NCBI RefSeq assembly: GCF_013170825.1
Contig: NZ_CP033365.1
Location: 2,058,001-2,122,000 of the forward strand
Length of the DNA stretch: 64,000 nucleotides
Source: Mesorhizobium sp. NZP2298
GTDB taxonomy: Bacteria > Pseudomonadota > Alphaproteobacteria > Rhizobiales > Rhizobiaceae
Reading direction: 5' to 3'
Shown here: positions 1 to 64,000 of the stretch, piece by piece
Numbering within the stretch: the first letter of the stretch is position 1
Layout of the letters: each line of letters begins with the position of its first letter
Notes under the pieces: generated by a model
Told to the model about the DNA's origin: nothing
The model's database searches: none
The model's input: the letters and a program-made list of their open reading frames with translations, nothing else
Program-made: the position numbers and the translations under genes

Positions 1-2289
1 CGGATTGGTGGTCGAGACCAGTTTCACGCCATAGCTGCGGTCGGCGATGTAGACGTCGACGACATCATTGCCGTCGAGCATGGCCTGCATGGTGTTGGCG
101 AGCCCCGTAATGTCGATGCCAAGATCGGAGGCGCGCTCGCGGTCGATGGCGACGGCCAGCTGCGGCTGCGTCGGGTCGATCGACAGGCGCGGCGTCTGGA
201 AGCGCGGGTCCTTCTGCATCTCGGCGATGATCTTGACCGCCGCGTCGCCAAGCGCCTTGCGGTCGTTGCCGACCAGTGCGAACTGCAGGCCGTTGCCGGC
301 GCCGCGGATGCCAAGGCTGTTGGGCTGCACCGGGAAGATGCGCACACTCGGCACCTGCCTGGTCAGCTGGCTGATCTCGGCCATGATCTCCTGCTGGCTG
401 CGGCTGCGCTCGTTCCAAGGGGCGAGCGTCATCACCATGAAGCCGGAATTGTACGAGCCGTTCTGACCGGCATTCTCGAAGGTTGAGCGGATCTCGCCGG
501 AATCGCGCATCGGCTGGATCAGCTTCTCGATCTTCTGCATCTGCTGCGTCGTGTAGTCGAGGCTGACGCCTTGAGGGGCATTGATGCGCAGCAGCACCGC
601 CGCGCGATCCTCGGTCGGCGTCAGTTCCTGGCGGATGGTGCCGAACAGGGTGAAGGCGGTGCCGGCAAACAGCACAGCGACCAGAACCACGATCCAGGGC
701 GCGTCGAGGCAGGCGCGCAGCGCGCGCTTGTAGGTGGCATTCAACGCGCCACCGATACGGGCGCCGATGCCCTGGCCGCCTTCATGGTGGAGCGATGAGT
801 TTGTCAGCATGCGCGAGGCGAGCATCGGACAAAGGGTCAGCGCCACCACGCAGGACAGGAGCACCGACATGGCAAGCACGAAGCCGAATTCGCGGAACAG
901 GCCGCCCGTCTGGCCCGGCAGGAACGAGATCGGCACGAAGACGGCGACCAGCGTCAGCGTCGTGGCGACGACGGCGAAGAACACTTCCTGGGCGCCGAGC
1001 ACGGCGGCAGCGCGTGGTCCCATGCCTTCGTTGCGCCGTCGCACGATATTTTCCAGAACGACGATGGCATCGTCGACGACAAGACCCGTGGCCAGCACGA
1101 GGGCGAGCAGCGTCAGGATGTTGACCGAGAAGCCGGCCAGATAGATGGCGGCGATGGTGCCGATCATGGCGACCGGCATCGACAGGCCCGGGATCAGCGT
1201 CGCGCGCCAGTCGAGCAGGAAGACGTAGATGACGATCAGCACCATGGTGACGGACAGGCCGAGCGCGATCTCGACCTCGTGCACGGCGCCCTTGACGAAG
1301 ACGGCGTCGTCACTGGTGATCTTGATCGCCATGCCCTTGGGCAGGTTCTCCTGCAGTTTGGCGACGGCGGCCTGGACGCCGGTCGAAATGTCCAGCGTGT
1401 TCGATTCCGCCTGGCGGATGATGCCGATACCGATGCCGGTCTTGCCATCGGAACGCAACGTGGTCTGGCCGACATCGGGGCCGAGCGTGACAGTGGCGAC
1501 ATCGCGGATGCGCGTCGTGCCGCCGATGATGATGTTTTCGAATTCCTCGGGCGTGGTCACGTCGGCCGTGGTGCGGACGATCAGGTCCTGGTTGGTGGTG
1601 GTGATCGAACCGGCGGGCGAATCGAAAGCAACCGAGGCAAGGGCTGCCCTGAGATCGGCCACGGTGAAGCCAAGGCTGGCGAGCTTGTTCTGGTCGACGT
1701 CGATACGGAATATCTTGTCGCGGTCGCCATAGACCTGGACGTCGGCGACGCCAGGCACGGCGGCCAGTTCGTCCTCGATCTGGTCCTGGACCACCACGGT
1801 CATGTCCTGGATCGACATGCTGTCCGAGGTCACCGCCAGGCGCATCACCGGGTCGGAATTGGCATCGGCCTTGACGATGCGGGGCGGATCGGCCGTGTCC
1901 GGCATCTGATTGGCGACGCGGCCAACGGCATCGCGCACGTCGGAGGCGGCGACGTTGAGGTCGACACCGTCGTTGAACTCGATGGTGACACGGCTCGAGC
2001 CGAAGGAGGAGGAAGAAGAGATCGACTTGACGCCGGAGACACGGGCGACGGCGCCCTCGATCGTGTCGGTCAGTTCGCGGTCGACGGTCTCGGCGGCAGC
2101 ACCCTCGAAAGTGGTCGAAACGGTGACCACCGCACGGTCGACGTCGGGCAATTCACGGATTTCGACGCCGTAAAAGGCCGCGAGGCCGGCAACCGCGATG
2201 AGCACGTTGAGCACGAAGGCCATGACCGGCCTGCGAATGAACAGGGCGGTGAAGCCGGTATCGCTGGCGGCGTTGGCGGGTCCGGTCAT
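1..2289 (-). CDS. RND efflux pump inner-membrane permease (AcrB/HAE1 type), partial
   Basis: The gene starts at 2289 and runs off the left edge, leaving about 763 of the usual 1,030-1,050 residues. The protein opens with the typical N-terminal helix after FIRRPVMAFVLN, followed by a periplasmic porter domain (about residues 40-330) and a membrane block with the RND pattern LVVDDAIVVLEN near residue 400. Family knowledge: it is a proton-driven trimeric exporter of drugs, dyes or lipophilic compounds, working with a periplasmic adaptor and an outer-membrane channel. Its ATG overlaps the stop codon of the adaptor gene by four bases (ATGA), so the two are translationally coupled. No outer-membrane channel gene is visible. 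The substrate cannot be read from the sequence. Confidence 0.93.
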   Translation of the reverse strand, partial: MTGPANAASDTGFTALFIRRPVMAFVLNVLIAVAGLAAFYGVEIRELPDVDRAVVTVSTTFEGAAAETVDRELTDTIEGAVARVSGVKSISSSSSFGSSRVTIEFNDGVDLNVAASDVRDAVGRVANQMPDTADPPRIVKADANSDPVMRLAVTSDSMSIQDMTVVVQDQIEDELAAVPGVADVQVYGDRDKIFRIDVDQNKLASLGFTVADLRAALASVAFDSPAGSITTTNQDLIVRTTADVTTPEEFENIIIGGTTRIRDVATVTLGPDVGQTTLRSDGKTGIGIGIIRQAESNTLDISTGVQAAVAKLQENLPKGMAIKITSDDAVFVKGAVHEVEIALGLSVTMVLIVIYVFLLDWRATLIPGLSMPVAMIGTIAAIYLAGFSVNILTLLALVLATGLVVDDAIVVLENIVRRRNEGMGPRAAAVLGAQEVFFAVVATTLTLVAVFVPISFLPGQTGGLFREFGFVLAMSVLLSCVVALTLCPMLASRMLTNSSLHHEGGQGIGARIGGALNATYKRALRACLDAPWIVVLVAVLFAGTAFTLFGTIRQELTPTEDRAAVLLRINAPQGVSLDYTTQQMQKIEKLIQPMRDSGEIRSTFENAGQNGSYNSGFMVMTLAPWNERSRSQQEIMAEISQLTRQVPSVRIFPVQPNSLGIRGAGNGLQFALVGNDRKALGDAAVKIIAEMQKDPRFQTPRLSIDPTQPQLAVAIDRERASDLGIDITGLANTMQAMLDGNDVVDVYIADRSYGVKLVSTTNP

Positions 2290-3446
2290 GAGCCTTCGGC
2301 GGTGTTGGCGGCGCGCTGTTCCTGGCCGGCGATGCGGACCTCACCGCCTTCGCTGACGCTCTGGGTGCCTTCGGTGATCACCATGTCGCCGCTGTCGATC
2401 TCCGCGTCGATCAGCACGGTCTCGGTGTTGCGCTGGATGATGCGCACCGGCACGCGTTTGGCCTTGCCGTCCTCGATCTGCCAGACATAGGCGCCGTCCG
2501 ACCCCCACAGGATCGCCAGCGGGCTGACGGCCGGATAGATCTCACCGGGGAATTTCATGATGATGGAGAACGACATGCCGGCGCGCAGCGAATCGGCGGG
2601 ATTGGCGATCTTGGCCTTGACCAGCAGCGTGCGGCTCTTCTCGTCGATGTGGTTGTCGATGGCCGAAACCGTGCCGGTATAGGCGTTGCTGGGATTGGCG
2701 ATCGGCGTCGCGGTCAATTGAGCACCGACCTTGACGGCGGCGGCGAAGCGCTCGGGCACCTGGAAATCCACCAGGATCGAGGAGCGGTCGTCGAGGGTGG
2801 CGATCGCCGACTGATTGGTCACATAGTTGCCGGCCGATATCGGCAGGATGCCGACGGTGCCGGCGATCGGTGCCAGAATGGAGCGGCGCTGCAGCGCGAG
2901 CTCGGCATCCTGGAGCGCCAGCTTGGCATTCGACAAGGTCACCTCGGCGTCGGCCACCGCCACCGGCGTGGCGGCATTCGAGGCGCGCAGCGATTTGACA
3001 CGATCGAGCTTGGATTGCGCGTCCTGCAAAGCGAGTTTCGCCCGGTCCTGGGCGATGACCTCGGTCTCGGAATCGAGCGTCGCGATGATCTGTCCCTTGT
3101 CGACATGGCTGCCGGATTCGACCAGCAGTTCGGCAAGGCGGCCGGAACTGTAGGGATTGACGGTCACCGAAGCGTTGGCGCGGCCAGTGCCGATCGCCTG
3201 CAGGCGATCGTTGATAACAGCCGAGGCGGCCGGCGATGCAACGATGGTGGCAATCTGGGCGCGGTTGCCCCCCGTCTGCCGGGAGCTACCTGCCGCTGTT
3301 TCTTTCGTTGGAGGTGTCGCGCCATAGGCCCAGTCGATACCCCAGCGCGCCAGCACTTCGGGAGCGCCGGGGTAGAAGCGCGCCCACGCGGCCGCGGCGG
3401 CGACCACGATCACAAACGCAAGGACAATCTGTTTCCAGCTCGGCAT
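2286..3446 (-). CDS. RND efflux periplasmic adaptor (membrane fusion protein)
   Basis: This is a 386-residue adaptor that links the RND permease to an outer-membrane channel. The start at 3446 gives MPSWKQIVLAF, a short basic stretch followed directly by a hydrophobic anchor (residues 6-22). A start 31 codons upstream would add residues that are not family-like. Next come a lipoyl half-motif (GRLAELLVESGSHVDKGQ, about residues 105-122), a helical hairpin rich in Ala, Leu and Gln, the second lipoyl half (SILAPIAGTVG), and beta-barrel and membrane-proximal domains. It is the first gene of a two-gene efflux operon and overlaps the permease start by four bases. The 190 bp upstream show no convincing regulator site. 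Confidence 0.92.
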   Translation of the reverse strand: MPSWKQIVLAFVIVVAAAAAWARFYPGAPEVLARWGIDWAYGATPPTKETAAGSSRQTGGNRAQIATIVASPAASAVINDRLQAIGTGRANASVTVNPYSSGRLAELLVESGSHVDKGQIIATLDSETEVIAQDRAKLALQDAQSKLDRVKSLRASNAATPVAVADAEVTLSNAKLALQDAELALQRRSILAPIAGTVGILPISAGNYVTNQSAIATLDDRSSILVDFQVPERFAAAVKVGAQLTATPIANPSNAYTGTVSAIDNHIDEKSRTLLVKAKIANPADSLRAGMSFSIIMKFPGEIYPAVSPLAILWGSDGAYVWQIEDGKAKRVPVRIIQRNTETVLIDAEIDSGDMVITEGTQSVSEGGEVRIAGQEQRAANTAEGS

Positions 3447-3637
3447 CGATACTCCAGCGGCAAGAATCGTCTGCCGGTTCCAAGTGGAAACGGATGCAGC
3501 GACGATAAGGGCTGGCAGCGAACACCGGCCACGCCACACCCGATATCACCGGTTTATGGCAATTATCACGCAATCGTGCACATTAAATCTCGGTAACGTG
3601 AAATCCGGGACGCCCGGTTGGAGCGGATGCGATTGGC

Positions 3638-4465
3638 CTAACGCAGGCCTTCCATCTCGCGGATGCGACGGGCGCCGTCGGCCTCGAGCTGTCTTGTGAC
3701 GGCGCCGATCAACGTTTCGGCGACGACGAAAAGTGCCGCCGAAGAATCCCATGCCGACGGCACAGCGGTTCGTCCGGCGATGACATGGCGGGCGAACCGG
3801 GCGATAGGCGACAGCCACTGATCGGTGAACAACACGATCTGGACGCCGCGCTGGTGCGCCTTCTCGGCGAAGCGGACGAGACTGTCCTGGTAGCGCCTGA
3901 TGTCGAAGATCACCAGCACATCGCGCTTGCCCATGTCGATCAGCCGGTCACGCCACATGCTCTCCTGGCCGGCGAGGTGAAAGACATCGGGCTGGATAAC
4001 GGCGAGATGGGCGGCCATGTAGCGCGCCAGCGGGTCGGTGAAGCGGCCGCCGATCAGAAATGTCTTGCCACGGCGATCGGCAAGCCGCGCCGCGATATCG
4101 GCAAGCTGCCTGTCGGAAAGGTGGCGGAAGGTCTCGCGCATATTGTCGAGCGTTGCTTCCAGCATCGGCGAGACCGTACCACCGCCGGGCGAGGGCGGGT
4201 TGAGGGTTCGTATCGCCGGCGATTGCAATTGCGCCGCCAGTTCGTCCTGCAAGGTCGACTGGAATTCCGGATAGTTCTGGAAGCCGAGCCGGGCAACGAA
4301 GCGCAGGATCGTCGGCGAGGAGACACCGGCCGCGGCCGAGAACTCGGCGACCGTCTTCAGGCCGATCATCGGATAGCTCGCGATCAGCGTCTGGGCCGCG
4401 CGCCGTTCGCCGGCCGGCATCGCGCCGATGCGGTCGGCGATCAGTTCGGCAATGCTGGAAATCAT
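3638..4465 (-). CDS. MurR/RpiR family transcriptional regulator
   Basis: This 275-residue regulator has an N-terminal HTH_6 domain (IADRIGAMPAGERRAAQTL, then the recognition segment AAGVSSPTILRFVARLGF) and a C-terminal SIS sugar-isomerase-like effector domain (from about residue 120, with GKTFLIGGRFTDPLARYMAAHL). I chose the start at 4465 because MISSIAELIADRI matches family N-termini and GGGGA lies just upstream. An in-frame ATG 15 codons earlier is possible. It is divergent from the hydrolase-permease-GS-ALDH-ADH unit at 4600-11216 and is the obvious candidate regulator. RpiR proteins usually respond to phosphosugars or small catabolites, but the ligand here is unknown. Confidence 0.88.
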   Translation of the reverse strand: MISSIAELIADRIGAMPAGERRAAQTLIASYPMIGLKTVAEFSAAAGVSSPTILRFVARLGFQNYPEFQSTLQDELAAQLQSPAIRTLNPPSPGGGTVSPMLEATLDNMRETFRHLSDRQLADIAARLADRRGKTFLIGGRFTDPLARYMAAHLAVIQPDVFHLAGQESMWRDRLIDMGKRDVLVIFDIRRYQDSLVRFAEKAHQRGVQIVLFTDQWLSPIARFARHVIAGRTAVPSAWDSSAALFVVAETLIGAVTRQLEADGARRIREMEGLR

Positions 4466-4503
4466 GTTTTCCCCACCCGCTGGCCCTGCCCATGAGATCG
4501 CAT

Positions 4504-4530
4504 TTGACAAAGTCGGGCAAACTGTATGAA
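4504..4530 (+). promoter_or_regulatory. Candidate promoter of the 4600-11216 catabolic unit
   Basis: In the 134-bp divergent gap, TTGACA (4504-4509) is followed after a short 15-bp spacer by TATGAA (4525-4530). A TATG...CATA inverted repeat (4525-4540) overlaps the presumed -10 box and could be the RpiR operator. The spacer is shorter than ideal, so this is only a suggestion. Confidence 0.35.
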
Positions 4531-4599
4531 ATCATCCATAGGGACGCAATGAGGCAAAATACGTAACATACGATACAGCGCTCCCCGGGGACGCAGACT

Positions 4600-5418
4600 A
4601 TGGAGAAAGCACGGCCCGCCAGCCTTGCATCGTCTGATACCGTTGGGGTGACCAACCCTGGCGGATCAAGCCCCTTCGTGCTGACCTGCGATCACGCTTC
4701 CAATTTCCTGCCCGCCGAATTCGGTACGCTCGGCCTTGCCGCCGAGGACCTGTCGCGCCACATCGCCTGGGATCCCGGCGCGCTGCCGGTTGCGCTGCGC
4801 ATGGCGCAGGCCCTCGATGCGACGCTGGTCGAAACCCGAATTTCGCGCCTTGTCATCGACTGCAACCGGCCGCTCGATGCGCCGGACCTGGTGCCGCCGG
4901 TCAGCGAAACGACGGTCATTCCCGGCAATGCCGGCCTGACCGACAAGCAGCGCGCGGCGCGGGTCGCCCTGTCATGGCAGCCGTTTCATGGCGCCATCGA
5001 GCGCATCGTCGAGGAACGGCTGGCGCGCGGCCAGGAGACCCGGCTGGTTTCCGTGCATTCCTTCACGCCCGTCTACAAGGGCCGCAACCGGCCCTGGCAT
5101 ATCGGCATCATCCACGATGAGGACCGCAGGCTGGCCTCGCCGCTGATATCGGCGCTCAGGCGGCTTGCCGGCATCACCGTCGGCGTCAACGAACCCTATT
5201 CGCCAGCCGACCGCGTCTATTTCACGCTGGAACGGCATGCGCGCGCGCGCGGGCTACCCTGCGCGATGATCGAAATCCGCAACGATGAAATCTCCGGCGA
5301 GACCGGGCAGCGGAAATGGGCGGATCTGCTCACGGGCATTTTTTCGGATCTGGAACCAGAGGAGGCCACGCGGCCCAGATCGCATTCAGTCAGAAAGTCA
5401 GTCCAATCGGCCAGCTGA
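4600..5418 (+). CDS. N-formylglutamate amidohydrolase family hydrolase
   Basis: This 272-residue member of the FGase (HutG-type) zinc amidohydrolase family shows VLTCDHASNFLPAEFG near residues 26-42 (metal-site His and Asp), SRLVIDCNRPLDAPDL, a central VHSFTPVYKG segment and a C-terminal MIEIRNDEI. It diverges from the FGase copy at 45808-46824, for example VHSFTP in place of IDCHSMP. The true substrate may therefore be another acylated or gamma-glutamylated amino acid rather than N-formylglutamate. It is the first gene of a five-gene co-directional unit and ends 21 bp before the permease. Hydrolysis of an amide at the end of a glutamylated-amine pathway is inference from context. Confidence 0.82.
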   Translation: MEKARPASLASSDTVGVTNPGGSSPFVLTCDHASNFLPAEFGTLGLAAEDLSRHIAWDPGALPVALRMAQALDATLVETRISRLVIDCNRPLDAPDLVPPVSETTVIPGNAGLTDKQRAARVALSWQPFHGAIERIVEERLARGQETRLVSVHSFTPVYKGRNRPWHIGIIHDEDRRLASPLISALRRLAGITVGVNEPYSPADRVYFTLERHARARGLPCAMIEIRNDEISGETGQRKWADLLTGIFSDLEPEEATRPRSHSVRKSVQSAS

Positions 5419-5439
5419 AAAACAAACAGGGGACTTCCA

Positions 5440-6996
5440 ATGGCAGCACCGGGTTATACAGACGTTGACAAGGCGGAGGACGTAAAGCACCTCCACAGCA
5501 TGGGCTATGCCCAGGAACTGGAGCGGCGGCTCAGCCGCTTTTCGAATTTCGCGGTTTCCTTCTCGATCATCTGCATCCTGTCGGGCGGCATCAATTCGCT
5601 GGCCCAGGCAACCTCCGGCGCCGGCGGCATCGGCATCGGCATCGGCTGGCTGGTCGGCTGCTTCGTGTCGCTGACCTTTGCCGTTGCCATGTCGCAGATC
5701 AGCTCGGCCTATCCGACCGCCGGCGGGCTCTATCACTGGGGCTCGATCCTCGGCAATCGCGGCACCGGCTGGGTGACGGCCTGGCTCAACCTGCTCGGCC
5801 TGATCACCGTGCTGGGCGCCATCAATGTCGGCACCTGGACGTTCTTCGTCGGCGCCTTCGGGCCGGCGCTCGGCATCGAGGGTACGCTGAGCAACCAGAT
5901 GATCTTCCTGGTCATCATCACCGGCGCCCAAGCCTTGATCAACCATCTCGGCATCAAGCTGACGGCGAAGCTGACCGACTTCTCTGGCTACCTGATCTTC
6001 TTCGGCTCGATCCTGATCGCGGTCGTCTGCCTGTTCTCCGCCGAGACCTGGGATTTCAGCCGTCTCTTCACCTTCCACAACTATTCGGGCGACGCCGGCG
6101 CCGGTGTCTGGCCGTCCGTCTCCAATGCCTGGGTGTTCGCACTTGGCCTCTTGCTGCCGATCTACACGATCACCGGCTACGACGCTTCGGCTCATACCTC
6201 CGAGGAAACCATCAAGGCGGCTTCCTCGGTGCCACGCGCCATGGTCATGTCAGTGATCTGGTCGGCCGTTTTCGGCTACCTGTTCCTGGCCGCTTTCGTG
6301 CTGATGATCCCGAACATGGACGATGCCGCCAAGCAGGGCTGGAACGTATTCTTCTGGGCCTTCGACCAGCGTGTCAGCCCCGGCCTCAAGGAGTTCGTCT
6401 ACCTCGTCGTGTTCATAGCGCAGCTTCTGTGCGGTCTCGCCACCGTCACTTCGGCGTCGCGCATGATCTTCGCCTTCTCGCGTGACGGCGGCCTGCCCGG
6501 CTCGGCGGCGCTCGCCAAGGTCAGCCCGACCTACCGTACGCCGGTGGCGGCGATCTGGACGGCATCGATCCTGTCGGTGCTGTTCGTCTGGGGCTCGACG
6601 CTGGTTTCGGTCGCCGGCACCTCGGCCTACACCATCGTCGTGTCCTGCACCGTCATCTTCCTGTTCCTGTCCTTCACCGTGCCGATCGTGCTCGGCATGC
6701 TGGCCTGGGGCACGCCGAAGTGGGACAAGATGGGGCCGTGGAACATGGGGCGCGGCGTGTTCATGCTGTTCGCCTTCCTGTCGATCGTATCGATGATCCT
6801 GATCTTCATCATCGGCATCCAGCCGCCGAACGACTGGGCGCTCTACATCACCGTCGGCTTCTTCATCCTGACGGCCATCGTGTGGTTCGCCTTCGAACGC
6901 AACCGCTTCCAGGGGCCGCCGCTCGGCGACATCATCGCCGCGCGCCAGGCGGCGATCAAGGCGGCGGAACAGGCGGTCGGCGAAACCGGCCACTGA
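5440..6996 (+). CDS. APC-superfamily amino acid/amine permease
   Basis: This 518-residue inner-membrane transporter has about 12 hydrophobic segments. The first half carries the APC signature region SIICILSGGINSLAQATSGA and the GABA-permease-like block SSAYPTAGGLYHWGS (about residues 87-101). ITGYDASAHTSEET (about residues 245-258) is the conserved segment of the eukaryote-like GabP/UGA4 branch, which imports GABA, choline, ethanolamine or other amines by proton symport. It lies between the hydrolase and the glutamine-synthetase-like ligase, so it probably imports the amine that the ligase glutamylates. An inverted repeat follows the stop codon. Confidence 0.88.
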   Translation: MAAPGYTDVDKAEDVKHLHSMGYAQELERRLSRFSNFAVSFSIICILSGGINSLAQATSGAGGIGIGIGWLVGCFVSLTFAVAMSQISSAYPTAGGLYHWGSILGNRGTGWVTAWLNLLGLITVLGAINVGTWTFFVGAFGPALGIEGTLSNQMIFLVIITGAQALINHLGIKLTAKLTDFSGYLIFFGSILIAVVCLFSAETWDFSRLFTFHNYSGDAGAGVWPSVSNAWVFALGLLLPIYTITGYDASAHTSEETIKAASSVPRAMVMSVIWSAVFGYLFLAAFVLMIPNMDDAAKQGWNVFFWAFDQRVSPGLKEFVYLVVFIAQLLCGLATVTSASRMIFAFSRDGGLPGSAALAKVSPTYRTPVAAIWTASILSVLFVWGSTLVSVAGTSAYTIVVSCTVIFLFLSFTVPIVLGMLAWGTPKWDKMGPWNMGRGVFMLFAFLSIVSMILIFIIGIQPPNDWALYITVGFFILTAIVWFAFERNRFQGPPLGDIIAARQAAIKAAEQAVGETGH

Positions 6997-7011
6997 TCTC
7001 GACCATCAAGG

Positions 7012-7038
7012 CCATGGCCGGCATCGTGCCGGCCATGG
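7012..7038 (+). terminator. Intercistronic hairpin, possible attenuator
   Basis: A perfect 12-bp stem (CCATGGCCGGCA, loop TCG, TGCCGGCCATGG) lies in the 87-bp gap between permease and ligase genes and is followed by TTTCGTTTAT. The U-tract is interrupted, so it is more likely a partial terminator or an RNA-stability element than a full stop. Confidence 0.45.
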
Positions 7039-7083
7039 TTTCGTTTATCCCTTTCAACGACCAAGCACTGGAGCGCCAAAGGA

Positions 7084-8454
7084 ATGGCCGGAAATTTCTC
7101 GTTCGATCAGTTGAAGAAAGCGGTCTCCAGCGGCGAGATCGACACGGTGCTCGCCTGCATCGTCGACATGCAGGGCCGACTGGCGGGAAAACGGTTCCTG
7201 GCGCAGTACTTCGTCGATTCCGCGCATGACGAAACGCATGGCTGCAACTATCTCCTGGCCGCCGACATCGATATGGAGCCGGTGCCCGGCTACAAGGCGG
7301 CGAGCTGGTCGAAAGGCTATGGCGATTTCGTCATGAAGCCGGACCTTGCCACGCTGCGGCGCATTCCGTGGCTGGAAAAGACCGCGCTGGTGATCTGTGA
7401 CGTGCTTGACCACCACACCCATGACGACCTGCCGCATTCGCCGCGTGCGATCCTGAAGAAGCAGGTCAAGCGGCTGCAGGAGCGCGGCTATATCGGCTAC
7501 TTCGCTTCCGAGCTCGAATTCTATCTGTTCAACGAGACATACGATTCCGCTCGCAAAAAGCACTGGCAGGGCCTCGATACAGCTTCACCCTATATCGGTG
7601 ACTACCAGATCGGCATCACCACCAAGGAAGAAGGTGTCATGCGCCGGCTTCGCAACGAGATGGAAGCGGCCGGTATCCCGATCGAGAATTCCAAGGGCGA
7701 ATGGGGCCCGGGCCAGGAAGAGATCAATGTGCGCTATGCCGAAGCGCTCGACATGGCCGACCGGCACGTCATCCTGAAGAACGGCGCCAAGGAGATCGCC
7801 GAGTCCGAGGGCAAGGCGATCTCCTTCATGTCCAAGTACAATTACGGGCTCGCCGGCAATTCCAGCCACATCCACAACTCGCTGTGGAGCGCCGACGGCA
7901 AGACGCCGCTGTTCTTCGACAAGAAGGCCGACTGGACGCTGTCGACGCTCGGCCAGCAATGGGCGGCCGGGCAACTGAAATATGCCAAGGAATTCACCTG
8001 GTTCCTGGCGCCCTACATCAACTCCTACAAGCGCTTCCAGGCCGGCACCTTCGCGCCGACCAAGATCATGTGGAGCGAGGACAACCGCACCGCCGGCTTC
8101 CGCCTGTGCGGCGAGGGCACCAAGGGCATCCGCATGGAATGCCGTATCGGCGGCGCCGACCTGAACCCCTATCTCGCCTTCGCGGCGCTGATCGCGGCCG
8201 GCCTTGCCGGCATCGATGAGAAGCTGGAGTTGCAGAAGCCTTTCGTCGGCGATGCCTATCAGGCATCTCGCTTGCCGGAGATCCCGAAGACGTTGCGTGA
8301 CGCCACCGAGACGCTGGCCAAGTCCAAGATGCTGAAGCAGGCGCTCGGCGAGGACGTGCTCGAACATTATGTCCACACGGCAAAATGGGAGCAGTTCGAA
8401 TACGACCGCCGCATTACGGATTGGGAACTGCACAGAGGGTTCGAGCGGTATTAG
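7084..8454 (+). CDS. Glutamine-synthetase-family ligase (gamma-glutamyl-amine synthetase type)
   Basis: This is a 456-residue class-I glutamine synthetase fold. The beta-grasp N-domain contains IVDMQGRLAGKRF. Catalytic-domain landmarks are ELEFYLFNE (metal Glu, near residue 143), GPGQEEINVRYAEALDMAD (near residue 211), the GNSSHIHNSLW motif with the metal His (near residue 259) and RIGGADLNPYLAFAA near the C-terminus. The length and these motifs fit the PuuA/GlnA4-like branch, which joins glutamate to polyamines or ethanolamine, rather than GlnA. It is followed by an aldehyde dehydrogenase and an alcohol dehydrogenase, which supports ligation of an amino alcohol or amine. The exact substrate is unknown, and an unassigned GSIII-like role cannot be excluded. 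Confidence 0.85.
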   Translation: MAGNFSFDQLKKAVSSGEIDTVLACIVDMQGRLAGKRFLAQYFVDSAHDETHGCNYLLAADIDMEPVPGYKAASWSKGYGDFVMKPDLATLRRIPWLEKTALVICDVLDHHTHDDLPHSPRAILKKQVKRLQERGYIGYFASELEFYLFNETYDSARKKHWQGLDTASPYIGDYQIGITTKEEGVMRRLRNEMEAAGIPIENSKGEWGPGQEEINVRYAEALDMADRHVILKNGAKEIAESEGKAISFMSKYNYGLAGNSSHIHNSLWSADGKTPLFFDKKADWTLSTLGQQWAAGQLKYAKEFTWFLAPYINSYKRFQAGTFAPTKIMWSEDNRTAGFRLCGEGTKGIRMECRIGGADLNPYLAFAALIAAGLAGIDEKLELQKPFVGDAYQASRLPEIPKTLRDATETLAKSKMLKQALGEDVLEHYVHTAKWEQFEYDRRITDWELHRGFERY

Positions 8455-8477
8455 GGTAGCAGCCAACGTCTGGCGCT

Positions 8478-8585
8478 GCCCTCACCCTTCCCCGGTGAGA
8501 ATGGGAAAGGGTGCGCCAGCCGTTGGAGCGCTTCCCTTCTCCTCGCACTGTACGGGAGAAGGTGCCGGCAGGCGGATGGGGGGTA
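8478..8585. repeat. Rhizobial palindromic intergenic element
   Basis: The gap between the ligase and ALDH genes holds two nested inverted repeats: CTCACCCTTCCCC paired with GGGAAAGGGTG, and CTTCCCTTCTCC paired with GGGAGAAGGTGCC. The GGTGCCGGCAGGCGGATG tail is typical of the RIME-like mosaic elements scattered between rhizobial genes. It may form RNA hairpins inside the operon transcript. Confidence 0.65.
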
Positions 8586-8636
8586 GCCCCAAGCCATGTG
8601 ATTTTCGATTGTTGTAAAAGTGCGAGGACTTACAAA

Positions 8637-10025
8637 ATGACCGAAACGGTCAAACTCATTACCCCCATAGACGGCTCGATCTATGCCGAGCGGCCCGTGG
8701 CAACGGACCAGGCGATCAATGCCGCTGTCGAGCGCGCCAAGGCGGCGCAGGAGAAATGGGCCGAGACGCCGATCGTCGAGCGCGGAAAGTACATGCTGGC
8801 GATGCTCGAAGCGCTGGTGGCGATGACCGACGAGATCGTACCCGAGATCGCCTGGCAGATGGGGCGGCCGGTGCGCTATGGCGGCGAGTTCGGCGGCGTC
8901 AAGGAACGCACCAATTACATGGTCGAGATCGCCGAGGCGGCGCTGAAATCCGTGCCGGCATCCAACCCGAAGGACGGCTTTCGGCGTTATGTGAAGAAGG
9001 ATCCACTCGGCGTGGTCATGGTGATCGCGCCCTGGAACTATCCCTATCTGACCGCCGTCAACACGATCGTGCCGGCGCTGATGGCCGGCAATGCCGTCAT
9101 CCTCAAGCATGCGGCGCAGACGCTGCTGGTCGGCGAGCGCTTTCAGCAGGCCTTCGACAAGGCCGGCCTGCCCAAGGGCGTGTTCCAGAATATCGTGCTC
9201 AACCATGTCCAGACCGAAAAGCTGCTTGGCTCGGGCAAGATCGACCATGTCAACTTCACCGGTTCCGTCGGCGGCGGCCGTGCGATCGAGAAGGCGGCGG
9301 CGGGCACCTTCATGACGCTCGGCCTCGAGCTCGGCGGCAAGGATCCGGCCTATGTGCTGCCTGACGCCAAGATGGATCATGCTGTCGCCAACCTGGTCGA
9401 CGGCGCCTTCTACAATTCCGGCCAGTGCTGCTGCGGCATCGAGCGCGTCTATGTGCACGAGAATGTCTATGATGAGTTCGTCGAGGGCTTCATCGCCGAG
9501 ACCAAGAACTATGTCGTCGGCAATCCGCTGGAGCAAGCGACGACGATGGGGCCGATGGCGCAGGCGCGCTTCGCCGACCTGATCCGCGAGCAGAAGGCCG
9601 AAGCGCTGCGCAAGGGCGCCAAGGCGCACATCAACATGAAGGTGGCTAACGACAGGGCGGGCTCGCCCTATCTGGCGCCGGAGGTGCTGACCGATGTCGA
9701 CCATCAGATGAGCGTCATGCGTGAGGAAAGCTTTGGCCCGATCGTCGGCATCATGAAGGTGCGCAACGACGAGGAGGCGATCGCGCTGATGAACGATAGC
9801 CCCTATGGGCTGACGGCCTCGATCTGGACCAGAGATACCGAGCATGCGGTGGCGATCGGCAACCGCGTCGAGACCGGCACTGTGTTCATGAACCGCTGCG
9901 ACTATCTCGATCCGGCCCTGGTCTGGACCGGCGTCAAGGACACCGGCAAGGGTGCGGCACTGTCAGCCATCGGTTACGACAATCTGACCCGGCCAAAATC
10001 CTTCCACCTGCGCGAAGCCATCTGA
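8637..10025 (+). CDS. NAD(P)-dependent aldehyde dehydrogenase
   Basis: This 462-residue ALDH-superfamily enzyme oxidises an aldehyde to a carboxylate. It shows the N-terminal cofactor segment IAPWNYPYLTAVN, the Rossmann turn FTGSVGGGRAIEKAAAG, the general base in LELGGKDPAYV (about residues 230-240), the catalytic cysteine region NSGQCCCGIERVY (about residue 267) and ESFGPIVGIM. The start at 8637 was chosen for MTETVKLITPIDGS; the reading frame stays open 42 codons upstream but that part lies within the intergenic repeat. It ends 18 bp before the alcohol dehydrogenase. In the proposed pathway it would oxidise a gamma-glutamylated aldehyde. Confidence 0.93.
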   Translation: MTETVKLITPIDGSIYAERPVATDQAINAAVERAKAAQEKWAETPIVERGKYMLAMLEALVAMTDEIVPEIAWQMGRPVRYGGEFGGVKERTNYMVEIAEAALKSVPASNPKDGFRRYVKKDPLGVVMVIAPWNYPYLTAVNTIVPALMAGNAVILKHAAQTLLVGERFQQAFDKAGLPKGVFQNIVLNHVQTEKLLGSGKIDHVNFTGSVGGGRAIEKAAAGTFMTLGLELGGKDPAYVLPDAKMDHAVANLVDGAFYNSGQCCCGIERVYVHENVYDEFVEGFIAETKNYVVGNPLEQATTMGPMAQARFADLIREQKAEALRKGAKAHINMKVANDRAGSPYLAPEVLTDVDHQMSVMREESFGPIVGIMKVRNDEEAIALMNDSPYGLTASIWTRDTEHAVAIGNRVETGTVFMNRCDYLDPALVWTGVKDTGKGAALSAIGYDNLTRPKSFHLREAI

Positions 10026-10043
10026 TTTTTCGAAAGACAAGCA

Positions 10044-11216
10044 ATGTCCAAGCTGATTTCCAAATGGAACTACCCCACCACCGTCCGCTTCGGCGCCGGG
10101 CGCATCAAGGAATTGCCAGAGGTCTTGGCGGCCACCGGTATCAAGCGGCCGCTCTTCGTCACTGATCCTGGCCTGGCGAAACTGCCGGTCGTCGCCTCGA
10201 CGCTGAAGATTCTCGACGATGCCAAGGTGCCATACGGCGTCTTTTCGGAGGTGAGGCCGAACCCGGTCGAGTCCAACCTCACCGCCGGCATTGCCGTCTT
10301 CAAGAAGGGCAAGCATGACGGCGTCATCGCCTTCGGCGGCGGCTCGGCGCTCGATCTCGGCAAGCTGATCGCCTTCCAGGCGGGCCAGACGCGGCCGGTG
10401 TGGGATTTCGAGGATGTCGGCGACTGGTGGACGCGCGCCAACTCCGACGCCATCGCTCCGATCATCGCGGTGCCGACCACGGCTGGTACCGGATCGGAAG
10501 TCGGCCGCGCCGGCGTCATCACCAATGAGGAGACGCATACCAAGAAGGTCATCTTCCATCCGAAGCTGCTGCCGGCGATCGTGATCGCCGATCCGGAGCT
10601 TTCGGTCGGCATGCCGGGCTTCATCACCGCCGGCACCGGCATGGATGCGCTTGCCCACTGCCTCGAAGCCTATTGTGCGCCGGGCTACCATCCGATGGCC
10701 GACGGCATCGCGGTGGAAGGCATTCGCCTGGTGTTCGAGAACCTGCCGAAAGCCTTCGCCAACGGCAAGGACCTCGTTGCGCGCGCCCATATGATGAGTG
10801 CGGCCGCCATGGGTGCCACCGCTTTCCAGAAGGGGCTGGGCGCCATCCACGCGCTGTCGCATCCGGTCGGCGCGCTCTACGATACCCATCACGGCATGAC
10901 CAATGCCGTGTTCATGCCTTACGTGCTCGCCTTCAATCGCGACTCCATCGAGGAGCGTATTGCCCGGCTCGCCGCCTATTGCGGTATCAAGGGCGGCTTC
11001 GATGGCTTTGCCAAGGCCATCATCAAGCTGCGCAAGGAGTTGAAGGTGCCGCACGCGCTGCCGGGCCTGATAAAGGGGCTCGACATGGACAAGAAGCGCA
11101 AGGCGCTGATCGCGGACATGGCGGTGGTCGATCCGACGGCCGGCGGCAACCCGGTCAAGCTGACCAAGAAGGCGGCGCTGACGCTGCTGGAAAACGCTAT
11201 CGCCGGTACGATCTGA
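10044..11216 (+). CDS. Iron-containing alcohol dehydrogenase
   Basis: This 390-residue group III metal-dependent alcohol dehydrogenase has a cofactor-binding N-domain with AFGGGSALDLGK (near residue 95) and the PTTAGTGSEVGR block. The C-terminal helical metal domain carries DALAHCLEAYCAPGYHP and GAIHALSHPVGALYDTHHG, supplying the usual Asp/His/His/His iron site. Placed directly after an aldehyde dehydrogenase, it should turn an alcohol into the aldehyde used by its neighbour. Methanol, propanediol or glycerol-type substrates are also known in the family. The context with a glutamine-synthetase-like ligase favours an amino-alcohol conjugate. A 240-bp gap with a Pho-box follows, so the unit probably ends here. 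Confidence 0.93.
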   Translation: MSKLISKWNYPTTVRFGAGRIKELPEVLAATGIKRPLFVTDPGLAKLPVVASTLKILDDAKVPYGVFSEVRPNPVESNLTAGIAVFKKGKHDGVIAFGGGSALDLGKLIAFQAGQTRPVWDFEDVGDWWTRANSDAIAPIIAVPTTAGTGSEVGRAGVITNEETHTKKVIFHPKLLPAIVIADPELSVGMPGFITAGTGMDALAHCLEAYCAPGYHPMADGIAVEGIRLVFENLPKAFANGKDLVARAHMMSAAAMGATAFQKGLGAIHALSHPVGALYDTHHGMTNAVFMPYVLAFNRDSIEERIARLAAYCGIKGGFDGFAKAIIKLRKELKVPHALPGLIKGLDMDKKRKALIADMAVVDPTAGGNPVKLTKKAALTLLENAIAGTI

Positions 11217-11383
11217 CGGCGTATGACTGCCAGAAAATTGATCTGGAAAATCAGGGCAAACCAAGGGGGAAGGATGAGATGCAAGGCAGAAAGTGATTAG
11301 CCGGAAAAATAAGTGACGGCTAATTGCTACAGTCGGTTAAAAAGAGTTAACTTTTTCTGCTGCCGGCCAAGGGTTTCACAAAG

Positions 11384-11401
11384 CTTTCATCTGGCTGTCA
11401 C
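11384..11401 (+). promoter_or_regulatory. Candidate Pho box (PhoB-binding site)
   Basis: CTTTCAT-CTGG-CTGTCAC matches the 7-4-7 direct-repeat layout of the rhizobial and E. coli Pho box (consensus CTGTCAT-N4-CTGTCAT) with few deviations. It lies 57 bp before the substrate-binding-protein gene. Just upstream, 11335-11355 is an AT-rich near-palindrome centred on GTTAAC. Confidence 0.55.
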
Positions 11402-11458
11402 ATGAAAACGATACCGCATCGCAGGCGTTCAACAGCGTCAGTTCAACGGAGAGAACAC

Positions 11459-12565
11459 ATGTTCAAATTCACGGGGAAGGTGCTTTCCCTTTCGGCCGCG
11501 ACCCTTATGGTGTCGTCGGTGATTTCGTCCGCGGCTTCGCTGGACGATCTCGTCAAGGCCGCGAAGGCCGAGGGCCAGCTCACCACCATCGCGCTGCCGC
11601 ATGACTGGTGCGGCTACGGCGACGTCATCGCCGGCTTCAAGGCGAAGTATCCGGAAATCACCATCAACGAACTCAACCCCGATGCCGGTTCCGGCGACGA
11701 GGTCGAGGCGATCAAGGCCAACAAGGACAACAAGGGTCCGCAGGCACCCGACGTCATCGACGTTGGCCTGTCCTTCGGCCCGACCGCCAAGGCCGACGGC
11801 CTGCTGCTGCCTTACAAGGTGTCGACCTGGGACTCGATCCCGGACAGCGCCAAGGATGCCGATGGCGCCTGGTATGGTGACTATTACGGCGTTCTTTCGT
11901 TCATGGTGAACAAGGACCTGGTCAAGGAATCGCCCAAGGACTGGGCCGATCTCCTGAAGCCGGAATTCGCCAATTCGGTGGCGCTTGCCGGTGATCCGCG
12001 CGCTTCCAACCAGGCCATCCAGGCCGTCTACGCCGCCGGCCTTTCCGGTGGCGCGGCTGCTGGTGAAGCCGCCGGCACCGCTGGCCTCGACTTCTTCAAG
12101 AAGCTCAACGCCGCCGGCAATTTCGTTCCGGTCGTCGGCAAGCCGGCAACGCTCGCCCAGGGCCAGACCCCGATCCTGATCAACTGGGATTACAATGCGC
12201 TCGCCGGCCGCGATACGCTGAAGGGCAACCCGCCCGTCGACGTCATCGTGCCGAAGACCGGCGTGGTCGCCGGTGTCTACGTGCAGGCGATCAGCGCGTA
12301 TGCGCCGCATCCGAACGCAGCGAAGCTGTGGATGGAATATCTCTATTCCGACGAAGGCCAGATTGGCTGGCTGAAGGGCTATTGCCACCCGATCCGCTTC
12401 AACGATCTCGCCAAGAACGGCAAGATCCCCGCGGACGTGCTGGCCAAGCTGCCGCCGGCTGAATCCTATGCCTCGGCCGCGTTCCCGACGCTCGACGAGC
12501 AGGGCAAGGCCAAGGAAGCGATCAGCAAGAACTGGGACGCCGTTGTCGGCGCCAACGTCAAGTAA
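11459..12565 (+). CDS. ABC transporter periplasmic substrate-binding protein (Fe3+/2-AEP/AfuA-like class)
   Basis: This 368-residue precursor has a signal peptide (FKFTGKVLSLSAATLMVSSVISSAAS). The start is at 11459, where GGAGAG sits at good distance. The mature protein begins LDDLVKAAKAEGQL, the usual opening of family 1 ferric-iron, putrescine or aminoethylphosphonate-type binding proteins, and continues with APDVIDVGLSFGPTAKADGL and WDSIPDSAKDADGAWYGDYYG. It opens a four-gene ABC importer. The Pho box upstream suggests a phosphorus-containing ligand such as an organophosphate or phosphonate. The protein motifs alone do not separate iron, polyamine and phosphate-ester ligands. Confidence 0.88.
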   Translation: MFKFTGKVLSLSAATLMVSSVISSAASLDDLVKAAKAEGQLTTIALPHDWCGYGDVIAGFKAKYPEITINELNPDAGSGDEVEAIKANKDNKGPQAPDVIDVGLSFGPTAKADGLLLPYKVSTWDSIPDSAKDADGAWYGDYYGVLSFMVNKDLVKESPKDWADLLKPEFANSVALAGDPRASNQAIQAVYAAGLSGGAAAGEAAGTAGLDFFKKLNAAGNFVPVVGKPATLAQGQTPILINWDYNALAGRDTLKGNPPVDVIVPKTGVVAGVYVQAISAYAPHPNAAKLWMEYLYSDEGQIGWLKGYCHPIRFNDLAKNGKIPADVLAKLPPAESYASAAFPTLDEQGKAKEAISKNWDAVVGANVK

Positions 12566-12578
12566 GACTTGAAATCCA

Positions 12579-12602
12579 CCGGGCGGCCGCGAGGCCGCCC
12601 GG
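12579..12602 (+). terminator. Intercistronic GNRA-loop hairpin after the binding-protein gene
   Basis: A perfect 10-bp stem CCGGGCGGCC closed by a GCGA tetraloop lies 13 bp after the stop codon, followed by CTTTCCCT. Such hairpins commonly protect or partly terminate mRNA so that the binding protein is made in excess over the permeases. Confidence 0.6.
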
Positions 12603-12629
12603 CTTTCCCTCGAAGACGGTAGCCGGCGC

Positions 12630-13547
12630 ATGACCGATCTTACGCTTTCAAATCAGGCACTTGCCACCAAACCCGCGCCGCCGAACGAGGCGACCGCCTT
12701 CCGCCTGCCGACGCAATGGATCGGCGTGGCGCCCTTCTTCATCTTTGCCCTGATGTTCCTGATCCTGCCCACGCTCTATCTCGTGCTGGGCGCGTTTCAA
12801 CGCGGTGACGGCTCCTTCACCCTGGACAACATCCTGCAGCTGGTGACCGACCCGTCGATCAGCGCCTCCTATTGGGTTTCGATCAAGATCAGTTTCTGGT
12901 CGGCCATCATCGGCGCCTTTGCCGGCCTCGCAATAGCCATCGCGATCGTGCGCGGCGGACTGCCAAGCTGGACGCGCTCCGCAACCCTGACTTTTTCGGG
13001 CGTCGCGTCGAATTTCGCAGGCTTGCCGCTGGCGTTCGCGTTCCTGGCAACGCTTGGCCGCGTCGGCATCGTCACCACGCTTTTGCGTGACGTCCTCAAT
13101 ATCAACATCTATGCGATGGGCTTCAATTTCCTCACCACGTCGGGCCTGATCGCGGTCTATCTGTTCTTCCAGATTCCGCTGATGGTGGTCATCATCGTGC
13201 CGGCCATCGACGGATTGAAGAAGGAATGGGGCGAGGCGGCCGCCACGCTCGGCGCCACGCAGGCGCAGTATTGGCGCATGGTGGTCATCCCGGTTATATG
13301 GCCGAGCTTCCTCGGTACGGTCATCCTGTTGTTCGCGAACGCCTTCGGCGCCATCGCCACGGCTTACGCGTTTGCCGGTCCGGCGCTCAACATCGTTCCC
13401 ATCAAGCTCTATTCGCAGATCAATGGTGACGTGCTGCACAATCCGCAGCTTGGCTATGCCATCGCCTTCGGCATGATCGTCATCACGGGTTTGGCCAACG
13501 TCTTCTACATCTGGTTCCGGACACGCTCCGAAAGGTGGCTCAAATGA
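12630..13547 (+). CDS. ABC transporter permease (first subunit)
   Basis: This 305-residue inner-membrane subunit has about six hydrophobic helices and the BPD_transp_1 coupling motif in EAAATLGATQAQYWRMVVIPVIWP (EAA loop, about residues 203-226). The N-terminus is cytoplasmic and hydrophilic for about 30 residues. It resembles the PotB/PhnU-type permeases that pair with family 1 binding proteins. It is separated from the binding-protein gene by the stable hairpin at 12579-12602 and overlaps the next permease start by four bases (ATGA), indicating stoichiometric co-translation. Confidence 0.92.
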   Translation: MTDLTLSNQALATKPAPPNEATAFRLPTQWIGVAPFFIFALMFLILPTLYLVLGAFQRGDGSFTLDNILQLVTDPSISASYWVSIKISFWSAIIGAFAGLAIAIAIVRGGLPSWTRSATLTFSGVASNFAGLPLAFAFLATLGRVGIVTTLLRDVLNINIYAMGFNFLTTSGLIAVYLFFQIPLMVVIIVPAIDGLKKEWGEAAATLGATQAQYWRMVVIPVIWPSFLGTVILLFANAFGAIATAYAFAGPALNIVPIKLYSQINGDVLHNPQLGYAIAFGMIVITGLANVFYIWFRTRSERWLK

Positions 13548-14335
13548 AGTCGGGTAAGTTCTGGGCCTGGGTCATCTTCATTGTCGGGGCCGCGTACTTC
13601 TTCATTCCGCTGATGGCGACGGTCGAGTTCTCGTTGCGCATGCGCCGCGGCGTTCATTCCTTCGACGCCTATCGGATCGTGCTCGGCGACGCGCGCTTCC
13701 AGTCGACCTTCCTGTATTCGGTGATCGCGGCCGTCTTCACCATCATACTCGGTGTGCTGATCGTTGTGCCGGCGGCCTATTGGATCCGGCTGCGTCTGCC
13801 GCAGCTCAGGCCGATCGTCGAGTTCATCACCTTGCTGCCGCTGGTCATTCCGGCCATCGTCATCGTCTTCGGCTATATCAGGATGTACGGCTCGAATTCG
13901 CCGCTGCCGTTCCTGGGAAGCAATATGGGTGCGAACGCCCTGCTGGTCATCGGTTATGCAACGCTGTCACTGCCTTACATGTACCGCGCCGTCGACACCG
14001 GCCTTCGCACCATCGATGTGCGCACGTTGACGGAAGCGGCTCAGATCCTGGGTGCCGGTTGGGGCACGATCATTGGCCGGGTCATCCTGCCCAATGTTCT
14101 GATTGCCGTGCTGTCGGGCGCCTTCCTCACCTTTGCCATCGTCATCGGCGAGTTCACCATGGCGAGCCTGCTCAACCGCCCGGCCTTTGGTCCCTATCTG
14201 CAGAATATCGGCGCCAACCGTGCTTATGAGCCCGCGGCCCTTGCCATCATCGCCTTCGCCATTACCTGGGGCTGCATGTCGCTCATCCAGATCCTGTCCC
14301 GCTTCGCGCCGAAATCGGCTAACCGACCGAACTGA
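13544..14335 (+). CDS. ABC transporter permease (second subunit)
   Basis: This 263-residue permease is of the PotC/PhnV kind, with six predicted helices and the coupling loop TEAAQILGAGWGTIIGRVILPN (about residues 163-184). The start at 13544 is fixed by the ATGA overlap with the upstream permease; an alternative start nine bases earlier is in frame but less likely. It forms the heteromeric channel with the preceding gene product. The ATPase gene follows after 16 bp, so the whole transporter is one transcript. Confidence 0.92.
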   Translation: MKSGKFWAWVIFIVGAAYFFIPLMATVEFSLRMRRGVHSFDAYRIVLGDARFQSTFLYSVIAAVFTIILGVLIVVPAAYWIRLRLPQLRPIVEFITLLPLVIPAIVIVFGYIRMYGSNSPLPFLGSNMGANALLVIGYATLSLPYMYRAVDTGLRTIDVRTLTEAAQILGAGWGTIIGRVILPNVLIAVLSGAFLTFAIVIGEFTMASLLNRPAFGPYLQNIGANRAYEPAALAIIAFAITWGCMSLIQILSRFAPKSANRPN

Positions 14336-14351
14336 CCTGAGAGAAAAAGCC

Positions 14352-15416
14352 ATGGCCGAGCCATTCCTGTCCATCCAGCATGTGCGAAAGTCCTACGGTT
14401 CCAACACCGTGGTCCAGGATTTCAGCCTTGACGTCGAGCCGGGCGAATTCGTTTCGTTCCTCGGACCGTCCGGTTGCGGCAAGACGACGGTGCTGCGCAT
14501 GGTCGCCGGCTTCGAGGAGCCGTCGGCCGGCAAGATCGTCGTTGCCGGCAAGGACATTACGCGGCTGAAGCCCAACCAGCGTAACGTCGGCATGGTGTTC
14601 CAGGCCTACGCGCTGTTCCCGAACCTGACCGTGGCACAGAACATCGCTTTCGGGCTGAAGGTCGCCGGCATGTCGAAGGCCGATGCCGACAAGCGCGTCG
14701 CCGAGATGCTCGACATGATCAAGCTGCCGCAGATGGCTGACCGCTATCCCTACCAGCTCTCAGGCGGCCAGCAGCAGCGCATCGCGCTGGCGCGCGCGAT
14801 CGCGCCGAAACCGAAGCTGCTTTTGCTCGACGAGCCGCTGTCGGCGCTGGATGCCAAGGTGCGCGTGTCGCTGCGCGAGGAAATACGCTCCATCCAGAAG
14901 AAGCTCGGCATAACCACCATCTTCGTCACCCATGACCAGGAAGAAGCGCTGTCGATCTCCGACCGCATCGCCGTCATGTATGGCGGCAAGGCCGAGCAGG
15001 TCGGCACGCCGTTCGAGATCTACAACCGGCCGGCAACCAAGTTCGTGGCAAATTTCGTCGGCACGCTCAACGTGCTCGAAGGCAAGGTCACCGACGCCGC
15101 GGCCGGCACGGTTCAGGTCAACACGCAGGAAGTCTCGCTCAAGGGCAAGCTCAACGGCTCGAAGTCCGGCGACACGCTGTCGCTGGCGCTGCGGCCGGAA
15201 GCGATTTCGCTCGGCCGCCAGCCCGGCCGCGATTCCAGTCTGTCCGGCGAGATTTCCGAAGTGCACTTCCTCGGCTCGGTAATCCGGGTTCGTGTCGGCA
15301 TTGGCGGCAACACGGTGTCGCTCGATACGTTCAACAGTCCGGCCACACCGCCGCCCGCCGTTGGCGAAAAGGCCGAGATTTCGTTCTCGTCGGGGGATAT
15401 GCTGGTCCTTCATTGA
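14352..15416 (+). CDS. ABC transporter ATP-binding protein (PotA/FbpC type)
   Basis: This 354-residue ATPase energises the importer encoded just upstream. Walker A is GPSGCGKTT (about residues 40-48), the signature is LSGGQQQRIALARAI (near residue 137), Walker B is LLLLDEPLSALD and the switch His is in FVTHDQEE. The C-terminal third is a TOBE/OB regulatory domain (from about residue 240, LNVLEGKVTD through LALRPEAISL). The start at 14352 is preceded by GAGAAAAAG and gives the normal family N-terminus; the frame is open upstream only as a shadow of the permease gene. Confidence 0.93.
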   Translation: MAEPFLSIQHVRKSYGSNTVVQDFSLDVEPGEFVSFLGPSGCGKTTVLRMVAGFEEPSAGKIVVAGKDITRLKPNQRNVGMVFQAYALFPNLTVAQNIAFGLKVAGMSKADADKRVAEMLDMIKLPQMADRYPYQLSGGQQQRIALARAIAPKPKLLLLDEPLSALDAKVRVSLREEIRSIQKKLGITTIFVTHDQEEALSISDRIAVMYGGKAEQVGTPFEIYNRPATKFVANFVGTLNVLEGKVTDAAAGTVQVNTQEVSLKGKLNGSKSGDTLSLALRPEAISLGRQPGRDSSLSGEISEVHFLGSVIRVRVGIGGNTVSLDTFNSPATPPPAVGEKAEISFSSGDMLVLH

Positions 15417-15436
15417 AATTTCGCTGAGCGCCGACC

Positions 15437-16063
15437 TCAAGCCGGCGCAATGAACGGCTGCGATATCTCCTGAAAGACCGCCAAGGCTTCCATTTGCTTG
15501 GCGTGCGCGCCGAGGGCCGGGAAATCGGCCAGCGACACCAAGCCTGGATGCGCCTCGCCGATAAAACGCAGCACCGCGGCGACCACGATATCGGCATGAC
15601 CGATATGGTCGCCGAACCAATACGCTGTCGGGCGTTCGGCCCGTTCGGCCTCCAACTCGGCGAGCACCGCCTCGATCTGCATGCGGCAGCGCCCGACCCA
15701 GACATGGGAAATCTTCTCGTGCAGCCGCTTCTCGTAGAACAGGCTGACCGCCTTGTCGCCGAGCCCGGTAGCCAGAGCTGACACTTTCAGCGCCTGATGA
15801 CGCATCGGCTCGCTCACCGGAAACATCCTGCGATCGGCAGGAACAAGGCTGTCGAGATAGTCGAGTATCACATGGCTTTCGATCAGCACCTCGCCATTGT
15901 CCAGCACCAGGGTCGGCACCCGCGTCAGCGGATTGTAGGGACGGATCTTCTCGGCATCGCCGAAGGCCGACCACGGACGGTGCTCGAAGGAGATGCCATA
16001 CAGGATCAGCGCGATGCCGACGCGGCGCACGAAAGGCGAGCCATATTGGCCGATGAGGATCAT
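15437..16063 (-). CDS. Glutathione S-transferase family protein
   Basis: This 208-residue cytosolic GST has a thioredoxin-fold N-domain with GQYGSPFVRRVGIAL (a serine in the catalytic region), the cis-Pro glutathione-binding segment NPLTRVPTLVLDNGEVLIESHVI (about residues 44-66) and an all-helical C-domain. Family roles are conjugation of glutathione to electrophiles or peroxide reduction. It stands alone, converging on the ABC operon with a 20-bp gap. The subclass cannot be fixed by eye. Confidence 0.88.
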   Translation of the reverse strand: MILIGQYGSPFVRRVGIALILYGISFEHRPWSAFGDAEKIRPYNPLTRVPTLVLDNGEVLIESHVILDYLDSLVPADRRMFPVSEPMRHQALKVSALATGLGDKAVSLFYEKRLHEKISHVWVGRCRMQIEAVLAELEAERAERPTAYWFGDHIGHADIVVAAVLRFIGEAHPGLVSLADFPALGAHAKQMEALAVFQEISQPFIAPA

Positions 16064-16186
16064 ACCGGTCTTTTAATCGGGAGGTGGTTTGAAGCCTACT
16101 GCCAGAGGGCTTGAGTTTGATGGCCAATCCACCGCATCCTGCAGGCATATCCGCGCCGGCAATCCCGTCTCACGGAAGCACCGCTC

Positions 16187-17740
16187 ATGGCTCTTTTCGA
16201 ACTGACGCTTGTCCTGCTTTTGACGGCGGTCGCGCTGACGGCGCTGTCGCGGCGGCTGGAGATTCCCTATCCGTCGCTGCTGGCCTTGGCCGGGGTTGCG
16301 ATTGCCTTCGTGCCTGGTGCGCCAATGATCGAGATCGATCCGGAACTGGCGCTTGCGCTATTCATCGCGCCGGTGCTTCTCGATGCCGCCTATGACACCT
16401 CGCTGCGCGACCTGAAGCGCTACAGGCTGTCGCTGGTGCTGCTGGCGCTTGGCGCCGTTGTCTTCACCACTGTCGTCGTTGCCTTCGTCGGCTGGAAGAT
16501 GGCCGGCCTGCCAATAGCGGCGGCGATCGCGCTCGGCGCCATCGTCGCGCCGCCGGACGCGGTGGCGGCATCCGCCGTGCTGGGGCAATTCAAGGTGCCG
16601 CACCGCATCACCGCCATCCTGCAGGGCGAGAGCCTGCTCAACGATGCCACGGCCCTCCTGATCTACCGGCTGGCCGTTTCGGCGGCGCTCGGCTCGATCA
16701 TGCTGAGCAACGCCATTCCGACGATCTTGCTGTCGACCATTGGCAGCCTGGTGGGGGGATATGTGCTTGGTCGCTTCTCGCTGCTGACGCTCACCCGCAT
16801 CGAGGATGCGGCGAGCAGCACCGTGGTGCAGTTTGCCGGAACATTCGGCGTGTGGATCCTGGCCGACAGGCTCGGTCTTTCCGCCATCATCACCATCGTC
16901 GTCTACGCGATCACCATCGCGCGCCGGGCGCCGCGCCGCATATCGGCGAGACGCCGCGTCAGCACCTATTCGGTCTGGGAGTCGGCGGTGTTCGTGCTTA
17001 ACGTGCTGGCTTTCGTGCTGATGGGCCTGCAGGCGCGTTCGATCGTCGGCCGGCTCTCCGGCGAAGGGCAGGGCGAAGCCTTTCTCTTTGCCGCGACGGT
17101 GCTGGTTGTCGTGATTGTGGCACGCCTGGTCTGGGTGGCGAGTTACGTTGCCATCATCCGATGGTTCGCCCGCTTTGGCGGCGAAGACGGGAGGCCGGAC
17201 GTGCCGACGTTTCGCGGCGCGGTGCTTGTCGGCTGGTGCGGCATGCGCGGGCTTGTGACGCTGGTGGTGGCCATTGCCCTGCCGGCCGGTTTTCCCGGCC
17301 GCGATCCGATCGTGCTTGCCGCCTTCGCTGTGGTTCTGGGCACGCTGGTGCTGCAGGGCATGAGCCTGAAACCCCTGCTGCGGATACTCAACTTCGAACG
17401 GGATACCACGATAGACCGCGAGGTGGCCCAGGCACGCGTGGCCATCATGCAGGCAGCACTCGACGTGTTGAGCCGCAAGAATTCGGCTGCGGCGGCTGTC
17501 GTGCGAGAGCAGTACGAGGCCCAACGCGTTATCGCGGAAAACCCGGAGGACGCACAGGCGGCAACCGAATATGACCGGTTGCGCCTCTATGCCATCAATC
17601 GCCAGCGCGACACGCTGGAGGAGTTGCGCCGCAACGGCACGATCGGCGACGAGGCCTATCATCGGCTGGAGGAAGAGATCGACTGGGCGGAACTGGCGGC
17701 GTCGCCGGCGGGCCGGTTCCAGCCGCTGACGACGGATTAG
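16187..17740 (+). CDS. Na+/H+ (CPA1 family) antiporter
   Basis: This 517-residue antiporter has about 12 helices. The hallmark segments are APPDAVAASAVLGQF (about residues 121-135) and the ion-binding LQGESLLNDATALLIYR (about residues 145-161). A later helix region GAVLVGWCGMRGLVTLVVAIALP is typical of NhaP/YjcE-like CPA1 members. The last 100 residues form a hydrophilic helical cytoplasmic tail, probably regulatory. It exchanges cytoplasmic sodium or potassium for protons and supports pH and salt tolerance. It is monocistronic, with no regulator beside it. Confidence 0.9.
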   Translation: MALFELTLVLLLTAVALTALSRRLEIPYPSLLALAGVAIAFVPGAPMIEIDPELALALFIAPVLLDAAYDTSLRDLKRYRLSLVLLALGAVVFTTVVVAFVGWKMAGLPIAAAIALGAIVAPPDAVAASAVLGQFKVPHRITAILQGESLLNDATALLIYRLAVSAALGSIMLSNAIPTILLSTIGSLVGGYVLGRFSLLTLTRIEDAASSTVVQFAGTFGVWILADRLGLSAIITIVVYAITIARRAPRRISARRRVSTYSVWESAVFVLNVLAFVLMGLQARSIVGRLSGEGQGEAFLFAATVLVVVIVARLVWVASYVAIIRWFARFGGEDGRPDVPTFRGAVLVGWCGMRGLVTLVVAIALPAGFPGRDPIVLAAFAVVLGTLVLQGMSLKPLLRILNFERDTTIDREVAQARVAIMQAALDVLSRKNSAAAAVVREQYEAQRVIAENPEDAQAATEYDRLRLYAINRQRDTLEELRRNGTIGDEAYHRLEEEIDWAELAASPAGRFQPLTTD

Positions 17741-17957
17741 GATGGTCCACCGCCGGACCTGACACGCTTGCGTACGCAGGAGACGCCTCGCGGCGTTTTC
17801 CGGCGCGCGGAGAATACCGAAGCGATCCGGAATCGGTGCATGATCGCACAGCAGGGGCAGGGGGAGGCTTCTGGCACAAGCCGCTTCCATTCTCCTGCAC
17901 ATTGCAACCAATCCACCGAACCGCTACTGCCATCACCGAAAGTGAGCCGGATAAGCA

Positions 17958-18866
17958 ATGAAGCTGGTCAGCTACAACATCCAGTACGGGTTCGGCGGCG
18001 ACGGGCGCTACGATCTTTCGCGCGCGGCGCGGGTCGTCGACGGCGCCGACATCATTGCGCTTCAGGAGGTCGAACGCCACTGGCAGCGCAGCAATTTCGA
18101 CGACCAGCCGGAACTGCTGTCGCGCCTGCTGCCCGGTTATCACTGGGTTTACGGGCCGGCCTTCGACATGGATGCCAGCGAGCGGCGCGGTGGCCGCCTG
18201 ATCAACCGGCGCCGGCAGTTCGGCACCATGGTGCTGTCAAGGCTGCCGATCGTCTGGTCTCGGCTGCATGCGCTGCCGATGCGCCGGACGCTGCGGCCGC
18301 TCAACACCCGCAACGCGGCACTCGAATGCATGATCCGCACGCCCGCCGGCCCGGTGCGGGTGTTTTCCCTGCATCTCGCCCATATCGCCGCGGAAGAGCG
18401 GCTTGAACAGATCGACTATCTGCTGGCCGAGCATCGCCGCGCACCGTCTGACGGCGGGCCGTGGAGCGGCGCTGATGACGAACCTTCGCGCAACTGGACC
18501 AGCGGCGAGGCCGAGCCGGAAAATCCGTTGGCGGCGATCTGGATGGGCGATTTCAATATGGAGCCGGGCAGCGCCGAATACCGCCGCATCGTCGGCAGCA
18601 CGCCCTATCATCGCGGTGCCGCCTATCTCGACGGCTTCGTCGATGCGGCTTCCGTTGCCAGCGAACCGGCGGCGGATTTCCACACGCATGAGAAGATCAT
18701 CGACGGCAGATTGGCAAAGCGCCGGCTCGACCATTGTTTCGTCGGCGGGGTGTTCGCCGGACGGGTGCGCTCGGTGGGATCCGACATAGGCGAGGTGGCC
18801 TCCGACCACTTCCCGGTCCGGATCGATATCGATCTCGAGACGCCCTTCGGCTTGGGAGGTCGATAA
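17958..18866 (+). CDS. Endonuclease/exonuclease/phosphatase (EEP) family protein
   Basis: This 302-residue EEP-superfamily hydrolase shows all core motifs: KLVSYNIQYGFGG at the start (Asn metal ligand), IIALQEVERHW (metal Glu, about residue 38), WMGDFNMEPGSAEYRR (about residues 195-210), RRLDHCFV and ASDHFPVRIDID (catalytic His near residue 287). Family members cleave phosphodiesters or phosphomonoesters in DNA, inositol phosphates or sphingomyelin. The absence of a signal peptide points to the cytoplasm. The next gene, a DMT transporter, starts eight bases after the stop, so the two are co-transcribed. The 217 bp upstream contain no recognisable site. Confidence 0.85.
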   Translation: MKLVSYNIQYGFGGDGRYDLSRAARVVDGADIIALQEVERHWQRSNFDDQPELLSRLLPGYHWVYGPAFDMDASERRGGRLINRRRQFGTMVLSRLPIVWSRLHALPMRRTLRPLNTRNAALECMIRTPAGPVRVFSLHLAHIAAEERLEQIDYLLAEHRRAPSDGGPWSGADDEPSRNWTSGEAEPENPLAAIWMGDFNMEPGSAEYRRIVGSTPYHRGAAYLDGFVDAASVASEPAADFHTHEKIIDGRLAKRRLDHCFVGGVFAGRVRSVGSDIGEVASDHFPVRIDIDLETPFGLGGR

Positions 18867-18873
18867 GCCTGAA

Positions 18874-19719
18874 ATGACGCTTTTCGTCTTCTTCGCGGTG
18901 CTCGCCGCCGCCGCCATGCACGCGATCTGGAACGCGCTGGTCAAGGTTCATCTCGACCGCTTCCTGTCGATCACGCTGATGACGCTCGGCATGGGCGCCG
19001 CCGCACTCGCGGTGCTGCCCTTCGTCGAAGTGCCGAAGGCTGAGGTGTGGCCCTACATCATCGCCTCGGTCATCTTCCACATGGGCTACCGCACCTTCCT
19101 GATCGGCGCCTACCAGGCCGGCGATTTCGCCCAGACCTATCCGCTGGCGCGCGGCACGGCACCTTTGCTGGCCGCGATTGGCGGCATGTTCGTCGTCGCC
19201 GAAGTGCCCGCGCCACTCGCCATTGTCGGCATACTGCTATTGTCGGCCGGCACGCTGGTGATGTCGTTCCGCGGCGGCGCGCATCTGGAGAAGCTCAATC
19301 TGCGCGCGGTCGGTTTTGCCTTCGGCACCTCGGTCTTCATCGCCAGCTACACGTTGTCCGACGGCAGCGGCGCGCGGCTGGCGGCAACGGCCCAGAGCTA
19401 CGCCGCCTGGCTGTTCATCTGCGATGCTTTTGGCGCGCTGGTGCTGTGCCTGATTTTTCGTGGCCCCAAGGCGCTTCCCGTTCTGGCGCGCGACTGGAAG
19501 ACCGGGCTGTTCACCGGCGTGCTCAGCGGTGCGGCCTACTGGATCGTGATGTGGGCGATGACCAAGGCGCCCATCGCCTCGGTGGCGTCGCTGCGCGAGA
19601 CCTCGATCCTGTTCGCCATGATGATCTCGGTCTACGCGCTCGGCGAGAAGATGACGGGCTGGCGCGGCGCGGCCGCGCTCAGCATTGTCGCCGGCGTCAT
19701 CGCCCTCAGACTGGGCTAG
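18874..19719 (+). CDS. EamA/DMT family transporter
   Basis: This 281-residue membrane protein has ten short hydrophobic segments arranged as two EamA repeats (AAMHAIWNALVKVHLDRFLS in the first; VLSGAAYWIVMWAMTKAPIA in the second). DMT permeases export or import small metabolites, often amino acids. The gene lies eight bases behind the EEP hydrolase gene and converges on the MFS gene with a six-base gap. The substrate is unknown. Confidence 0.88.
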   Translation: MTLFVFFAVLAAAAMHAIWNALVKVHLDRFLSITLMTLGMGAAALAVLPFVEVPKAEVWPYIIASVIFHMGYRTFLIGAYQAGDFAQTYPLARGTAPLLAAIGGMFVVAEVPAPLAIVGILLLSAGTLVMSFRGGAHLEKLNLRAVGFAFGTSVFIASYTLSDGSGARLAATAQSYAAWLFICDAFGALVLCLIFRGPKALPVLARDWKTGLFTGVLSGAAYWIVMWAMTKAPIASVASLRETSILFAMMISVYALGEKMTGWRGAAALSIVAGVIALRLG

Positions 19720-19725
19720 TCCTCG

Positions 19726-20943
19726 TCAACCCAGGACCGTCATCACCTGGCCGCGTCGTTCCGGGCTGAAGCGGATGACGACGATGATGCAGACGGCGAC
19801 CACTCCGGCGAAAAGCGCCAGCGCGTAGCCGTAGCTGCCGCCAGCCGCCTCGGCGATTCCCGCCTGGTACGGGCCGCCGTAGGAGGCGGCGAGATTGCCG
19901 GCCTGATAGATGAAGCCGGGCAAGGTCGCGCGGACCGCACCCGGTGACAGTTCGTTGAGATGAACCGGGATGACGCCCCAGGCGCCCTGGACCGCGACCT
20001 GCATGACGAAGGCGCCGATGGCCAGCATGAAGGGGGTGGTGCTGTAGGCCCAGAGCGGGATCGACGGCAGGGCAATCAGGCAAGCGAGCGTGATGGCGTT
20101 GACGCGGCCGATCTTCTCGGACAGCGCGCCAAACGCCAGGCCGCCGACAATGGCGCCGAGATTGGCGACGATGGTGATCCAGCTCACGGTGTGCGGGTCG
20201 AAGCCGTGCTGCTTCTTCAGGAAGGTCGGGTAGAGATCCTGCGTGCCATGGCTGAAGAAGTTGAAGAACATCATCAGGACGACGGCATAGAGCGCGACAC
20301 CCCAGTGTTTCTGCAGCGTTTCCAGCAGCCCCGGCTTCACCGATTTCCGCGCCTCGACGAAGGCGGGCGATTCCGGCACATGCGAGCGGATGAAGAGCAC
20401 GATCAGCGCCGGCACGAAGGAGAGCAGGAACATGGCGCGCCAGCCGATCGTATAGCCGCCGATGGTCTGCTGATAAAGCAGGCCATAGACCACCGCCGCC
20501 AGCAGGTAGCCTGCCGGATAGCCGCATTGCAGGATGCCCGACACCATGCCGCGGGCACTCGGCGGGATGGATTCCATGGCGAGCGAACTGCCGAGCCCCC
20601 ATTCGCCGCCCATGGCAATGCCGAACAGAGCGCGCAGCGCCAGGAAAATGCCGAGATTGGGTGAGAAGGCGGCGAGCGCGCCGATCACCGAATAGCTGAC
20701 GATGTTGAGCATGAGCATGGGTTTACGCCCATATTTATCGGCGAGCATGCCAAAGAAGAACGCGCCGATGAAGCGCGTCGCCAAGGTCAGGAACAGTGCC
20801 TTTGAGACCGCCGGGACATCTGTGTGGAATTCACTCGCAATATCGGTGAGCAGGAATGTCAGAAGGAAGAAATCAAAAGCGTCGAGCGTCCAGCCCAGAA
20901 ATGAGGCCAGAACGGTTTTTTTCTGCTCGGCAGTAAGATTCAA
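19726..20943 (-). CDS. MFS transporter, carboxylate:H+ symporter-like
   Basis: This 405-residue MFS permease has 12 helices. FLGWTLDAFDFFLLTF in helix 1 is the hallmark of the sialic-acid/lactate/benzoate (SHS/AAHS-like) symporters. The loop 2-3 motif is GMLADKYGRKPML and the proton-site region is GIAMGGEWGLGSSLAMES. The start codon is TTG at 20943 with AAAGGAGG six bases away. It is the last member of the minus-strand array starting at the LacI gene and may import an organic acid belonging to that pathway, or export a by-product. A hairpin overlaps its ribosome-binding site. Confidence 0.9.
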   Translation of the reverse strand: MNLTAEQKKTVLASFLGWTLDAFDFFLLTFLLTDIASEFHTDVPAVSKALFLTLATRFIGAFFFGMLADKYGRKPMLMLNIVSYSVIGALAAFSPNLGIFLALRALFGIAMGGEWGLGSSLAMESIPPSARGMVSGILQCGYPAGYLLAAVVYGLLYQQTIGGYTIGWRAMFLLSFVPALIVLFIRSHVPESPAFVEARKSVKPGLLETLQKHWGVALYAVVLMMFFNFFSHGTQDLYPTFLKKQHGFDPHTVSWITIVANLGAIVGGLAFGALSEKIGRVNAITLACLIALPSIPLWAYSTTPFMLAIGAFVMQVAVQGAWGVIPVHLNELSPGAVRATLPGFIYQAGNLAASYGGPYQAGIAEAAGGSYGYALALFAGVVAVCIIVVIRFSPERRGQVMTVLG

Positions 20944-20951
20944 GGCATCCT

Positions 20952-20969
20952 CCTTTGGTCCCCCAAAGG
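20952..20969 (-). promoter_or_regulatory. Hairpin overlapping the RBS of the MFS gene
   Basis: On the minus strand CCTTTGG-GGGA-CCAAAGG forms a 7-bp stem whose right arm supplies the first bases of the AAAGGAGG Shine-Dalgarno sequence. It could limit translation of the TTG-started transporter until the stem is opened by a protein or by upstream ribosomes. Confidence 0.4.
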
Positions 20970-21032
20970 AACGATATGTCGCCCTGCTCGCAAAAGAGAA
21001 CAGCGATCAGCCGGCTTTCGAAGAGCCGCCGG

Positions 21033-21350
21033 TCACTTTTTCGTAAGATCGAGATCGAAGACCATCAATCCATCGGTGCCGCCTTCGAGTGCGGCGACCA
21101 GTCTTGCGCCGGCGCGCTGGTGCGCTTCATGCACGAGATAGGCGTCGCGCGCGGCGGCATCGCGGAAGTCGATGGTGAAGCCATGATTGAAGCCGCGCGC
21201 GAAAGGTTCCGGGCTGACATTGGCGCTGAAGTGGACGGTGTCCATGCCGTCGATCACCTGTCGCAGCGCTTCCAGGTCGGCATGGATCGCCGCGCGCTCG
21301 CTGTCGGGGACATCATCGCGAAACCTGACGAACACACAGTGCCTGATCAT
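21033..21350 (-). CDS. Dabb (stress-responsive A/B barrel) domain protein
   Basis: This 105-residue single-domain protein starts MIRHCVFVRFRDDV and contains the conserved NHGFTIDFRDAAARDAYLVHEAHQ (about residues 55-78) of the dimeric alpha/beta-barrel Dabb family. The start at 21350 is preferred because GGAAAG lies directly upstream; a start five codons earlier would overlap the preceding stop. Dabb proteins occur as small accessory enzymes or binding proteins in catabolic clusters; their chemistry is mostly unknown. It follows a GMC oxidoreductase with an 11-base gap. Confidence 0.85.
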   Translation of the reverse strand: MIRHCVFVRFRDDVPDSERAAIHADLEALRQVIDGMDTVHFSANVSPEPFARGFNHGFTIDFRDAAARDAYLVHEAHQRAGARLVAALEGGTDGLMVFDLDLTKK

Positions 21351-21361
21351 TTTCTTTCCTT

Positions 21362-22990
21362 TCAAGCAGCCCGGTTTCCGGAAAACACAGCCGGCGGCAG
21401 CGGGTCGCGACCGAGGATCAGATCGGCGCCCTTTTCGCCAACCATGATGGTCGGTGCATTGGTGTTGGAGGAAGGTACGCGCGGCATCACCGAGGCGTCG
21501 CAGACGCGCAGGCCTTCGATGCCGCGCAGCCGCAGGTCCGGCGTCACCACGGCCATCTCGTCATGGCCCATGCGGCAGGTGCCGACAGGATGGTGATCGG
21601 TCTTCGAGGTGCGGCAGGCATAGTCGACCAGCTCGTCATCGCTGGCCAGCGACGGGCCGGGCAGCACTTCGCGCAGCACGTAGGGGGCAAGCGCCTTCTG
21701 CCGCATGATCTCGCGCGCCAGCCGGAGCCCCTTGAGCGACATGGCCCGATCATAGGGATCGGACCAGTAGTTCGGGTCGATCAGCGGATGGTCGGCCGGG
21801 TCGGCGCTCTTCAGCCGCACAGTGCCGCGCGAGCGAGGCCGCAGGAAGGCCGAGTTCAAGGTGACACCGGGGTTGTTCAGCTTCTCGACGCCGGCCTCGA
21901 TGCCCGAGCCCAGGCCGAGATGGAACTGGATGTCGGGCGAGGCGGCGGTCGGGTCGGCGTACCAGAAGCCCCCGGTTTCGAACAGGCTGGAAGCCACCGG
22001 CCCCTTCTTGAGCAGCAGGTACTGCAGGCCGGCCCAGGCCGTGCGGTGCAGCTTGGCGTAGTTGTCGTAAGTATGGTCGCCGGTGCACTCGGCGATCACG
22101 AACAGATCGAGATGGTCCTGCATGTTGGAGCCGACGCCGGGCAGGTCGTGCATCGGCGTGACGCCGACCGATTTCAGATGATCGGCCGGACCGATGCCCG
22201 ATTGCATCAACAGTTTCGGCGAGCCGATGGCGCCGGACGAGACGATCACCTCACGATCGGCGCGCAGGATTTTCTTCTCGCCCCCCGGTTTGTCGACGAT
22301 CTCGACGCCAATGGCGCGGCCCTTCTCGACGACGATGCGGGTCACCAGCACGTCGGTTCGGACGGTGAGGTTCTTGCGCGCGCGGATCGGCTTGAGATAG
22401 GCGACCGAAGCGGATGAGCGCCGGGCGTCCTTCTGCGTCAGCTGGTAATAGCCGACGCCTTCCTGGGCAGCGCCGTTGAAATCCGGATTGAAGGGAATAC
22501 CCATCTCCTGGCCGGCGCGGAAATAGGCCTCGCAGATCGGCAGCGGCGAGATCGGATTCGAAACACCAAGCGGCCCCTGGTCGCCATGGAAATCGTTGGC
22601 GTAGCGCTGGTTGTTCTCGGCGCGTTTGAAGTAGGGCAGCACATCGCGATAGCCCCAGCCGGCGAGGCCCTCTTCCTTCTCCCAGGCGTCGTAGTCGCGG
22701 GCGTTGCCGCGCGTGTAGATCTGGGCGTTGATGGAGGAGCCGCCGCCGACCACCTTGGCTTGCGTGTACCAGAAGACGCGGTCCTTCATGTTTTTCTGCG
22801 GCACTGTCGACCAGCCCCAGGACGCGATGCCCTTGGTCATCTTGGCGAAGCCCGCCGGCATATGGATGTAGGGATGCCAGTCCTTGCCGCCGGCTTCGAG
22901 CAGCAGCACCGAATTCGCCGGATCCTCGCTCAACCGGTTGGCCAGAACGCAGCCGGCCGGGCCGGCGCCCACGATGATGTAATCGGTCAT
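21362..22990 (-). CDS. GMC family FAD oxidoreductase (choline-dehydrogenase-like)
   Basis: This 542-residue flavoenzyme has an N-terminal FAD fold IIVGAGPAGCVLANRLSEDP, the GMC signature VVGGGSSINAQIYTRG (about residues 79-94) and GAIGSPKLLMQSGIGP (second signature, about residue 254). The C-terminal active site TDHHPVGTCRMG and MPRVPSSNTNAPTIMVGEK provide the catalytic His and Asn. It oxidises an alcohol group of a sugar, polyol or aliphatic alcohol. It lacks a signal peptide. It belongs to the minus-strand catabolic array and is one of two GMC enzymes flanking an SDR. Betaine synthesis is unlikely because no betaine-aldehyde dehydrogenase or betI is adjacent. Confidence 0.92.
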   Translation of the reverse strand: MTDYIIVGAGPAGCVLANRLSEDPANSVLLLEAGGKDWHPYIHMPAGFAKMTKGIASWGWSTVPQKNMKDRVFWYTQAKVVGGGSSINAQIYTRGNARDYDAWEKEEGLAGWGYRDVLPYFKRAENNQRYANDFHGDQGPLGVSNPISPLPICEAYFRAGQEMGIPFNPDFNGAAQEGVGYYQLTQKDARRSSASVAYLKPIRARKNLTVRTDVLVTRIVVEKGRAIGVEIVDKPGGEKKILRADREVIVSSGAIGSPKLLMQSGIGPADHLKSVGVTPMHDLPGVGSNMQDHLDLFVIAECTGDHTYDNYAKLHRTAWAGLQYLLLKKGPVASSLFETGGFWYADPTAASPDIQFHLGLGSGIEAGVEKLNNPGVTLNSAFLRPRSRGTVRLKSADPADHPLIDPNYWSDPYDRAMSLKGLRLAREIMRQKALAPYVLREVLPGPSLASDDELVDYACRTSKTDHHPVGTCRMGHDEMAVVTPDLRLRGIEGLRVCDASVMPRVPSSNTNAPTIMVGEKGADLILGRDPLPPAVFSGNRAA

Positions 22991-23001
22991 GTCTTTTCCA
23001 C

Positions 23002-23763
23002 TTACAATCGCGGCACGGAGAGCGCGCCATCGACATTGATGATCGAGCCCGTCGAAAAGCCAAGCTTGCCCGTGGCAAGCGTCGCCACCACCGAGCCGAT
23101 GTCAGATGCCTCGCCCCAGCGTTTGGCCGGCACCAGGCCGCTGTCGATCAGGGCATCGTATTTGGCGGTGACGCCTGCCGTCATGTCGGTGCGGATGATC
23201 CCGGGCCGCAGCTCGAACACGCCGATGTTTTCCGGGGCGAGCCGTAGCGCCAGGTTCTTCACCCACATGGAAAGCCCTGCCTTCGAGATGCAGTATTCGG
23301 AGCGTTCCGGCGAGGCCATGTCAGCGCTGACCGAGGTAATGGTGATGATCGATCTTGTGTCGTCGCCGGGTTTGGCCAACATCGCTTTGGCGACGACCTG
23401 GCTGAGAAATACGGTGCCGCGCAGGTTGATGCCGAGCGTATGGTCGAAATTCGCCGGTTTCAGCTCCAGCAGGTCGCCGCGCACCACGGCACCGACGCCT
23501 GCATTGTTGACGAGACAGTCGATGCGGCCGAAGGCACGCAACGTGGCGTCGACGAGTGCGCTGTGACTGGCAAGATCGGCGATATCACAGCGAACATAGG
23601 CGAATTTCGCGCCGCGTGCCGTGATGTCGGTAGCCAGATCGTCCGGCGCCTGTTCGGCCAGATCGGCGACCAGGATGTCGAAGCCGGCATCGGCCAGCGC
23701 CTGGGCACAGGCAAGGCCAATGCCGCGCGCGCCGCCGGTGACGATGGCCGCAGGGCGGGTCAT
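23002..23763 (-). CDS. SDR family NAD(P)-dependent oxidoreductase
   Basis: This 253-residue classical short-chain dehydrogenase has the cofactor loop VTGGARGIGLACAQ (residues 8-21), NNAGVG, catalytic Ser in ITITSVSADMASPERSEYCISK with the YxxxK pair (about residues 156-160), and a C-terminal GSIINVDGALSV. Its ATG overlaps the stop codon of the upstream GMC gene by four bases, so the two oxidoreductases are made together. It probably reduces or oxidises a keto/hydroxy group of an intermediate produced by its GMC neighbours. Confidence 0.92.
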   Translation of the reverse strand: MTRPAAIVTGGARGIGLACAQALADAGFDILVADLAEQAPDDLATDITARGAKFAYVRCDIADLASHSALVDATLRAFGRIDCLVNNAGVGAVVRGDLLELKPANFDHTLGINLRGTVFLSQVVAKAMLAKPGDDTRSIITITSVSADMASPERSEYCISKAGLSMWVKNLALRLAPENIGVFELRPGIIRTDMTAGVTAKYDALIDSGLVPAKRWGEASDIGSVVATLATGKLGFSTGSIINVDGALSVPRL

Positions 23764-25265
23764 GCGGCAAGCTCGCTCTTGCGGATATGCTCGGCCACCC
23801 GCAGCGCCTGGGCGGCGATCGACAGCGCCGGGTTCACCGCGGCCGATGTCGGCAGAAAACTGCCGTCGACGACGAACAGGTTCTGGTGGTCGAACGACCG
23901 GCAGAACGGGTCGAGCGGTGAAGTCGCCGGATCGCTGCCCATCTTGACCGTGCCGCACTGGTGCGAGGGCGTGCGTTTGTCGAAGGGGCGCGACAGCACG
24001 ATGGGATAACCGCAGGCGCGGAAGTTTTCGCGCATCACCCTGGTCAGCCCGTCGAGCGACTGCATATTGGAGCGCCGCCACTGCATGACGATGTCCTTGC
24101 CGTCGACCATGATGCGGCTTTCGGGATCCGGCAGGTCCTCGCACATCAGGTACCAATCGACGGCATGGCCGGCCATGTAATCGAGCGCGAATCTCGGCAT
24201 CGTCTTCACATTGGCCTTCAGCATGTTGCCGTCGATCTTGCCAAGCAACTGGACATTGCCCAGTGGTTTGCCGCCCTTGCCATCCGAGAGGTAGTAGTCG
24301 TTCAGCATCAGCGTCTTCTGGTAGACGGCATCATTTCTGCGGCGCGGGTCGATGGCCAGCATGGCGCTGGAATTGTGGTTCATGAAATTGCGGCCGACCT
24401 GGTCGGAGCGGTTGGCAAGGCCCTTGCCGTTGTTGGATGACGGCGAACGCAGCAGGATGACGGCGGAGTTGACCGCGCCGGCGGACAGGATGACCAGTTT
24501 TGGCGTGACTTTCTTCGCCTCGCCATTCTGCCGGTAGTGAATGGCGGCGATGTTTTTACCATCGGGCGCCGCTTCGAGATATTCGACATAGCAGCCGGTC
24601 TCGAGCCGGATGTTGCTGTCCTTCAACGCCGCGGCGAGCGGTGCCGTCTGGGCGTCCATCTTGCCCTGACCGGTGTTTGGAAAAGCGTCCCAGCCGGTTC
24701 TGCCTTCTTTCAGCCAGGTGTCGATATCGACGCCGAGCGGCAGCGAGGCCGGATGCAGGCCCAGCCCCTTGAGTTCGGCGCGGGCGCGCGCGATCGGTGC
24801 TTCGTCGGGCACCGGCTTGTAGGCGTAGGGGATCGAGTGGAACGGCTCGGTCGGGTCTTCCGCCAGCGTGCCGCGCACACGAAAGAGCTGCTCTGCCTTC
24901 GAATACCAAGGCTCGAACTCGTCATAGGAAAATGGCCATGCCGGCGAGACGCCGCCGAAATGCTCCATGGCGGAGAAGTCTTCCTTGCGGTAGCGGATCA
25001 GCACCGCCCCGTAGAACTTCGAATTGCCACCGACATAATAGTAGTTGCCAGGATTGAAGGCGGCTCCGCCGGCTTCGCGCCACATCTCCTTCGGCCGGTA
25101 GTGGCCGTCGACGAAGATGGAGCGCGTGTCGCGCGCATGCGGCGTTGCCGGCAAGGGCTCGCCGCGCTCCAGCATCAGGATCGAGGCGCCGCTGCCGGCC
25201 AGACCGGAGGCGATCGTGGCGCCGCCGATGCCGGAGCCGATGATGACGATGTCCGGATTCGTCAT
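23760..25265 (-). CDS. GMC family oxidoreductase, divergent (pyranose-oxidase-like) type
   Basis: This 501-residue FAD enzyme is distinct from the GMC at 21362. The FAD fold is IVIIGSGIGGATIASGLAGSG. The flavin-adjacent motif is NYYYVGGNSKFYGAVLIRY (about residues 74-92) instead of the choline-dehydrogenase GGGSSIN signature. The active-site pair lies in SHQCGTVKMGSDP (His) and SAAVNPALSIAAQALR (Asn near the C-terminus). This arrangement resembles the subgroup that contains pyranose and glycoside oxidases or dehydrogenases; that assignment is by eye and tentative. It could oxidise a ring hydroxyl of a sugar brought in by the neighbouring ABC importer. The stop overlaps the SDR start. Confidence 0.82.
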   Translation of the reverse strand: MTNPDIVIIGSGIGGATIASGLAGSGASILMLERGEPLPATPHARDTRSIFVDGHYRPKEMWREAGGAAFNPGNYYYVGGNSKFYGAVLIRYRKEDFSAMEHFGGVSPAWPFSYDEFEPWYSKAEQLFRVRGTLAEDPTEPFHSIPYAYKPVPDEAPIARARAELKGLGLHPASLPLGVDIDTWLKEGRTGWDAFPNTGQGKMDAQTAPLAAALKDSNIRLETGCYVEYLEAAPDGKNIAAIHYRQNGEAKKVTPKLVILSAGAVNSAVILLRSPSSNNGKGLANRSDQVGRNFMNHNSSAMLAIDPRRRNDAVYQKTLMLNDYYLSDGKGGKPLGNVQLLGKIDGNMLKANVKTMPRFALDYMAGHAVDWYLMCEDLPDPESRIMVDGKDIVMQWRRSNMQSLDGLTRVMRENFRACGYPIVLSRPFDKRTPSHQCGTVKMGSDPATSPLDPFCRSFDHQNLFVVDGSFLPTSAAVNPALSIAAQALRVAEHIRKSELAA

Positions 25266-25306
25266 GGCCTAAATCGCGTCCCGACGCGCTTTGGGTTTTT
25301 GTTTTG

Positions 25307-25352
25307 ATGCATGTCGTTGCCCCAAAACCGGATCCACTTTTGGGCGACATAC
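25307..25352. repeat. Short rhizobial palindromic repeat, copy 1
   Basis: ATGTCG and CCCAAAA are mirrored by TTTTGGG and CGACAT around a central CCGGATCCAC. It lies between the ATPase and GMC genes of the array, adjoining the ATPase stop codon. A second, diverged copy is at 46836-46880. Confidence 0.6.
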
Positions 25353-25353
25353 A

Positions 25354-26469
<1,116 letters not shown>

Positions 26470-26490
26470 GGTCGTTCCTTCTGAATGTGG

Positions 26491-27435
26491 TCAGCCCTTG
26501 ACCGCGCCCGCCATCAGCCCGCGCACGAAATAGCGGCCGGCGACGACGTAGACGATCAGGGTGGGCAGAGCCGCGATCATCGCGGCCGCCATGTTGACGT
26601 TGTATTCGACGACGCCGGTCGAGGTGTTGACGACGTTGTTGAGCGCCACCGTCATCGGCATCGCGTCGCCGGTGCCGGCGTAGGCGGAAGCGAACAGGAA
26701 GTCGTTCCAGATGTTGGTGAACTGGTAGATGACGGTGACGACGAAGATCGGCATCGAGTTCGGCAGCATGATGCGGCGGAAGATCTGGAAAAAGGAGGCG
26801 CCGTCGACCTGTGCGGCCTTGATCAATTCGGTCGGGAAGGCCTCGTAATAGTTGCGGAAGAACAAAGTGGTGAAGCCGATGCCGTAGACGACATGGACGA
26901 AGACCAGATTGACCGTCGGGTTGCCGAGGCCGAAGCTGGTGCCGACCGAGTTCTGCAGCAAGACGCCGAAGCGGCCGAGGCTGCCGAGGATCGTCGCCAT
27001 CGGCAGCAGCACCGACTGGAACGGGATGAAGCAGGCGAACAGCATCAGTCCGAACACCAGTGTCGCGCCGCGAAAACGCCATTTGGTCAGCACGTAGCCA
27101 TTGAGTGCCCCGAGCATGGTCGAGATCAGCACGGCCGGAACCACCATCTTGATGGAATTCCAGAAATAGCCCTTGATGCCGGCGCAGGTGAGACCGACGC
27201 AGGTCTCGCCCCAGGCCTTCAGCCACGGGTCGAACGTCGGCGATTGTGGCAGCGCCAGCATGTTGCCGTTCTGGATCTCGTCCATGGTCTTGAACGAGGT
27301 GACCAGCATGACGAACAGCGGCATCAGGTAGAACAGCGCAAACAGCGCCAGAAGCCCGTAGATGACAATGCGGTTGACGAGTTTGACGTTGACGCCGCCG
27401 GAAGCCTGGCGGGCGGGAGCGGTGATAGCGCTCAT
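26491..27435 (-). CDS. Carbohydrate ABC transporter permease (MalG/UgpE type)
   Basis: This 314-residue six-helix permease carries the coupling loop ELIKAAQVDGASFFQIFRRIMLP (about residues 210-232) and a substrate-gate segment SFKTMDEIQNG. It is the smaller-family CUT1 partner of the gene at 27432-28388, whose stop codon it overlaps by four bases. Together they form the membrane channel of the array's sugar importer. Confidence 0.94.
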   Translation of the reverse strand: MSAITAPARQASGGVNVKLVNRIVIYGLLALFALFYLMPLFVMLVTSFKTMDEIQNGNMLALPQSPTFDPWLKAWGETCVGLTCAGIKGYFWNSIKMVVPAVLISTMLGALNGYVLTKWRFRGATLVFGLMLFACFIPFQSVLLPMATILGSLGRFGVLLQNSVGTSFGLGNPTVNLVFVHVVYGIGFTTLFFRNYYEAFPTELIKAAQVDGASFFQIFRRIMLPNSMPIFVVTVIYQFTNIWNDFLFASAYAGTGDAMPMTVALNNVVNTSTGVVEYNVNMAAAMIAALPTLIVYVVAGRYFVRGLMAGAVKG

Positions 27436-28388
27436 CGCGGCTTCTCCCTGAGTTCGGAATAGAGATAGGGCACGATGATGGCGACGATGGTCATCAGCAT
27501 GATCACGGCACTGGCCGAGCCGACAGCCATCTCGTTGCGCTTGAATGTGTACTCATACATGAAGTTGGACGGCAGCCAGGCCGAGCCGCCGGGGCCGCCA
27601 GAAGTCAGCGCGACCACCAGATCGTAGGACTTGATGGCGAGGTGGGCGAGCACGATGAAGGCCGACAGGAAGATTGGCCTGAGCAGCGGAATGACAATGC
27701 GGCGGTAGAGCTGGAAGGTGGTGGCGCCGTCGATCTGCGCCGCCTTCATGATCTCGCCGTCAATGCCGCGCAGGCCGGCCAGGAACATCGCCATGATGAA
27801 GCCGGAGGCCTGCCAGACACCGGCGATGACCACGGTGTAGATGACGAAATCCTTGTTCTTGATCCAGTCGAAATGGAAGCTCGTCCAGCCCCATTGGTGC
27901 AAGGTCTGCTCGAGGCCGAGTCCTGGATCGAGGAACCATTTCCAGGCGACGCCGGTGACGATGAAGGACAAGGCCATGGGATAGAGGTAGATCGGCCGCA
28001 GCACGCCTTCGCCGCGTATCTTCTGGTCGAGCAGGATGGCCAGGAACAGGCCGAGCGCCAGGCAGATCAGGATGTAGAGAAAGCCGAAAATGCCCATGTT
28101 GGTGATCGACGTGTACCAGCTCGACGGCGGGTCGGTGTCGAAGGTCCAGCCCCACAGCCGCTGATAAGCGCGCGGACCGGTGATGACATAGGACGGGAAG
28201 GTCTTGGAATTGGTGAAGGACAGATAGATCGTCCACAGGATGAAGCCGTAGACGAAGACGATCGTGATGGCGAAGCTCGGCGCCAGCACGATCTTCGGCA
28301 AGGCGTCCTGCAGGCGCGAACGCACAGTGGCGCGGGGCCGTGCATGCTCGGGCGTCGGCTTGATCTGGCTTGTTGCTAGCGTGCTCAT
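27432..28388 (-). CDS. Carbohydrate ABC transporter permease (MalF/UgpA type)
   Basis: This 318-residue permease starts at 28388, fixed by the strong AGGAG six bases upstream (GGGAGGAGCTC before ATG); the frame is open 27 codons further but without such a site. It has six helices and the coupling loop GEIMKAAQIDGATTFQLYRRIV (about residues 230-251). It pairs with the downstream permease. A stable hairpin separates it from the binding-protein gene. Confidence 0.94.
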   Translation of the reverse strand: MSTLATSQIKPTPEHARPRATVRSRLQDALPKIVLAPSFAITIVFVYGFILWTIYLSFTNSKTFPSYVITGPRAYQRLWGWTFDTDPPSSWYTSITNMGIFGFLYILICLALGLFLAILLDQKIRGEGVLRPIYLYPMALSFIVTGVAWKWFLDPGLGLEQTLHQWGWTSFHFDWIKNKDFVIYTVVIAGVWQASGFIMAMFLAGLRGIDGEIMKAAQIDGATTFQLYRRIVIPLLRPIFLSAFIVLAHLAIKSYDLVVALTSGGPGGSAWLPSNFMYEYTFKRNEMAVGSASAVIMLMTIVAIIVPYLYSELREKPR

Positions 28389-28499
28389 GAGCTCCTCCCG
28401 TTTTCGGGTCGTCCGTGCGCTGCCGTCAGGCGGCAAGGCGGCCCGTGCGGACGGGTCCTTGGTCGGCATGGTGTCGAGCCGGCCAATCGTGGGATGAAA

Positions 28500-28523
28500 C
28501 CTTCCCCGCCGAAGCGGGGAAGG
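28500..28523 (-). terminator. Intercistronic hairpin after the sugar-binding-protein gene
   Basis: CCTTCCCCGC and GCGGGGAAGG form a perfect 10-bp stem with a four-base loop, located 19 bp past the binding-protein stop. The placement and size mirror the hairpin at 12579-12602, which suggests processing or partial termination that favours binding-protein synthesis. Confidence 0.6.
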
Positions 28524-28541
28524 TGTTTTCGTGGCCGGCGC

Positions 28542-29795
28542 TTACTTGGCGTCGTCGATCGCCTTGACCAACTCGGTCACGGCTTCGTCCGAGGTCTTGA
28601 TCTGGCCATGGACGAACTTCGAGACGACGTCCTTGTAGGCATTGGCGACCGCCGGAGGCGCGCCATAGCCCTGGGCCAGCGAGCCGAACAACGTGCCGCC
28701 GTCATTGGCTGCCTTGAGGTCGGCGATGCCCTTCTTGCCGCAAGCGTCGAAGTCGGTGTCGGGAACGTCGGTACGGGCCGGAACCGAACCCTTGACGACG
28801 TTGAAGGCGGACTGGAAGCTCTTCGACAAGGTGGCGGTGGCCAGTGCGACCTGGGCGGCCTTGCGGTCGTCCGGAACGTTGAACATGCCGAACATGTCGG
28901 AGTTGTAGATCACAGAGCCGTCAGTGCCCGGGAAGCGATAGCACAGGAAGTCCGTGCCCGGGGTCTTTTTGGCGGCATGGAACTCGCCCTTGGCCCAGTC
29001 GCCCATGACCTGCACCAGGGCGTCGCCCTTGATAACCATCGCGGTGGCGAGGTTCCAGTCACGACCCGAGAAGTTCGGGTCGACATAGGTGACGAGCTTG
29101 GCCAGGTTGTCGAACGACTTCTTCATCGTGTCCGACTTGAGCGAAGCGTCGTCGAGGTCGTTGAAGGCCTTCTTGTAGAACTCGGGTCCGCCGGTCGACA
29201 GCACGACCGAGTCGAACATGGTGGCTTCCTGCCAGTTCTGGCCGCCGAGAGCGAGCGGGATCACGCCCGCAGCCTTGGCCTTGTCGAGCAGGGCAACGAA
29301 GTCGTCGAAGGTCTTCGGCTCGGTGCCGCCGATCTTGTCCATGACAGCCTTGTTGATCCACAGCCAGTTGACCGAGTGGACGTTGACCGGGGCCGCGACC
29401 CACTTGCCGTCATAGACCGAGAACTTCTGCAGGGCGGCCGGAACCGACTTGTCCCAGCCTTCCTTCTTCGCCGTCTCGGTCAGGTCGCCCATGACGCCGG
29501 CCGCCGCATAGTCGAGCACGGTGTAGCCGAGCATCTGCGAGGCGGTCGGATAGTTGCCGGCCGCGACCATCGCCTTCAGCGCGGTCATGGCGGCGTCGCC
29601 GCCACCTCCGGCCACCGGCACATCCTTCCAGGCATAGCCTTCCTTGGCCAGATCGCCCTTCAAGACGTTGAGGGCGGCCGCTTCGCCGCCCGACGTCCAC
29701 CAATGCAGCATCTGCACTTCCTTGACGTCCTCGGCATGGGCGGCGAAGGCCAGACCCGATGCGAGAGCCGTTCCGATAAGCAGTTTGCGCAACAT
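28542..29795 (-). CDS. Carbohydrate ABC transporter substrate-binding protein
   Basis: This 417-residue precursor starts at 29795 (GGGAGGAAG seven bases away) and has a clear signal peptide [20 protein letters not shown]. The mature part opens [24 protein letters not shown], the classic start of family 1 extracellular sugar-binding proteins of CUT1 systems (glucose/mannose or oligosaccharide ligands). It is the delivery protein for the adjoining permeases. The 58-bp gap to the upstream aldehyde dehydrogenase gene has no obvious promoter, so it is probably part of the long array. Confidence 0.92.
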
Positions 29796-29853
29796 GTACT
29801 TCCTCCCTTGTTGCATTACACGACCGGTGGAAGCCCACCGGGTTCTTCCAAAC

Positions 29854-31365
29854 TCAGCCGACCCACCATCCTGTGCGCTGGCCGCGATGAAACTGGATTG
29901 TCTTTTCCTCGGTATAGTCCTCGACGGCGCGTTTGCCGAGTTCGCGGCCGAGACCGGACTGCTTGTAGCCTCCGAAAGGCAGCTCGGGATAACCTTCCAT
30001 GAATGTGTTCACCCAAACCGTCCCCGAACGCACCCCACGCGCCACCGACATGCAAGTGTCGATGCTGGCGCTCCACACGCCTGCAGACAGACCATAGGGC
30101 GTGTTGTTGGCGATGTGCAACGCCTTTTCAATCGTTTCAAAAGTCAGCACGGAGAGCACCGGCCCGAACACTTCTTCGCGTGCGATGGCCATGTCCTCGG
30201 TGACGCCGCGGATGATGGTTGGGTCGAGATATTGGCCGGCATTGGAGGCCAGCTGCCGGCCGCCGCTGTAGACGTTGCCGCCGCCGCTTGCGGCTGCCGT
30301 GACGTAACCGGTCACCTTGGCCAGATGGTCGGACGAGATCATCGCGCCGACCTTGGTTCGATCGTCCAGTGGATCTCCCACTGCTACTCTCGACGTAAGT
30401 GCCTTTACGGTGGCAAGAAAATCGTCGGCGATCGCCTCGTGCACGATCAGCCGGCTGCCGGCGTTGCAGCATTCCCCGGCATTGAAGAAGCCGCCGAACA
30501 CCGCCGCGTCGGCGGCCGCTTCGAGATCGGCATCGGGAAAGACGATCTGGCCGTTCTTGCCGCCGAGCTCCATCGAGACCTTCTTGAGCGACTGCGCAGC
30601 GGATGCCATGGTCATCTTGCCGACGCGGGTCGAGCCGGTGAACGACACCATCTCGACCAGGGGATGGCTGACCATCGGCGCACCGACATCACCGCCCAGG
30701 CCGGCAAGGATGTTGACGACGCCAGCGGGCACGCCGGCCTCAAGCAGGATATCGCCGAGCACGAAAGTCGAGGCCGAGGTCATCTCGCTCGGCTTCACCA
30801 CCGCCGTGCAGCCGGCGGCAAGCGCGAAGGGCAGTTTCTGGCTGACGATCAGGAACGGGAAATTCCACGGCGTGATGATCGAGACGACGCCGATCGGCTC
30901 GCGCACGACCACGCCCAGCATGGCGTCGCCGAGATTGGCGTAGCTCTCGCCGTGCAGCGTGCGGGCGAGCGAGGCGGCGTAGCGCCAGATGTCGACGGCG
31001 CCACCGATCTCGCCGCGCGCCTGGGCGATCGGCTTGCCCGATTCCAGTGCATCGAGCCGGGCGATGTCTTCCAGCCGCGTCTCGATCAGGTCCGCCGCCT
31101 TGAAAAGGATCGCGGCGCGTTCGGCCGCCTTCATGCGTGGCCAGGGACCGGTCTCGAACGCCCTGTGCGCGGCCTGCACGGCTGCTTCCACCTCGGCCTC
31201 GCCGGCCTGTGCATAGCGCGAAACGGTGAAGCCATGGCCAGGGCTCTTGCGCTCGATCGCGCGGCCGTCGCGCGCATCGACATGCTTGCCGTCGATCAGC
31301 AGCCGATAGTTTCTTGGCGCGGCTGACGCTTCGACGGGCATGGCGATGTTGAGGGGGGCGTTCAT
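29854..31365 (-). CDS. Aldehyde dehydrogenase family protein
   Basis: This 503-residue ALDH shows the cofactor entry [16 protein letters not shown], the Rossmann turn [13 protein letters not shown], general-base Glu in [16 protein letters not shown] (about residue 265), catalytic Cys in [15 protein letters not shown] (about residue 299) and [14 protein letters not shown]. The first 18 residues are a non-conserved extension. It is embedded between the enoyl-CoA hydratase and the ABC importer, so it probably oxidises a sugar- or acid-derived semialdehyde. It belongs to a different ALDH branch from the enzyme at 8637. Confidence 0.93.
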
Positions 31366-31378
31366 CAGGATTTTTTCT

Positions 31379-32147
31379 CTAACTTCTAGAAAATGCGGGT
31401 TTCTGCTTGGTCTTGAAAGCGCTTACACCAGCCTTGAGGTCTCCGGAGAGCGCGATGAAACCGCTGGCCAGTGCTTCCGTTGCCGCCGCACTTTCCTCGC
31501 CTTCGGCCACGGCGATCATCAGCTTGGCGGCTTCGGTCGCCAACGGCCCGCGCTCGGCGATCGTCTGCGCCCAGGCGCTGGCGTGGGCCAGCCCGTTGCC
31601 GGTTTCAACCACCCTATCGACCACGCCAAGGGCCAGCGCTTCGGGAGCGAGAAGTATCTCGCCACCCAAAGCCAAGCGGCGCACGGTCTGGGCCCCGAAG
31701 CGGCGCACGGCGCGCTGCGTGCCGGACCAGCCGGGCACGACGCCGATCGAGGTTTCGGGGAAGCCCAGTTTCACCTGCGCCTCGGCGACGCGAAAATCGC
31801 AAGCGACGGCCAGTTCCAGCCCCCCGCCCAGCGCATGGCCCGACAGCACGGCGATCGTCGGCTGCCGCAGCCTCGCCAGCCGGTCGAACACCCGGTGGCC
31901 ATAGCGCACCCATTGCACCTGGAAGTCGGCCGCGTTCATCTGCGCCCACGCCTCGACATCGCCGCCGGCGCAAAAGCCCTTGCCTTCGCCGCGCAGCAGC
32001 ACGACGCGCACGCCTTCAGCCGCCTCGGCCGTGTCGAGCGCCGTTTCCAGCGCCCGCAGCATCGGAATATCCAGCGCGTTGAATTTTTCAGGCCGCCGCA
32101 AGGTAACGATGCCGATGGCGCCGTCCCGCTCGAAGGTGACGAGAGGC

Positions 32148-32155
<8 letters not shown>
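31379..32155 (-). CDS. Enoyl-CoA hydratase/isomerase family protein
   Basis: This 258-residue crotonase-fold protein has an oxyanion-hole segment GKGFCAGGDVEAW (about residues 60-72) and both hydratase glutamates in GGGLELAVACD and FPETSIGVVPGW. It adds water to, or isomerises, an acyl-CoA. It overlaps the CoA-transferase gene by eight bases, so activation by CoA transfer and hydration are probably sequential steps of one pathway, which is unusual in a sugar-uptake operon. Confidence 0.92.
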
Positions 32156-35817
<3,662 letters not shown>

Positions 35818-35849
35818 CCCGATATCTCCTCCCGGTTTTGGTTCAAATT

Positions 35850-35865
35850 ATTGGAACGTTCTAAT
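35850..35865. promoter_or_regulatory. LacI-type operator upstream of lacI-like gene
   Basis: ATTGGAACGTTCTAAT is a 16-bp palindrome with one mismatched pair, 33 bp before the regulator's start codon. It has the central CG and twofold symmetry expected of LacI-family operators and matches the perfect palindrome at 36016-36027. Confidence 0.78.
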
Positions 35866-36015
35866 CACTGCTCCAATCGAGAGTCAATCGAGATTTTTTC
35901 CCGGCCTGGAGAATGGACAATAAGGCGCTATAGGCCCCGTCTTGCAACGAGTGTCGTGCCGCGATGCAGCATTTTACGGAAGGTCGCTCGTGAATCTTAA
36001 AGGTTCTTGATTTAT

Positions 36016-36027
36016 TGGAACGTTCCA
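36016..36027. promoter_or_regulatory. LacI-type operator upstream of the DUF993 gene
   Basis: TGGAACGTTCCA is a perfect 12-bp palindrome 28 bp before the ATG of the divergent gene. It shares the GGAACGTTC core of the site at 35850-35865. The second site suggests joint control of both promoters, possibly by a DNA loop across about 165 bp. Confidence 0.8.
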
Positions 36028-36055
36028 TTTATAGGCGCGATAAAGGGAGAGCTCG

Positions 36056-37210
36056 ATGGATATTGCCTTGCCTGGTGAGGGTGGCTACAGCAGCCGCTAC
36101 GCGCTTGTCGGACAGCCGGTGCAGCCGGTAATCGGCGCACGGTTTTCGCGCATCGCCTATGCCGCCGCGCATGTCGTCGCCGATCCTCTCAAAATGACCG
36201 ATCCATGGTCGCGGCCCGTGGTCGACTGGGACAGGACGATGGCGTTCCGCCATCATCTGTGGCGGCTCGGCTTCCGCATCGCGGAGGCGATGGATACGTC
36301 GCAGCGTGGCATGGGTTTCGACTGGCCAAGCGCACGGGACTTGATCCGCAGGTCTATCGCCGAGTCCCGCACCGTCGATGGCGCCGATCTTGCCTCGGGC
36401 GCGGGAACCGACCATCTGGCGCCGGCGTCGGCCAGGACGCTGGACGATGTGATCGCCGCCTATGAGGAGCAGTTCGCTTTCATCGAAGGACAAGGCGGCA
36501 AGGCTATCATGATGGCCAGCCGCGCATTGGCGGCGGTGGCGAAGGGACCGGACGACTACGCCGCCGTCTACGACCGGATTCTCAGCCAAGCCTCCGGCAA
36601 GGTCATCCTGCACTGGCTGGGTGACATGTTCGACCCGGCCTTGAAGGGCTATTGGGGCAGCGACGATTTCGAGACCGCGCTCGATACGGTGGTCGCCATC
36701 ATCGAACGTCACGCAAACAAGGTCGAAGGCATAAAGATATCGCTGCTCGATGCCGGCAAGGAGGTTGCGCTCCGCGATCGGCTGCCGCACGGCGTCGTGA
36801 TGTTCACCGGCGACGATTTCAACTATCCCGAACTGATCGCAGGAGACGGTCGTGGGCATTCGCACGCCTTGCTCGGCATTTTCGACGCCATCGCGCCGGT
36901 CGCCAATGCCGCCCTGGCAAGGCTCGCCAAGAACGACCGGGCCGGCTATGACGCGCTGATGGCGCCGACGGTGCCGCTGTCGCGAAAGATCTTCGAGGCG
37001 CCGACCGAATATTACAAGGCCGGCATCGTCTTCATGGCCTGGCTGAACGGCCACCAGGATCATTTCACGATGGTTGGCGGCATGCAGTCGGCGCGCGGCA
37101 TCCGCCACTATGCGGAGGTCTTCCGCCTTGCCGACCAGGCAGGCCTGCTGGCCGATCCCCACCTTGCCATATCGCGGATGAAGAGCCTGTGCGCCGTCGC
37201 GGGCGTCTGA
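36056..37210 (+). CDS. DUF993 (dihydrodipicolinate-synthase-like) family protein
   Basis: This 384-residue protein is a TIM-barrel relative of DapA/KdgA class I aldolases. Visible segments include GKAIMMASRALAAVAKGPDDY (about residues 145-165), GKVILHWLGDMFDPALKGYW, NKVEGIKISLLDAGKEVALR (about residues 221-240; the Lys of GIKIS is the likely Schiff-base residue) and HGVVMFTGDDFNYPELI. Family members split or join pyruvate-type keto acids, but DUF993 proteins are uncharacterised. It stands alone on the plus strand, divergent from the LacI regulator with its own operator, so it is probably the aldolase-like step of the same pathway. Confidence 0.82.
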   Translation: MDIALPGEGGYSSRYALVGQPVQPVIGARFSRIAYAAAHVVADPLKMTDPWSRPVVDWDRTMAFRHHLWRLGFRIAEAMDTSQRGMGFDWPSARDLIRRSIAESRTVDGADLASGAGTDHLAPASARTLDDVIAAYEEQFAFIEGQGGKAIMMASRALAAVAKGPDDYAAVYDRILSQASGKVILHWLGDMFDPALKGYWGSDDFETALDTVVAIIERHANKVEGIKISLLDAGKEVALRDRLPHGVVMFTGDDFNYPELIAGDGRGHSHALLGIFDAIAPVANAALARLAKNDRAGYDALMAPTVPLSRKIFEAPTEYYKAGIVFMAWLNGHQDHFTMVGGMQSARGIRHYAEVFRLADQAGLLADPHLAISRMKSLCAVAGV

Positions 37211-37307
37211 GCCGAATGAAGTTCGGCTAGAAGTATCCCCTGCTCGCGAGATTTGCGATATTGGTCTCAACCCGTATTGGGAGCGCGGATCAGTGGACCG
37301 GTAGCCG

Positions 37308-38369
37308 ATGGCAGACAAAGTGGCCCTCATAACCGGGGTAACCGGCCAGGACGGGGCCTATCTCGCGCGATTGCTGCTGCGGAAGGGCTATATTGTCCAT
37401 GGCGTCAAGCGCCGTTCGTCCTCGTTCAACACCGAGCGTATCGACGACATCTATGTCGACCCGCATGAACGCGATATCAGCTTCTTCCTGCACTATGGCG
37501 ATCTCACCGACGCCACGAACCTGATCCGGCTGGTTCAGGAGACGCAGCCTTGCGAGATCTACAATCTCGGTGCTCAGAGCCATGTCCACGTCAGTTTCGA
37601 GACACCTGAATACACGGCCAATGCCGATGCCCTGGGGACGCTCAGGCTGCTCGAGGCAATCCGCATCCTGCGCCTGGAAAAGACGGTGCGCTTTTACCAG
37701 GCCTCGACCTCGGAACTTTACGGCAAGACCCTCGAGGTGCCGCAGCGCGAGACGACGCCCTTCCGTCCCCGCTCACCCTATGCGGCCGCCAAGCTCTATG
37801 CCTACTGGGCGACGGTAAACTATCGCGAGGCGTACGGCATGTTCGCTGCCAACGGCATCCTGTTCAACCATGAGAGCCCGGTCCGCGGCGAAACCTTCGT
37901 GACCCGCAAGATCACGCGGGCAGTTGCCTCGATTCACCATGGCCGACAGGAAACGCTCTATCTCGGCAATATCGATGCCAGGCGAGACTGGGGTCATGCA
38001 CGCGACTATGTCGAGGGCATGTGGCGTATCCTGCAGCACGACGAGGCCGACGATTTCGTGCTGGCGACCGGCGAGGCGCACTCTGTGCGCGAATTCGCCG
38101 AACTGGCCTTTGCCGAAATCGGGAGGACCATTCGCTGGCAGGGCCACGGTGTGGACGAGATTGGCGTCGACGCCGGCTCGGGCGCCGTTCTGGTGCGTAT
38201 CGATCCGCGCTATTTCAGGCCGGCGGAAGTCGACCTGCTTGTCGGCGACCCGTCCAAGGCCAGGACCAGGCTTGGCTGGTCGCATGTGACCGGGTTCAAG
38301 GATCTGGTGGCGGAGATGGTGCGGTCGGATCTGGCACGCGCCGACAACAGGCCCGGTGGCCGTTCCTGA
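37308..38369 (+). CDS. gmd: GDP-mannose 4,6-dehydratase
   Basis: This 353-residue SDR-type dehydratase converts GDP-mannose to GDP-4-keto-6-deoxymannose. It shows [18 protein letters not shown] (residues 7-24), [15 protein letters not shown], the substrate-site Ser/Thr and Glu in [14 protein letters not shown] (about residues 130-143), the catalytic [12 protein letters not shown] and [16 protein letters not shown]. The length is normal. It is followed after 13 bp by GDP-L-fucose synthase, so the pair makes GDP-L-fucose for glycan synthesis. A Nod-factor role (noeL/nolK homologues) was considered, but no nod gene is present. Confidence 0.96.
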
Positions 38370-38382
38370 CGGAGACAGTGCG

Positions 38383-39357
38383 ATGAACGAGACCTTCGAT
38401 CTCAAAGGCAAGCGGGTTTTCGTGGCCGGGCATCGTGGCATGGTCGGGTCCGCCGTCCTGCGCAGGCTGGCAGTCGAGGACTGCGAGATCCTGACCGCGA
38501 CGCGCGCCGAACTCGATCTCCTGGATCAGGCCGGCGTGCGAGGCTGGATGGCCGACCGTCGGCCGGATGCCGTGGTGATGGCCGCGGCCAAGGTCGGCGG
38601 CATCCTTGCGAATGACCGGTTTCCGGCCGATTTCCTCTATGACAATGTCGCGGTGCAGACCAATCTCATCGAGGGCGCCTTCCGCACCGAAGTGGGCAAA
38701 TTGCTGTTCCTCGGTTCATCCTGCATCTATCCAAAACTGGCGCCGCAGCCGATCCCCGAGGATGCCTTGCTGACCGGCCCGCTCGAACCCACCAATGAAT
38801 GGTATGCGATCGCCAAGATCGCCGGGTTGAAACTCTGCCAGGCCTACCGGCGTCAATACGGCGTCAACTACATCTCGGCGATGCCAACCAATCTCTATGG
38901 TCCAGGGGACAATTTTCACCTTGAATCCAGCCACGTCATACCTGCGTTGATGCGCAAGGCACATGAAGCAAAGCAGGCTGGTCACAAGACCCTGCAGGTG
39001 TGGGGATCGGGCACGCCGATGCGCGAGTTCCTGCATGTCGACGATGCAGCCGATGCCCTGGTCTCCCTCCTGAAAACCTACAGCGGTGAAAGCCATGTCA
39101 ATGTCGGGTCGGGTCAGGATATCACCATCGCCGAATTGGCCATGACGGTGGCCTCGATCGTCGGCGGCGATGTGGAGATTACGTTCGATGCGACCAAGCC
39201 GGATGGTACACCGCGCAAGTTGCTGGACGTTTCGCGGCTGTTTGCCACGGGATGGCGCCCCCGGTACTCGCTGCACAGCGGGCTGGAACAGACATATGCA
39301 TGGTTCCTCCGGCATATCGAAGCCGGTCAGGTTCGGCTGACAGCATCAGAAAGTTGA
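38383..39357 (+). CDS. fcl: GDP-L-fucose synthase
   Basis: This 324-residue epimerase/reductase makes GDP-L-fucose from the Gmd product. The start at 38383 has GGAGACAG ahead of it. Motifs are VFVAGHRGMVGSAVLRRL (residues 10-27), the signature FLGSSCIYPKLAPQP, catalytic YAIAKIAGLKLCQ and GSGTPMREFLHVDD. The last residues GLEQTYAWFLRHIEAG are repeated in a decayed form 1.5 kb downstream (40820-40885). It forms an operon with gmd and probably with the two glycosyltransferase-like genes that follow. Confidence 0.95.
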   Translation: MNETFDLKGKRVFVAGHRGMVGSAVLRRLAVEDCEILTATRAELDLLDQAGVRGWMADRRPDAVVMAAAKVGGILANDRFPADFLYDNVAVQTNLIEGAFRTEVGKLLFLGSSCIYPKLAPQPIPEDALLTGPLEPTNEWYAIAKIAGLKLCQAYRRQYGVNYISAMPTNLYGPGDNFHLESSHVIPALMRKAHEAKQAGHKTLQVWGSGTPMREFLHVDDAADALVSLLKTYSGESHVNVGSGQDITIAELAMTVASIVGGDVEITFDATKPDGTPRKLLDVSRLFATGWRPRYSLHSGLEQTYAWFLRHIEAGQVRLTASES

Positions 39358-39378
39358 TGCCGCTTGAGCGATTTCTCG

Positions 39379-40800
39379 ATGAAGACATTGGCGGCGACCA
39401 GGGCAGATGGCCTTGGAGGGCGCCTGCTTGCCATGGTCAATGCAAAATGTCTCGCCGACAAAATGGGGTGCCGTTTCGGCTTCACCTGGAACCGCCGGTC
39501 CATCGACGACATGCAATTCCATATTGTCGATTCCGTCGACAAGGTTTTTGCCGCCGATTTCATCGAAAGACATTGGCTGGGCGAGAAGATCGACACGGCC
39601 CGGTTCGGTGTCCTCGATGGAACCCGGTTCACCCGGTCCAGCTTGGCGGCCGACGCCCGCCGGAACGGATTCCAGGGGTGGATCTGCGACGATTTCCGCA
39701 TCCTGAGGTCGTTCCGGCAGGGCTGGTTCAGGGCGATGCTGCCCGCCAACAGGTCGGCCCGATTGAGGCATCGGACGTTTGGCACGTTTGGCTTCTCCGA
39801 ATCCGTGAGAGCAACGATCGCCGCCGCCGGCAAACCTCGGTTTTCCCGGCCGATGGCCGCGCTGCATCTGCGCAGCGGCGACATCATCCACGGGAATTAT
39901 CGCTCGGAGCTGGAGTTTTGCGACAAGGTCATTCCCGCACCTCTAGCCAAGGCGATCGTATCGAAACTGGCGTCGAAAGGCCTGGCGACGCTGGTGATCG
40001 GCCAGGACCGGGCAACGCTCGACTATCTGAAATCGGAGACCGGAGCCTTCCTCGCCGACGATTTCGGGGCAAGCGAGTTTGAAGACGAGACGCTCAAGGC
40101 GTTTCTCGAAATGGCATTGATGGCTCGGTGTCGACAGATCCATGCCGGAAGCAGCGTGTTCGCGACAATCTCGTCAGTGATCGGCGGCATCCGGGTCATC
40201 AAGCCAAAAGCCGTGTTCGGCAATCGCGGAACAGCGACGGTCATCCTGGACGAATTGAAGGTTCGGCAATCCGATTACCATCCGCTGGAGGCCGCCTTTG
40301 GTTATCAGTCGGCCTTCGTGCTGACGGAACACAGCACCAGTCCGGCGCAGGCGAGGGGAATTCTCGAAAAGGCGGCCGCGCTCGACCCACAAAACCCCGC
40401 CTATGCGTTGAAGATGGCGGCCGGCTATTTTCGAGAACGGAATTATCAAGGCGGCGAGGCGGTTCTGAAAGCGTTCATGCTCAAGGAAGTCGACGCCCGC
40501 GCCGAGAATTCCATGCGGATTCTGCAGGTTCTGACCCACCCCTCGGCGCGTGGCCACATCATGGCCGGTGACTTTGAACTCTACTTTGCCGCGGCCAAGG
40601 CAGGGTATCCCTACGCCGCGGCATGCTCTGCCCAGATCCTTCACGCGGCTCTGGGCAGAACCGAGGCCGCCTTGGCGATGGCCGCGCTGTCCCTCAAGGC
40701 GGACCCCGCCAATCGGCTTTTTCGGCAAATTGAATTGGCGCTCCGGGCGAGCGCGACGGCAAGTGACAGCTCGTCCCTGCGGCAGCTGGCCGGCGGTTGA
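39379..40800 (+). CDS. Putative fucosyltransferase-like protein with TPR-like C-terminus, paralogue 1
   Basis: This 473-residue cytoplasmic protein has no signal peptide. The N-terminal part has DGLGGRLLAMVNAKCLADKMG (acceptor/fold region). ALHLRSGDI (about residues 161-169) is the H-x-R-x-G-D motif seen in GT11/GT23/GT65 fucosyltransferases. LVIGQDRATLDYL and FLEMALMARCRQIHAGSS recall the nucleotide-binding half of that fold. From about residue 320, ARGILEKAAALDPQNPAYALK and the following repeats look TPR-like. It starts 21 bp after fcl. ATG at 39379 aligns with the paralogue's start; a TTG five codons upstream is possible. A role in transferring fucose (or a derivative) to a surface glycan is inference from motif and context. 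Confidence 0.7.
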   Translation: MKTLAATRADGLGGRLLAMVNAKCLADKMGCRFGFTWNRRSIDDMQFHIVDSVDKVFAADFIERHWLGEKIDTARFGVLDGTRFTRSSLAADARRNGFQGWICDDFRILRSFRQGWFRAMLPANRSARLRHRTFGTFGFSESVRATIAAAGKPRFSRPMAALHLRSGDIIHGNYRSELEFCDKVIPAPLAKAIVSKLASKGLATLVIGQDRATLDYLKSETGAFLADDFGASEFEDETLKAFLEMALMARCRQIHAGSSVFATISSVIGGIRVIKPKAVFGNRGTATVILDELKVRQSDYHPLEAAFGYQSAFVLTEHSTSPAQARGILEKAAALDPQNPAYALKMAAGYFRERNYQGGEAVLKAFMLKEVDARAENSMRILQVLTHPSARGHIMAGDFELYFAAAKAGYPYAAACSAQILHAALGRTEAALAMAALSLKADPANRLFRQIELALRASATASDSSSLRQLAGG

Positions 40801-40819
40801 CGCGTTCGAACCTCGCGGT

Positions 40820-40885
40820 GGATTGGAACAGACATATGCATGGTTTCTCCGCCACATTGAAAAGGGCGATGTCCGGCTCGGGGCC
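40820..40885 (+). pseudogene. Remnant of the fcl 3' end between the two paralogues
   Basis: The translation GLEQTYAWFLRHIEKGDVRL here repeats the C-terminus of GDP-L-fucose synthase (39282-39345), and TGGAACAGACATATGCATGG is identical at DNA level. It is not part of a working fcl gene. It marks the left boundary of a tandem duplication that copied the fcl tail together with the next gene. Confidence 0.85.
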
Positions 40886-40901
40886 GCGTGGCGGAGGATC
40901 G

Positions 40902-42320
40902 ATGTTGATTGTCGTCAACAGGGAAGATGGGCTGGGCGGCCGACTGCTGGCGATGGCCAATGCGAAGGCCCTGGCCGACAGGCTCGGCTACCGCTTCGGT
41001 TTCACCTGGAGCAGCCGGGATATCATCGACCAGGAATCGCATACCGTCGATGTGGTCGGGAAGATCTTCTCCGCGGACTTCATCGACAAGCACTGGCTGG
41101 GCGAGACGATCAAGGTTGCCGATTTCGGTGTCCTCGGCGGCACGGCCTTCGCACCGTCGGACCTTGAGGCGGCTGCAAGAGGGGGAAAGCTGCGCGGCTG
41201 GATCTGCGACGACTTCGACGTTCTCGATTTCTTCCGTGACCAGGGTGTTCAACCGGCTCGGTCCGAAGCGCTGCGGGCCTTCGGGTTCGCGCCGGCCGTG
41301 CGGCAGGCCCTGGATGCCGCCGGCAAATGCCGCTTTCCCGGCCCGATGGCCGCCTTGCATCTTCGCAGTGGCGACATCGTCTACGGCCACCATCGCAGAA
41401 GGCTGGTTTTCGCCGACAAGGTTATCCCTTCGACCCTGGCCAAGGCTGTTGTGTCGGAGCTCTCATCGAAGGGCCTGACGACGCTCCTTGTCGGCCAGGA
41501 TCGCGCGACGCTCGATTATGTCGGCGCGCAAACCGGGGCAATGCGGACCGACGATTTCGGTGCCGCGGACTTCAAGGGAGAGGAGGCGCTCAGCGCATTC
41601 TTCGAGATGGCGCTGATGGCAAGGTGCCAGCAGATCCATGCCGGCAACAGCATCTACGCGGTGGTTGCGTCCGTCATGGGCGAGGTCCCGTGCCTGGACA
41701 TCAGCGCGCTGTTCAGCAAGCCGCGCGCGACGGAAATCATCATGCAGGAATTGCAGGCGCATCAAGCCGACTATCATCCCCTTGAAGCCGCCTTTGGCTA
41801 CCAATGGTCGTTCCTGTCGCTGGAAGACAAGATCGACCCGGCGCGGGCGAGGGAGTTGCTGGAAAAAGCCCAGGCGCTGGATCCGGAAAACGACGCCTAT
41901 GACCTGAAGCTGGCGGCGGCGCATTTTCGCGAAGGCAATTATCCGGCCGGCGAGGCCATGCTGAAATCGCTGATGATCAGCCAATCCCGGCTGCGTTCCA
42001 AAATTCCGTTGCCGATGATGGACATCCTGACCGACCGGATTGGCGGCTTCCTGACGATGGCCAGGGATTTCGAGGTCTTTTTCGCGGCGGCAAGGGCCGG
42101 CTATCCCTACGCCATGGCGTGCTCGGCCTATATCCTGCTCGAAGTGCTGGAGGACAGAAAGTCGGCGATGGAGATGGCGGCAAGGTTGGTGAAGATCGAG
42201 CCTGGAAATGCGATCTTCAGGAGAATCAGGCGGCGGATCGAGCTTGGCAAGAAGCCGAAATCCGGTCGGCTGGCGAAAGCACGGTGGCGGCTCGGCCGGC
42301 TGAAGACGTTCTGGATCTGA
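40902..42320 (+). CDS. Putative fucosyltransferase-like protein with TPR-like C-terminus, paralogue 2
   Basis: This 472-residue paralogue is collinear with the protein at 39379-40800 over its full length, sharing DGLGGRLLAM, RFGFTW, HWLGE, GWICDDF, MAALHLRSGDI, GQDRATLDY, EMALMARC, DYHPLEAAFGYQ and the TPR-like LEKAQALDPENDAYDLK. The start at 40902 is preceded by GGCGGAGG; upstream in-frame codons lie in the fcl remnant. His153, Arg155 and Asp158 form the motif. The basic C-terminus (RRRIELGKKPKSGRLAKARWR) is unique to this copy and could touch the membrane. Acceptor and sugar specificity are unknown; two diverged copies suggest two linkages. Confidence 0.7.
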   Translation: MLIVVNREDGLGGRLLAMANAKALADRLGYRFGFTWSSRDIIDQESHTVDVVGKIFSADFIDKHWLGETIKVADFGVLGGTAFAPSDLEAAARGGKLRGWICDDFDVLDFFRDQGVQPARSEALRAFGFAPAVRQALDAAGKCRFPGPMAALHLRSGDIVYGHHRRRLVFADKVIPSTLAKAVVSELSSKGLTTLLVGQDRATLDYVGAQTGAMRTDDFGAADFKGEEALSAFFEMALMARCQQIHAGNSIYAVVASVMGEVPCLDISALFSKPRATEIIMQELQAHQADYHPLEAAFGYQWSFLSLEDKIDPARARELLEKAQALDPENDAYDLKLAAAHFREGNYPAGEAMLKSLMISQSRLRSKIPLPMMDILTDRIGGFLTMARDFEVFFAAARAGYPYAMACSAYILLEVLEDRKSAMEMAARLVKIEPGNAIFRRIRRRIELGKKPKSGRLAKARWRLGRLKTFWI

Positions 42321-42451
42321 CGCCGGACGGTGCGATTGCCGCGCCGTATTGAAGACCCGATCTACAACAGGCGATGGAGGGCACCATCTGCCGACCCACT
42401 GATCTGGTGTCTGGGATCAAGCCCGCCAAGCTCATTGCAATGTAACCCCCG

Positions 42452-44206
42452 TTAGGGGCCATCGGCCTTCGCTGACGCCATATTCGGCTGCAATCTTTGC
42501 GCGTCAGGCTCGAGGTAGTGCAGTGACAGATCTATCGAATTCCAGTGCACGGAGTCGGAGAACAACCCAAAGATGTCACCGCTGGTGAATTGCGGAGGGC
42601 GGGACGTCGCGGCGAAGAGCGACTCGTCGTATTCGGACGCGATGTCGGCGGGACTATACCCCATCAATTCCAGCACGGTGGGAACGATCTGGAAATGGCT
42701 CGCCTTGCCGCGATTGGCCGCGGCGCCGATTGCGAAACGCGCCCTCAGCGTCGGATCGGCGGTATAGGCCATCAATGGAACAAGACCCACACGCGGATCG
42801 GGATCATAGATGGTGCAGTGGGTCGATTTGCCGACTTTCATCGCCTGTCCGTGGTCGGACGTATAGATCATCGCGGTATTCGAAAGATCGGCGCTCTCGA
42901 ACAGCTTTTTCATGAAGTGGTCGACCGACCAGCGGACCGCATTGCGGTACGACGCCAAGCGTGTCGCGACCGTGTCCTTGCCGGCCGACGTGACTGTCGG
43001 TCCGTAGACGGCTTCCGATGCAGGATAGGACCAGTCATAGGGAAAATGCGCGCCGTTCTTATTGGCGTAAATGAAGACTGGCCGGCTGCCGGCCAACTCG
43101 CCGCGTAGGATGTCGATCAACCGGAAATCGGCGCGGTCCATCTGCACGTCGTCTATGAAATAGGCCTTGTCGATGTCACGCTTTTCTCGCACCGTCATGA
43201 AATTCGTGCTCCCCAGGAGGACGACTGCCTTGGCGGTCGACTGCGCGTCGATATATACCGTTCGGTATCCGGCCTTCTTCGCGTATTGCCAGATCGTTGG
43301 GTTGGTATTGACGGAATGGGCGAGATCGCGGCGCGACGCCGTGAGGCGCAGTATGGCGTTCGAATAAACACTGCAGTCGCCGCCGGACACGGCGGGACCG
43401 AAATCGACGAATCTGTCGGCGAGGGCGGCGATGTTAGGTGTGTACGAATTGCCAGGCGAGAGATCGACGAAATCGGCGCGAACGCTTTCGTCGATCATCA
43501 TGACGATGTTGCGAGGCCTGACCTGCGCCGTGGCGTTCCATGTGACGGCGCGGCGCTCCGGGGCGCCTTGTGTCACGATCCGCTCCGCGGCCATTGCGGA
43601 CAGAGCCAGCGGAGCAAACTGCTTCGGCAGGCCGGAGGAGCCGCCTCCGTCCTTGGCATAGACCACGGCTGCAATAATCAGGATCGGCAGCAGTGGGAGC
43701 CACGCCATGCGCCCTACCCATCTCGAGAGCCGGGCGCCTGTCACTGCCGGCGGAATCGAAATCGACGTCACGCCAAAGGCCATGATCGCCACGGCGGGCC
43801 AGATCAGCCGATCGTAGAAACCGGCGGCCTCGCCGATGGAATTGCGGCTCGCCCAGAGGGAAAGGATATCGAAGACCGACAGATCGGCGTGACTTGCCTG
43901 GAAATAGACCCAGGCTGCCGCGCTCGACAGTGCAAGCGGCACGGCCCATAACAGGCGTGTGACGAACCGGGGCTGGAATGACGCAAACAACAACGCCACC
44001 ATGGCCAGTCCCCAGATTGCGAGGAATGGAGCCAGGGTGGTGAAGCGCCCGTTGGCGAAGAGATTTCCGACGCGGTCCCAGAAGTCGAAACTGGTGATCG
44101 CCACGAAAACGGCGATCATGGTCAATTTGGCACATAGGGCTGCTACGCCCCAGCGATTGCGATGATGGGTCGGAGCCTGATCGATGCGTTCACCCGTGCC
44201 AGGCAT
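42452..44206 (-). CDS. EptA-like membrane transferase of the alkaline phosphatase/sulfatase superfamily
   Basis: This 584-residue protein has five membrane helices (about residues 20-42, 57-78, 82-103, 134-153 and 168-185) followed by a periplasmic catalytic domain. RNIVMMIDESVRADF (about residues 232-246) supplies the metal Asp/Glu. SGGDCSVYSNAI (about residues 274-285) aligns with the nucleophile region of phosphoethanolamine transferases, with Ser279 the best candidate. ANKNGAHFPYDWSYP and YTSDHGQAM give further metal ligands. A formylglycine sulfatase motif is absent. It probably transfers a phospho-head group to a surface glycolipid or polysaccharide. The start at 44206 follows GGGGGG; a longer start is possible. 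It converges on the fucose locus. Confidence 0.75.
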   Translation of the reverse strand: MPGTGERIDQAPTHHRNRWGVAALCAKLTMIAVFVAITSFDFWDRVGNLFANGRFTTLAPFLAIWGLAMVALLFASFQPRFVTRLLWAVPLALSSAAAWVYFQASHADLSVFDILSLWASRNSIGEAAGFYDRLIWPAVAIMAFGVTSISIPPAVTGARLSRWVGRMAWLPLLPILIIAAVVYAKDGGGSSGLPKQFAPLALSAMAAERIVTQGAPERRAVTWNATAQVRPRNIVMMIDESVRADFVDLSPGNSYTPNIAALADRFVDFGPAVSGGDCSVYSNAILRLTASRRDLAHSVNTNPTIWQYAKKAGYRTVYIDAQSTAKAVVLLGSTNFMTVREKRDIDKAYFIDDVQMDRADFRLIDILRGELAGSRPVFIYANKNGAHFPYDWSYPASEAVYGPTVTSAGKDTVATRLASYRNAVRWSVDHFMKKLFESADLSNTAMIYTSDHGQAMKVGKSTHCTIYDPDPRVGLVPLMAYTADPTLRARFAIGAAANRGKASHFQIVPTVLELMGYSPADIASEYDESLFAATSRPPQFTSGDIFGLFSDSVHWNSIDLSLHYLEPDAQRLQPNMASAKADGP

Positions 44207-44780
44207 GACGACCCCCCGTATTTTGTAGAGTATTGACGACAAAGCCGCGGTGATCGTTGCGTTGGACGTGCACAGGTCTCGGAGACGATTCCGAACCGCG
44301 GACAACCCACCCGGCCGCCCCTGAAAGACCGCCGTTCAGACAGCGTTCCAAGAAGCTGCCGCCGCGCATCGGAGCCTTGTTCGGTGACCAGCGGTCAGCG
44401 AAGCGTTCGCTCGTACAGCTTGGTTCGTGCGTCGATCGGCGACGGAGCCATTGGCCAAATGCTCGCGTGCGCTGCAGTTCTTCGAACTCCAGCCGCGATA
44501 CTCCTTGCCACGTCAAACCGATCTCCTGGCGTAGCATCAGCGTTTCAAGATCGCTGCCGTTGCGCTTGATCAGTTGGCGAGGTTGGTCTTCCGGTATGCT
44601 CCTTGCTCCACCAGATAATCATGGTCTGCAGTCACCTGCCATGCGTATGCGGTTGTCCGGCGGCCACGCTATGGCGGGTGGGCCTTGAGCAGCCTAACTA
44701 ACCTGATGCCTCATGGGCCTTCAGTTCCATCAATATGTGCCGATCTGAAACCCGTAGCTTCATTCATATGAAGGAAGCCG
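44207..44780. other. Gene-poor, probably degenerate stretch
   Basis: No open frame here resembles a protein family I know, and the frames of 60-140 codons on both strands read as compositional shadows or scrambled residues. The stretch separates the EptA-like gene from the integrase remnant and looks like decayed island DNA. Confidence 0.5.
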
Positions 44781-44847
44781 GTGTGCGATTCCCCCAACTG
44801 CTGGCTTTCGCGACAGCCCGCCTCTACCTCGACCCCAAGCGAAAAGA

Positions 44848-45048
44848 ATGGGTCGGATCGACAGCCAATGCGGCGTGATGCATCGGCTCGGGAAGGGCGT
44901 TGCGGAAACAAACAAGCGTCAGCCGCCGGTGCGGCTGGGAAGGCGAATCAGCGCACATTTGCGCGGATGGAAGATGCTCGACGACATCGCGCGTGACGAG
45001 CCGCCGGGCAGGCCGGTGAACCCGTATCGGTCTATCTGGGTGTCGTGA
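44848..45048 (+). pseudogene. Tyrosine recombinase (integrase) remnant
   Basis: About 67 codons read MGRIDSQCGVMHRLGKG, then ETNKRQPPVRLGRRISAHLRGWK and end at a stop. The T-N-K-R-Q-P-P-V-R followed by an L-A-H-L-R-x-W-like segment is characteristic of the central part of rhizobial phage-type integrases, before the catalytic His-x-x-Arg. The N-terminal part and the R/H/Y catalytic C-terminus are missing. It ends 130 bp from the 3' end of a tRNA-Val gene, the classical integration position. Confidence 0.6.
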
Positions 45049-45176
45049 GCCACATGGGGCGCGGCGTGGCGATAAGGTCTATTACCACCACGTTGATTTT
45101 CAGAGGAACGCGGCCGAGGTTTGGGCCGGATTTCCGTGCCAACCGGCAGAAGGGCTTAGCTGGGTATTTGAAAGGA

Positions 45177-45251
45177 TGGTGGGCGTGACAGGGATTGAAC
45201 CTGTGACCCCTGCAATGTCAATGCAGTGCTCTCCCGCTGAGCTACACGCCC
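45177..45251 (-). tRNA. tRNA-Val (anticodon GAC)
   Basis: The minus strand folds as a complete tRNA: acceptor GGGCGTG/CACGCCC, D-arm GCTC...GAGC, anticodon stem CTGCA/TGCAG with loop TTGACAT, T-arm ACAGG-TTCAATC-CCTGT and an encoded ACCA end. The GAC anticodon reads GUC (and GUU) valine codons. The 3' end faces the integrase remnant. Confidence 0.96.
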
Positions 45252-45356
45252 ATCCGAAGCCGCGCATACACCACTTTTGGTCCGGCGCGTCAATAGCAGG
45301 AAAAAGGAAAGAAGGCGTCGTCTCGCCGCAGCGGCGATGCCTTCGCGGAAAGCGGC

Positions 45357-45719
45357 TCAGGCCGCCTGCAGCATCTTCTCGACCTCATTGACGAGATCGC
45401 GCAGATGGAAGGGTTTTGATAGCACCTTGGCGTCTTTCGGCGCCTTGGAATCCGGGTTCAGCGCAACAGCGGCGAAACCGGTGATGAACATGACCTTGAG
45501 GTCGGGATCGATCTCGGTGGCGCGTCGTGCCAACTCGATCCCGTCCATCTCCGGCATGACGATGTCGGTCAACAGCAGCGAGAACGGCTCTTCGCGCAGC
45601 CGCTCGTAGGCGCTGGCGCCGTTGTCGAAATCGCTGACCTGGTAGCCGGCGCGTTCCAGCGCCTTGACGAGGAACCGACGCATATCGTCGTCGTCTTCCG
45701 CCAGAAGAATGCGTGCCAT
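45357..45719 (-). CDS. cpdR: CpdR-type single-domain response regulator
   Basis: This 120-residue receiver domain has no output domain. It shows the acidic pocket LLAEDDDDMRRFL, phospho-acceptor Asp52 in LLLTDIVMPEMDGIELARRA and the switch VMFITGFAAVAL, and ends KVLSKPFHLRDLVNEVEKMLQ. The sequence matches alphaproteobacterial CpdR closely as I remember it. CpdR, controlled by the CckA-ChpT phosphorelay, primes ClpXP for degradation of cell-cycle proteins such as CtrA pathway and PdeA-type substrates. In rhizobia it is needed for normal cell division and bacteroid development. It is monocistronic and divergent from the amidohydrolase gene. Confidence 0.92.
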   Translation of the reverse strand: MARILLAEDDDDMRRFLVKALERAGYQVSDFDNGASAYERLREEPFSLLLTDIVMPEMDGIELARRATEIDPDLKVMFITGFAAVALNPDSKAPKDAKVLSKPFHLRDLVNEVEKMLQAA

Positions 45720-45807
45720 GATATCCCGTCCGAATCACCCGCCCGAGACTGCCGCCCGGGCAGCCCGTTAACCATCCTGTATATGAGGAGGTGACGGTAA
45801 ACATCAA

Positions 45808-46824
45808 GTGAACGCGGCGAAGCATTATCCGCATTCGGCAAGGCGATGCGGATGGCGAAATGCTGGACATGCGGCCAGCAAGGTGGCACTTTCATGCGAT
45901 GATGCATTGGTGTTTTCGGGTTCGTGCAAATTGAAGACGGCAGCCGAGGATTTTTCGGTCGTTCAACCCTTCGAAATCCGATCGGGCGCCGAGCAGCGCG
46001 TCCCCTTCCTGTTCAACTCGCCGCATAGCGGTCGCTACTATCCCGAGCGGTTCCTTGCCATGGCAAGGCTCGACCGCAACGCCATCCGCCGCTCGGAGGA
46101 TTGCTACGTCGATGAATTGTTCGGCGGCGCCGTGGCGCTGGGCGCACCGATGCTGGCGGCGAATTTCCCTCGCGCCTATCTCGACGTCAATCGCGAGCCA
46201 TGGGAACTCGACCCGCGCATGTTCGCCGAGCCGGTGCCATCCTTCTGCAACATCCGCTCGGCGCGGGTGGCGGGCGGGCTTGGCACCGTGCCGAAGCTGG
46301 TGGGCGAGGGGCTCGACATTTATTCCGGCCGCTTGCCGCTGGCCGAAGCCGTTGCCCGCATCGAGGCCGTCTACAAACCCTATCACGAAACGCTGAAGCG
46401 GCTTTTGACCAGGACCCATGCCCGCTTCGGCTTTGCCGTGCTGATCGACTGCCATTCGATGCCGGCGAGCATCCGTGTTGGCGACAGCGGACTGCGGCCC
46501 GATTTCATCATCGGCGACCGTTTCGGCATTTCGGCCACCGCTGCCCTGACCGAGACAGCGATCGGCCTGCTGACCGCCATGGGCTATACCGTCGCCCACA
46601 ACAAGCCTTATGCAGGCGGCTTCATCACCGAGCATTATGGCCGCCCGGCGCGCCATCTGCATGCGTTGCAGATCGAGGTCAATCGCGGGCTCTACATGAA
46701 TGAGCGGACGTTTGAGAAGGCCGCCGGCTTCGACGCGCTGGCCGATGACCTGACGCGATTTTCAGCGGATCTGATGGCAATGCCGGACCATCACTTCATC
46801 GACCTGCCGCTGGCCGCGGAGTGA
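45808..46824 (+). CDS. N-formylglutamate amidohydrolase
   Basis: The conserved FGase domain runs from PFLFNSPHSGRYYPERFL through ANFPRAYLDVNREPWELDPRMF, VLIDCHSMPASI, GGFITEHYGRPARHLHALQIEVNR and LYMNE, all landmarks of HutG-type enzymes that release formate from N-formylglutamate in histidine degradation. No other hut gene is adjacent. The start is uncertain: GTG at 45808 has a distant GAGGAGG, while GTG at 45910 or TTG at 45931 would give a more usual length (about 300 residues) but lacks a clear ribosome site. The first 45 residues are not family-like, so a later start is likely. It is a paralogue of the gene at 4600. Confidence 0.85.
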   Translation: MNAAKHYPHSARRCGWRNAGHAASKVALSCDDALVFSGSCKLKTAAEDFSVVQPFEIRSGAEQRVPFLFNSPHSGRYYPERFLAMARLDRNAIRRSEDCYVDELFGGAVALGAPMLAANFPRAYLDVNREPWELDPRMFAEPVPSFCNIRSARVAGGLGTVPKLVGEGLDIYSGRLPLAEAVARIEAVYKPYHETLKRLLTRTHARFGFAVLIDCHSMPASIRVGDSGLRPDFIIGDRFGISATAALTETAIGLLTAMGYTVAHNKPYAGGFITEHYGRPARHLHALQIEVNRGLYMNERTFEKAAGFDALADDLTRFSADLMAMPDHHFIDLPLAAE

Positions 46825-46835
46825 AATCAGGTCGT

Positions 46836-46880
46836 GCATGTCGTTGTCGCGAAACCGCCAGGCACTCCTCTGCGACATGC
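46836..46880. repeat. Short rhizobial palindromic repeat, copy 2
   Basis: GCATGTCGTTGTCGCGAAAC opens and CTGCGACATGC closes this diverged copy of the element at 25307-25352. It lies just after the amidohydrolase stop codon and before the small-RNA terminator. Confidence 0.55.
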
Positions 46881-46897
46881 CATTGAAACCGCAGCGT

Positions 46898-46930
46898 AAA
46901 AAAAGACCGCATCGTTTTCACGATACGGTC
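46898..46930 (-). terminator. Rho-independent terminator of the small RNA
   Basis: On the minus strand GACCGTATCGT-GAAA-ACGATGCGGTC forms an 11-bp stem (one mismatch) with a GAAA tetraloop, followed by seven Ts. No protein gene ends in front of it on this strand, which implies a non-coding transcript. Confidence 0.88.
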
Positions 46931-46982
46931 GAAGTCTAGGGAGGAAACGCCCAAGGAGGGCATGGACAGGAAAACCTGTCCG
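46898..46982 (-). ncRNA. Small regulatory RNA, suhB/MmgR (alpha-r8)-like
   Basis: About 85 nt are predicted from a promoter at 46989-47016 to the terminator at 46898. The RNA would fold into three hairpins: GGACAGG-TTTT-CCTGTCC (46964-46981), GCCC-TCCTT-GGGC (46949-46961) and the terminator. The first two are separated from the third by the single-stranded CTCCCT-containing linker (GTTTCCTCCCTAGACTTC), which is anti-Shine-Dalgarno-like. This matches the layout of the rhizobial MmgR RNA (Rfam suhB family), found next to suhB-type genes and linked in Sinorhizobium to polyhydroxybutyrate granule control. It diverges from the IMPase-family gene at 47172. The family name is from memory of its architecture. 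Confidence 0.75.
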
Positions 46983-46988
46983 AGGTCG

Positions 46989-47016
46989 AGGGTATTGTGC
47001 GGTGCACAAATGTCAA
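46989..47016 (-). promoter_or_regulatory. Sigma70-type promoter of the small RNA
   Basis: On the minus strand a perfect TTGACA (47016-47011) is followed after 16 bp by TACCCT (46994-46989). A start near 46982 would place the 5' end right at the first hairpin. Confidence 0.65.
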
Positions 47017-47171
47017 GCGATCTTCAGGCTTTTTTAAATCAGAGTGATGTGGAAATTGCGTTTCGATGACGTTGATGTGACATTTTGGCAACATCTGTCC
47101 CGGCGAATAAATCGATAAACAGGCTTGTTTTGGCGGGGAAGTGTCGGCAGAGCCCGGTTGGGCACTCGGCA

Positions 47172-47960
47172 ATGCGGGAGAATCAGTTGGACGTCAGCAT
47201 CGATTTCATGCGCCGTATCGCGCAGGCGGCAGCCGCGGAAACCCTGCCGCGCTTTCGCGCCCAGGGTGCCGTGGCCAACAAGGAGAAGGGCAGTTTCGAT
47301 CCGGTCACGGAAGCCGATCGGGAGACGGAACGCGCCATCAGGGCGCTGATATCGGCTCAGTATCCCGACCATGGCATTCTCGGCGAGGAGCATGGCAGCG
47401 AGAACATCTCCAGCCGACATGTCTGGGTGATCGACCCGATCGACGGCACGCGGGCCTTCATCTCCGGCCTGCCGGTGTGGGGGACGCTGGTCGGGCTGAC
47501 GGTCGACGGCGACGCGGTTGCCGGCATGATGGCGCAGCCCTTCACCGGCGAACTGTTCTACGCCAACGCCTCCGGCTCGCACTATGAAGGGCCGGGCGGA
47601 CCGCGCCAACTTTCGACCCGCAAGACGACAAAACTCGACGAGGCAACGCTGTTCACCACGACGCCGGCGCTGTTCAAGGGCAAGGCCCGCACGCGCTATG
47701 ACGCGTTCGAGAAGCAGGTCCAGCTCGCCCGCTACGGCGCCGATTGCTATGCCTTCGCCATGATCGCCTCGGGAAGCGTCGACATCGTCGCCGACCCCGG
47801 CCTGAAGCCCTACGATATCGTGGCGCTGATCCCGATCATCGAGAAGGCGGGTGGTGTCGTCACCACCTTCGATGGCGGACCGGCGGAAAAGGGTGGAGAT
47901 GTGCTGGCGGCGGCGACGCCGGAGCTTCACGCGGCCGCCATGGCTGCCCTGCGCGGCTGA
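47172..47960 (+). CDS. hisN: Inositol-monophosphatase-family phosphatase, probable histidinol-phosphatase
   Basis: This 262-residue Mg/Li-dependent phosphatase starts at 47172 (MRENQLDVSIDFMRRIAQ). Motifs are DPVTEADRETERAIRALI (about residues 41-58), GEEHGSEN, the metal site VWVIDPIDGTRAFISGLPVWG (about residues 76-97) and the C-terminal ADPGLKPYDIVALIPIIEKAGG. The AFISGLPVWGTL form of the DPIDGT motif is typical of HisN-type histidinol-phosphate phosphatases rather than SuhB. It would dephosphorylate L-histidinol phosphate in histidine synthesis. It converges on the AraC gene with a six-base gap. SuhB-like inositol phosphatase activity is the alternative. Confidence 0.82.
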   Translation: MRENQLDVSIDFMRRIAQAAAAETLPRFRAQGAVANKEKGSFDPVTEADRETERAIRALISAQYPDHGILGEEHGSENISSRHVWVIDPIDGTRAFISGLPVWGTLVGLTVDGDAVAGMMAQPFTGELFYANASGSHYEGPGGPRQLSTRKTTKLDEATLFTTTPALFKGKARTRYDAFEKQVQLARYGADCYAFAMIASGSVDIVADPGLKPYDIVALIPIIEKAGGVVTTFDGGPAEKGGDVLAAATPELHAAAMAALRG

Positions 47961-47966
47961 TCGGCT

Positions 47967-48797
47967 TCAGCGCGATCTGATCGAGCGCCGGAATTCCGCC
48001 GGCGTACGGCCATAGACCTGCTTGAACGACGCGCTGAAATGGCTGTGGCTGGAAAAGCCGAGGTCCATGCCCAGCGTGGTCAGATTGTCGTAGCGGCCGA
48101 GCAGGTCGAGCCCGCGCGCCAGACGCAGGCGCAGATGATAGCGATAGAGCGGCATGGCCTCGACCTGCTGGAACACCTGGGTCAGATAGACCGGCGAAAC
48201 GCCGACCTCGGCGGCGATCTCGGCCAGCGTCCAGCGCCGCGACAGGTCCGACGACAGCACGAGCTTGGCCCGGTCGACCAGCTTCTGCCGTCCGGGGCTG
48301 GCACCCGCGACATGCGAGGTGCGCTCGCCGAGCGAGCGCCGCACCAGTGTCAGGGCAAGCGTCTCGGCTTCCAGCGTTTCGGCGATACCGCGGCTCAGGC
48401 TGTGGCGCAGCATTGCCACCAGTGCCTGAGCGCGCGGGTCGATGCGCCGGCGCTGGCGCCGAAACGCCAGGCGGTCGCCTGCACGCATCTGCTCCTTCGG
48501 CGCCAGTTCGCGCAATTGGCCCTCCTCCATGACGAGGTCTAGGCAGGCATCGCCGCCCTCGACGGGGTGGCTGACCCGATAGGGCTCGGCCTCATTGAAG
48601 AACAGCAGCTGGTTGGCTTCCGCGACAGCGTCGTTGCGGCCGACATGGCGCACGAAGACGCCGCGATAGGGAAACACCAAATGCGTGGCCGACGTGCATT
48701 CTTCATCACTCCTGTGACGGCATTCGCCGCTGCAGACGATGTCCCGCACCCTGACGATGCCGGTATCGAGAAGCGGCTGAACCGTGAATAGTGACAT
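47967..48797 (-). CDS. AraC family transcriptional regulator
   Basis: This 276-residue regulator has an N-terminal cupin-like sensing half (HLVFPYRGVFVRHVGRNDAVAEANQLLFFNEAEPYRVSHP; about residues 35-75) and a C-terminal double HTH: RWTLAEIAAEVGVSPVYLTQVFQQVEAM and YDNLTTLGMDLGFSSHSHFSASFKQVYGRTPAEFR. The start at 48797 removes 17 poorly conserved residues. The inducer and targets are unknown; the neighbouring genes do not form an obvious regulon. Confidence 0.9.
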   Translation of the reverse strand: MSLFTVQPLLDTGIVRVRDIVCSGECRHRSDEECTSATHLVFPYRGVFVRHVGRNDAVAEANQLLFFNEAEPYRVSHPVEGGDACLDLVMEEGQLRELAPKEQMRAGDRLAFRRQRRRIDPRAQALVAMLRHSLSRGIAETLEAETLALTLVRRSLGERTSHVAGASPGRQKLVDRAKLVLSSDLSRRWTLAEIAAEVGVSPVYLTQVFQQVEAMPLYRYHLRLRLARGLDLLGRYDNLTTLGMDLGFSSHSHFSASFKQVYGRTPAEFRRSIRSR

Positions 48798-48900
48798 GGC
48801 GGCTGCGCTTTCCTCTCGCCGAAAATCACCCCGGCATCGCGGTGGCACTTTACGCGAACGGCCTGCCCATTCCTGTCAGGAGACTTCTCGAAAACGCGCC

Positions 48901-49146
48901 TCAGTCCCGCAATTGGCGCTTGAACTCCGAATAGACCTGGCCGCGTGACAGGCCGATGTCCTTGAGCTGTTCGTCGCTCATTTCGAGCAAGGCAAGGCGG
49001 CTTCGGCGTTTCTCCATCTGACCGCCAAGCCATCTGGCCACGGCAACACATTGGGCGAGCAGGGGCCGCCGGAGGGTTTCGGTGCGGATTGCCGGCGCCG
49101 GGCCTGGGCCAGCCAGGCGTTGCGCCGCTGCATGATCGGGGCGCAT
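48901..49146 (-). CDS. DUF1127 domain protein
   Basis: This 81-residue basic protein ends in the DUF1127 (YjiS-like) motif RRSRLALLEMSDEQLKDIGLSRGQVYSEF. The first 35 residues are Ala/Pro/Arg-rich. Small DUF1127 proteins in alphaproteobacteria affect RNA turnover and phosphate or carbon responses. It starts three bases after the Cys-rich small gene, so the two share a transcript. Confidence 0.85.
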   Translation of the reverse strand: MRPDHAAAQRLAGPGPAPAIRTETLRRPLLAQCVAVARWLGGQMEKRRSRLALLEMSDEQLKDIGLSRGQVYSEFKRQLRD

Positions 49147-49149
49147 GGC

Positions 49150-49305
49150 TCAATCCTCGCTCACGCCAGACGCCGAGGCGCCGGCTTCGTTCAGCGCCTT
49201 CGCGCATTCCTCGCAGCAGACCTCGACGGTCTTGCCGCCGACCTTGACACGGATCGGGTTGGCGTCCAGCTGGCAATCGCAGGCGGCGCAGGTTTTCTCG
49301 GTCAT
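49150..49305 (-). CDS. Small Cys-rich putative metal-binding protein
   Basis: This 51-residue protein starts at 49305 with GGAGATGAGATC upstream. Cysteines lie in KTCAACDCQLD and VEVCCEECAKALNE, giving a C-x2-C-x-C ... C-C-x2-C pattern reminiscent of a TRASH/YHS-like treble-clef metal site. The VKVGGKTVEVCCEEC sequence is typical of small rhizobial zinc- or copper-binding proteins. It is probably a soluble metal chaperone or sensor and is co-transcribed with the DUF1127 gene. Its function is not known to me. Confidence 0.75.
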   Translation of the reverse strand: MTEKTCAACDCQLDANPIRVKVGGKTVEVCCEECAKALNEAGASASGVSED

Positions 49306-49469
49306 GATCTCATCTCCATGGCGTTCAATTCGACGCATGCAAATGAGCATTCCCAAGTGGGCCGTGCTGTCAGAATCTTTAGCACTTTGCGTGCTGCTCG
49401 GCTGGCCGAAGCCCCCCTCCTGACAACGGTGTGTCAGCTATGCCTGCCCGTGGAGAACAGCGCCATGGG

Positions 49470-50447
49470 TCAGGCCGTAGGGTCGTCGGAGCCGGGAATG
49501 AAGGCGTCGAAGGCGGCCAGGAATTGCTCGCGGTAGAGGTCGACTTCCTGCAGGATTTCATGCTTGGCACCGTCGATCATCAGCAGGGAGCCGAGTCTCA
49601 GACTTCTGGCGTAGGTTTCGACCGCCTTGGTCGAGACGACCTGGTCGGCACCGGCGGCGATGATCAGCAAGGGCACCTGGATCCGGGCCATGAAGTCGGG
49701 GTCGCTGATGGCTTCCGACGCCTTCGCCGCGGCCTGCAGCCAGCGGATCGTCGGGCCGCCAAGCGCCAATTGCGGGTGCTCTTCATAGATGCGCGTGTTG
49801 CGGCGATAGCGCCGCGGATCCGTCGTCACCTTGTTGGCCTCGAAAGGCAGTGTTTGTCTCGGCCGCGGACCCCACGCGGCGTAGAGCCGGCCGAGCCCCA
49901 ATGCACAGAAAAACGAACAGATACGGCGGACCGTGCTGATCGAGACCGGCAGGTCGGGCAAGGTCAGGAACGGCGCGATCAGCACCATGCGGCGCACACG
50001 GTTCACCATGGACGGCGCGGCAAGCAGCGTGATCACCGCACCCGCCGAGTGGGCCAGGATATAGTACGGCCCGCGACAGTCAGGCAGCACGATCTCCTCG
50101 AAGAACTGCTCGAGGTCCGCGGTATAGTCGCGGAAGGACCTGACATAGCCGCGCTGGCGATCGCGGATCAGCCGGTCGGAATCGCCCTGGCCGCGCCAGT
50201 CGAGCGTGGCGACGCCGAAGCCTCGGGCGGCAAGGTCGCGGATGGTTTCGAAATATTTCTCGATGCACTCGTTGCGGCCGGACAGCAGCACCACCGTGCC
50301 TCGCATCGGCCGCGCCACCGCCGCGAACAGGCCATAGCGGATCTTCTTGCGGTCGCGTGTGACGAAGAAGCCGCCGGTGGCGTTTTCCGGTCGCGGATTG
50401 CCCTCGGTTTCGTGGAAAAGCGGCGTGTCGTGGAGAAGGTCCGTCAT
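49470..50447 (-). CDS. Alpha/beta hydrolase (lysophospholipase-like)
   Basis: This 325-residue hydrolase of the PldB/monoacylglycerol-lipase type has the oxyanion region VVLLSGRNECIEKYFE, TLDWRGQGDSDR, nucleophile Ser in LAHSAGAVI (about residue 145), acid in IIAAGADQVVS (about residue 266) and His in MIDGAKHEILQEVD (about residue 293). It lacks a signal peptide and probably acts on lysophospholipids or acylglycerols at the inner membrane. The gene is isolated; the 164-bp gap before the small Cys-rich gene has no visible element. Confidence 0.9.
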   Translation of the reverse strand: MTDLLHDTPLFHETEGNPRPENATGGFFVTRDRKKIRYGLFAAVARPMRGTVVLLSGRNECIEKYFETIRDLAARGFGVATLDWRGQGDSDRLIRDRQRGYVRSFRDYTADLEQFFEEIVLPDCRGPYYILAHSAGAVITLLAAPSMVNRVRRMVLIAPFLTLPDLPVSISTVRRICSFFCALGLGRLYAAWGPRPRQTLPFEANKVTTDPRRYRRNTRIYEEHPQLALGGPTIRWLQAAAKASEAISDPDFMARIQVPLLIIAAGADQVVSTKAVETYARSLRLGSLLMIDGAKHEILQEVDLYREQFLAAFDAFIPGSDDPTA

Positions 50448-50662
50448 TCGGCGCTTTGTGCTCGGCGTCTCACCAGCCTGTCGCGGCTGGCCTCGTCAAG
50501 GTGATAGACGCCAATGCGTCAAAAGCAAAGGAATTCCGGGTGAGGGGAGATCGGCAACGGGAAAGCCGGAAGCCGCTTGAGAGCGTACTTCCGGCCCCTG
50601 TCGATCCGGGAGGAAGGGACGTTAACACCCGGTTCGGCTTCGTTGCGGCACCTTTGTTTGAC

Positions 50663-50706
50663 GCAATTCCGGACGGAAAACCGCTTCACACTTTTCCTGG
50701 AATTGC
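50663..50706. repeat. Short palindromic repeat (GCAATTCC...GGAATTGC)
   Basis: GCAATTCC and GGAATTGC flank a core containing CGGAAAACCGCTTCACACTT. This AAACCG...CACACTTTTCC arrangement is a frequent intergenic repeat in Mesorhizobium and relatives. It lies in the gap 50448-50976, which otherwise holds only the hsp20 control region. Confidence 0.65.
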
Positions 50707-50841
50707 TTCAAGCAATCTGGCGCCGCCAATCCTTGATCTTGAGGTCACTCTAGCGGCACCGGTCTGAACGCGCGCCGAAGGTCCGGTTCATCTGCCGTTC
50801 ATCAAGGGGGCAGGCGGCGTGGTTTTTGCCATCCGGCGAAA

Positions 50842-50870
50842 CTTGAAATGCATTCGGGCGCTCCCCAAAT
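50842..50870 (+). promoter_or_regulatory. Sigma32 (RpoH) promoter of hsp20
   Basis: CTTGAAA (50842-50848) is separated by 14 bp from CCCCAAAT (50863-50870), a strong match to the heat-shock sigma factor consensus (CTTGAAA, CCCCATnT). Transcription would start near 50877, leaving a leader of about 100 nt. Confidence 0.8.
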
Positions 50871-50876
50871 GTTGAA

Positions 50877-50976
50877 TGCGGTCGCCAATGTCGGGGCCGC
50901 TGGTCCTCCCGAAACGCCGCTCAAGGGTTTCGCACCGGCCATACGCAAACCATGTTGCTCAACAGGAGAACACCTC
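50877..50976 (+). promoter_or_regulatory. ROSE-like RNA thermometer in the hsp20 leader
   Basis: The leader ends with GTTGCTC-AACAG-GAGAAC (50954-50971). GUU-(G)-CUC pairs with GAG-AAC through six base pairs with one bulged G and sequesters the GGAG ribosome site six bases before the ATG. The UUGCUC motif facing the Shine-Dalgarno sequence with a bulged or non-canonical G is the hallmark of ROSE elements known from rhizobial small heat-shock genes. The 100-nt length also fits. Melting at high temperature would release translation. Confidence 0.72.
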
Positions 50977-51444
50977 ATGCGTCACGTTGATTTTTCCCCG
51001 CTCTACCGTTCGACCGTCGGCTTCGACCGTCTCTTCACCATGCTGGATTCGCTTGCGCAGCCGGATGGCGCGCAGACCTATCCGCCCTACAATATCGAGC
51101 GTACCGGTGAGGATTCCTACCGGATTTCGATGGCGGTCGCCGGCTTCTCGGACGAAGAGATCTCGATCGAAGCCCATCGCAACGTGCTGACCGTCAAGGG
51201 TGAGCGCAAGGATGAGGGCACCGGCGAAGGCTCCGAGCTGCTCTATCGCGGTATTGCCTCCAGGGCCTTCGAACGCCGCTTCCAGCTTGCCGATCACGTT
51301 GAAGTCGTCGGCGCCGCGCTGAAGAACGGCCTGCTCTTCGTCGATCTCAAGCGCAACATTCCCGAGGAACTGAAGCCGCGCAAGATCGCGATCACCTCGG
51401 CTCCGGCCAACGCCAAGCAGATCGAGGCCAAAACCGCCGCCTAA
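50977..51444 (+). CDS. Hsp20 small heat-shock protein
   Basis: This 155-residue class A rhizobial sHsp starts at 50977 (MRHVDFSPLYRSTVGFDRLF) with AGGAG upstream. The alpha-crystallin domain spans about residues 35-130 (YNIERTGEDSYRISMAVAGFSDEEI through VEVVGAALKNGLLFVDLKRNIP); the C-terminal KPRKIAI carries the I-x-I tail motif. It is an ATP-independent holdase that binds unfolding proteins at high temperature. A sigma32 promoter and a ROSE-type leader give double heat control, and a strong terminator follows. Confidence 0.95.
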   Translation: MRHVDFSPLYRSTVGFDRLFTMLDSLAQPDGAQTYPPYNIERTGEDSYRISMAVAGFSDEEISIEAHRNVLTVKGERKDEGTGEGSELLYRGIASRAFERRFQLADHVEVVGAALKNGLLFVDLKRNIPEELKPRKIAITSAPANAKQIEAKTAA

Positions 51445-51468
51445 CGTTTAAGTCTCCTCCCGAGACGG

Positions 51469-51496
51469 AAGCGGCGCCGGAAGGCGCCGCTTTTTT
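51469..51496 (+). terminator. Rho-independent terminator of hsp20
   Basis: AAGCGGCGCC-GGAA-GGCGCCGCTT forms a 10-bp stem with GGAA loop, and the T6 run overlaps its end (51491-51496). It lies 25 bp after the hsp20 stop and just ahead of the convergent aldolase gene. Confidence 0.92.
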
Positions 51497-51513
51497 GTTA
51501 TCCGCAAGGTCGC

Positions 51514-52566
51514 CTATCCGGCGATCAACTGGCCAAAGCGGTCGACTTCCTCGGGTGACGTCGCAAAGCTGGTAACGAAGCGATAGAGCAGCTCGTCCTC
51601 GCCGATATGGCCGTCAAATCCATGCGGCTTGTGCCAGTCGTAGAAGGCGGCACCCGCGGCCTGCAACCTGTCGGCTTCGGCTTTCTTGATCACCGCGAAC
51701 ACCTCGTTGGCCTGCGGCAGCCAGGCCAGCTTCGCATGGGCCGAATCCTCGATTGCCGCCGCGAGGCGTGCGGCCATGGCGTTTGCGTGGCGCGCGGTAT
51801 CGAGCCACTGGCCGTCCTTGAAATAGGCTTCGAACTGCGCAGCGACGAAGCGCGACTTGGAAAACAGCTGGGCGGCGCGCTTGCGCAGGAAGGCCAACTC
51901 CCTGGCGCGGTCGAGGTCGAACAGCACGATCGCCTCGGCGCACCAGCAGCCATTCTTGGTGCCGCCGAAGGACAGTATGTCGACACCGCGTTTCCAGGTC
52001 ATCTCGGCCGGCGTGGTGTCGAGCGCGACCAGCGCATTGGCAAAGCGGGCGCCATCCATGTGCAAGGGCACCGAATGCTGTCTGGCGATGGCCGAAATCG
52101 TCTCGATCTCGTTCAGGCCATAGATGGTGCCAACCTCGGTCGACTGGGTGATCGAAACCGCCATTGGCCGTCCCCAATGGACGATTTCGGGCGCGAAGCG
52201 GCCAATGGTTCGCTCCAGATTGTGCGGGTCGATCTTGCCCAGGGCGCCGTCGACGGCATGCAGCCGCGCGCCGCCGGAAAAATATTCCGGCGCACCGCAT
52301 TCGTCTTCGATGACATGCGATTCACGATGGGCGAAGGAAATGCCGCCGGGCTTGTTGAAGGTGGTCAGCGACAGCGAATTGGCGGCGGTGCCGGTTGCCA
52401 CGAAGAACACCGCGACCTCGCGTTCGAAAATCTCGCTGAAGCGCTGGTAGACTGCCTGGTCGAGCGCGCTGTCGCCATAGGCGGCGGCGAAGCCGGCGGA
52501 GGCGGCCGACAGGCCGGCAACGATATTGGGATGGGCGCCTGCCCAATTGTCGGAAGCGAAGAACAT
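51514..52566 (-). CDS. ltaE: Threonine aldolase family protein (low-specificity L-threonine aldolase)
   Basis: This 350-residue PLP enzyme starts at 52566 (MFFASDNWAGAHPNIV). The phosphate-site segment is ATGTAANSLSLTTFN; LHMDGARFANALVAL (about residues 179-193) holds the cofactor Asp; the Schiff-base Lys is in SFGGTKNGCWCAEA (about residue 222). It cleaves L-threonine/L-allo-threonine to glycine and acetaldehyde. A start 20 codons upstream is possible. It is monocistronic, divergent from gltB. The family also contains phenylserine and other beta-hydroxy-amino-acid aldolases, so the gene symbol is tentative. Confidence 0.88.
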   Translation of the reverse strand: MFFASDNWAGAHPNIVAGLSAASAGFAAAYGDSALDQAVYQRFSEIFEREVAVFFVATGTAANSLSLTTFNKPGGISFAHRESHVIEDECGAPEYFSGGARLHAVDGALGKIDPHNLERTIGRFAPEIVHWGRPMAVSITQSTEVGTIYGLNEIETISAIARQHSVPLHMDGARFANALVALDTTPAEMTWKRGVDILSFGGTKNGCWCAEAIVLFDLDRARELAFLRKRAAQLFSKSRFVAAQFEAYFKDGQWLDTARHANAMAARLAAAIEDSAHAKLAWLPQANEVFAVIKKAEADRLQAAGAAFYDWHKPHGFDGHIGEDELLYRFVTSFATSPEEVDRFGQLIAG

Positions 52567-52756
52567 GCATCTGCCTGTGTTGGGGAAATCGGCGCGGAGT
52601 TGACCGGTTTCACGCGTCAACCGCAAGAGCCAGATGCTGGAAAACCGTTAAAGCCAGCCGTGGCGGCAGGCGGGAAACGGCGACTGAAGCTTACGTTTTC
52701 TCTCAACTTCACGTAATTTTATGTCGTGGAAGCCTCAAGTTTTTTGTGAATCGGTC

Positions 52757-52809
52757 TTGTGTGCGCCAGGGAATTCTGCCATAAAAATTTAGGACAGTAG
52801 TGCTGTCTT
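52757..52809 (+). promoter_or_regulatory. Candidate gltB promoter with an inverted repeat
   Basis: TTGTGT (52757-52762), 17 bp, CATAAA (52780-52785) is a plausible sigma70 promoter 270 bp before gltB. Immediately after it AGGACAG-TAGTG-CTGTCTT (52791-52809) is an inverted repeat at the expected start site that could be an operator or 5' hairpin. The remaining leader to 53058 holds no gene that I can support. Confidence 0.4.
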
Positions 52810-53058
52810 ATTTTGTCGCACAAAACAGGCTGGATTGGCGTAACATATTGGCCTCTCCGGCTGTTGCCGCGAGCGACAGGTGGACGGCCAGACGCTGGCC
52901 TGTACGATACCAGATGCGAACCATGCGGAAAGCCGCCTGGTTCGGCAAGGATTTCGCAAGACGTGCCGCAAGGACCAGGGTGAGCCAAGCGCTTGCCGAG
53001 GCAAATCAGCGACCGAAGAATGGCCAGCGCCTGAAGGGCTGGGATGGAGGACAGGACA

Positions 53059-57789
<4,731 letters not shown>

Positions 57790-57802
57790 GCTTATGAGAA
57801 TC

Positions 57803-57827
57803 GCCGGGGAGCCCAAGGCTTCCCGGC
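57803..57827 (+). terminator. Hairpin between gltB and gltD
   Basis: GCCGGGGAGCC-CAA-GGCTTCCCGGC makes an 11-bp stem with one G-T pair, 13 bp after the gltB stop. It is followed by CCCC rather than a T run. It therefore looks like an RNA-processing or stability element inside the gltBD transcript rather than a strong terminator. Confidence 0.45.
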
Positions 57828-57932
57828 CCCCTTCATCGACAGTTTGACCTCGGGCGCAAGCTTGCCATGGCTGCCGCAGGAGGTTAACGGGTGCGGCGAA
57901 AACCGCACCATCTGGACAGCAGGAACTGGACC

Positions 57933-59387
57933 ATGGGCAAGGTAACAGGCTTTCTCGAAATCGACCGGCAGGTGCACAAGTACCAGCCGGCCTCCGACCG
58001 TATCCGGCATTTCCGCGAATTCACGCTGCCGATGTCGGACAAGGAGGTCGAGAAACAGGCCGCGCGCTGCATGGATTGCGGCATTCCGTTCTGCCACGGG
58101 CCGACAGGCTGCCCTATCCATAACCAGATCCCGGACTGGAACGACCTCGTCTACAACAGGGACTGGGACAACGCGATCCGCAACCTGCATTCGACCAACA
58201 ATTTCCCGGAGTTCACCGGCCGCATCTGTCCCGCGCCCTGCGAGGAAGCCTGCACGCTGAACCTCGAGGACATCCCCGTCGCCATCAAGACGGTGGAGCA
58301 GGCGATCGCCGACAAGGCCTATGAGACCGGCCATATCAGGCCCTATCCGCCGGAGAAGAAGACCGGCAAGCGGGTCGCCATCATCGGCTCCGGCCCGGCC
58401 GGGATGGCGGCTGCCCAGCAGCTCGGCCGCGCCGGGCACGACGTCCATGTCTATGAGCGCGAGAGCCGCCCGGGCGGGCTGATGCGCTACGGCATTCCCG
58501 ACTTCAAGATCGAGAAGCACTATATCGACCGACGCATCGAGCAGATGCAGGGCGAGGGCGTGACCTTCCATTGCGGCGTCAATGTCGGCGTCGACAAGCC
58601 CGTCGCCGAACTGCTCGCCGAACATGATGCCGTGCTCTATTGCGGCGGCTCGGAAACACCGCGCGCGGCCAATATTCCGGGAGACGATCTTGGCGGCGTG
58701 CATGATGCCATGCCTTATCTGGTGCAGCAGAACCGCCGCGTCGGCGGCGAGCCGATCCAGTCGGTGGCGTGGCCTTCGCATCCGATCATCGCCGGCGGAC
58801 AGCATGTCGTCGTCGTCGGTGGCGGCGATACCGCGTCCGACTGCGTCGGCACCGCCTTCCGCCAGGGCGCGGTGCGGGTCACCCAGCTCGATATCCGCCC
58901 GCAGCCGCCGGAGAAGGAAGACAAGCTCGCGGTCTGGCCCTACTGGGCGACCAAGATGCGCACCTCGTCCTCCCAGGCCGAGGGTGCGGAGCGCGAGTTC
59001 CAGGTGGCGACACTCGAATTCATCGGCGAAGACGGCCAGTTGACCGGCGTCAAATGCTGCGAGGTCGACGAGAAGCGCAAGCCGATCGCCGGCACCGAAT
59101 TCGTCATCCGCGCCGATCTCGCCTTCATCGCCATCGGTTTTGCCGGGCCGGCGACGGCCGGCGTGGCGAAGGAACTGGAAGGCGAGATGAAAATCACCAC
59201 CGACAGCCGCCGCTCCCGGAATGTCGAGGCCAATGACCGCGACTACCGGACCAGCGTCGACCGGCTCTATGCGGCGGGCGATGTCCGCCGTGGCCAATCC
59301 CTGGTCGTCTGGGCGATCCGCGAGGGCCGGCAGGCGGCGCGCTCGATCGACGAGGCACTTATGGGGTCGACCGTATTGCCGCGCTGA
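57933..59387 (+). CDS. gltD: Glutamate synthase (NADPH) small subunit
   Basis: This 484-residue flavoprotein starts at 57933 ([19 protein letters not shown]). The N-terminal iron-sulfur region is [21 protein letters not shown] and [14 protein letters not shown] (4Fe-4S cluster ligands). FAD fold: [18 protein letters not shown] (about residue 149). NADPH fold: [15 protein letters not shown] (about residue 294). It passes electrons from NADPH to GltB. It follows gltB after 143 bp and is the last gene of the operon. Confidence 0.96.
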
Positions 59388-59404
59388 GACCGGAGGCTCC
59401 GCTA

Positions 59405-60640
59405 CTAAGGGGTAATCGCCGTCGTCGTGTCGGCCGCGGCGGCCGTCGCCGGCGGCTCGGCCTTGGGCGGCCAGGAAAAATCGTCGGCGCGTCCAGGCGA
59501 CGCCTCCGGAGCCTTGCCCTCGATCACCAGTCGTTCCCCGGGAAGAGCCGGATTGGCTTTTGCCGGCGGCGCGGCGCCGAGCAATTCGGTGCCGCCGTCG
59601 AGTGCGGGGTCGCTGAGCAGCATGGGCGCGGTTCGGTCGATCACGATGGGTGCCGCGGCCGGCGCCGGTGCCTCGACGGGCGCACCCGCCGGTGCCGTCG
59701 CCGGGGCTATGCTGCCGGGCGCGGTCAGGCCGAGGATCTTCATCAGCGGCTTTTCGGTGTAGAAGGCGAGCTTGCGCTTGCCGGCCTTGGAAACGTTGAT
59801 GCCGTCATCGGCGCGCAGCCGCACAGGCTGGCCGTTCATGTCGGGGCCGGTGGTGACGAAGGCGCCGTTCTCGTCGACAAACCCATCCCAGACATCGACG
59901 AATTCGCCGCCATGGCTTTCAGCGGCCTGGTGATAGATGTCGTTGAAGGCCAACATGTCGGATGTCATCTTCGGCACCCGGAAGGCTGGCATGCCGACCC
60001 ACAGGAAGGGCACCTTGGCGGTGGCGATAGCCTTGCCGAGTGCATCGGTCCGGCGCTCATATTCCTTGGTCCAGTTCTCGGACCGGGGTTGTTCGCGCAC
60101 GTCCCCCACCTTCATCTGTTGGCGATCGTTGGAGCCCAGCATGACGACCACCGCGGCCGGCTTCTCGGTCTCTATCAGCGATTTGATCTGTTCGGGCCAG
60201 TTGTAGAAGTCATCGCGCACGAAGCCCGACGAGCCATTGCTGCGCACGACGATCCTGACGCCGGGATTGTCGGCGAAGGCGGTGTCCAGGCCTTCGGCAA
60301 GGCCAGTCGCCATGAAATCGCCGACCACCAGCACGGTTCGGGCGTCCGGAGTCTTTTCGACCACGGGAGTTTCAGGTTGGGCCGGAGGGCGCGGAGCCCG
60401 CGGTTTCTTGGGCTTGGGTTTTGGTTTTGCCTTTTCGATATCGAGCGGCGGCTCGACGCGCTCGCTGCGGCGCGGGAAAAGCAGATCGCGCAACGACCAG
60501 CCACGGTTCTGCTGCGGCTGTTCCTGTGCCATGGCCGGGGCATGGAAGGCAGCGGCGGCGCCGACCGCCAGCAGGACGATCGCCAGAAAAAGGATCGGCG
60601 TGCGACGAACAAGGATCGCGATACGCGCGGCCGAAACCAA
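59405..60640 (-). CDS. DUF459 SGNH-fold protein with altered catalytic residues
   Basis: This 411-residue envelope protein starts at TTG 60640 behind GGAGGAG. An N-terminal anchor/signal (about residues 13-38) leads to a Pro/Lys-rich linker (about residues 70-95), an SGNH-like domain (about residues 102-305) and a Pro/Ala-rich tail. The usual GDS nucleophile is GDF (Phe109) and the usual DGIH catalytic His is Asn282 (DGIN), while GSND (about residues 169-172) is kept. The fold is probably present without classic esterase chemistry. It sits back-to-back in order with a lytic transglycosylase gene, which suggests a role in peptidoglycan or periplasmic glycan biology. Confidence 0.82.
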   Translation of the reverse strand: MVSAARIAILVRRTPILFLAIVLLAVGAAAAFHAPAMAQEQPQQNRGWSLRDLLFPRRSERVEPPLDIEKAKPKPKPKKPRAPRPPAQPETPVVEKTPDARTVLVVGDFMATGLAEGLDTAFADNPGVRIVVRSNGSSGFVRDDFYNWPEQIKSLIETEKPAAVVVMLGSNDRQQMKVGDVREQPRSENWTKEYERRTDALGKAIATAKVPFLWVGMPAFRVPKMTSDMLAFNDIYHQAAESHGGEFVDVWDGFVDENGAFVTTGPDMNGQPVRLRADDGINVSKAGKRKLAFYTEKPLMKILGLTAPGSIAPATAPAGAPVEAPAPAAAPIVIDRTAPMLLSDPALDGGTELLGAAPPAKANPALPGERLVIEGKAPEASPGRADDFSWPPKAEPPATAAAADTTTAITP

Positions 60641-60667
60641 TCACTCCTCCATCCCTTGCGCCTGGTC

Positions 60668-60692
60668 CCGCAAACCGGAGCCGGTTTTGCGG
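60668..60692. repeat. Short palindromic repeat (CCGCAAACCGG...CCGGTTTTGCGG)
   Basis: A 25-bp inverted repeat with a two-base centre lies between the DUF459 and transglycosylase genes. The same CCGCAAAACCGG unit recurs in many rhizobial intergenic regions. It could form a hairpin in the shared transcript. Confidence 0.55.
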
Positions 60693-60763
60693 CCGGGCGC
60701 AAGTTCAAAGTGCCATGGCGCCGGATACGTGCGCCAAAAATGCGCGCGGCGCCGTAGCTGGCT

Positions 60764-61987
60764 CTATTTTTGCCTGAGCCATTTGAGCACTTCCATGCTC
60801 GGATAGCCGTCCTGGGTCAAGCCGACCTTTGCTTGATAGGCCATGATGGCTGTTTTCGAGCCGTCACCGATCTTGCCGTCGAACTTGCCGTCGTAAAGCC
60901 CATGCTGCGAAAGCCGCTTCTGCAACTCCTGCCTTTCCTCGAAGCTGAGCTTGGTGAAGGGCCGCTTCCAGTCCTGGACAAGGCCGTTGCCACCGGCGAT
61001 CTCGTCGGCGAGAAGGCCAACGGCAAGGGCATATTTGTCGGCGTTGTTGTAGGCCTTGATGACCGAGAAATTCCTGATCATCAGGAAAGCCGGGCCGCCG
61101 CGGCCGTCCGGCACCTTCAGCGTCGCCTTGTCGGTGAGGTTCTTGAACGGCTTGCCGCTGGCTCTGACGACGCCGAGCGCCTGCCATTGCGCCAGCGTCT
61201 TCGAGCCGCCCGGCAGTTTGCCTGCCGGTATCGCGACTTCGTAGCCCCAGGTCTTGCCGGCCTGCCAGCCATTCTTCTTCAACAGATTGGCTGACGTCGC
61301 GAGCGCATCGGGGATGGAATTCCAGATGTCGCGCTTGCCATTGCCGTCCATGTCGACGGCATAATGCTGGTAGCTGGTGGGGATGAACTGGGTCTGGCCC
61401 ATGGCGCCGGCCCAGGAGCCCATCAGGTGGCTTTCGTCGATGTCGCCGGTCTGCAGGATCTTCAGGGCCGCGACCAACTGGGTGCGGGCATATTTGGACC
61501 GCTTCGGGTCGCCATATCCCAAAGTCGCCAGCGAACGAATGACGTTGCGCATGATGTCGTCGCGTTTGAGGATCTCGCCATAGTTCGATTCCATTGACCA
61601 GATGGCGAGCAGAATGTAGCGGTCGACGCCGAACCTCGCCTCGATCCTGTCCAGCCAAGGCTTCCACTTTTTCGCCATCTGCTGTCCGACGGCGACGGAC
61701 TGGTCGTGGACGCGGTTGTCGAAATAATCCCAGGCGGGCGCGGTGAATTCGGGCTGGGTGCGCGCCTTTTCCAGCACCACCGGATCAGGCTCCTTGATGT
61801 CCCGGAAAGCCTGGTCGTAGACTGCGCCGGAAACGCCGCCTGCGACAGCGGTGGCGCGGAAGCCGGCGACCCATTGCCGGAAACCGGCGTCAGCGAAAGC
61901 CGGACCGGTGGGCATTAGCAGGGCGAGCGAGAGGCTGGCTGCCGTCATGACGCTGGTCAAACGTTTTGCGGCACTGCGAACGGACAT
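60764..61987 (-). CDS. Lytic murein transglycosylase (MltB family) with peptidoglycan-binding domain
   Basis: This 407-residue secreted protein starts at 61987 (GAGGAAAAC upstream) with a signal peptide ending about residue 33 (MPTGPAFADAG). The SLT-fold MltB domain has the catalytic Glu in WSMESNYGEILKRDDIM (about residue 130) and GSWAGAMGQTQFIPTSYQHYAVDMD. The C-terminal PG_binding_1 domain (about residues 345-405) contains LQKRLSQHGLYDGKFDGKIG. It cleaves glycan strands to 1,6-anhydro products for wall remodelling. It lies upstream of the DUF459 gene on the same strand, divergent from galU. Confidence 0.94.
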   Translation of the reverse strand: MSVRSAAKRLTSVMTAASLSLALLMPTGPAFADAGFRQWVAGFRATAVAGGVSGAVYDQAFRDIKEPDPVVLEKARTQPEFTAPAWDYFDNRVHDQSVAVGQQMAKKWKPWLDRIEARFGVDRYILLAIWSMESNYGEILKRDDIMRNVIRSLATLGYGDPKRSKYARTQLVAALKILQTGDIDESHLMGSWAGAMGQTQFIPTSYQHYAVDMDGNGKRDIWNSIPDALATSANLLKKNGWQAGKTWGYEVAIPAGKLPGGSKTLAQWQALGVVRASGKPFKNLTDKATLKVPDGRGGPAFLMIRNFSVIKAYNNADKYALAVGLLADEIAGGNGLVQDWKRPFTKLSFEERQELQKRLSQHGLYDGKFDGKIGDGSKTAIMAYQAKVGLTQDGYPSMEVLKWLRQK

Positions 61988-62198
61988 GTTTTCCTCCTTC
62001 TCTGTCTCAGGAAAGACCATTCATCGCCGAACCGGGTTAGGAATTAGTTTACCATAGGCGTCGCCTGGAACGAAAAGACACCTCGATGCTTTAACCGGTG
62101 GAAGTTTCCCTTGTCCGCTCCAGTAATCTTCAATTCCGGCGTGAAAATGTCGCCAGACAGGGATTGCGGAGCCGGCCTGCAAACGGATAATTGAAAGC

Positions 62199-63104
62199 AT
62201 GAAGAGAGTTCGCAAGGCAGTTTTCCCGGTCGCCGGTCTCGGCACGCGGTTCCTCCCGGCCACCAAGGCCGTTCCCAAGGAGATGCTGACCGTCGTCGAC
62301 AGGCCGGTCATCCAGTATGTGGTGGATGAGGCGCGGGAAGCGGGCATCGAGCATTTCATTTTCGTGACCGGCCGCAACAAGGCGGTCATCGAGGATCATT
62401 TCGATATCCAGTTCGAGCTCTATGACACGCTGGCCCAGCGCGGCAAGGACGAGCAGCTGGCCCGCCTGCAGCGGCTGCAACCTGCGCCGGGGCAGACCAG
62501 CTTCACCCGCCAACAGGTGCCGATGGGGCTTGGCCATGCCGTCTGGTGCGCGCGCGAGCTGGTCGGCGACGAGCCGTTCGCGCTTTTGTTGCCCGACATG
62601 ATCATGCAGTCGGAAAAGAGCTGCATGAAGTCGATGGTCGAGCTCTACGAGGAAACCGGCAACAACATCATCGCCGTGCAGGAATGCGACCCGGCGGAGG
62701 CCCACAAATACGGCATCGTCGGCCGTGGCGAGGATACGCATCACGGCTTCCGCATCACCGAGATGGTGGAGAAGCCGAAGACCGGCACAGCACCTTCCAA
62801 CCTCTACATCAACGGCCGTTACATCCTGCAACCCGAGATCTTCAAGATCCTCGAGGGCCAGGAAAAGGGCGCCGGCAACGAGATCCAGCTCACTGACGCG
62901 ATGCTGAAGCTGGAGAAGCAGCAGGCCTTCTACGGCTACCACTATCAGGGCCGCACCTTCGACTGCGGTTCGCCGGAAGGTTTTGTCGAGGCCAATGTCG
63001 CCTTCGCCCTGTGGCGCAGCGACATGAACGAGAACATTGCCGGAGTCATCCGCACGCTGCTCGACGAGATGAAGCCATCGGAGCGCCGCGGGGCCGCTTT
63101 CTAG
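62199..63104 (+). CDS. galU: UTP-glucose-1-phosphate uridylyltransferase
   Basis: This 301-residue GalU/ExoN-type pyrophosphorylase has the nucleotide site [22 protein letters not shown] (about residues 9-30), [35 protein letters not shown] (about residues 110-132) and the C-terminal [19 protein letters not shown]. It makes UDP-glucose for exopolysaccharide, beta-glucan and LPS synthesis, which fits the GDP-fucose genes elsewhere in the window. It is monocistronic and divergent from the transglycosylase gene. Confidence 0.95.
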
Positions 63105-63161
63105 GATATGCCGATATTCAGGTGATGCCGGCCTGCGAATGGCCGGTACCTGCGCTTCCCC

Positions 63162-63184
63162 GTTCTACTGCGTCGCAGTAGAAC
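63162..63184. repeat. Perfect 23-bp palindrome downstream of galU
   Basis: GTTCTACTGCG-T-CGCAGTAGAAC is a perfect inverted repeat with a one-base centre, preceded by a weaker GC-rich hairpin GCCGGCC/GGCCGGT (63127-63147). Neither has a T run. The 166-bp gap between galU and the outer-membrane gene contains nothing else I can name. Confidence 0.5.
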
Positions 63185-63270
63185 TGTACTCATATACCTT
63201 AAGTACGCTCCGCTCCGGTTCTCGGTATCAGCCATTCTCGACTCGGCCTGACCCGAATCTCGACCTACCT

Positions 63271-64000
63271 TTAGCGCTGCACTTTCAAGCCGAGGTAGAT
63301 GCTGTTGGCGGTGTAGTCGCGGCCGGGCAGGTTGCTGGTCAGCTTCTCGGTTCTCACCCGGCTGGTGAGACCGGCATAGCGGTTCAGCCACCAGGTCAGT
63401 CCGGCCTCGGCGCTCAAGATCCTGTCATGGCCGTCGATGCCGATATAGTCTCGCCAGTCGAGGCCCAGAGCCGCATTCGCGGTGAGGTTGGCACGGATCA
63501 GCCGTTCCCCCGTCAGGCGGCCGGAATAAAGGATATCGCCGCTTTCGCCCGCGGTGGTCGTGGTTTCGACGGTGGTCTTGCCGGTCAGGCCGATCGTGGT
63601 TCCGCGCTGCGGCGACCATTTGAGGTCGGCATTGACGGTGGCGCCCGAAATCGCTTCCAGGCTCTTGTCATCGATCGCTTCCCTCAGCCAGCCGGCCGAG
63701 AATTCACCCGACAGCTTCTCACCCATGTCGAGTTGCAGGCCGGCGCGCGCGCCGAGCCTCGTCGAGGAGCGCTCGAAGCCTTCATTGTCGATGCGCTGAT
63801 CGTAGACCCGGCGGCCGACCTCGATTTCGGTGAACGGGGTGAGGGCCGGAGAGATTTCGTAACCGGTTCGCAAGGTCGCCGTATAGAGCGTATTGTCCTG
63901 ATCCTTCTGCGACAGCGAGGTTCCGTCCGAAAGCTCGGCGTCGCCATAGAAGTCGTGCGAGACCGCGCCGGTCAAAGTGTACTGCATCTTGCCGGCGGCC
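63271..64000 (-). CDS. Outer-membrane beta-barrel protein, partial
   Basis: About 243 C-terminal residues are visible; the frame is open at the right edge, so the start lies beyond it. Alternating hydrophobic and polar stretches end in aromatic-bounded strands (ALTPFTEIEVGRRVYDQ, EFSAGWLREAI, LGLDWRDYIGIDGHDRILSAEAGLTWWLN, TANSIYLGLKVQR), as in the beta-barrel domain of the BBP2 type common in Rhizobiales. The chain ends in Arg rather than the usual Phe. It probably forms a surface-anchored or polysaccharide-linked porin-like protein. No function can be named. Confidence 0.72.
   Translation of the reverse strand, partial: AAGKMQYTLTGAVSHDFYGDAELSDGTSLSQKDQDNTLYTATLRTGYEISPALTPFTEIEVGRRVYDQRIDNEGFERSSTRLGARAGLQLDMGEKLSGEFSAGWLREAIDDKSLEAISGATVNADLKWSPQRGTTIGLTGKTTVETTTTAGESGDILYSGRLTGERLIRANLTANAALGLDWRDYIGIDGHDRILSAEAGLTWWLNRYAGLTSRVRTEKLTSNLPGRDYTANSIYLGLKVQR

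Follow-up and report, generated by a model that had tools for sequence, protein, structure and literature searches.

Two adjacent genes, termed copy A and copy B, in a 64,000-nucleotide stretch of the Mesorhizobium sp. NZP2298 genome (the window) probably encode members of a new family of fucosyltransferases, in whose modelled structures a GT-B domain of the NodZ/FUT8/POFUT/AtFUT1 superfamily is fused to a tetratricopeptide repeat (TPR) domain. They are proposed to use GDP-L-fucose as donor and, in the case of copy B, to dock through the C-terminal tail. The facts behind this proposal are the predicted fold, homology, motif conservation, adjacent GDP-fucose genes, purifying selection and a difference in the tails of the two copies.

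Copy A (39379..40800, + strand) is an open reading frame of 473 aa, in which model and motifs assign the first ~290 residues to a GT-B fucosyltransferase-like domain, followed by a C-terminal TPR-like domain with a near-neutral tail. Copy B (40836..42320, + strand) has the same architecture and ends in a strongly basic tail with a charge of +13 in the last 35 residues; its core (40902-42320, 472 aa) was used for structure models and searches. Copy B likely starts at the ATG at 40836: eight of nine B-type rows inspected have, about 22 codons upstream of the core and corresponding to this window position, an ATG with x-G-F-S after it, and the B-type row L107 has M-H-R-F-S at the equivalent ATG. 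Lengths of 490-499 aa are common among database relatives of B, and the start is graded likely rather than firmer because copy B of the source genome is itself entered at 462 aa (P0003). A and B share 54% identity over 446 aligned residues (E 3e-166), so the original prediction of collinearity over 470 residues was essentially right. The pair lies, as was also claimed, directly behind genes for GDP-L-fucose: both gmd (GDP-mannose 4,6-dehydratase; 37308..38369, + strand; TIGR01472, 589 bits vs a cut-off of 415; PF16363) and fcl (GDP-L-fucose synthase; 38380..39357, + strand; NF047922, 520 bits vs a cut-off of 500) pass the cut-offs of equivalog models. The source genome is a single contig of 7.34 Mb, in which A and B were the only family matches in a whole-genome search. 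The G+C contents of A (0.612) and B (0.619) are near that of the window (0.631), and composition therefore gives no sign of recent import. Promoter and terminator scans at the locus gave signals no higher than in shuffled sequence. Window positions 42455-44305 (- strand) encode a 617-aa PF00884 sulfatase-type protein, oriented toward copy B, which may be an envelope-modifying phosphotransferase-like enzyme.

AlphaFold models of A and B (pLDDT 90.4 and 92.6, respectively) consist of an N-terminal domain followed by C-terminal helical repeats. The lack of a GT-B arrangement had been named beforehand as a possible refutation; the modelled N-terminal domain is GT-B. In Foldseek searches of the PDB (E ≤ 0.001), all 42 matches of A and all 28 matches of B were fucosyltransferases, namely NodZ, POFUT1/2, FUT8 and AtFUT1; GT23 and O-FucT enzymes, to which a likeness had been proposed, are thus among the best solved relatives of the models, and GT41 structures were absent among the matches listed for A and B. 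In hmmsearch against PDB sequences, NodZ ranked at E 1.1 in the search with A1, after TPR proteins and an unrelated N-terminal match (0.3). With the more diverse A3, NodZ reached E 2.5e-4 (NodZ 4-44 aligned with residues 5-45), and no other match among the best 60 of 112 fell in the N-terminal domain. In hhalign, the GT domain (121 rows) aligned with NodZ (20 sequences from the genus) at a probability of 95.5 and a score of 48.5 over 262 columns. Omission of one option gave 91.3 and 51.6, the full-length family profile gave 93.4 and 43.7, and the profile cut to A's own columns gave 18.5 and 32.9 (E 0.0013) in the same register as the full-length profile. Reversed NodZ yielded a probability of 0.1 and a score of 3.6, 30 column shuffles reached at most 1.3 and 21.1, and 19 other alignments reached at most 1.6 and 22.4; 18 of these 19 were clusters of called ORFs, including some spurious antisense frames, fcl occurred twice among the 19, and the ORF calling behind the clusters, noisy in GC-rich DNA, was used loosely. 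The score of the NodZ link (33-52) was always above the controls (≤ 22.4), and the stated probability depends on the set-up. Placement of the A/B GT domain in the NodZ/FUT8/POFUT/FUT1 fold superfamily is thus supported at the level of predicted structure.

Pfam and NCBIfam recognised the TPR part alone in A and B. PF14559 (TPR) matched B at E 1.7e-6, above its cut-off, and A at E 0.0039, below it; together with the helical repeats in both models, this agrees with a TPR-like C-terminal third, as had been predicted. Neither copy matched PF05830 (GT23 NodZ) in Pfam up to E 5, a range in which HMMER filters drop most weak matches, nor GT11 (PF01531) or the O-FucT family (PF10250) up to the same E value, and GT41 gave no Pfam match in either. 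A GT11 search of the source genome found none, but its control queries were equally silent, so this result carries no weight. A large protein set contained 115 relatives, mostly from Mesorhizobium where an organism was given, and a profile search added two further distant relatives, P0120 and P0121, plus two fragments; P0121 matched PF05830 at E 0.059, below the cut-off. The 122-row count used below is without P0003 (copy B itself again) and the fragments P0118 and P0119, and the 115-row tail count is without P0003, P0118, P0119, P0106, P0109 and P0117. Public records of the relatives, where named, read hypothetical, uncharacterized or tetratricopeptide repeat protein, and in searches of the open-access literature we recognised no paper as describing the A/B family.

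The motifs on which the original prediction was built, ALHLRSGDI, GQDRATLDY and EMALMARC-QIHAG-S, are present in both A and B. The H, R, G and D of ALHLRSGDI (H163, R165, G167 and D168 in A numbering) are invariant in all 122 aligned rows, as are G172, R175 and K183, and the family H-x-R (HLR) aligns with HVR of NodZ in hhalign. S259, the last Ser of EMALMARC-QIHAG-S, is invariant in 121/121 rows with a residue there; R15 (115/115) and D10 (107/107) are likewise invariant, the remaining rows having gaps. In POFUT1, neither GDP binding nor catalysis is possible without Arg240 of H-L-R, Phe357 matters in nucleotide binding, and Asn43 in the N-terminal loop is catalytic (PMC3180450). The Asn43 equivalent in A, placed by eye and not by superposition, seems to be G14; most family members have Gly at this site with an invariant Arg after it, and the chemistry close to fucose may therefore differ from that of POFUT1. 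A simple counting method applied to 15 pairs per copy indicates purifying selection on both, with values of 0.20-0.31 for A and 0.14-0.25 for B.

Full-length members were present in 40 of 146 genomes of the genus (50 copies, one of which, in G066, has an internal TGA), with two copies in 10 genomes. The first copy lay directly behind fcl in 39 of the 40, its match starting -4 to +112 bases from the end of the fcl match; in the exception, G068, the member lies beside the usual downstream genes and fcl is ~38 kb away. Ten of the 146 genomes had fragments only, every one within 32 bases behind the fcl match. Chromosomal-type fcl (at least 79% identical) occurred in 65 genomes, 15 of them without any family member, and gmd was absent beside fcl in 11 of the 40 genomes with a full-length copy; the association between family and gmd (29/11/6/19) gave a Fisher p of 2.6e-4 without phylogenetic correction. 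Orphan fcl, with neither adjacent gmd nor an intact member, was seen in 19 of the 65 genomes (L035-L049, L065-L074). The eight further genes scanned in the neighbourhood included no O-antigen or EPS cluster, so the gene context does not point to an acceptor. At 7.00 Mb of the contig, the source genome also carries a real NodZ with a separate gmd and fcl, and Nod-factor fucosylation is therefore provided for separately. Besides the full gene, nodZ 5′ fragments of 32-39 codons with an internal TAG were present in 12 of the 146 genomes (e.g., G000:C1:6765463-6765558).

Beyond the genus, a search at family rank found five more genomes of 394; G416, a weak match to the TPR part only, was left out when distant loci were counted. 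Further members came from a scan of named genomes: Kushneria aurantia (a gammaproteobacterium), Brevundimonas (two loci), Palleronia, two Campylobacterota and Agrobacterium larrymoorei. Of the ten distant loci (~25-32% identical), three had gmd and fcl: member, gmd and fcl are consecutive on one strand in G487 and Kushneria, and in A. larrymoorei gmd and fcl lie within ~5 kb of the member on the opposite strand. The other seven had no gmd/fcl match within the available stretch, some contigs being short. The predicted fold, the NodZ profile link and the gmd-fcl neighbourhood throughout the genus and in three further lineages support the original reading of A and B as putative new fucosyltransferases.

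Some members occur in other settings. In G496, a 1661-aa frame (L084:8961-13943) adjoined by two GT2 genes has an N-terminal alginate-lyase domain (PF05426) and the family member at its end, and two distant members (L085:10156-12042 and L135:4288-6087) carry an N-terminal F5/8 type C domain, a carbohydrate-binding type. The member of Brevundimonas sp. Leaf363 at L140:7917-9266 lies amid the flagellar hook genes flgE, flgD and flgK; the second member of the Brevundimonas genome (L137) adjoins PQQ-dehydrogenase and CTP-synthase genes and has no flagellar neighbours.

In the phylogenetic tree, from which seven truncated duplicates were removed and in which the five most distant rows are long-branched and of unsure placement, A-type copies formed a clade of 10 rows (support 90/94), within which the six A copies of A+B genomes had support 100/100. 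B copies fell in a 37-row clade (100/99), L123 lay outside both clades, and the two types part close to the base of the genus portion of the tree. Over the last 35 residues, the charge was -2 to +2 in 10/10 A-type copies vs +9 to +15 in 37 of the 38 other genus copies, L123 having +4. A basic tail (at least +5) was present in 88 of 115 database relatives vs 4.9% of internal 35-mers, and no transmembrane helix was indicated in either copy (maximum 19-residue hydropathy 1.44 and 1.63). These sequences suggest that B docks on the membrane via its basic tail, which A-type copies lack.

Loci with fcl-A alone (L114, L129) and with fcl-B alone were both seen, and a piece of the fcl 3′ end precedes the second gene in seven of the ten two-copy loci, with a weak trace in L107 and none in L122 and L125. 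In the window, comparison with fcl tails located this older fcl 3′-end remnant (GLEQTYAWFLRHIEKGDVRLGAA) at 40820..40888 (+ strand), in another frame and overlapping the likely start of copy B. It resembles the tail that fcl has in B-only relatives (EKGDVRLGAA), whereas the intact fcl end in the six A+B genomes differs, with the pattern G-Q-(V/I)-R-L-(T/S)-A-x-E-S. Together, the tree, the locus types and these fcl ends make it probable that A arrived in a block with a new fcl 3′ end, inserted upstream of B into an older fcl-B arrangement, with the old fcl tail left in place. Of the predicted tandem paralogous pair, the paralogy stands, and an origin by simple in-place tandem duplication is disfavoured by the separate A and B clades, the fcl-A-only and fcl-B-only loci, and the fcl remnant. 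In G129 and G046 (L052, L053), two copies lie ~1.0-1.2 kb apart, neither of them A-type, an independent pairing.

For donor use, catalysis, metal independence, acceptor, docking and the role of the TPR domain, we infer the following scheme. GDP-L-fucose produced by gmd and fcl would sit in the cleft of the GT-B domain, and R165 of A, the Arg of H-L-R, would hold the β-phosphate and the leaving group, the role of Arg240 in POFUT1. A and B would be cytoplasmic, inverting-type and metal-independent. The C-terminal TPR-like domain would grip an acceptor or partner protein. B-type enzymes would attach to the inner membrane or a polyanion by the basic tail and, judged from that tail alone, would most probably act on an envelope-glycan precursor bound to the membrane; A, which has no such basic tail, would probably serve a different acceptor or a different complex.

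POFUT1 and POFUT2 belong to GT65 and GT68, FUT8 to GT23 and Arabidopsis FUT1 to GT37. In structural alignment, A and B are 15-18% identical to NodZ (GT23, PF05830), the α-1,6-fucosyltransferase of Nod factors, from which they differ in having no Pfam match and an extra C-terminal TPR-like domain, and ~11-15% identical to FUT8 and Arabidopsis FUT1, whose accessory domains differ. With POFUT1/POFUT2 they have in common the fold and the key Arg of H-L-R (PMC3180450), but they mostly have Gly at the Asn43 site (placed by eye), lack the ER and EGF-domain setting, and have an added TPR part. SPINDLY/OGT (GT41) and Caulobacter FlmG also combine a glycosyltransferase with TPRs, and SPINDLY is likewise a fucosyltransferase (PMC9715652, PMC7591256); their TPRs are N-terminal, however, whereas those of A and B are C-terminal and join no GT41 match in Pfam.

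In plant SPINDLY and in FlmG the TPRs select protein acceptors (PMC9715652, PMC7591256), and POFUT1 is among the best fold matches, so A and B could instead be protein O-fucosyltransferases whose TPR domain grips a cytoplasmic protein; they would then do the work of SPINDLY or FlmG with a catalytic domain of NodZ/POFUT type and with the TPR at the opposite end. We consider this conceivable but rather unlikely: the SPINDLY/OGT asparagine ladder is not retained, a single invariant or nearly invariant Asn (N339) being found in the TPR part of A1, B-type basic tails suit a membrane site equally, and no protein-target gene was evident among the scanned neighbours. The flagellar hook genes around one Brevundimonas member (L140) speak for a protein acceptor, and the surroundings of the other (L137) against it. 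That such enzymes O-fucosylate cytoplasmic or flagellar proteins, with different targets for A and B, so that the SPINDLY principle would have arisen independently a second time, is an unlikely extension.

A donor other than GDP-L-fucose, such as another GDP-6-deoxysugar of the talose or rhamnose form, with fcl merely a historical neighbour, appears quite improbable. O-chains of M. loti NZP2213 are rich in 6-deoxytalose, and the word fucose is absent from the main text of that paper (PMC6274867). The 11 genomes lacking gmd beside fcl also fit this idea, but fcl and gmd pass GDP-L-fucose equivalog models, both genes adjoin distant members in three other lineages, and the best fold matches are all fucosyltransferases. 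It is extremely improbable that A and B are inactive fold relatives acting as TPR scaffolds; the family is without known activity and 10 genomes retain only fragments, but the active-site motif is invariant in every row of the 122 and both copies are under purifying selection.

With A and B read as TPR-fused fucosyltransferases, a hitherto uncharacterized family gains a concrete candidate function and a testable active site, and the fucosyltransferase superfamily would gain a TPR-fused branch with distant members in Campylobacterota and Kushneria. In Mesorhizobium, the finding points to a second fucosylation route beside the fucosylation of Nod factors by NodZ.
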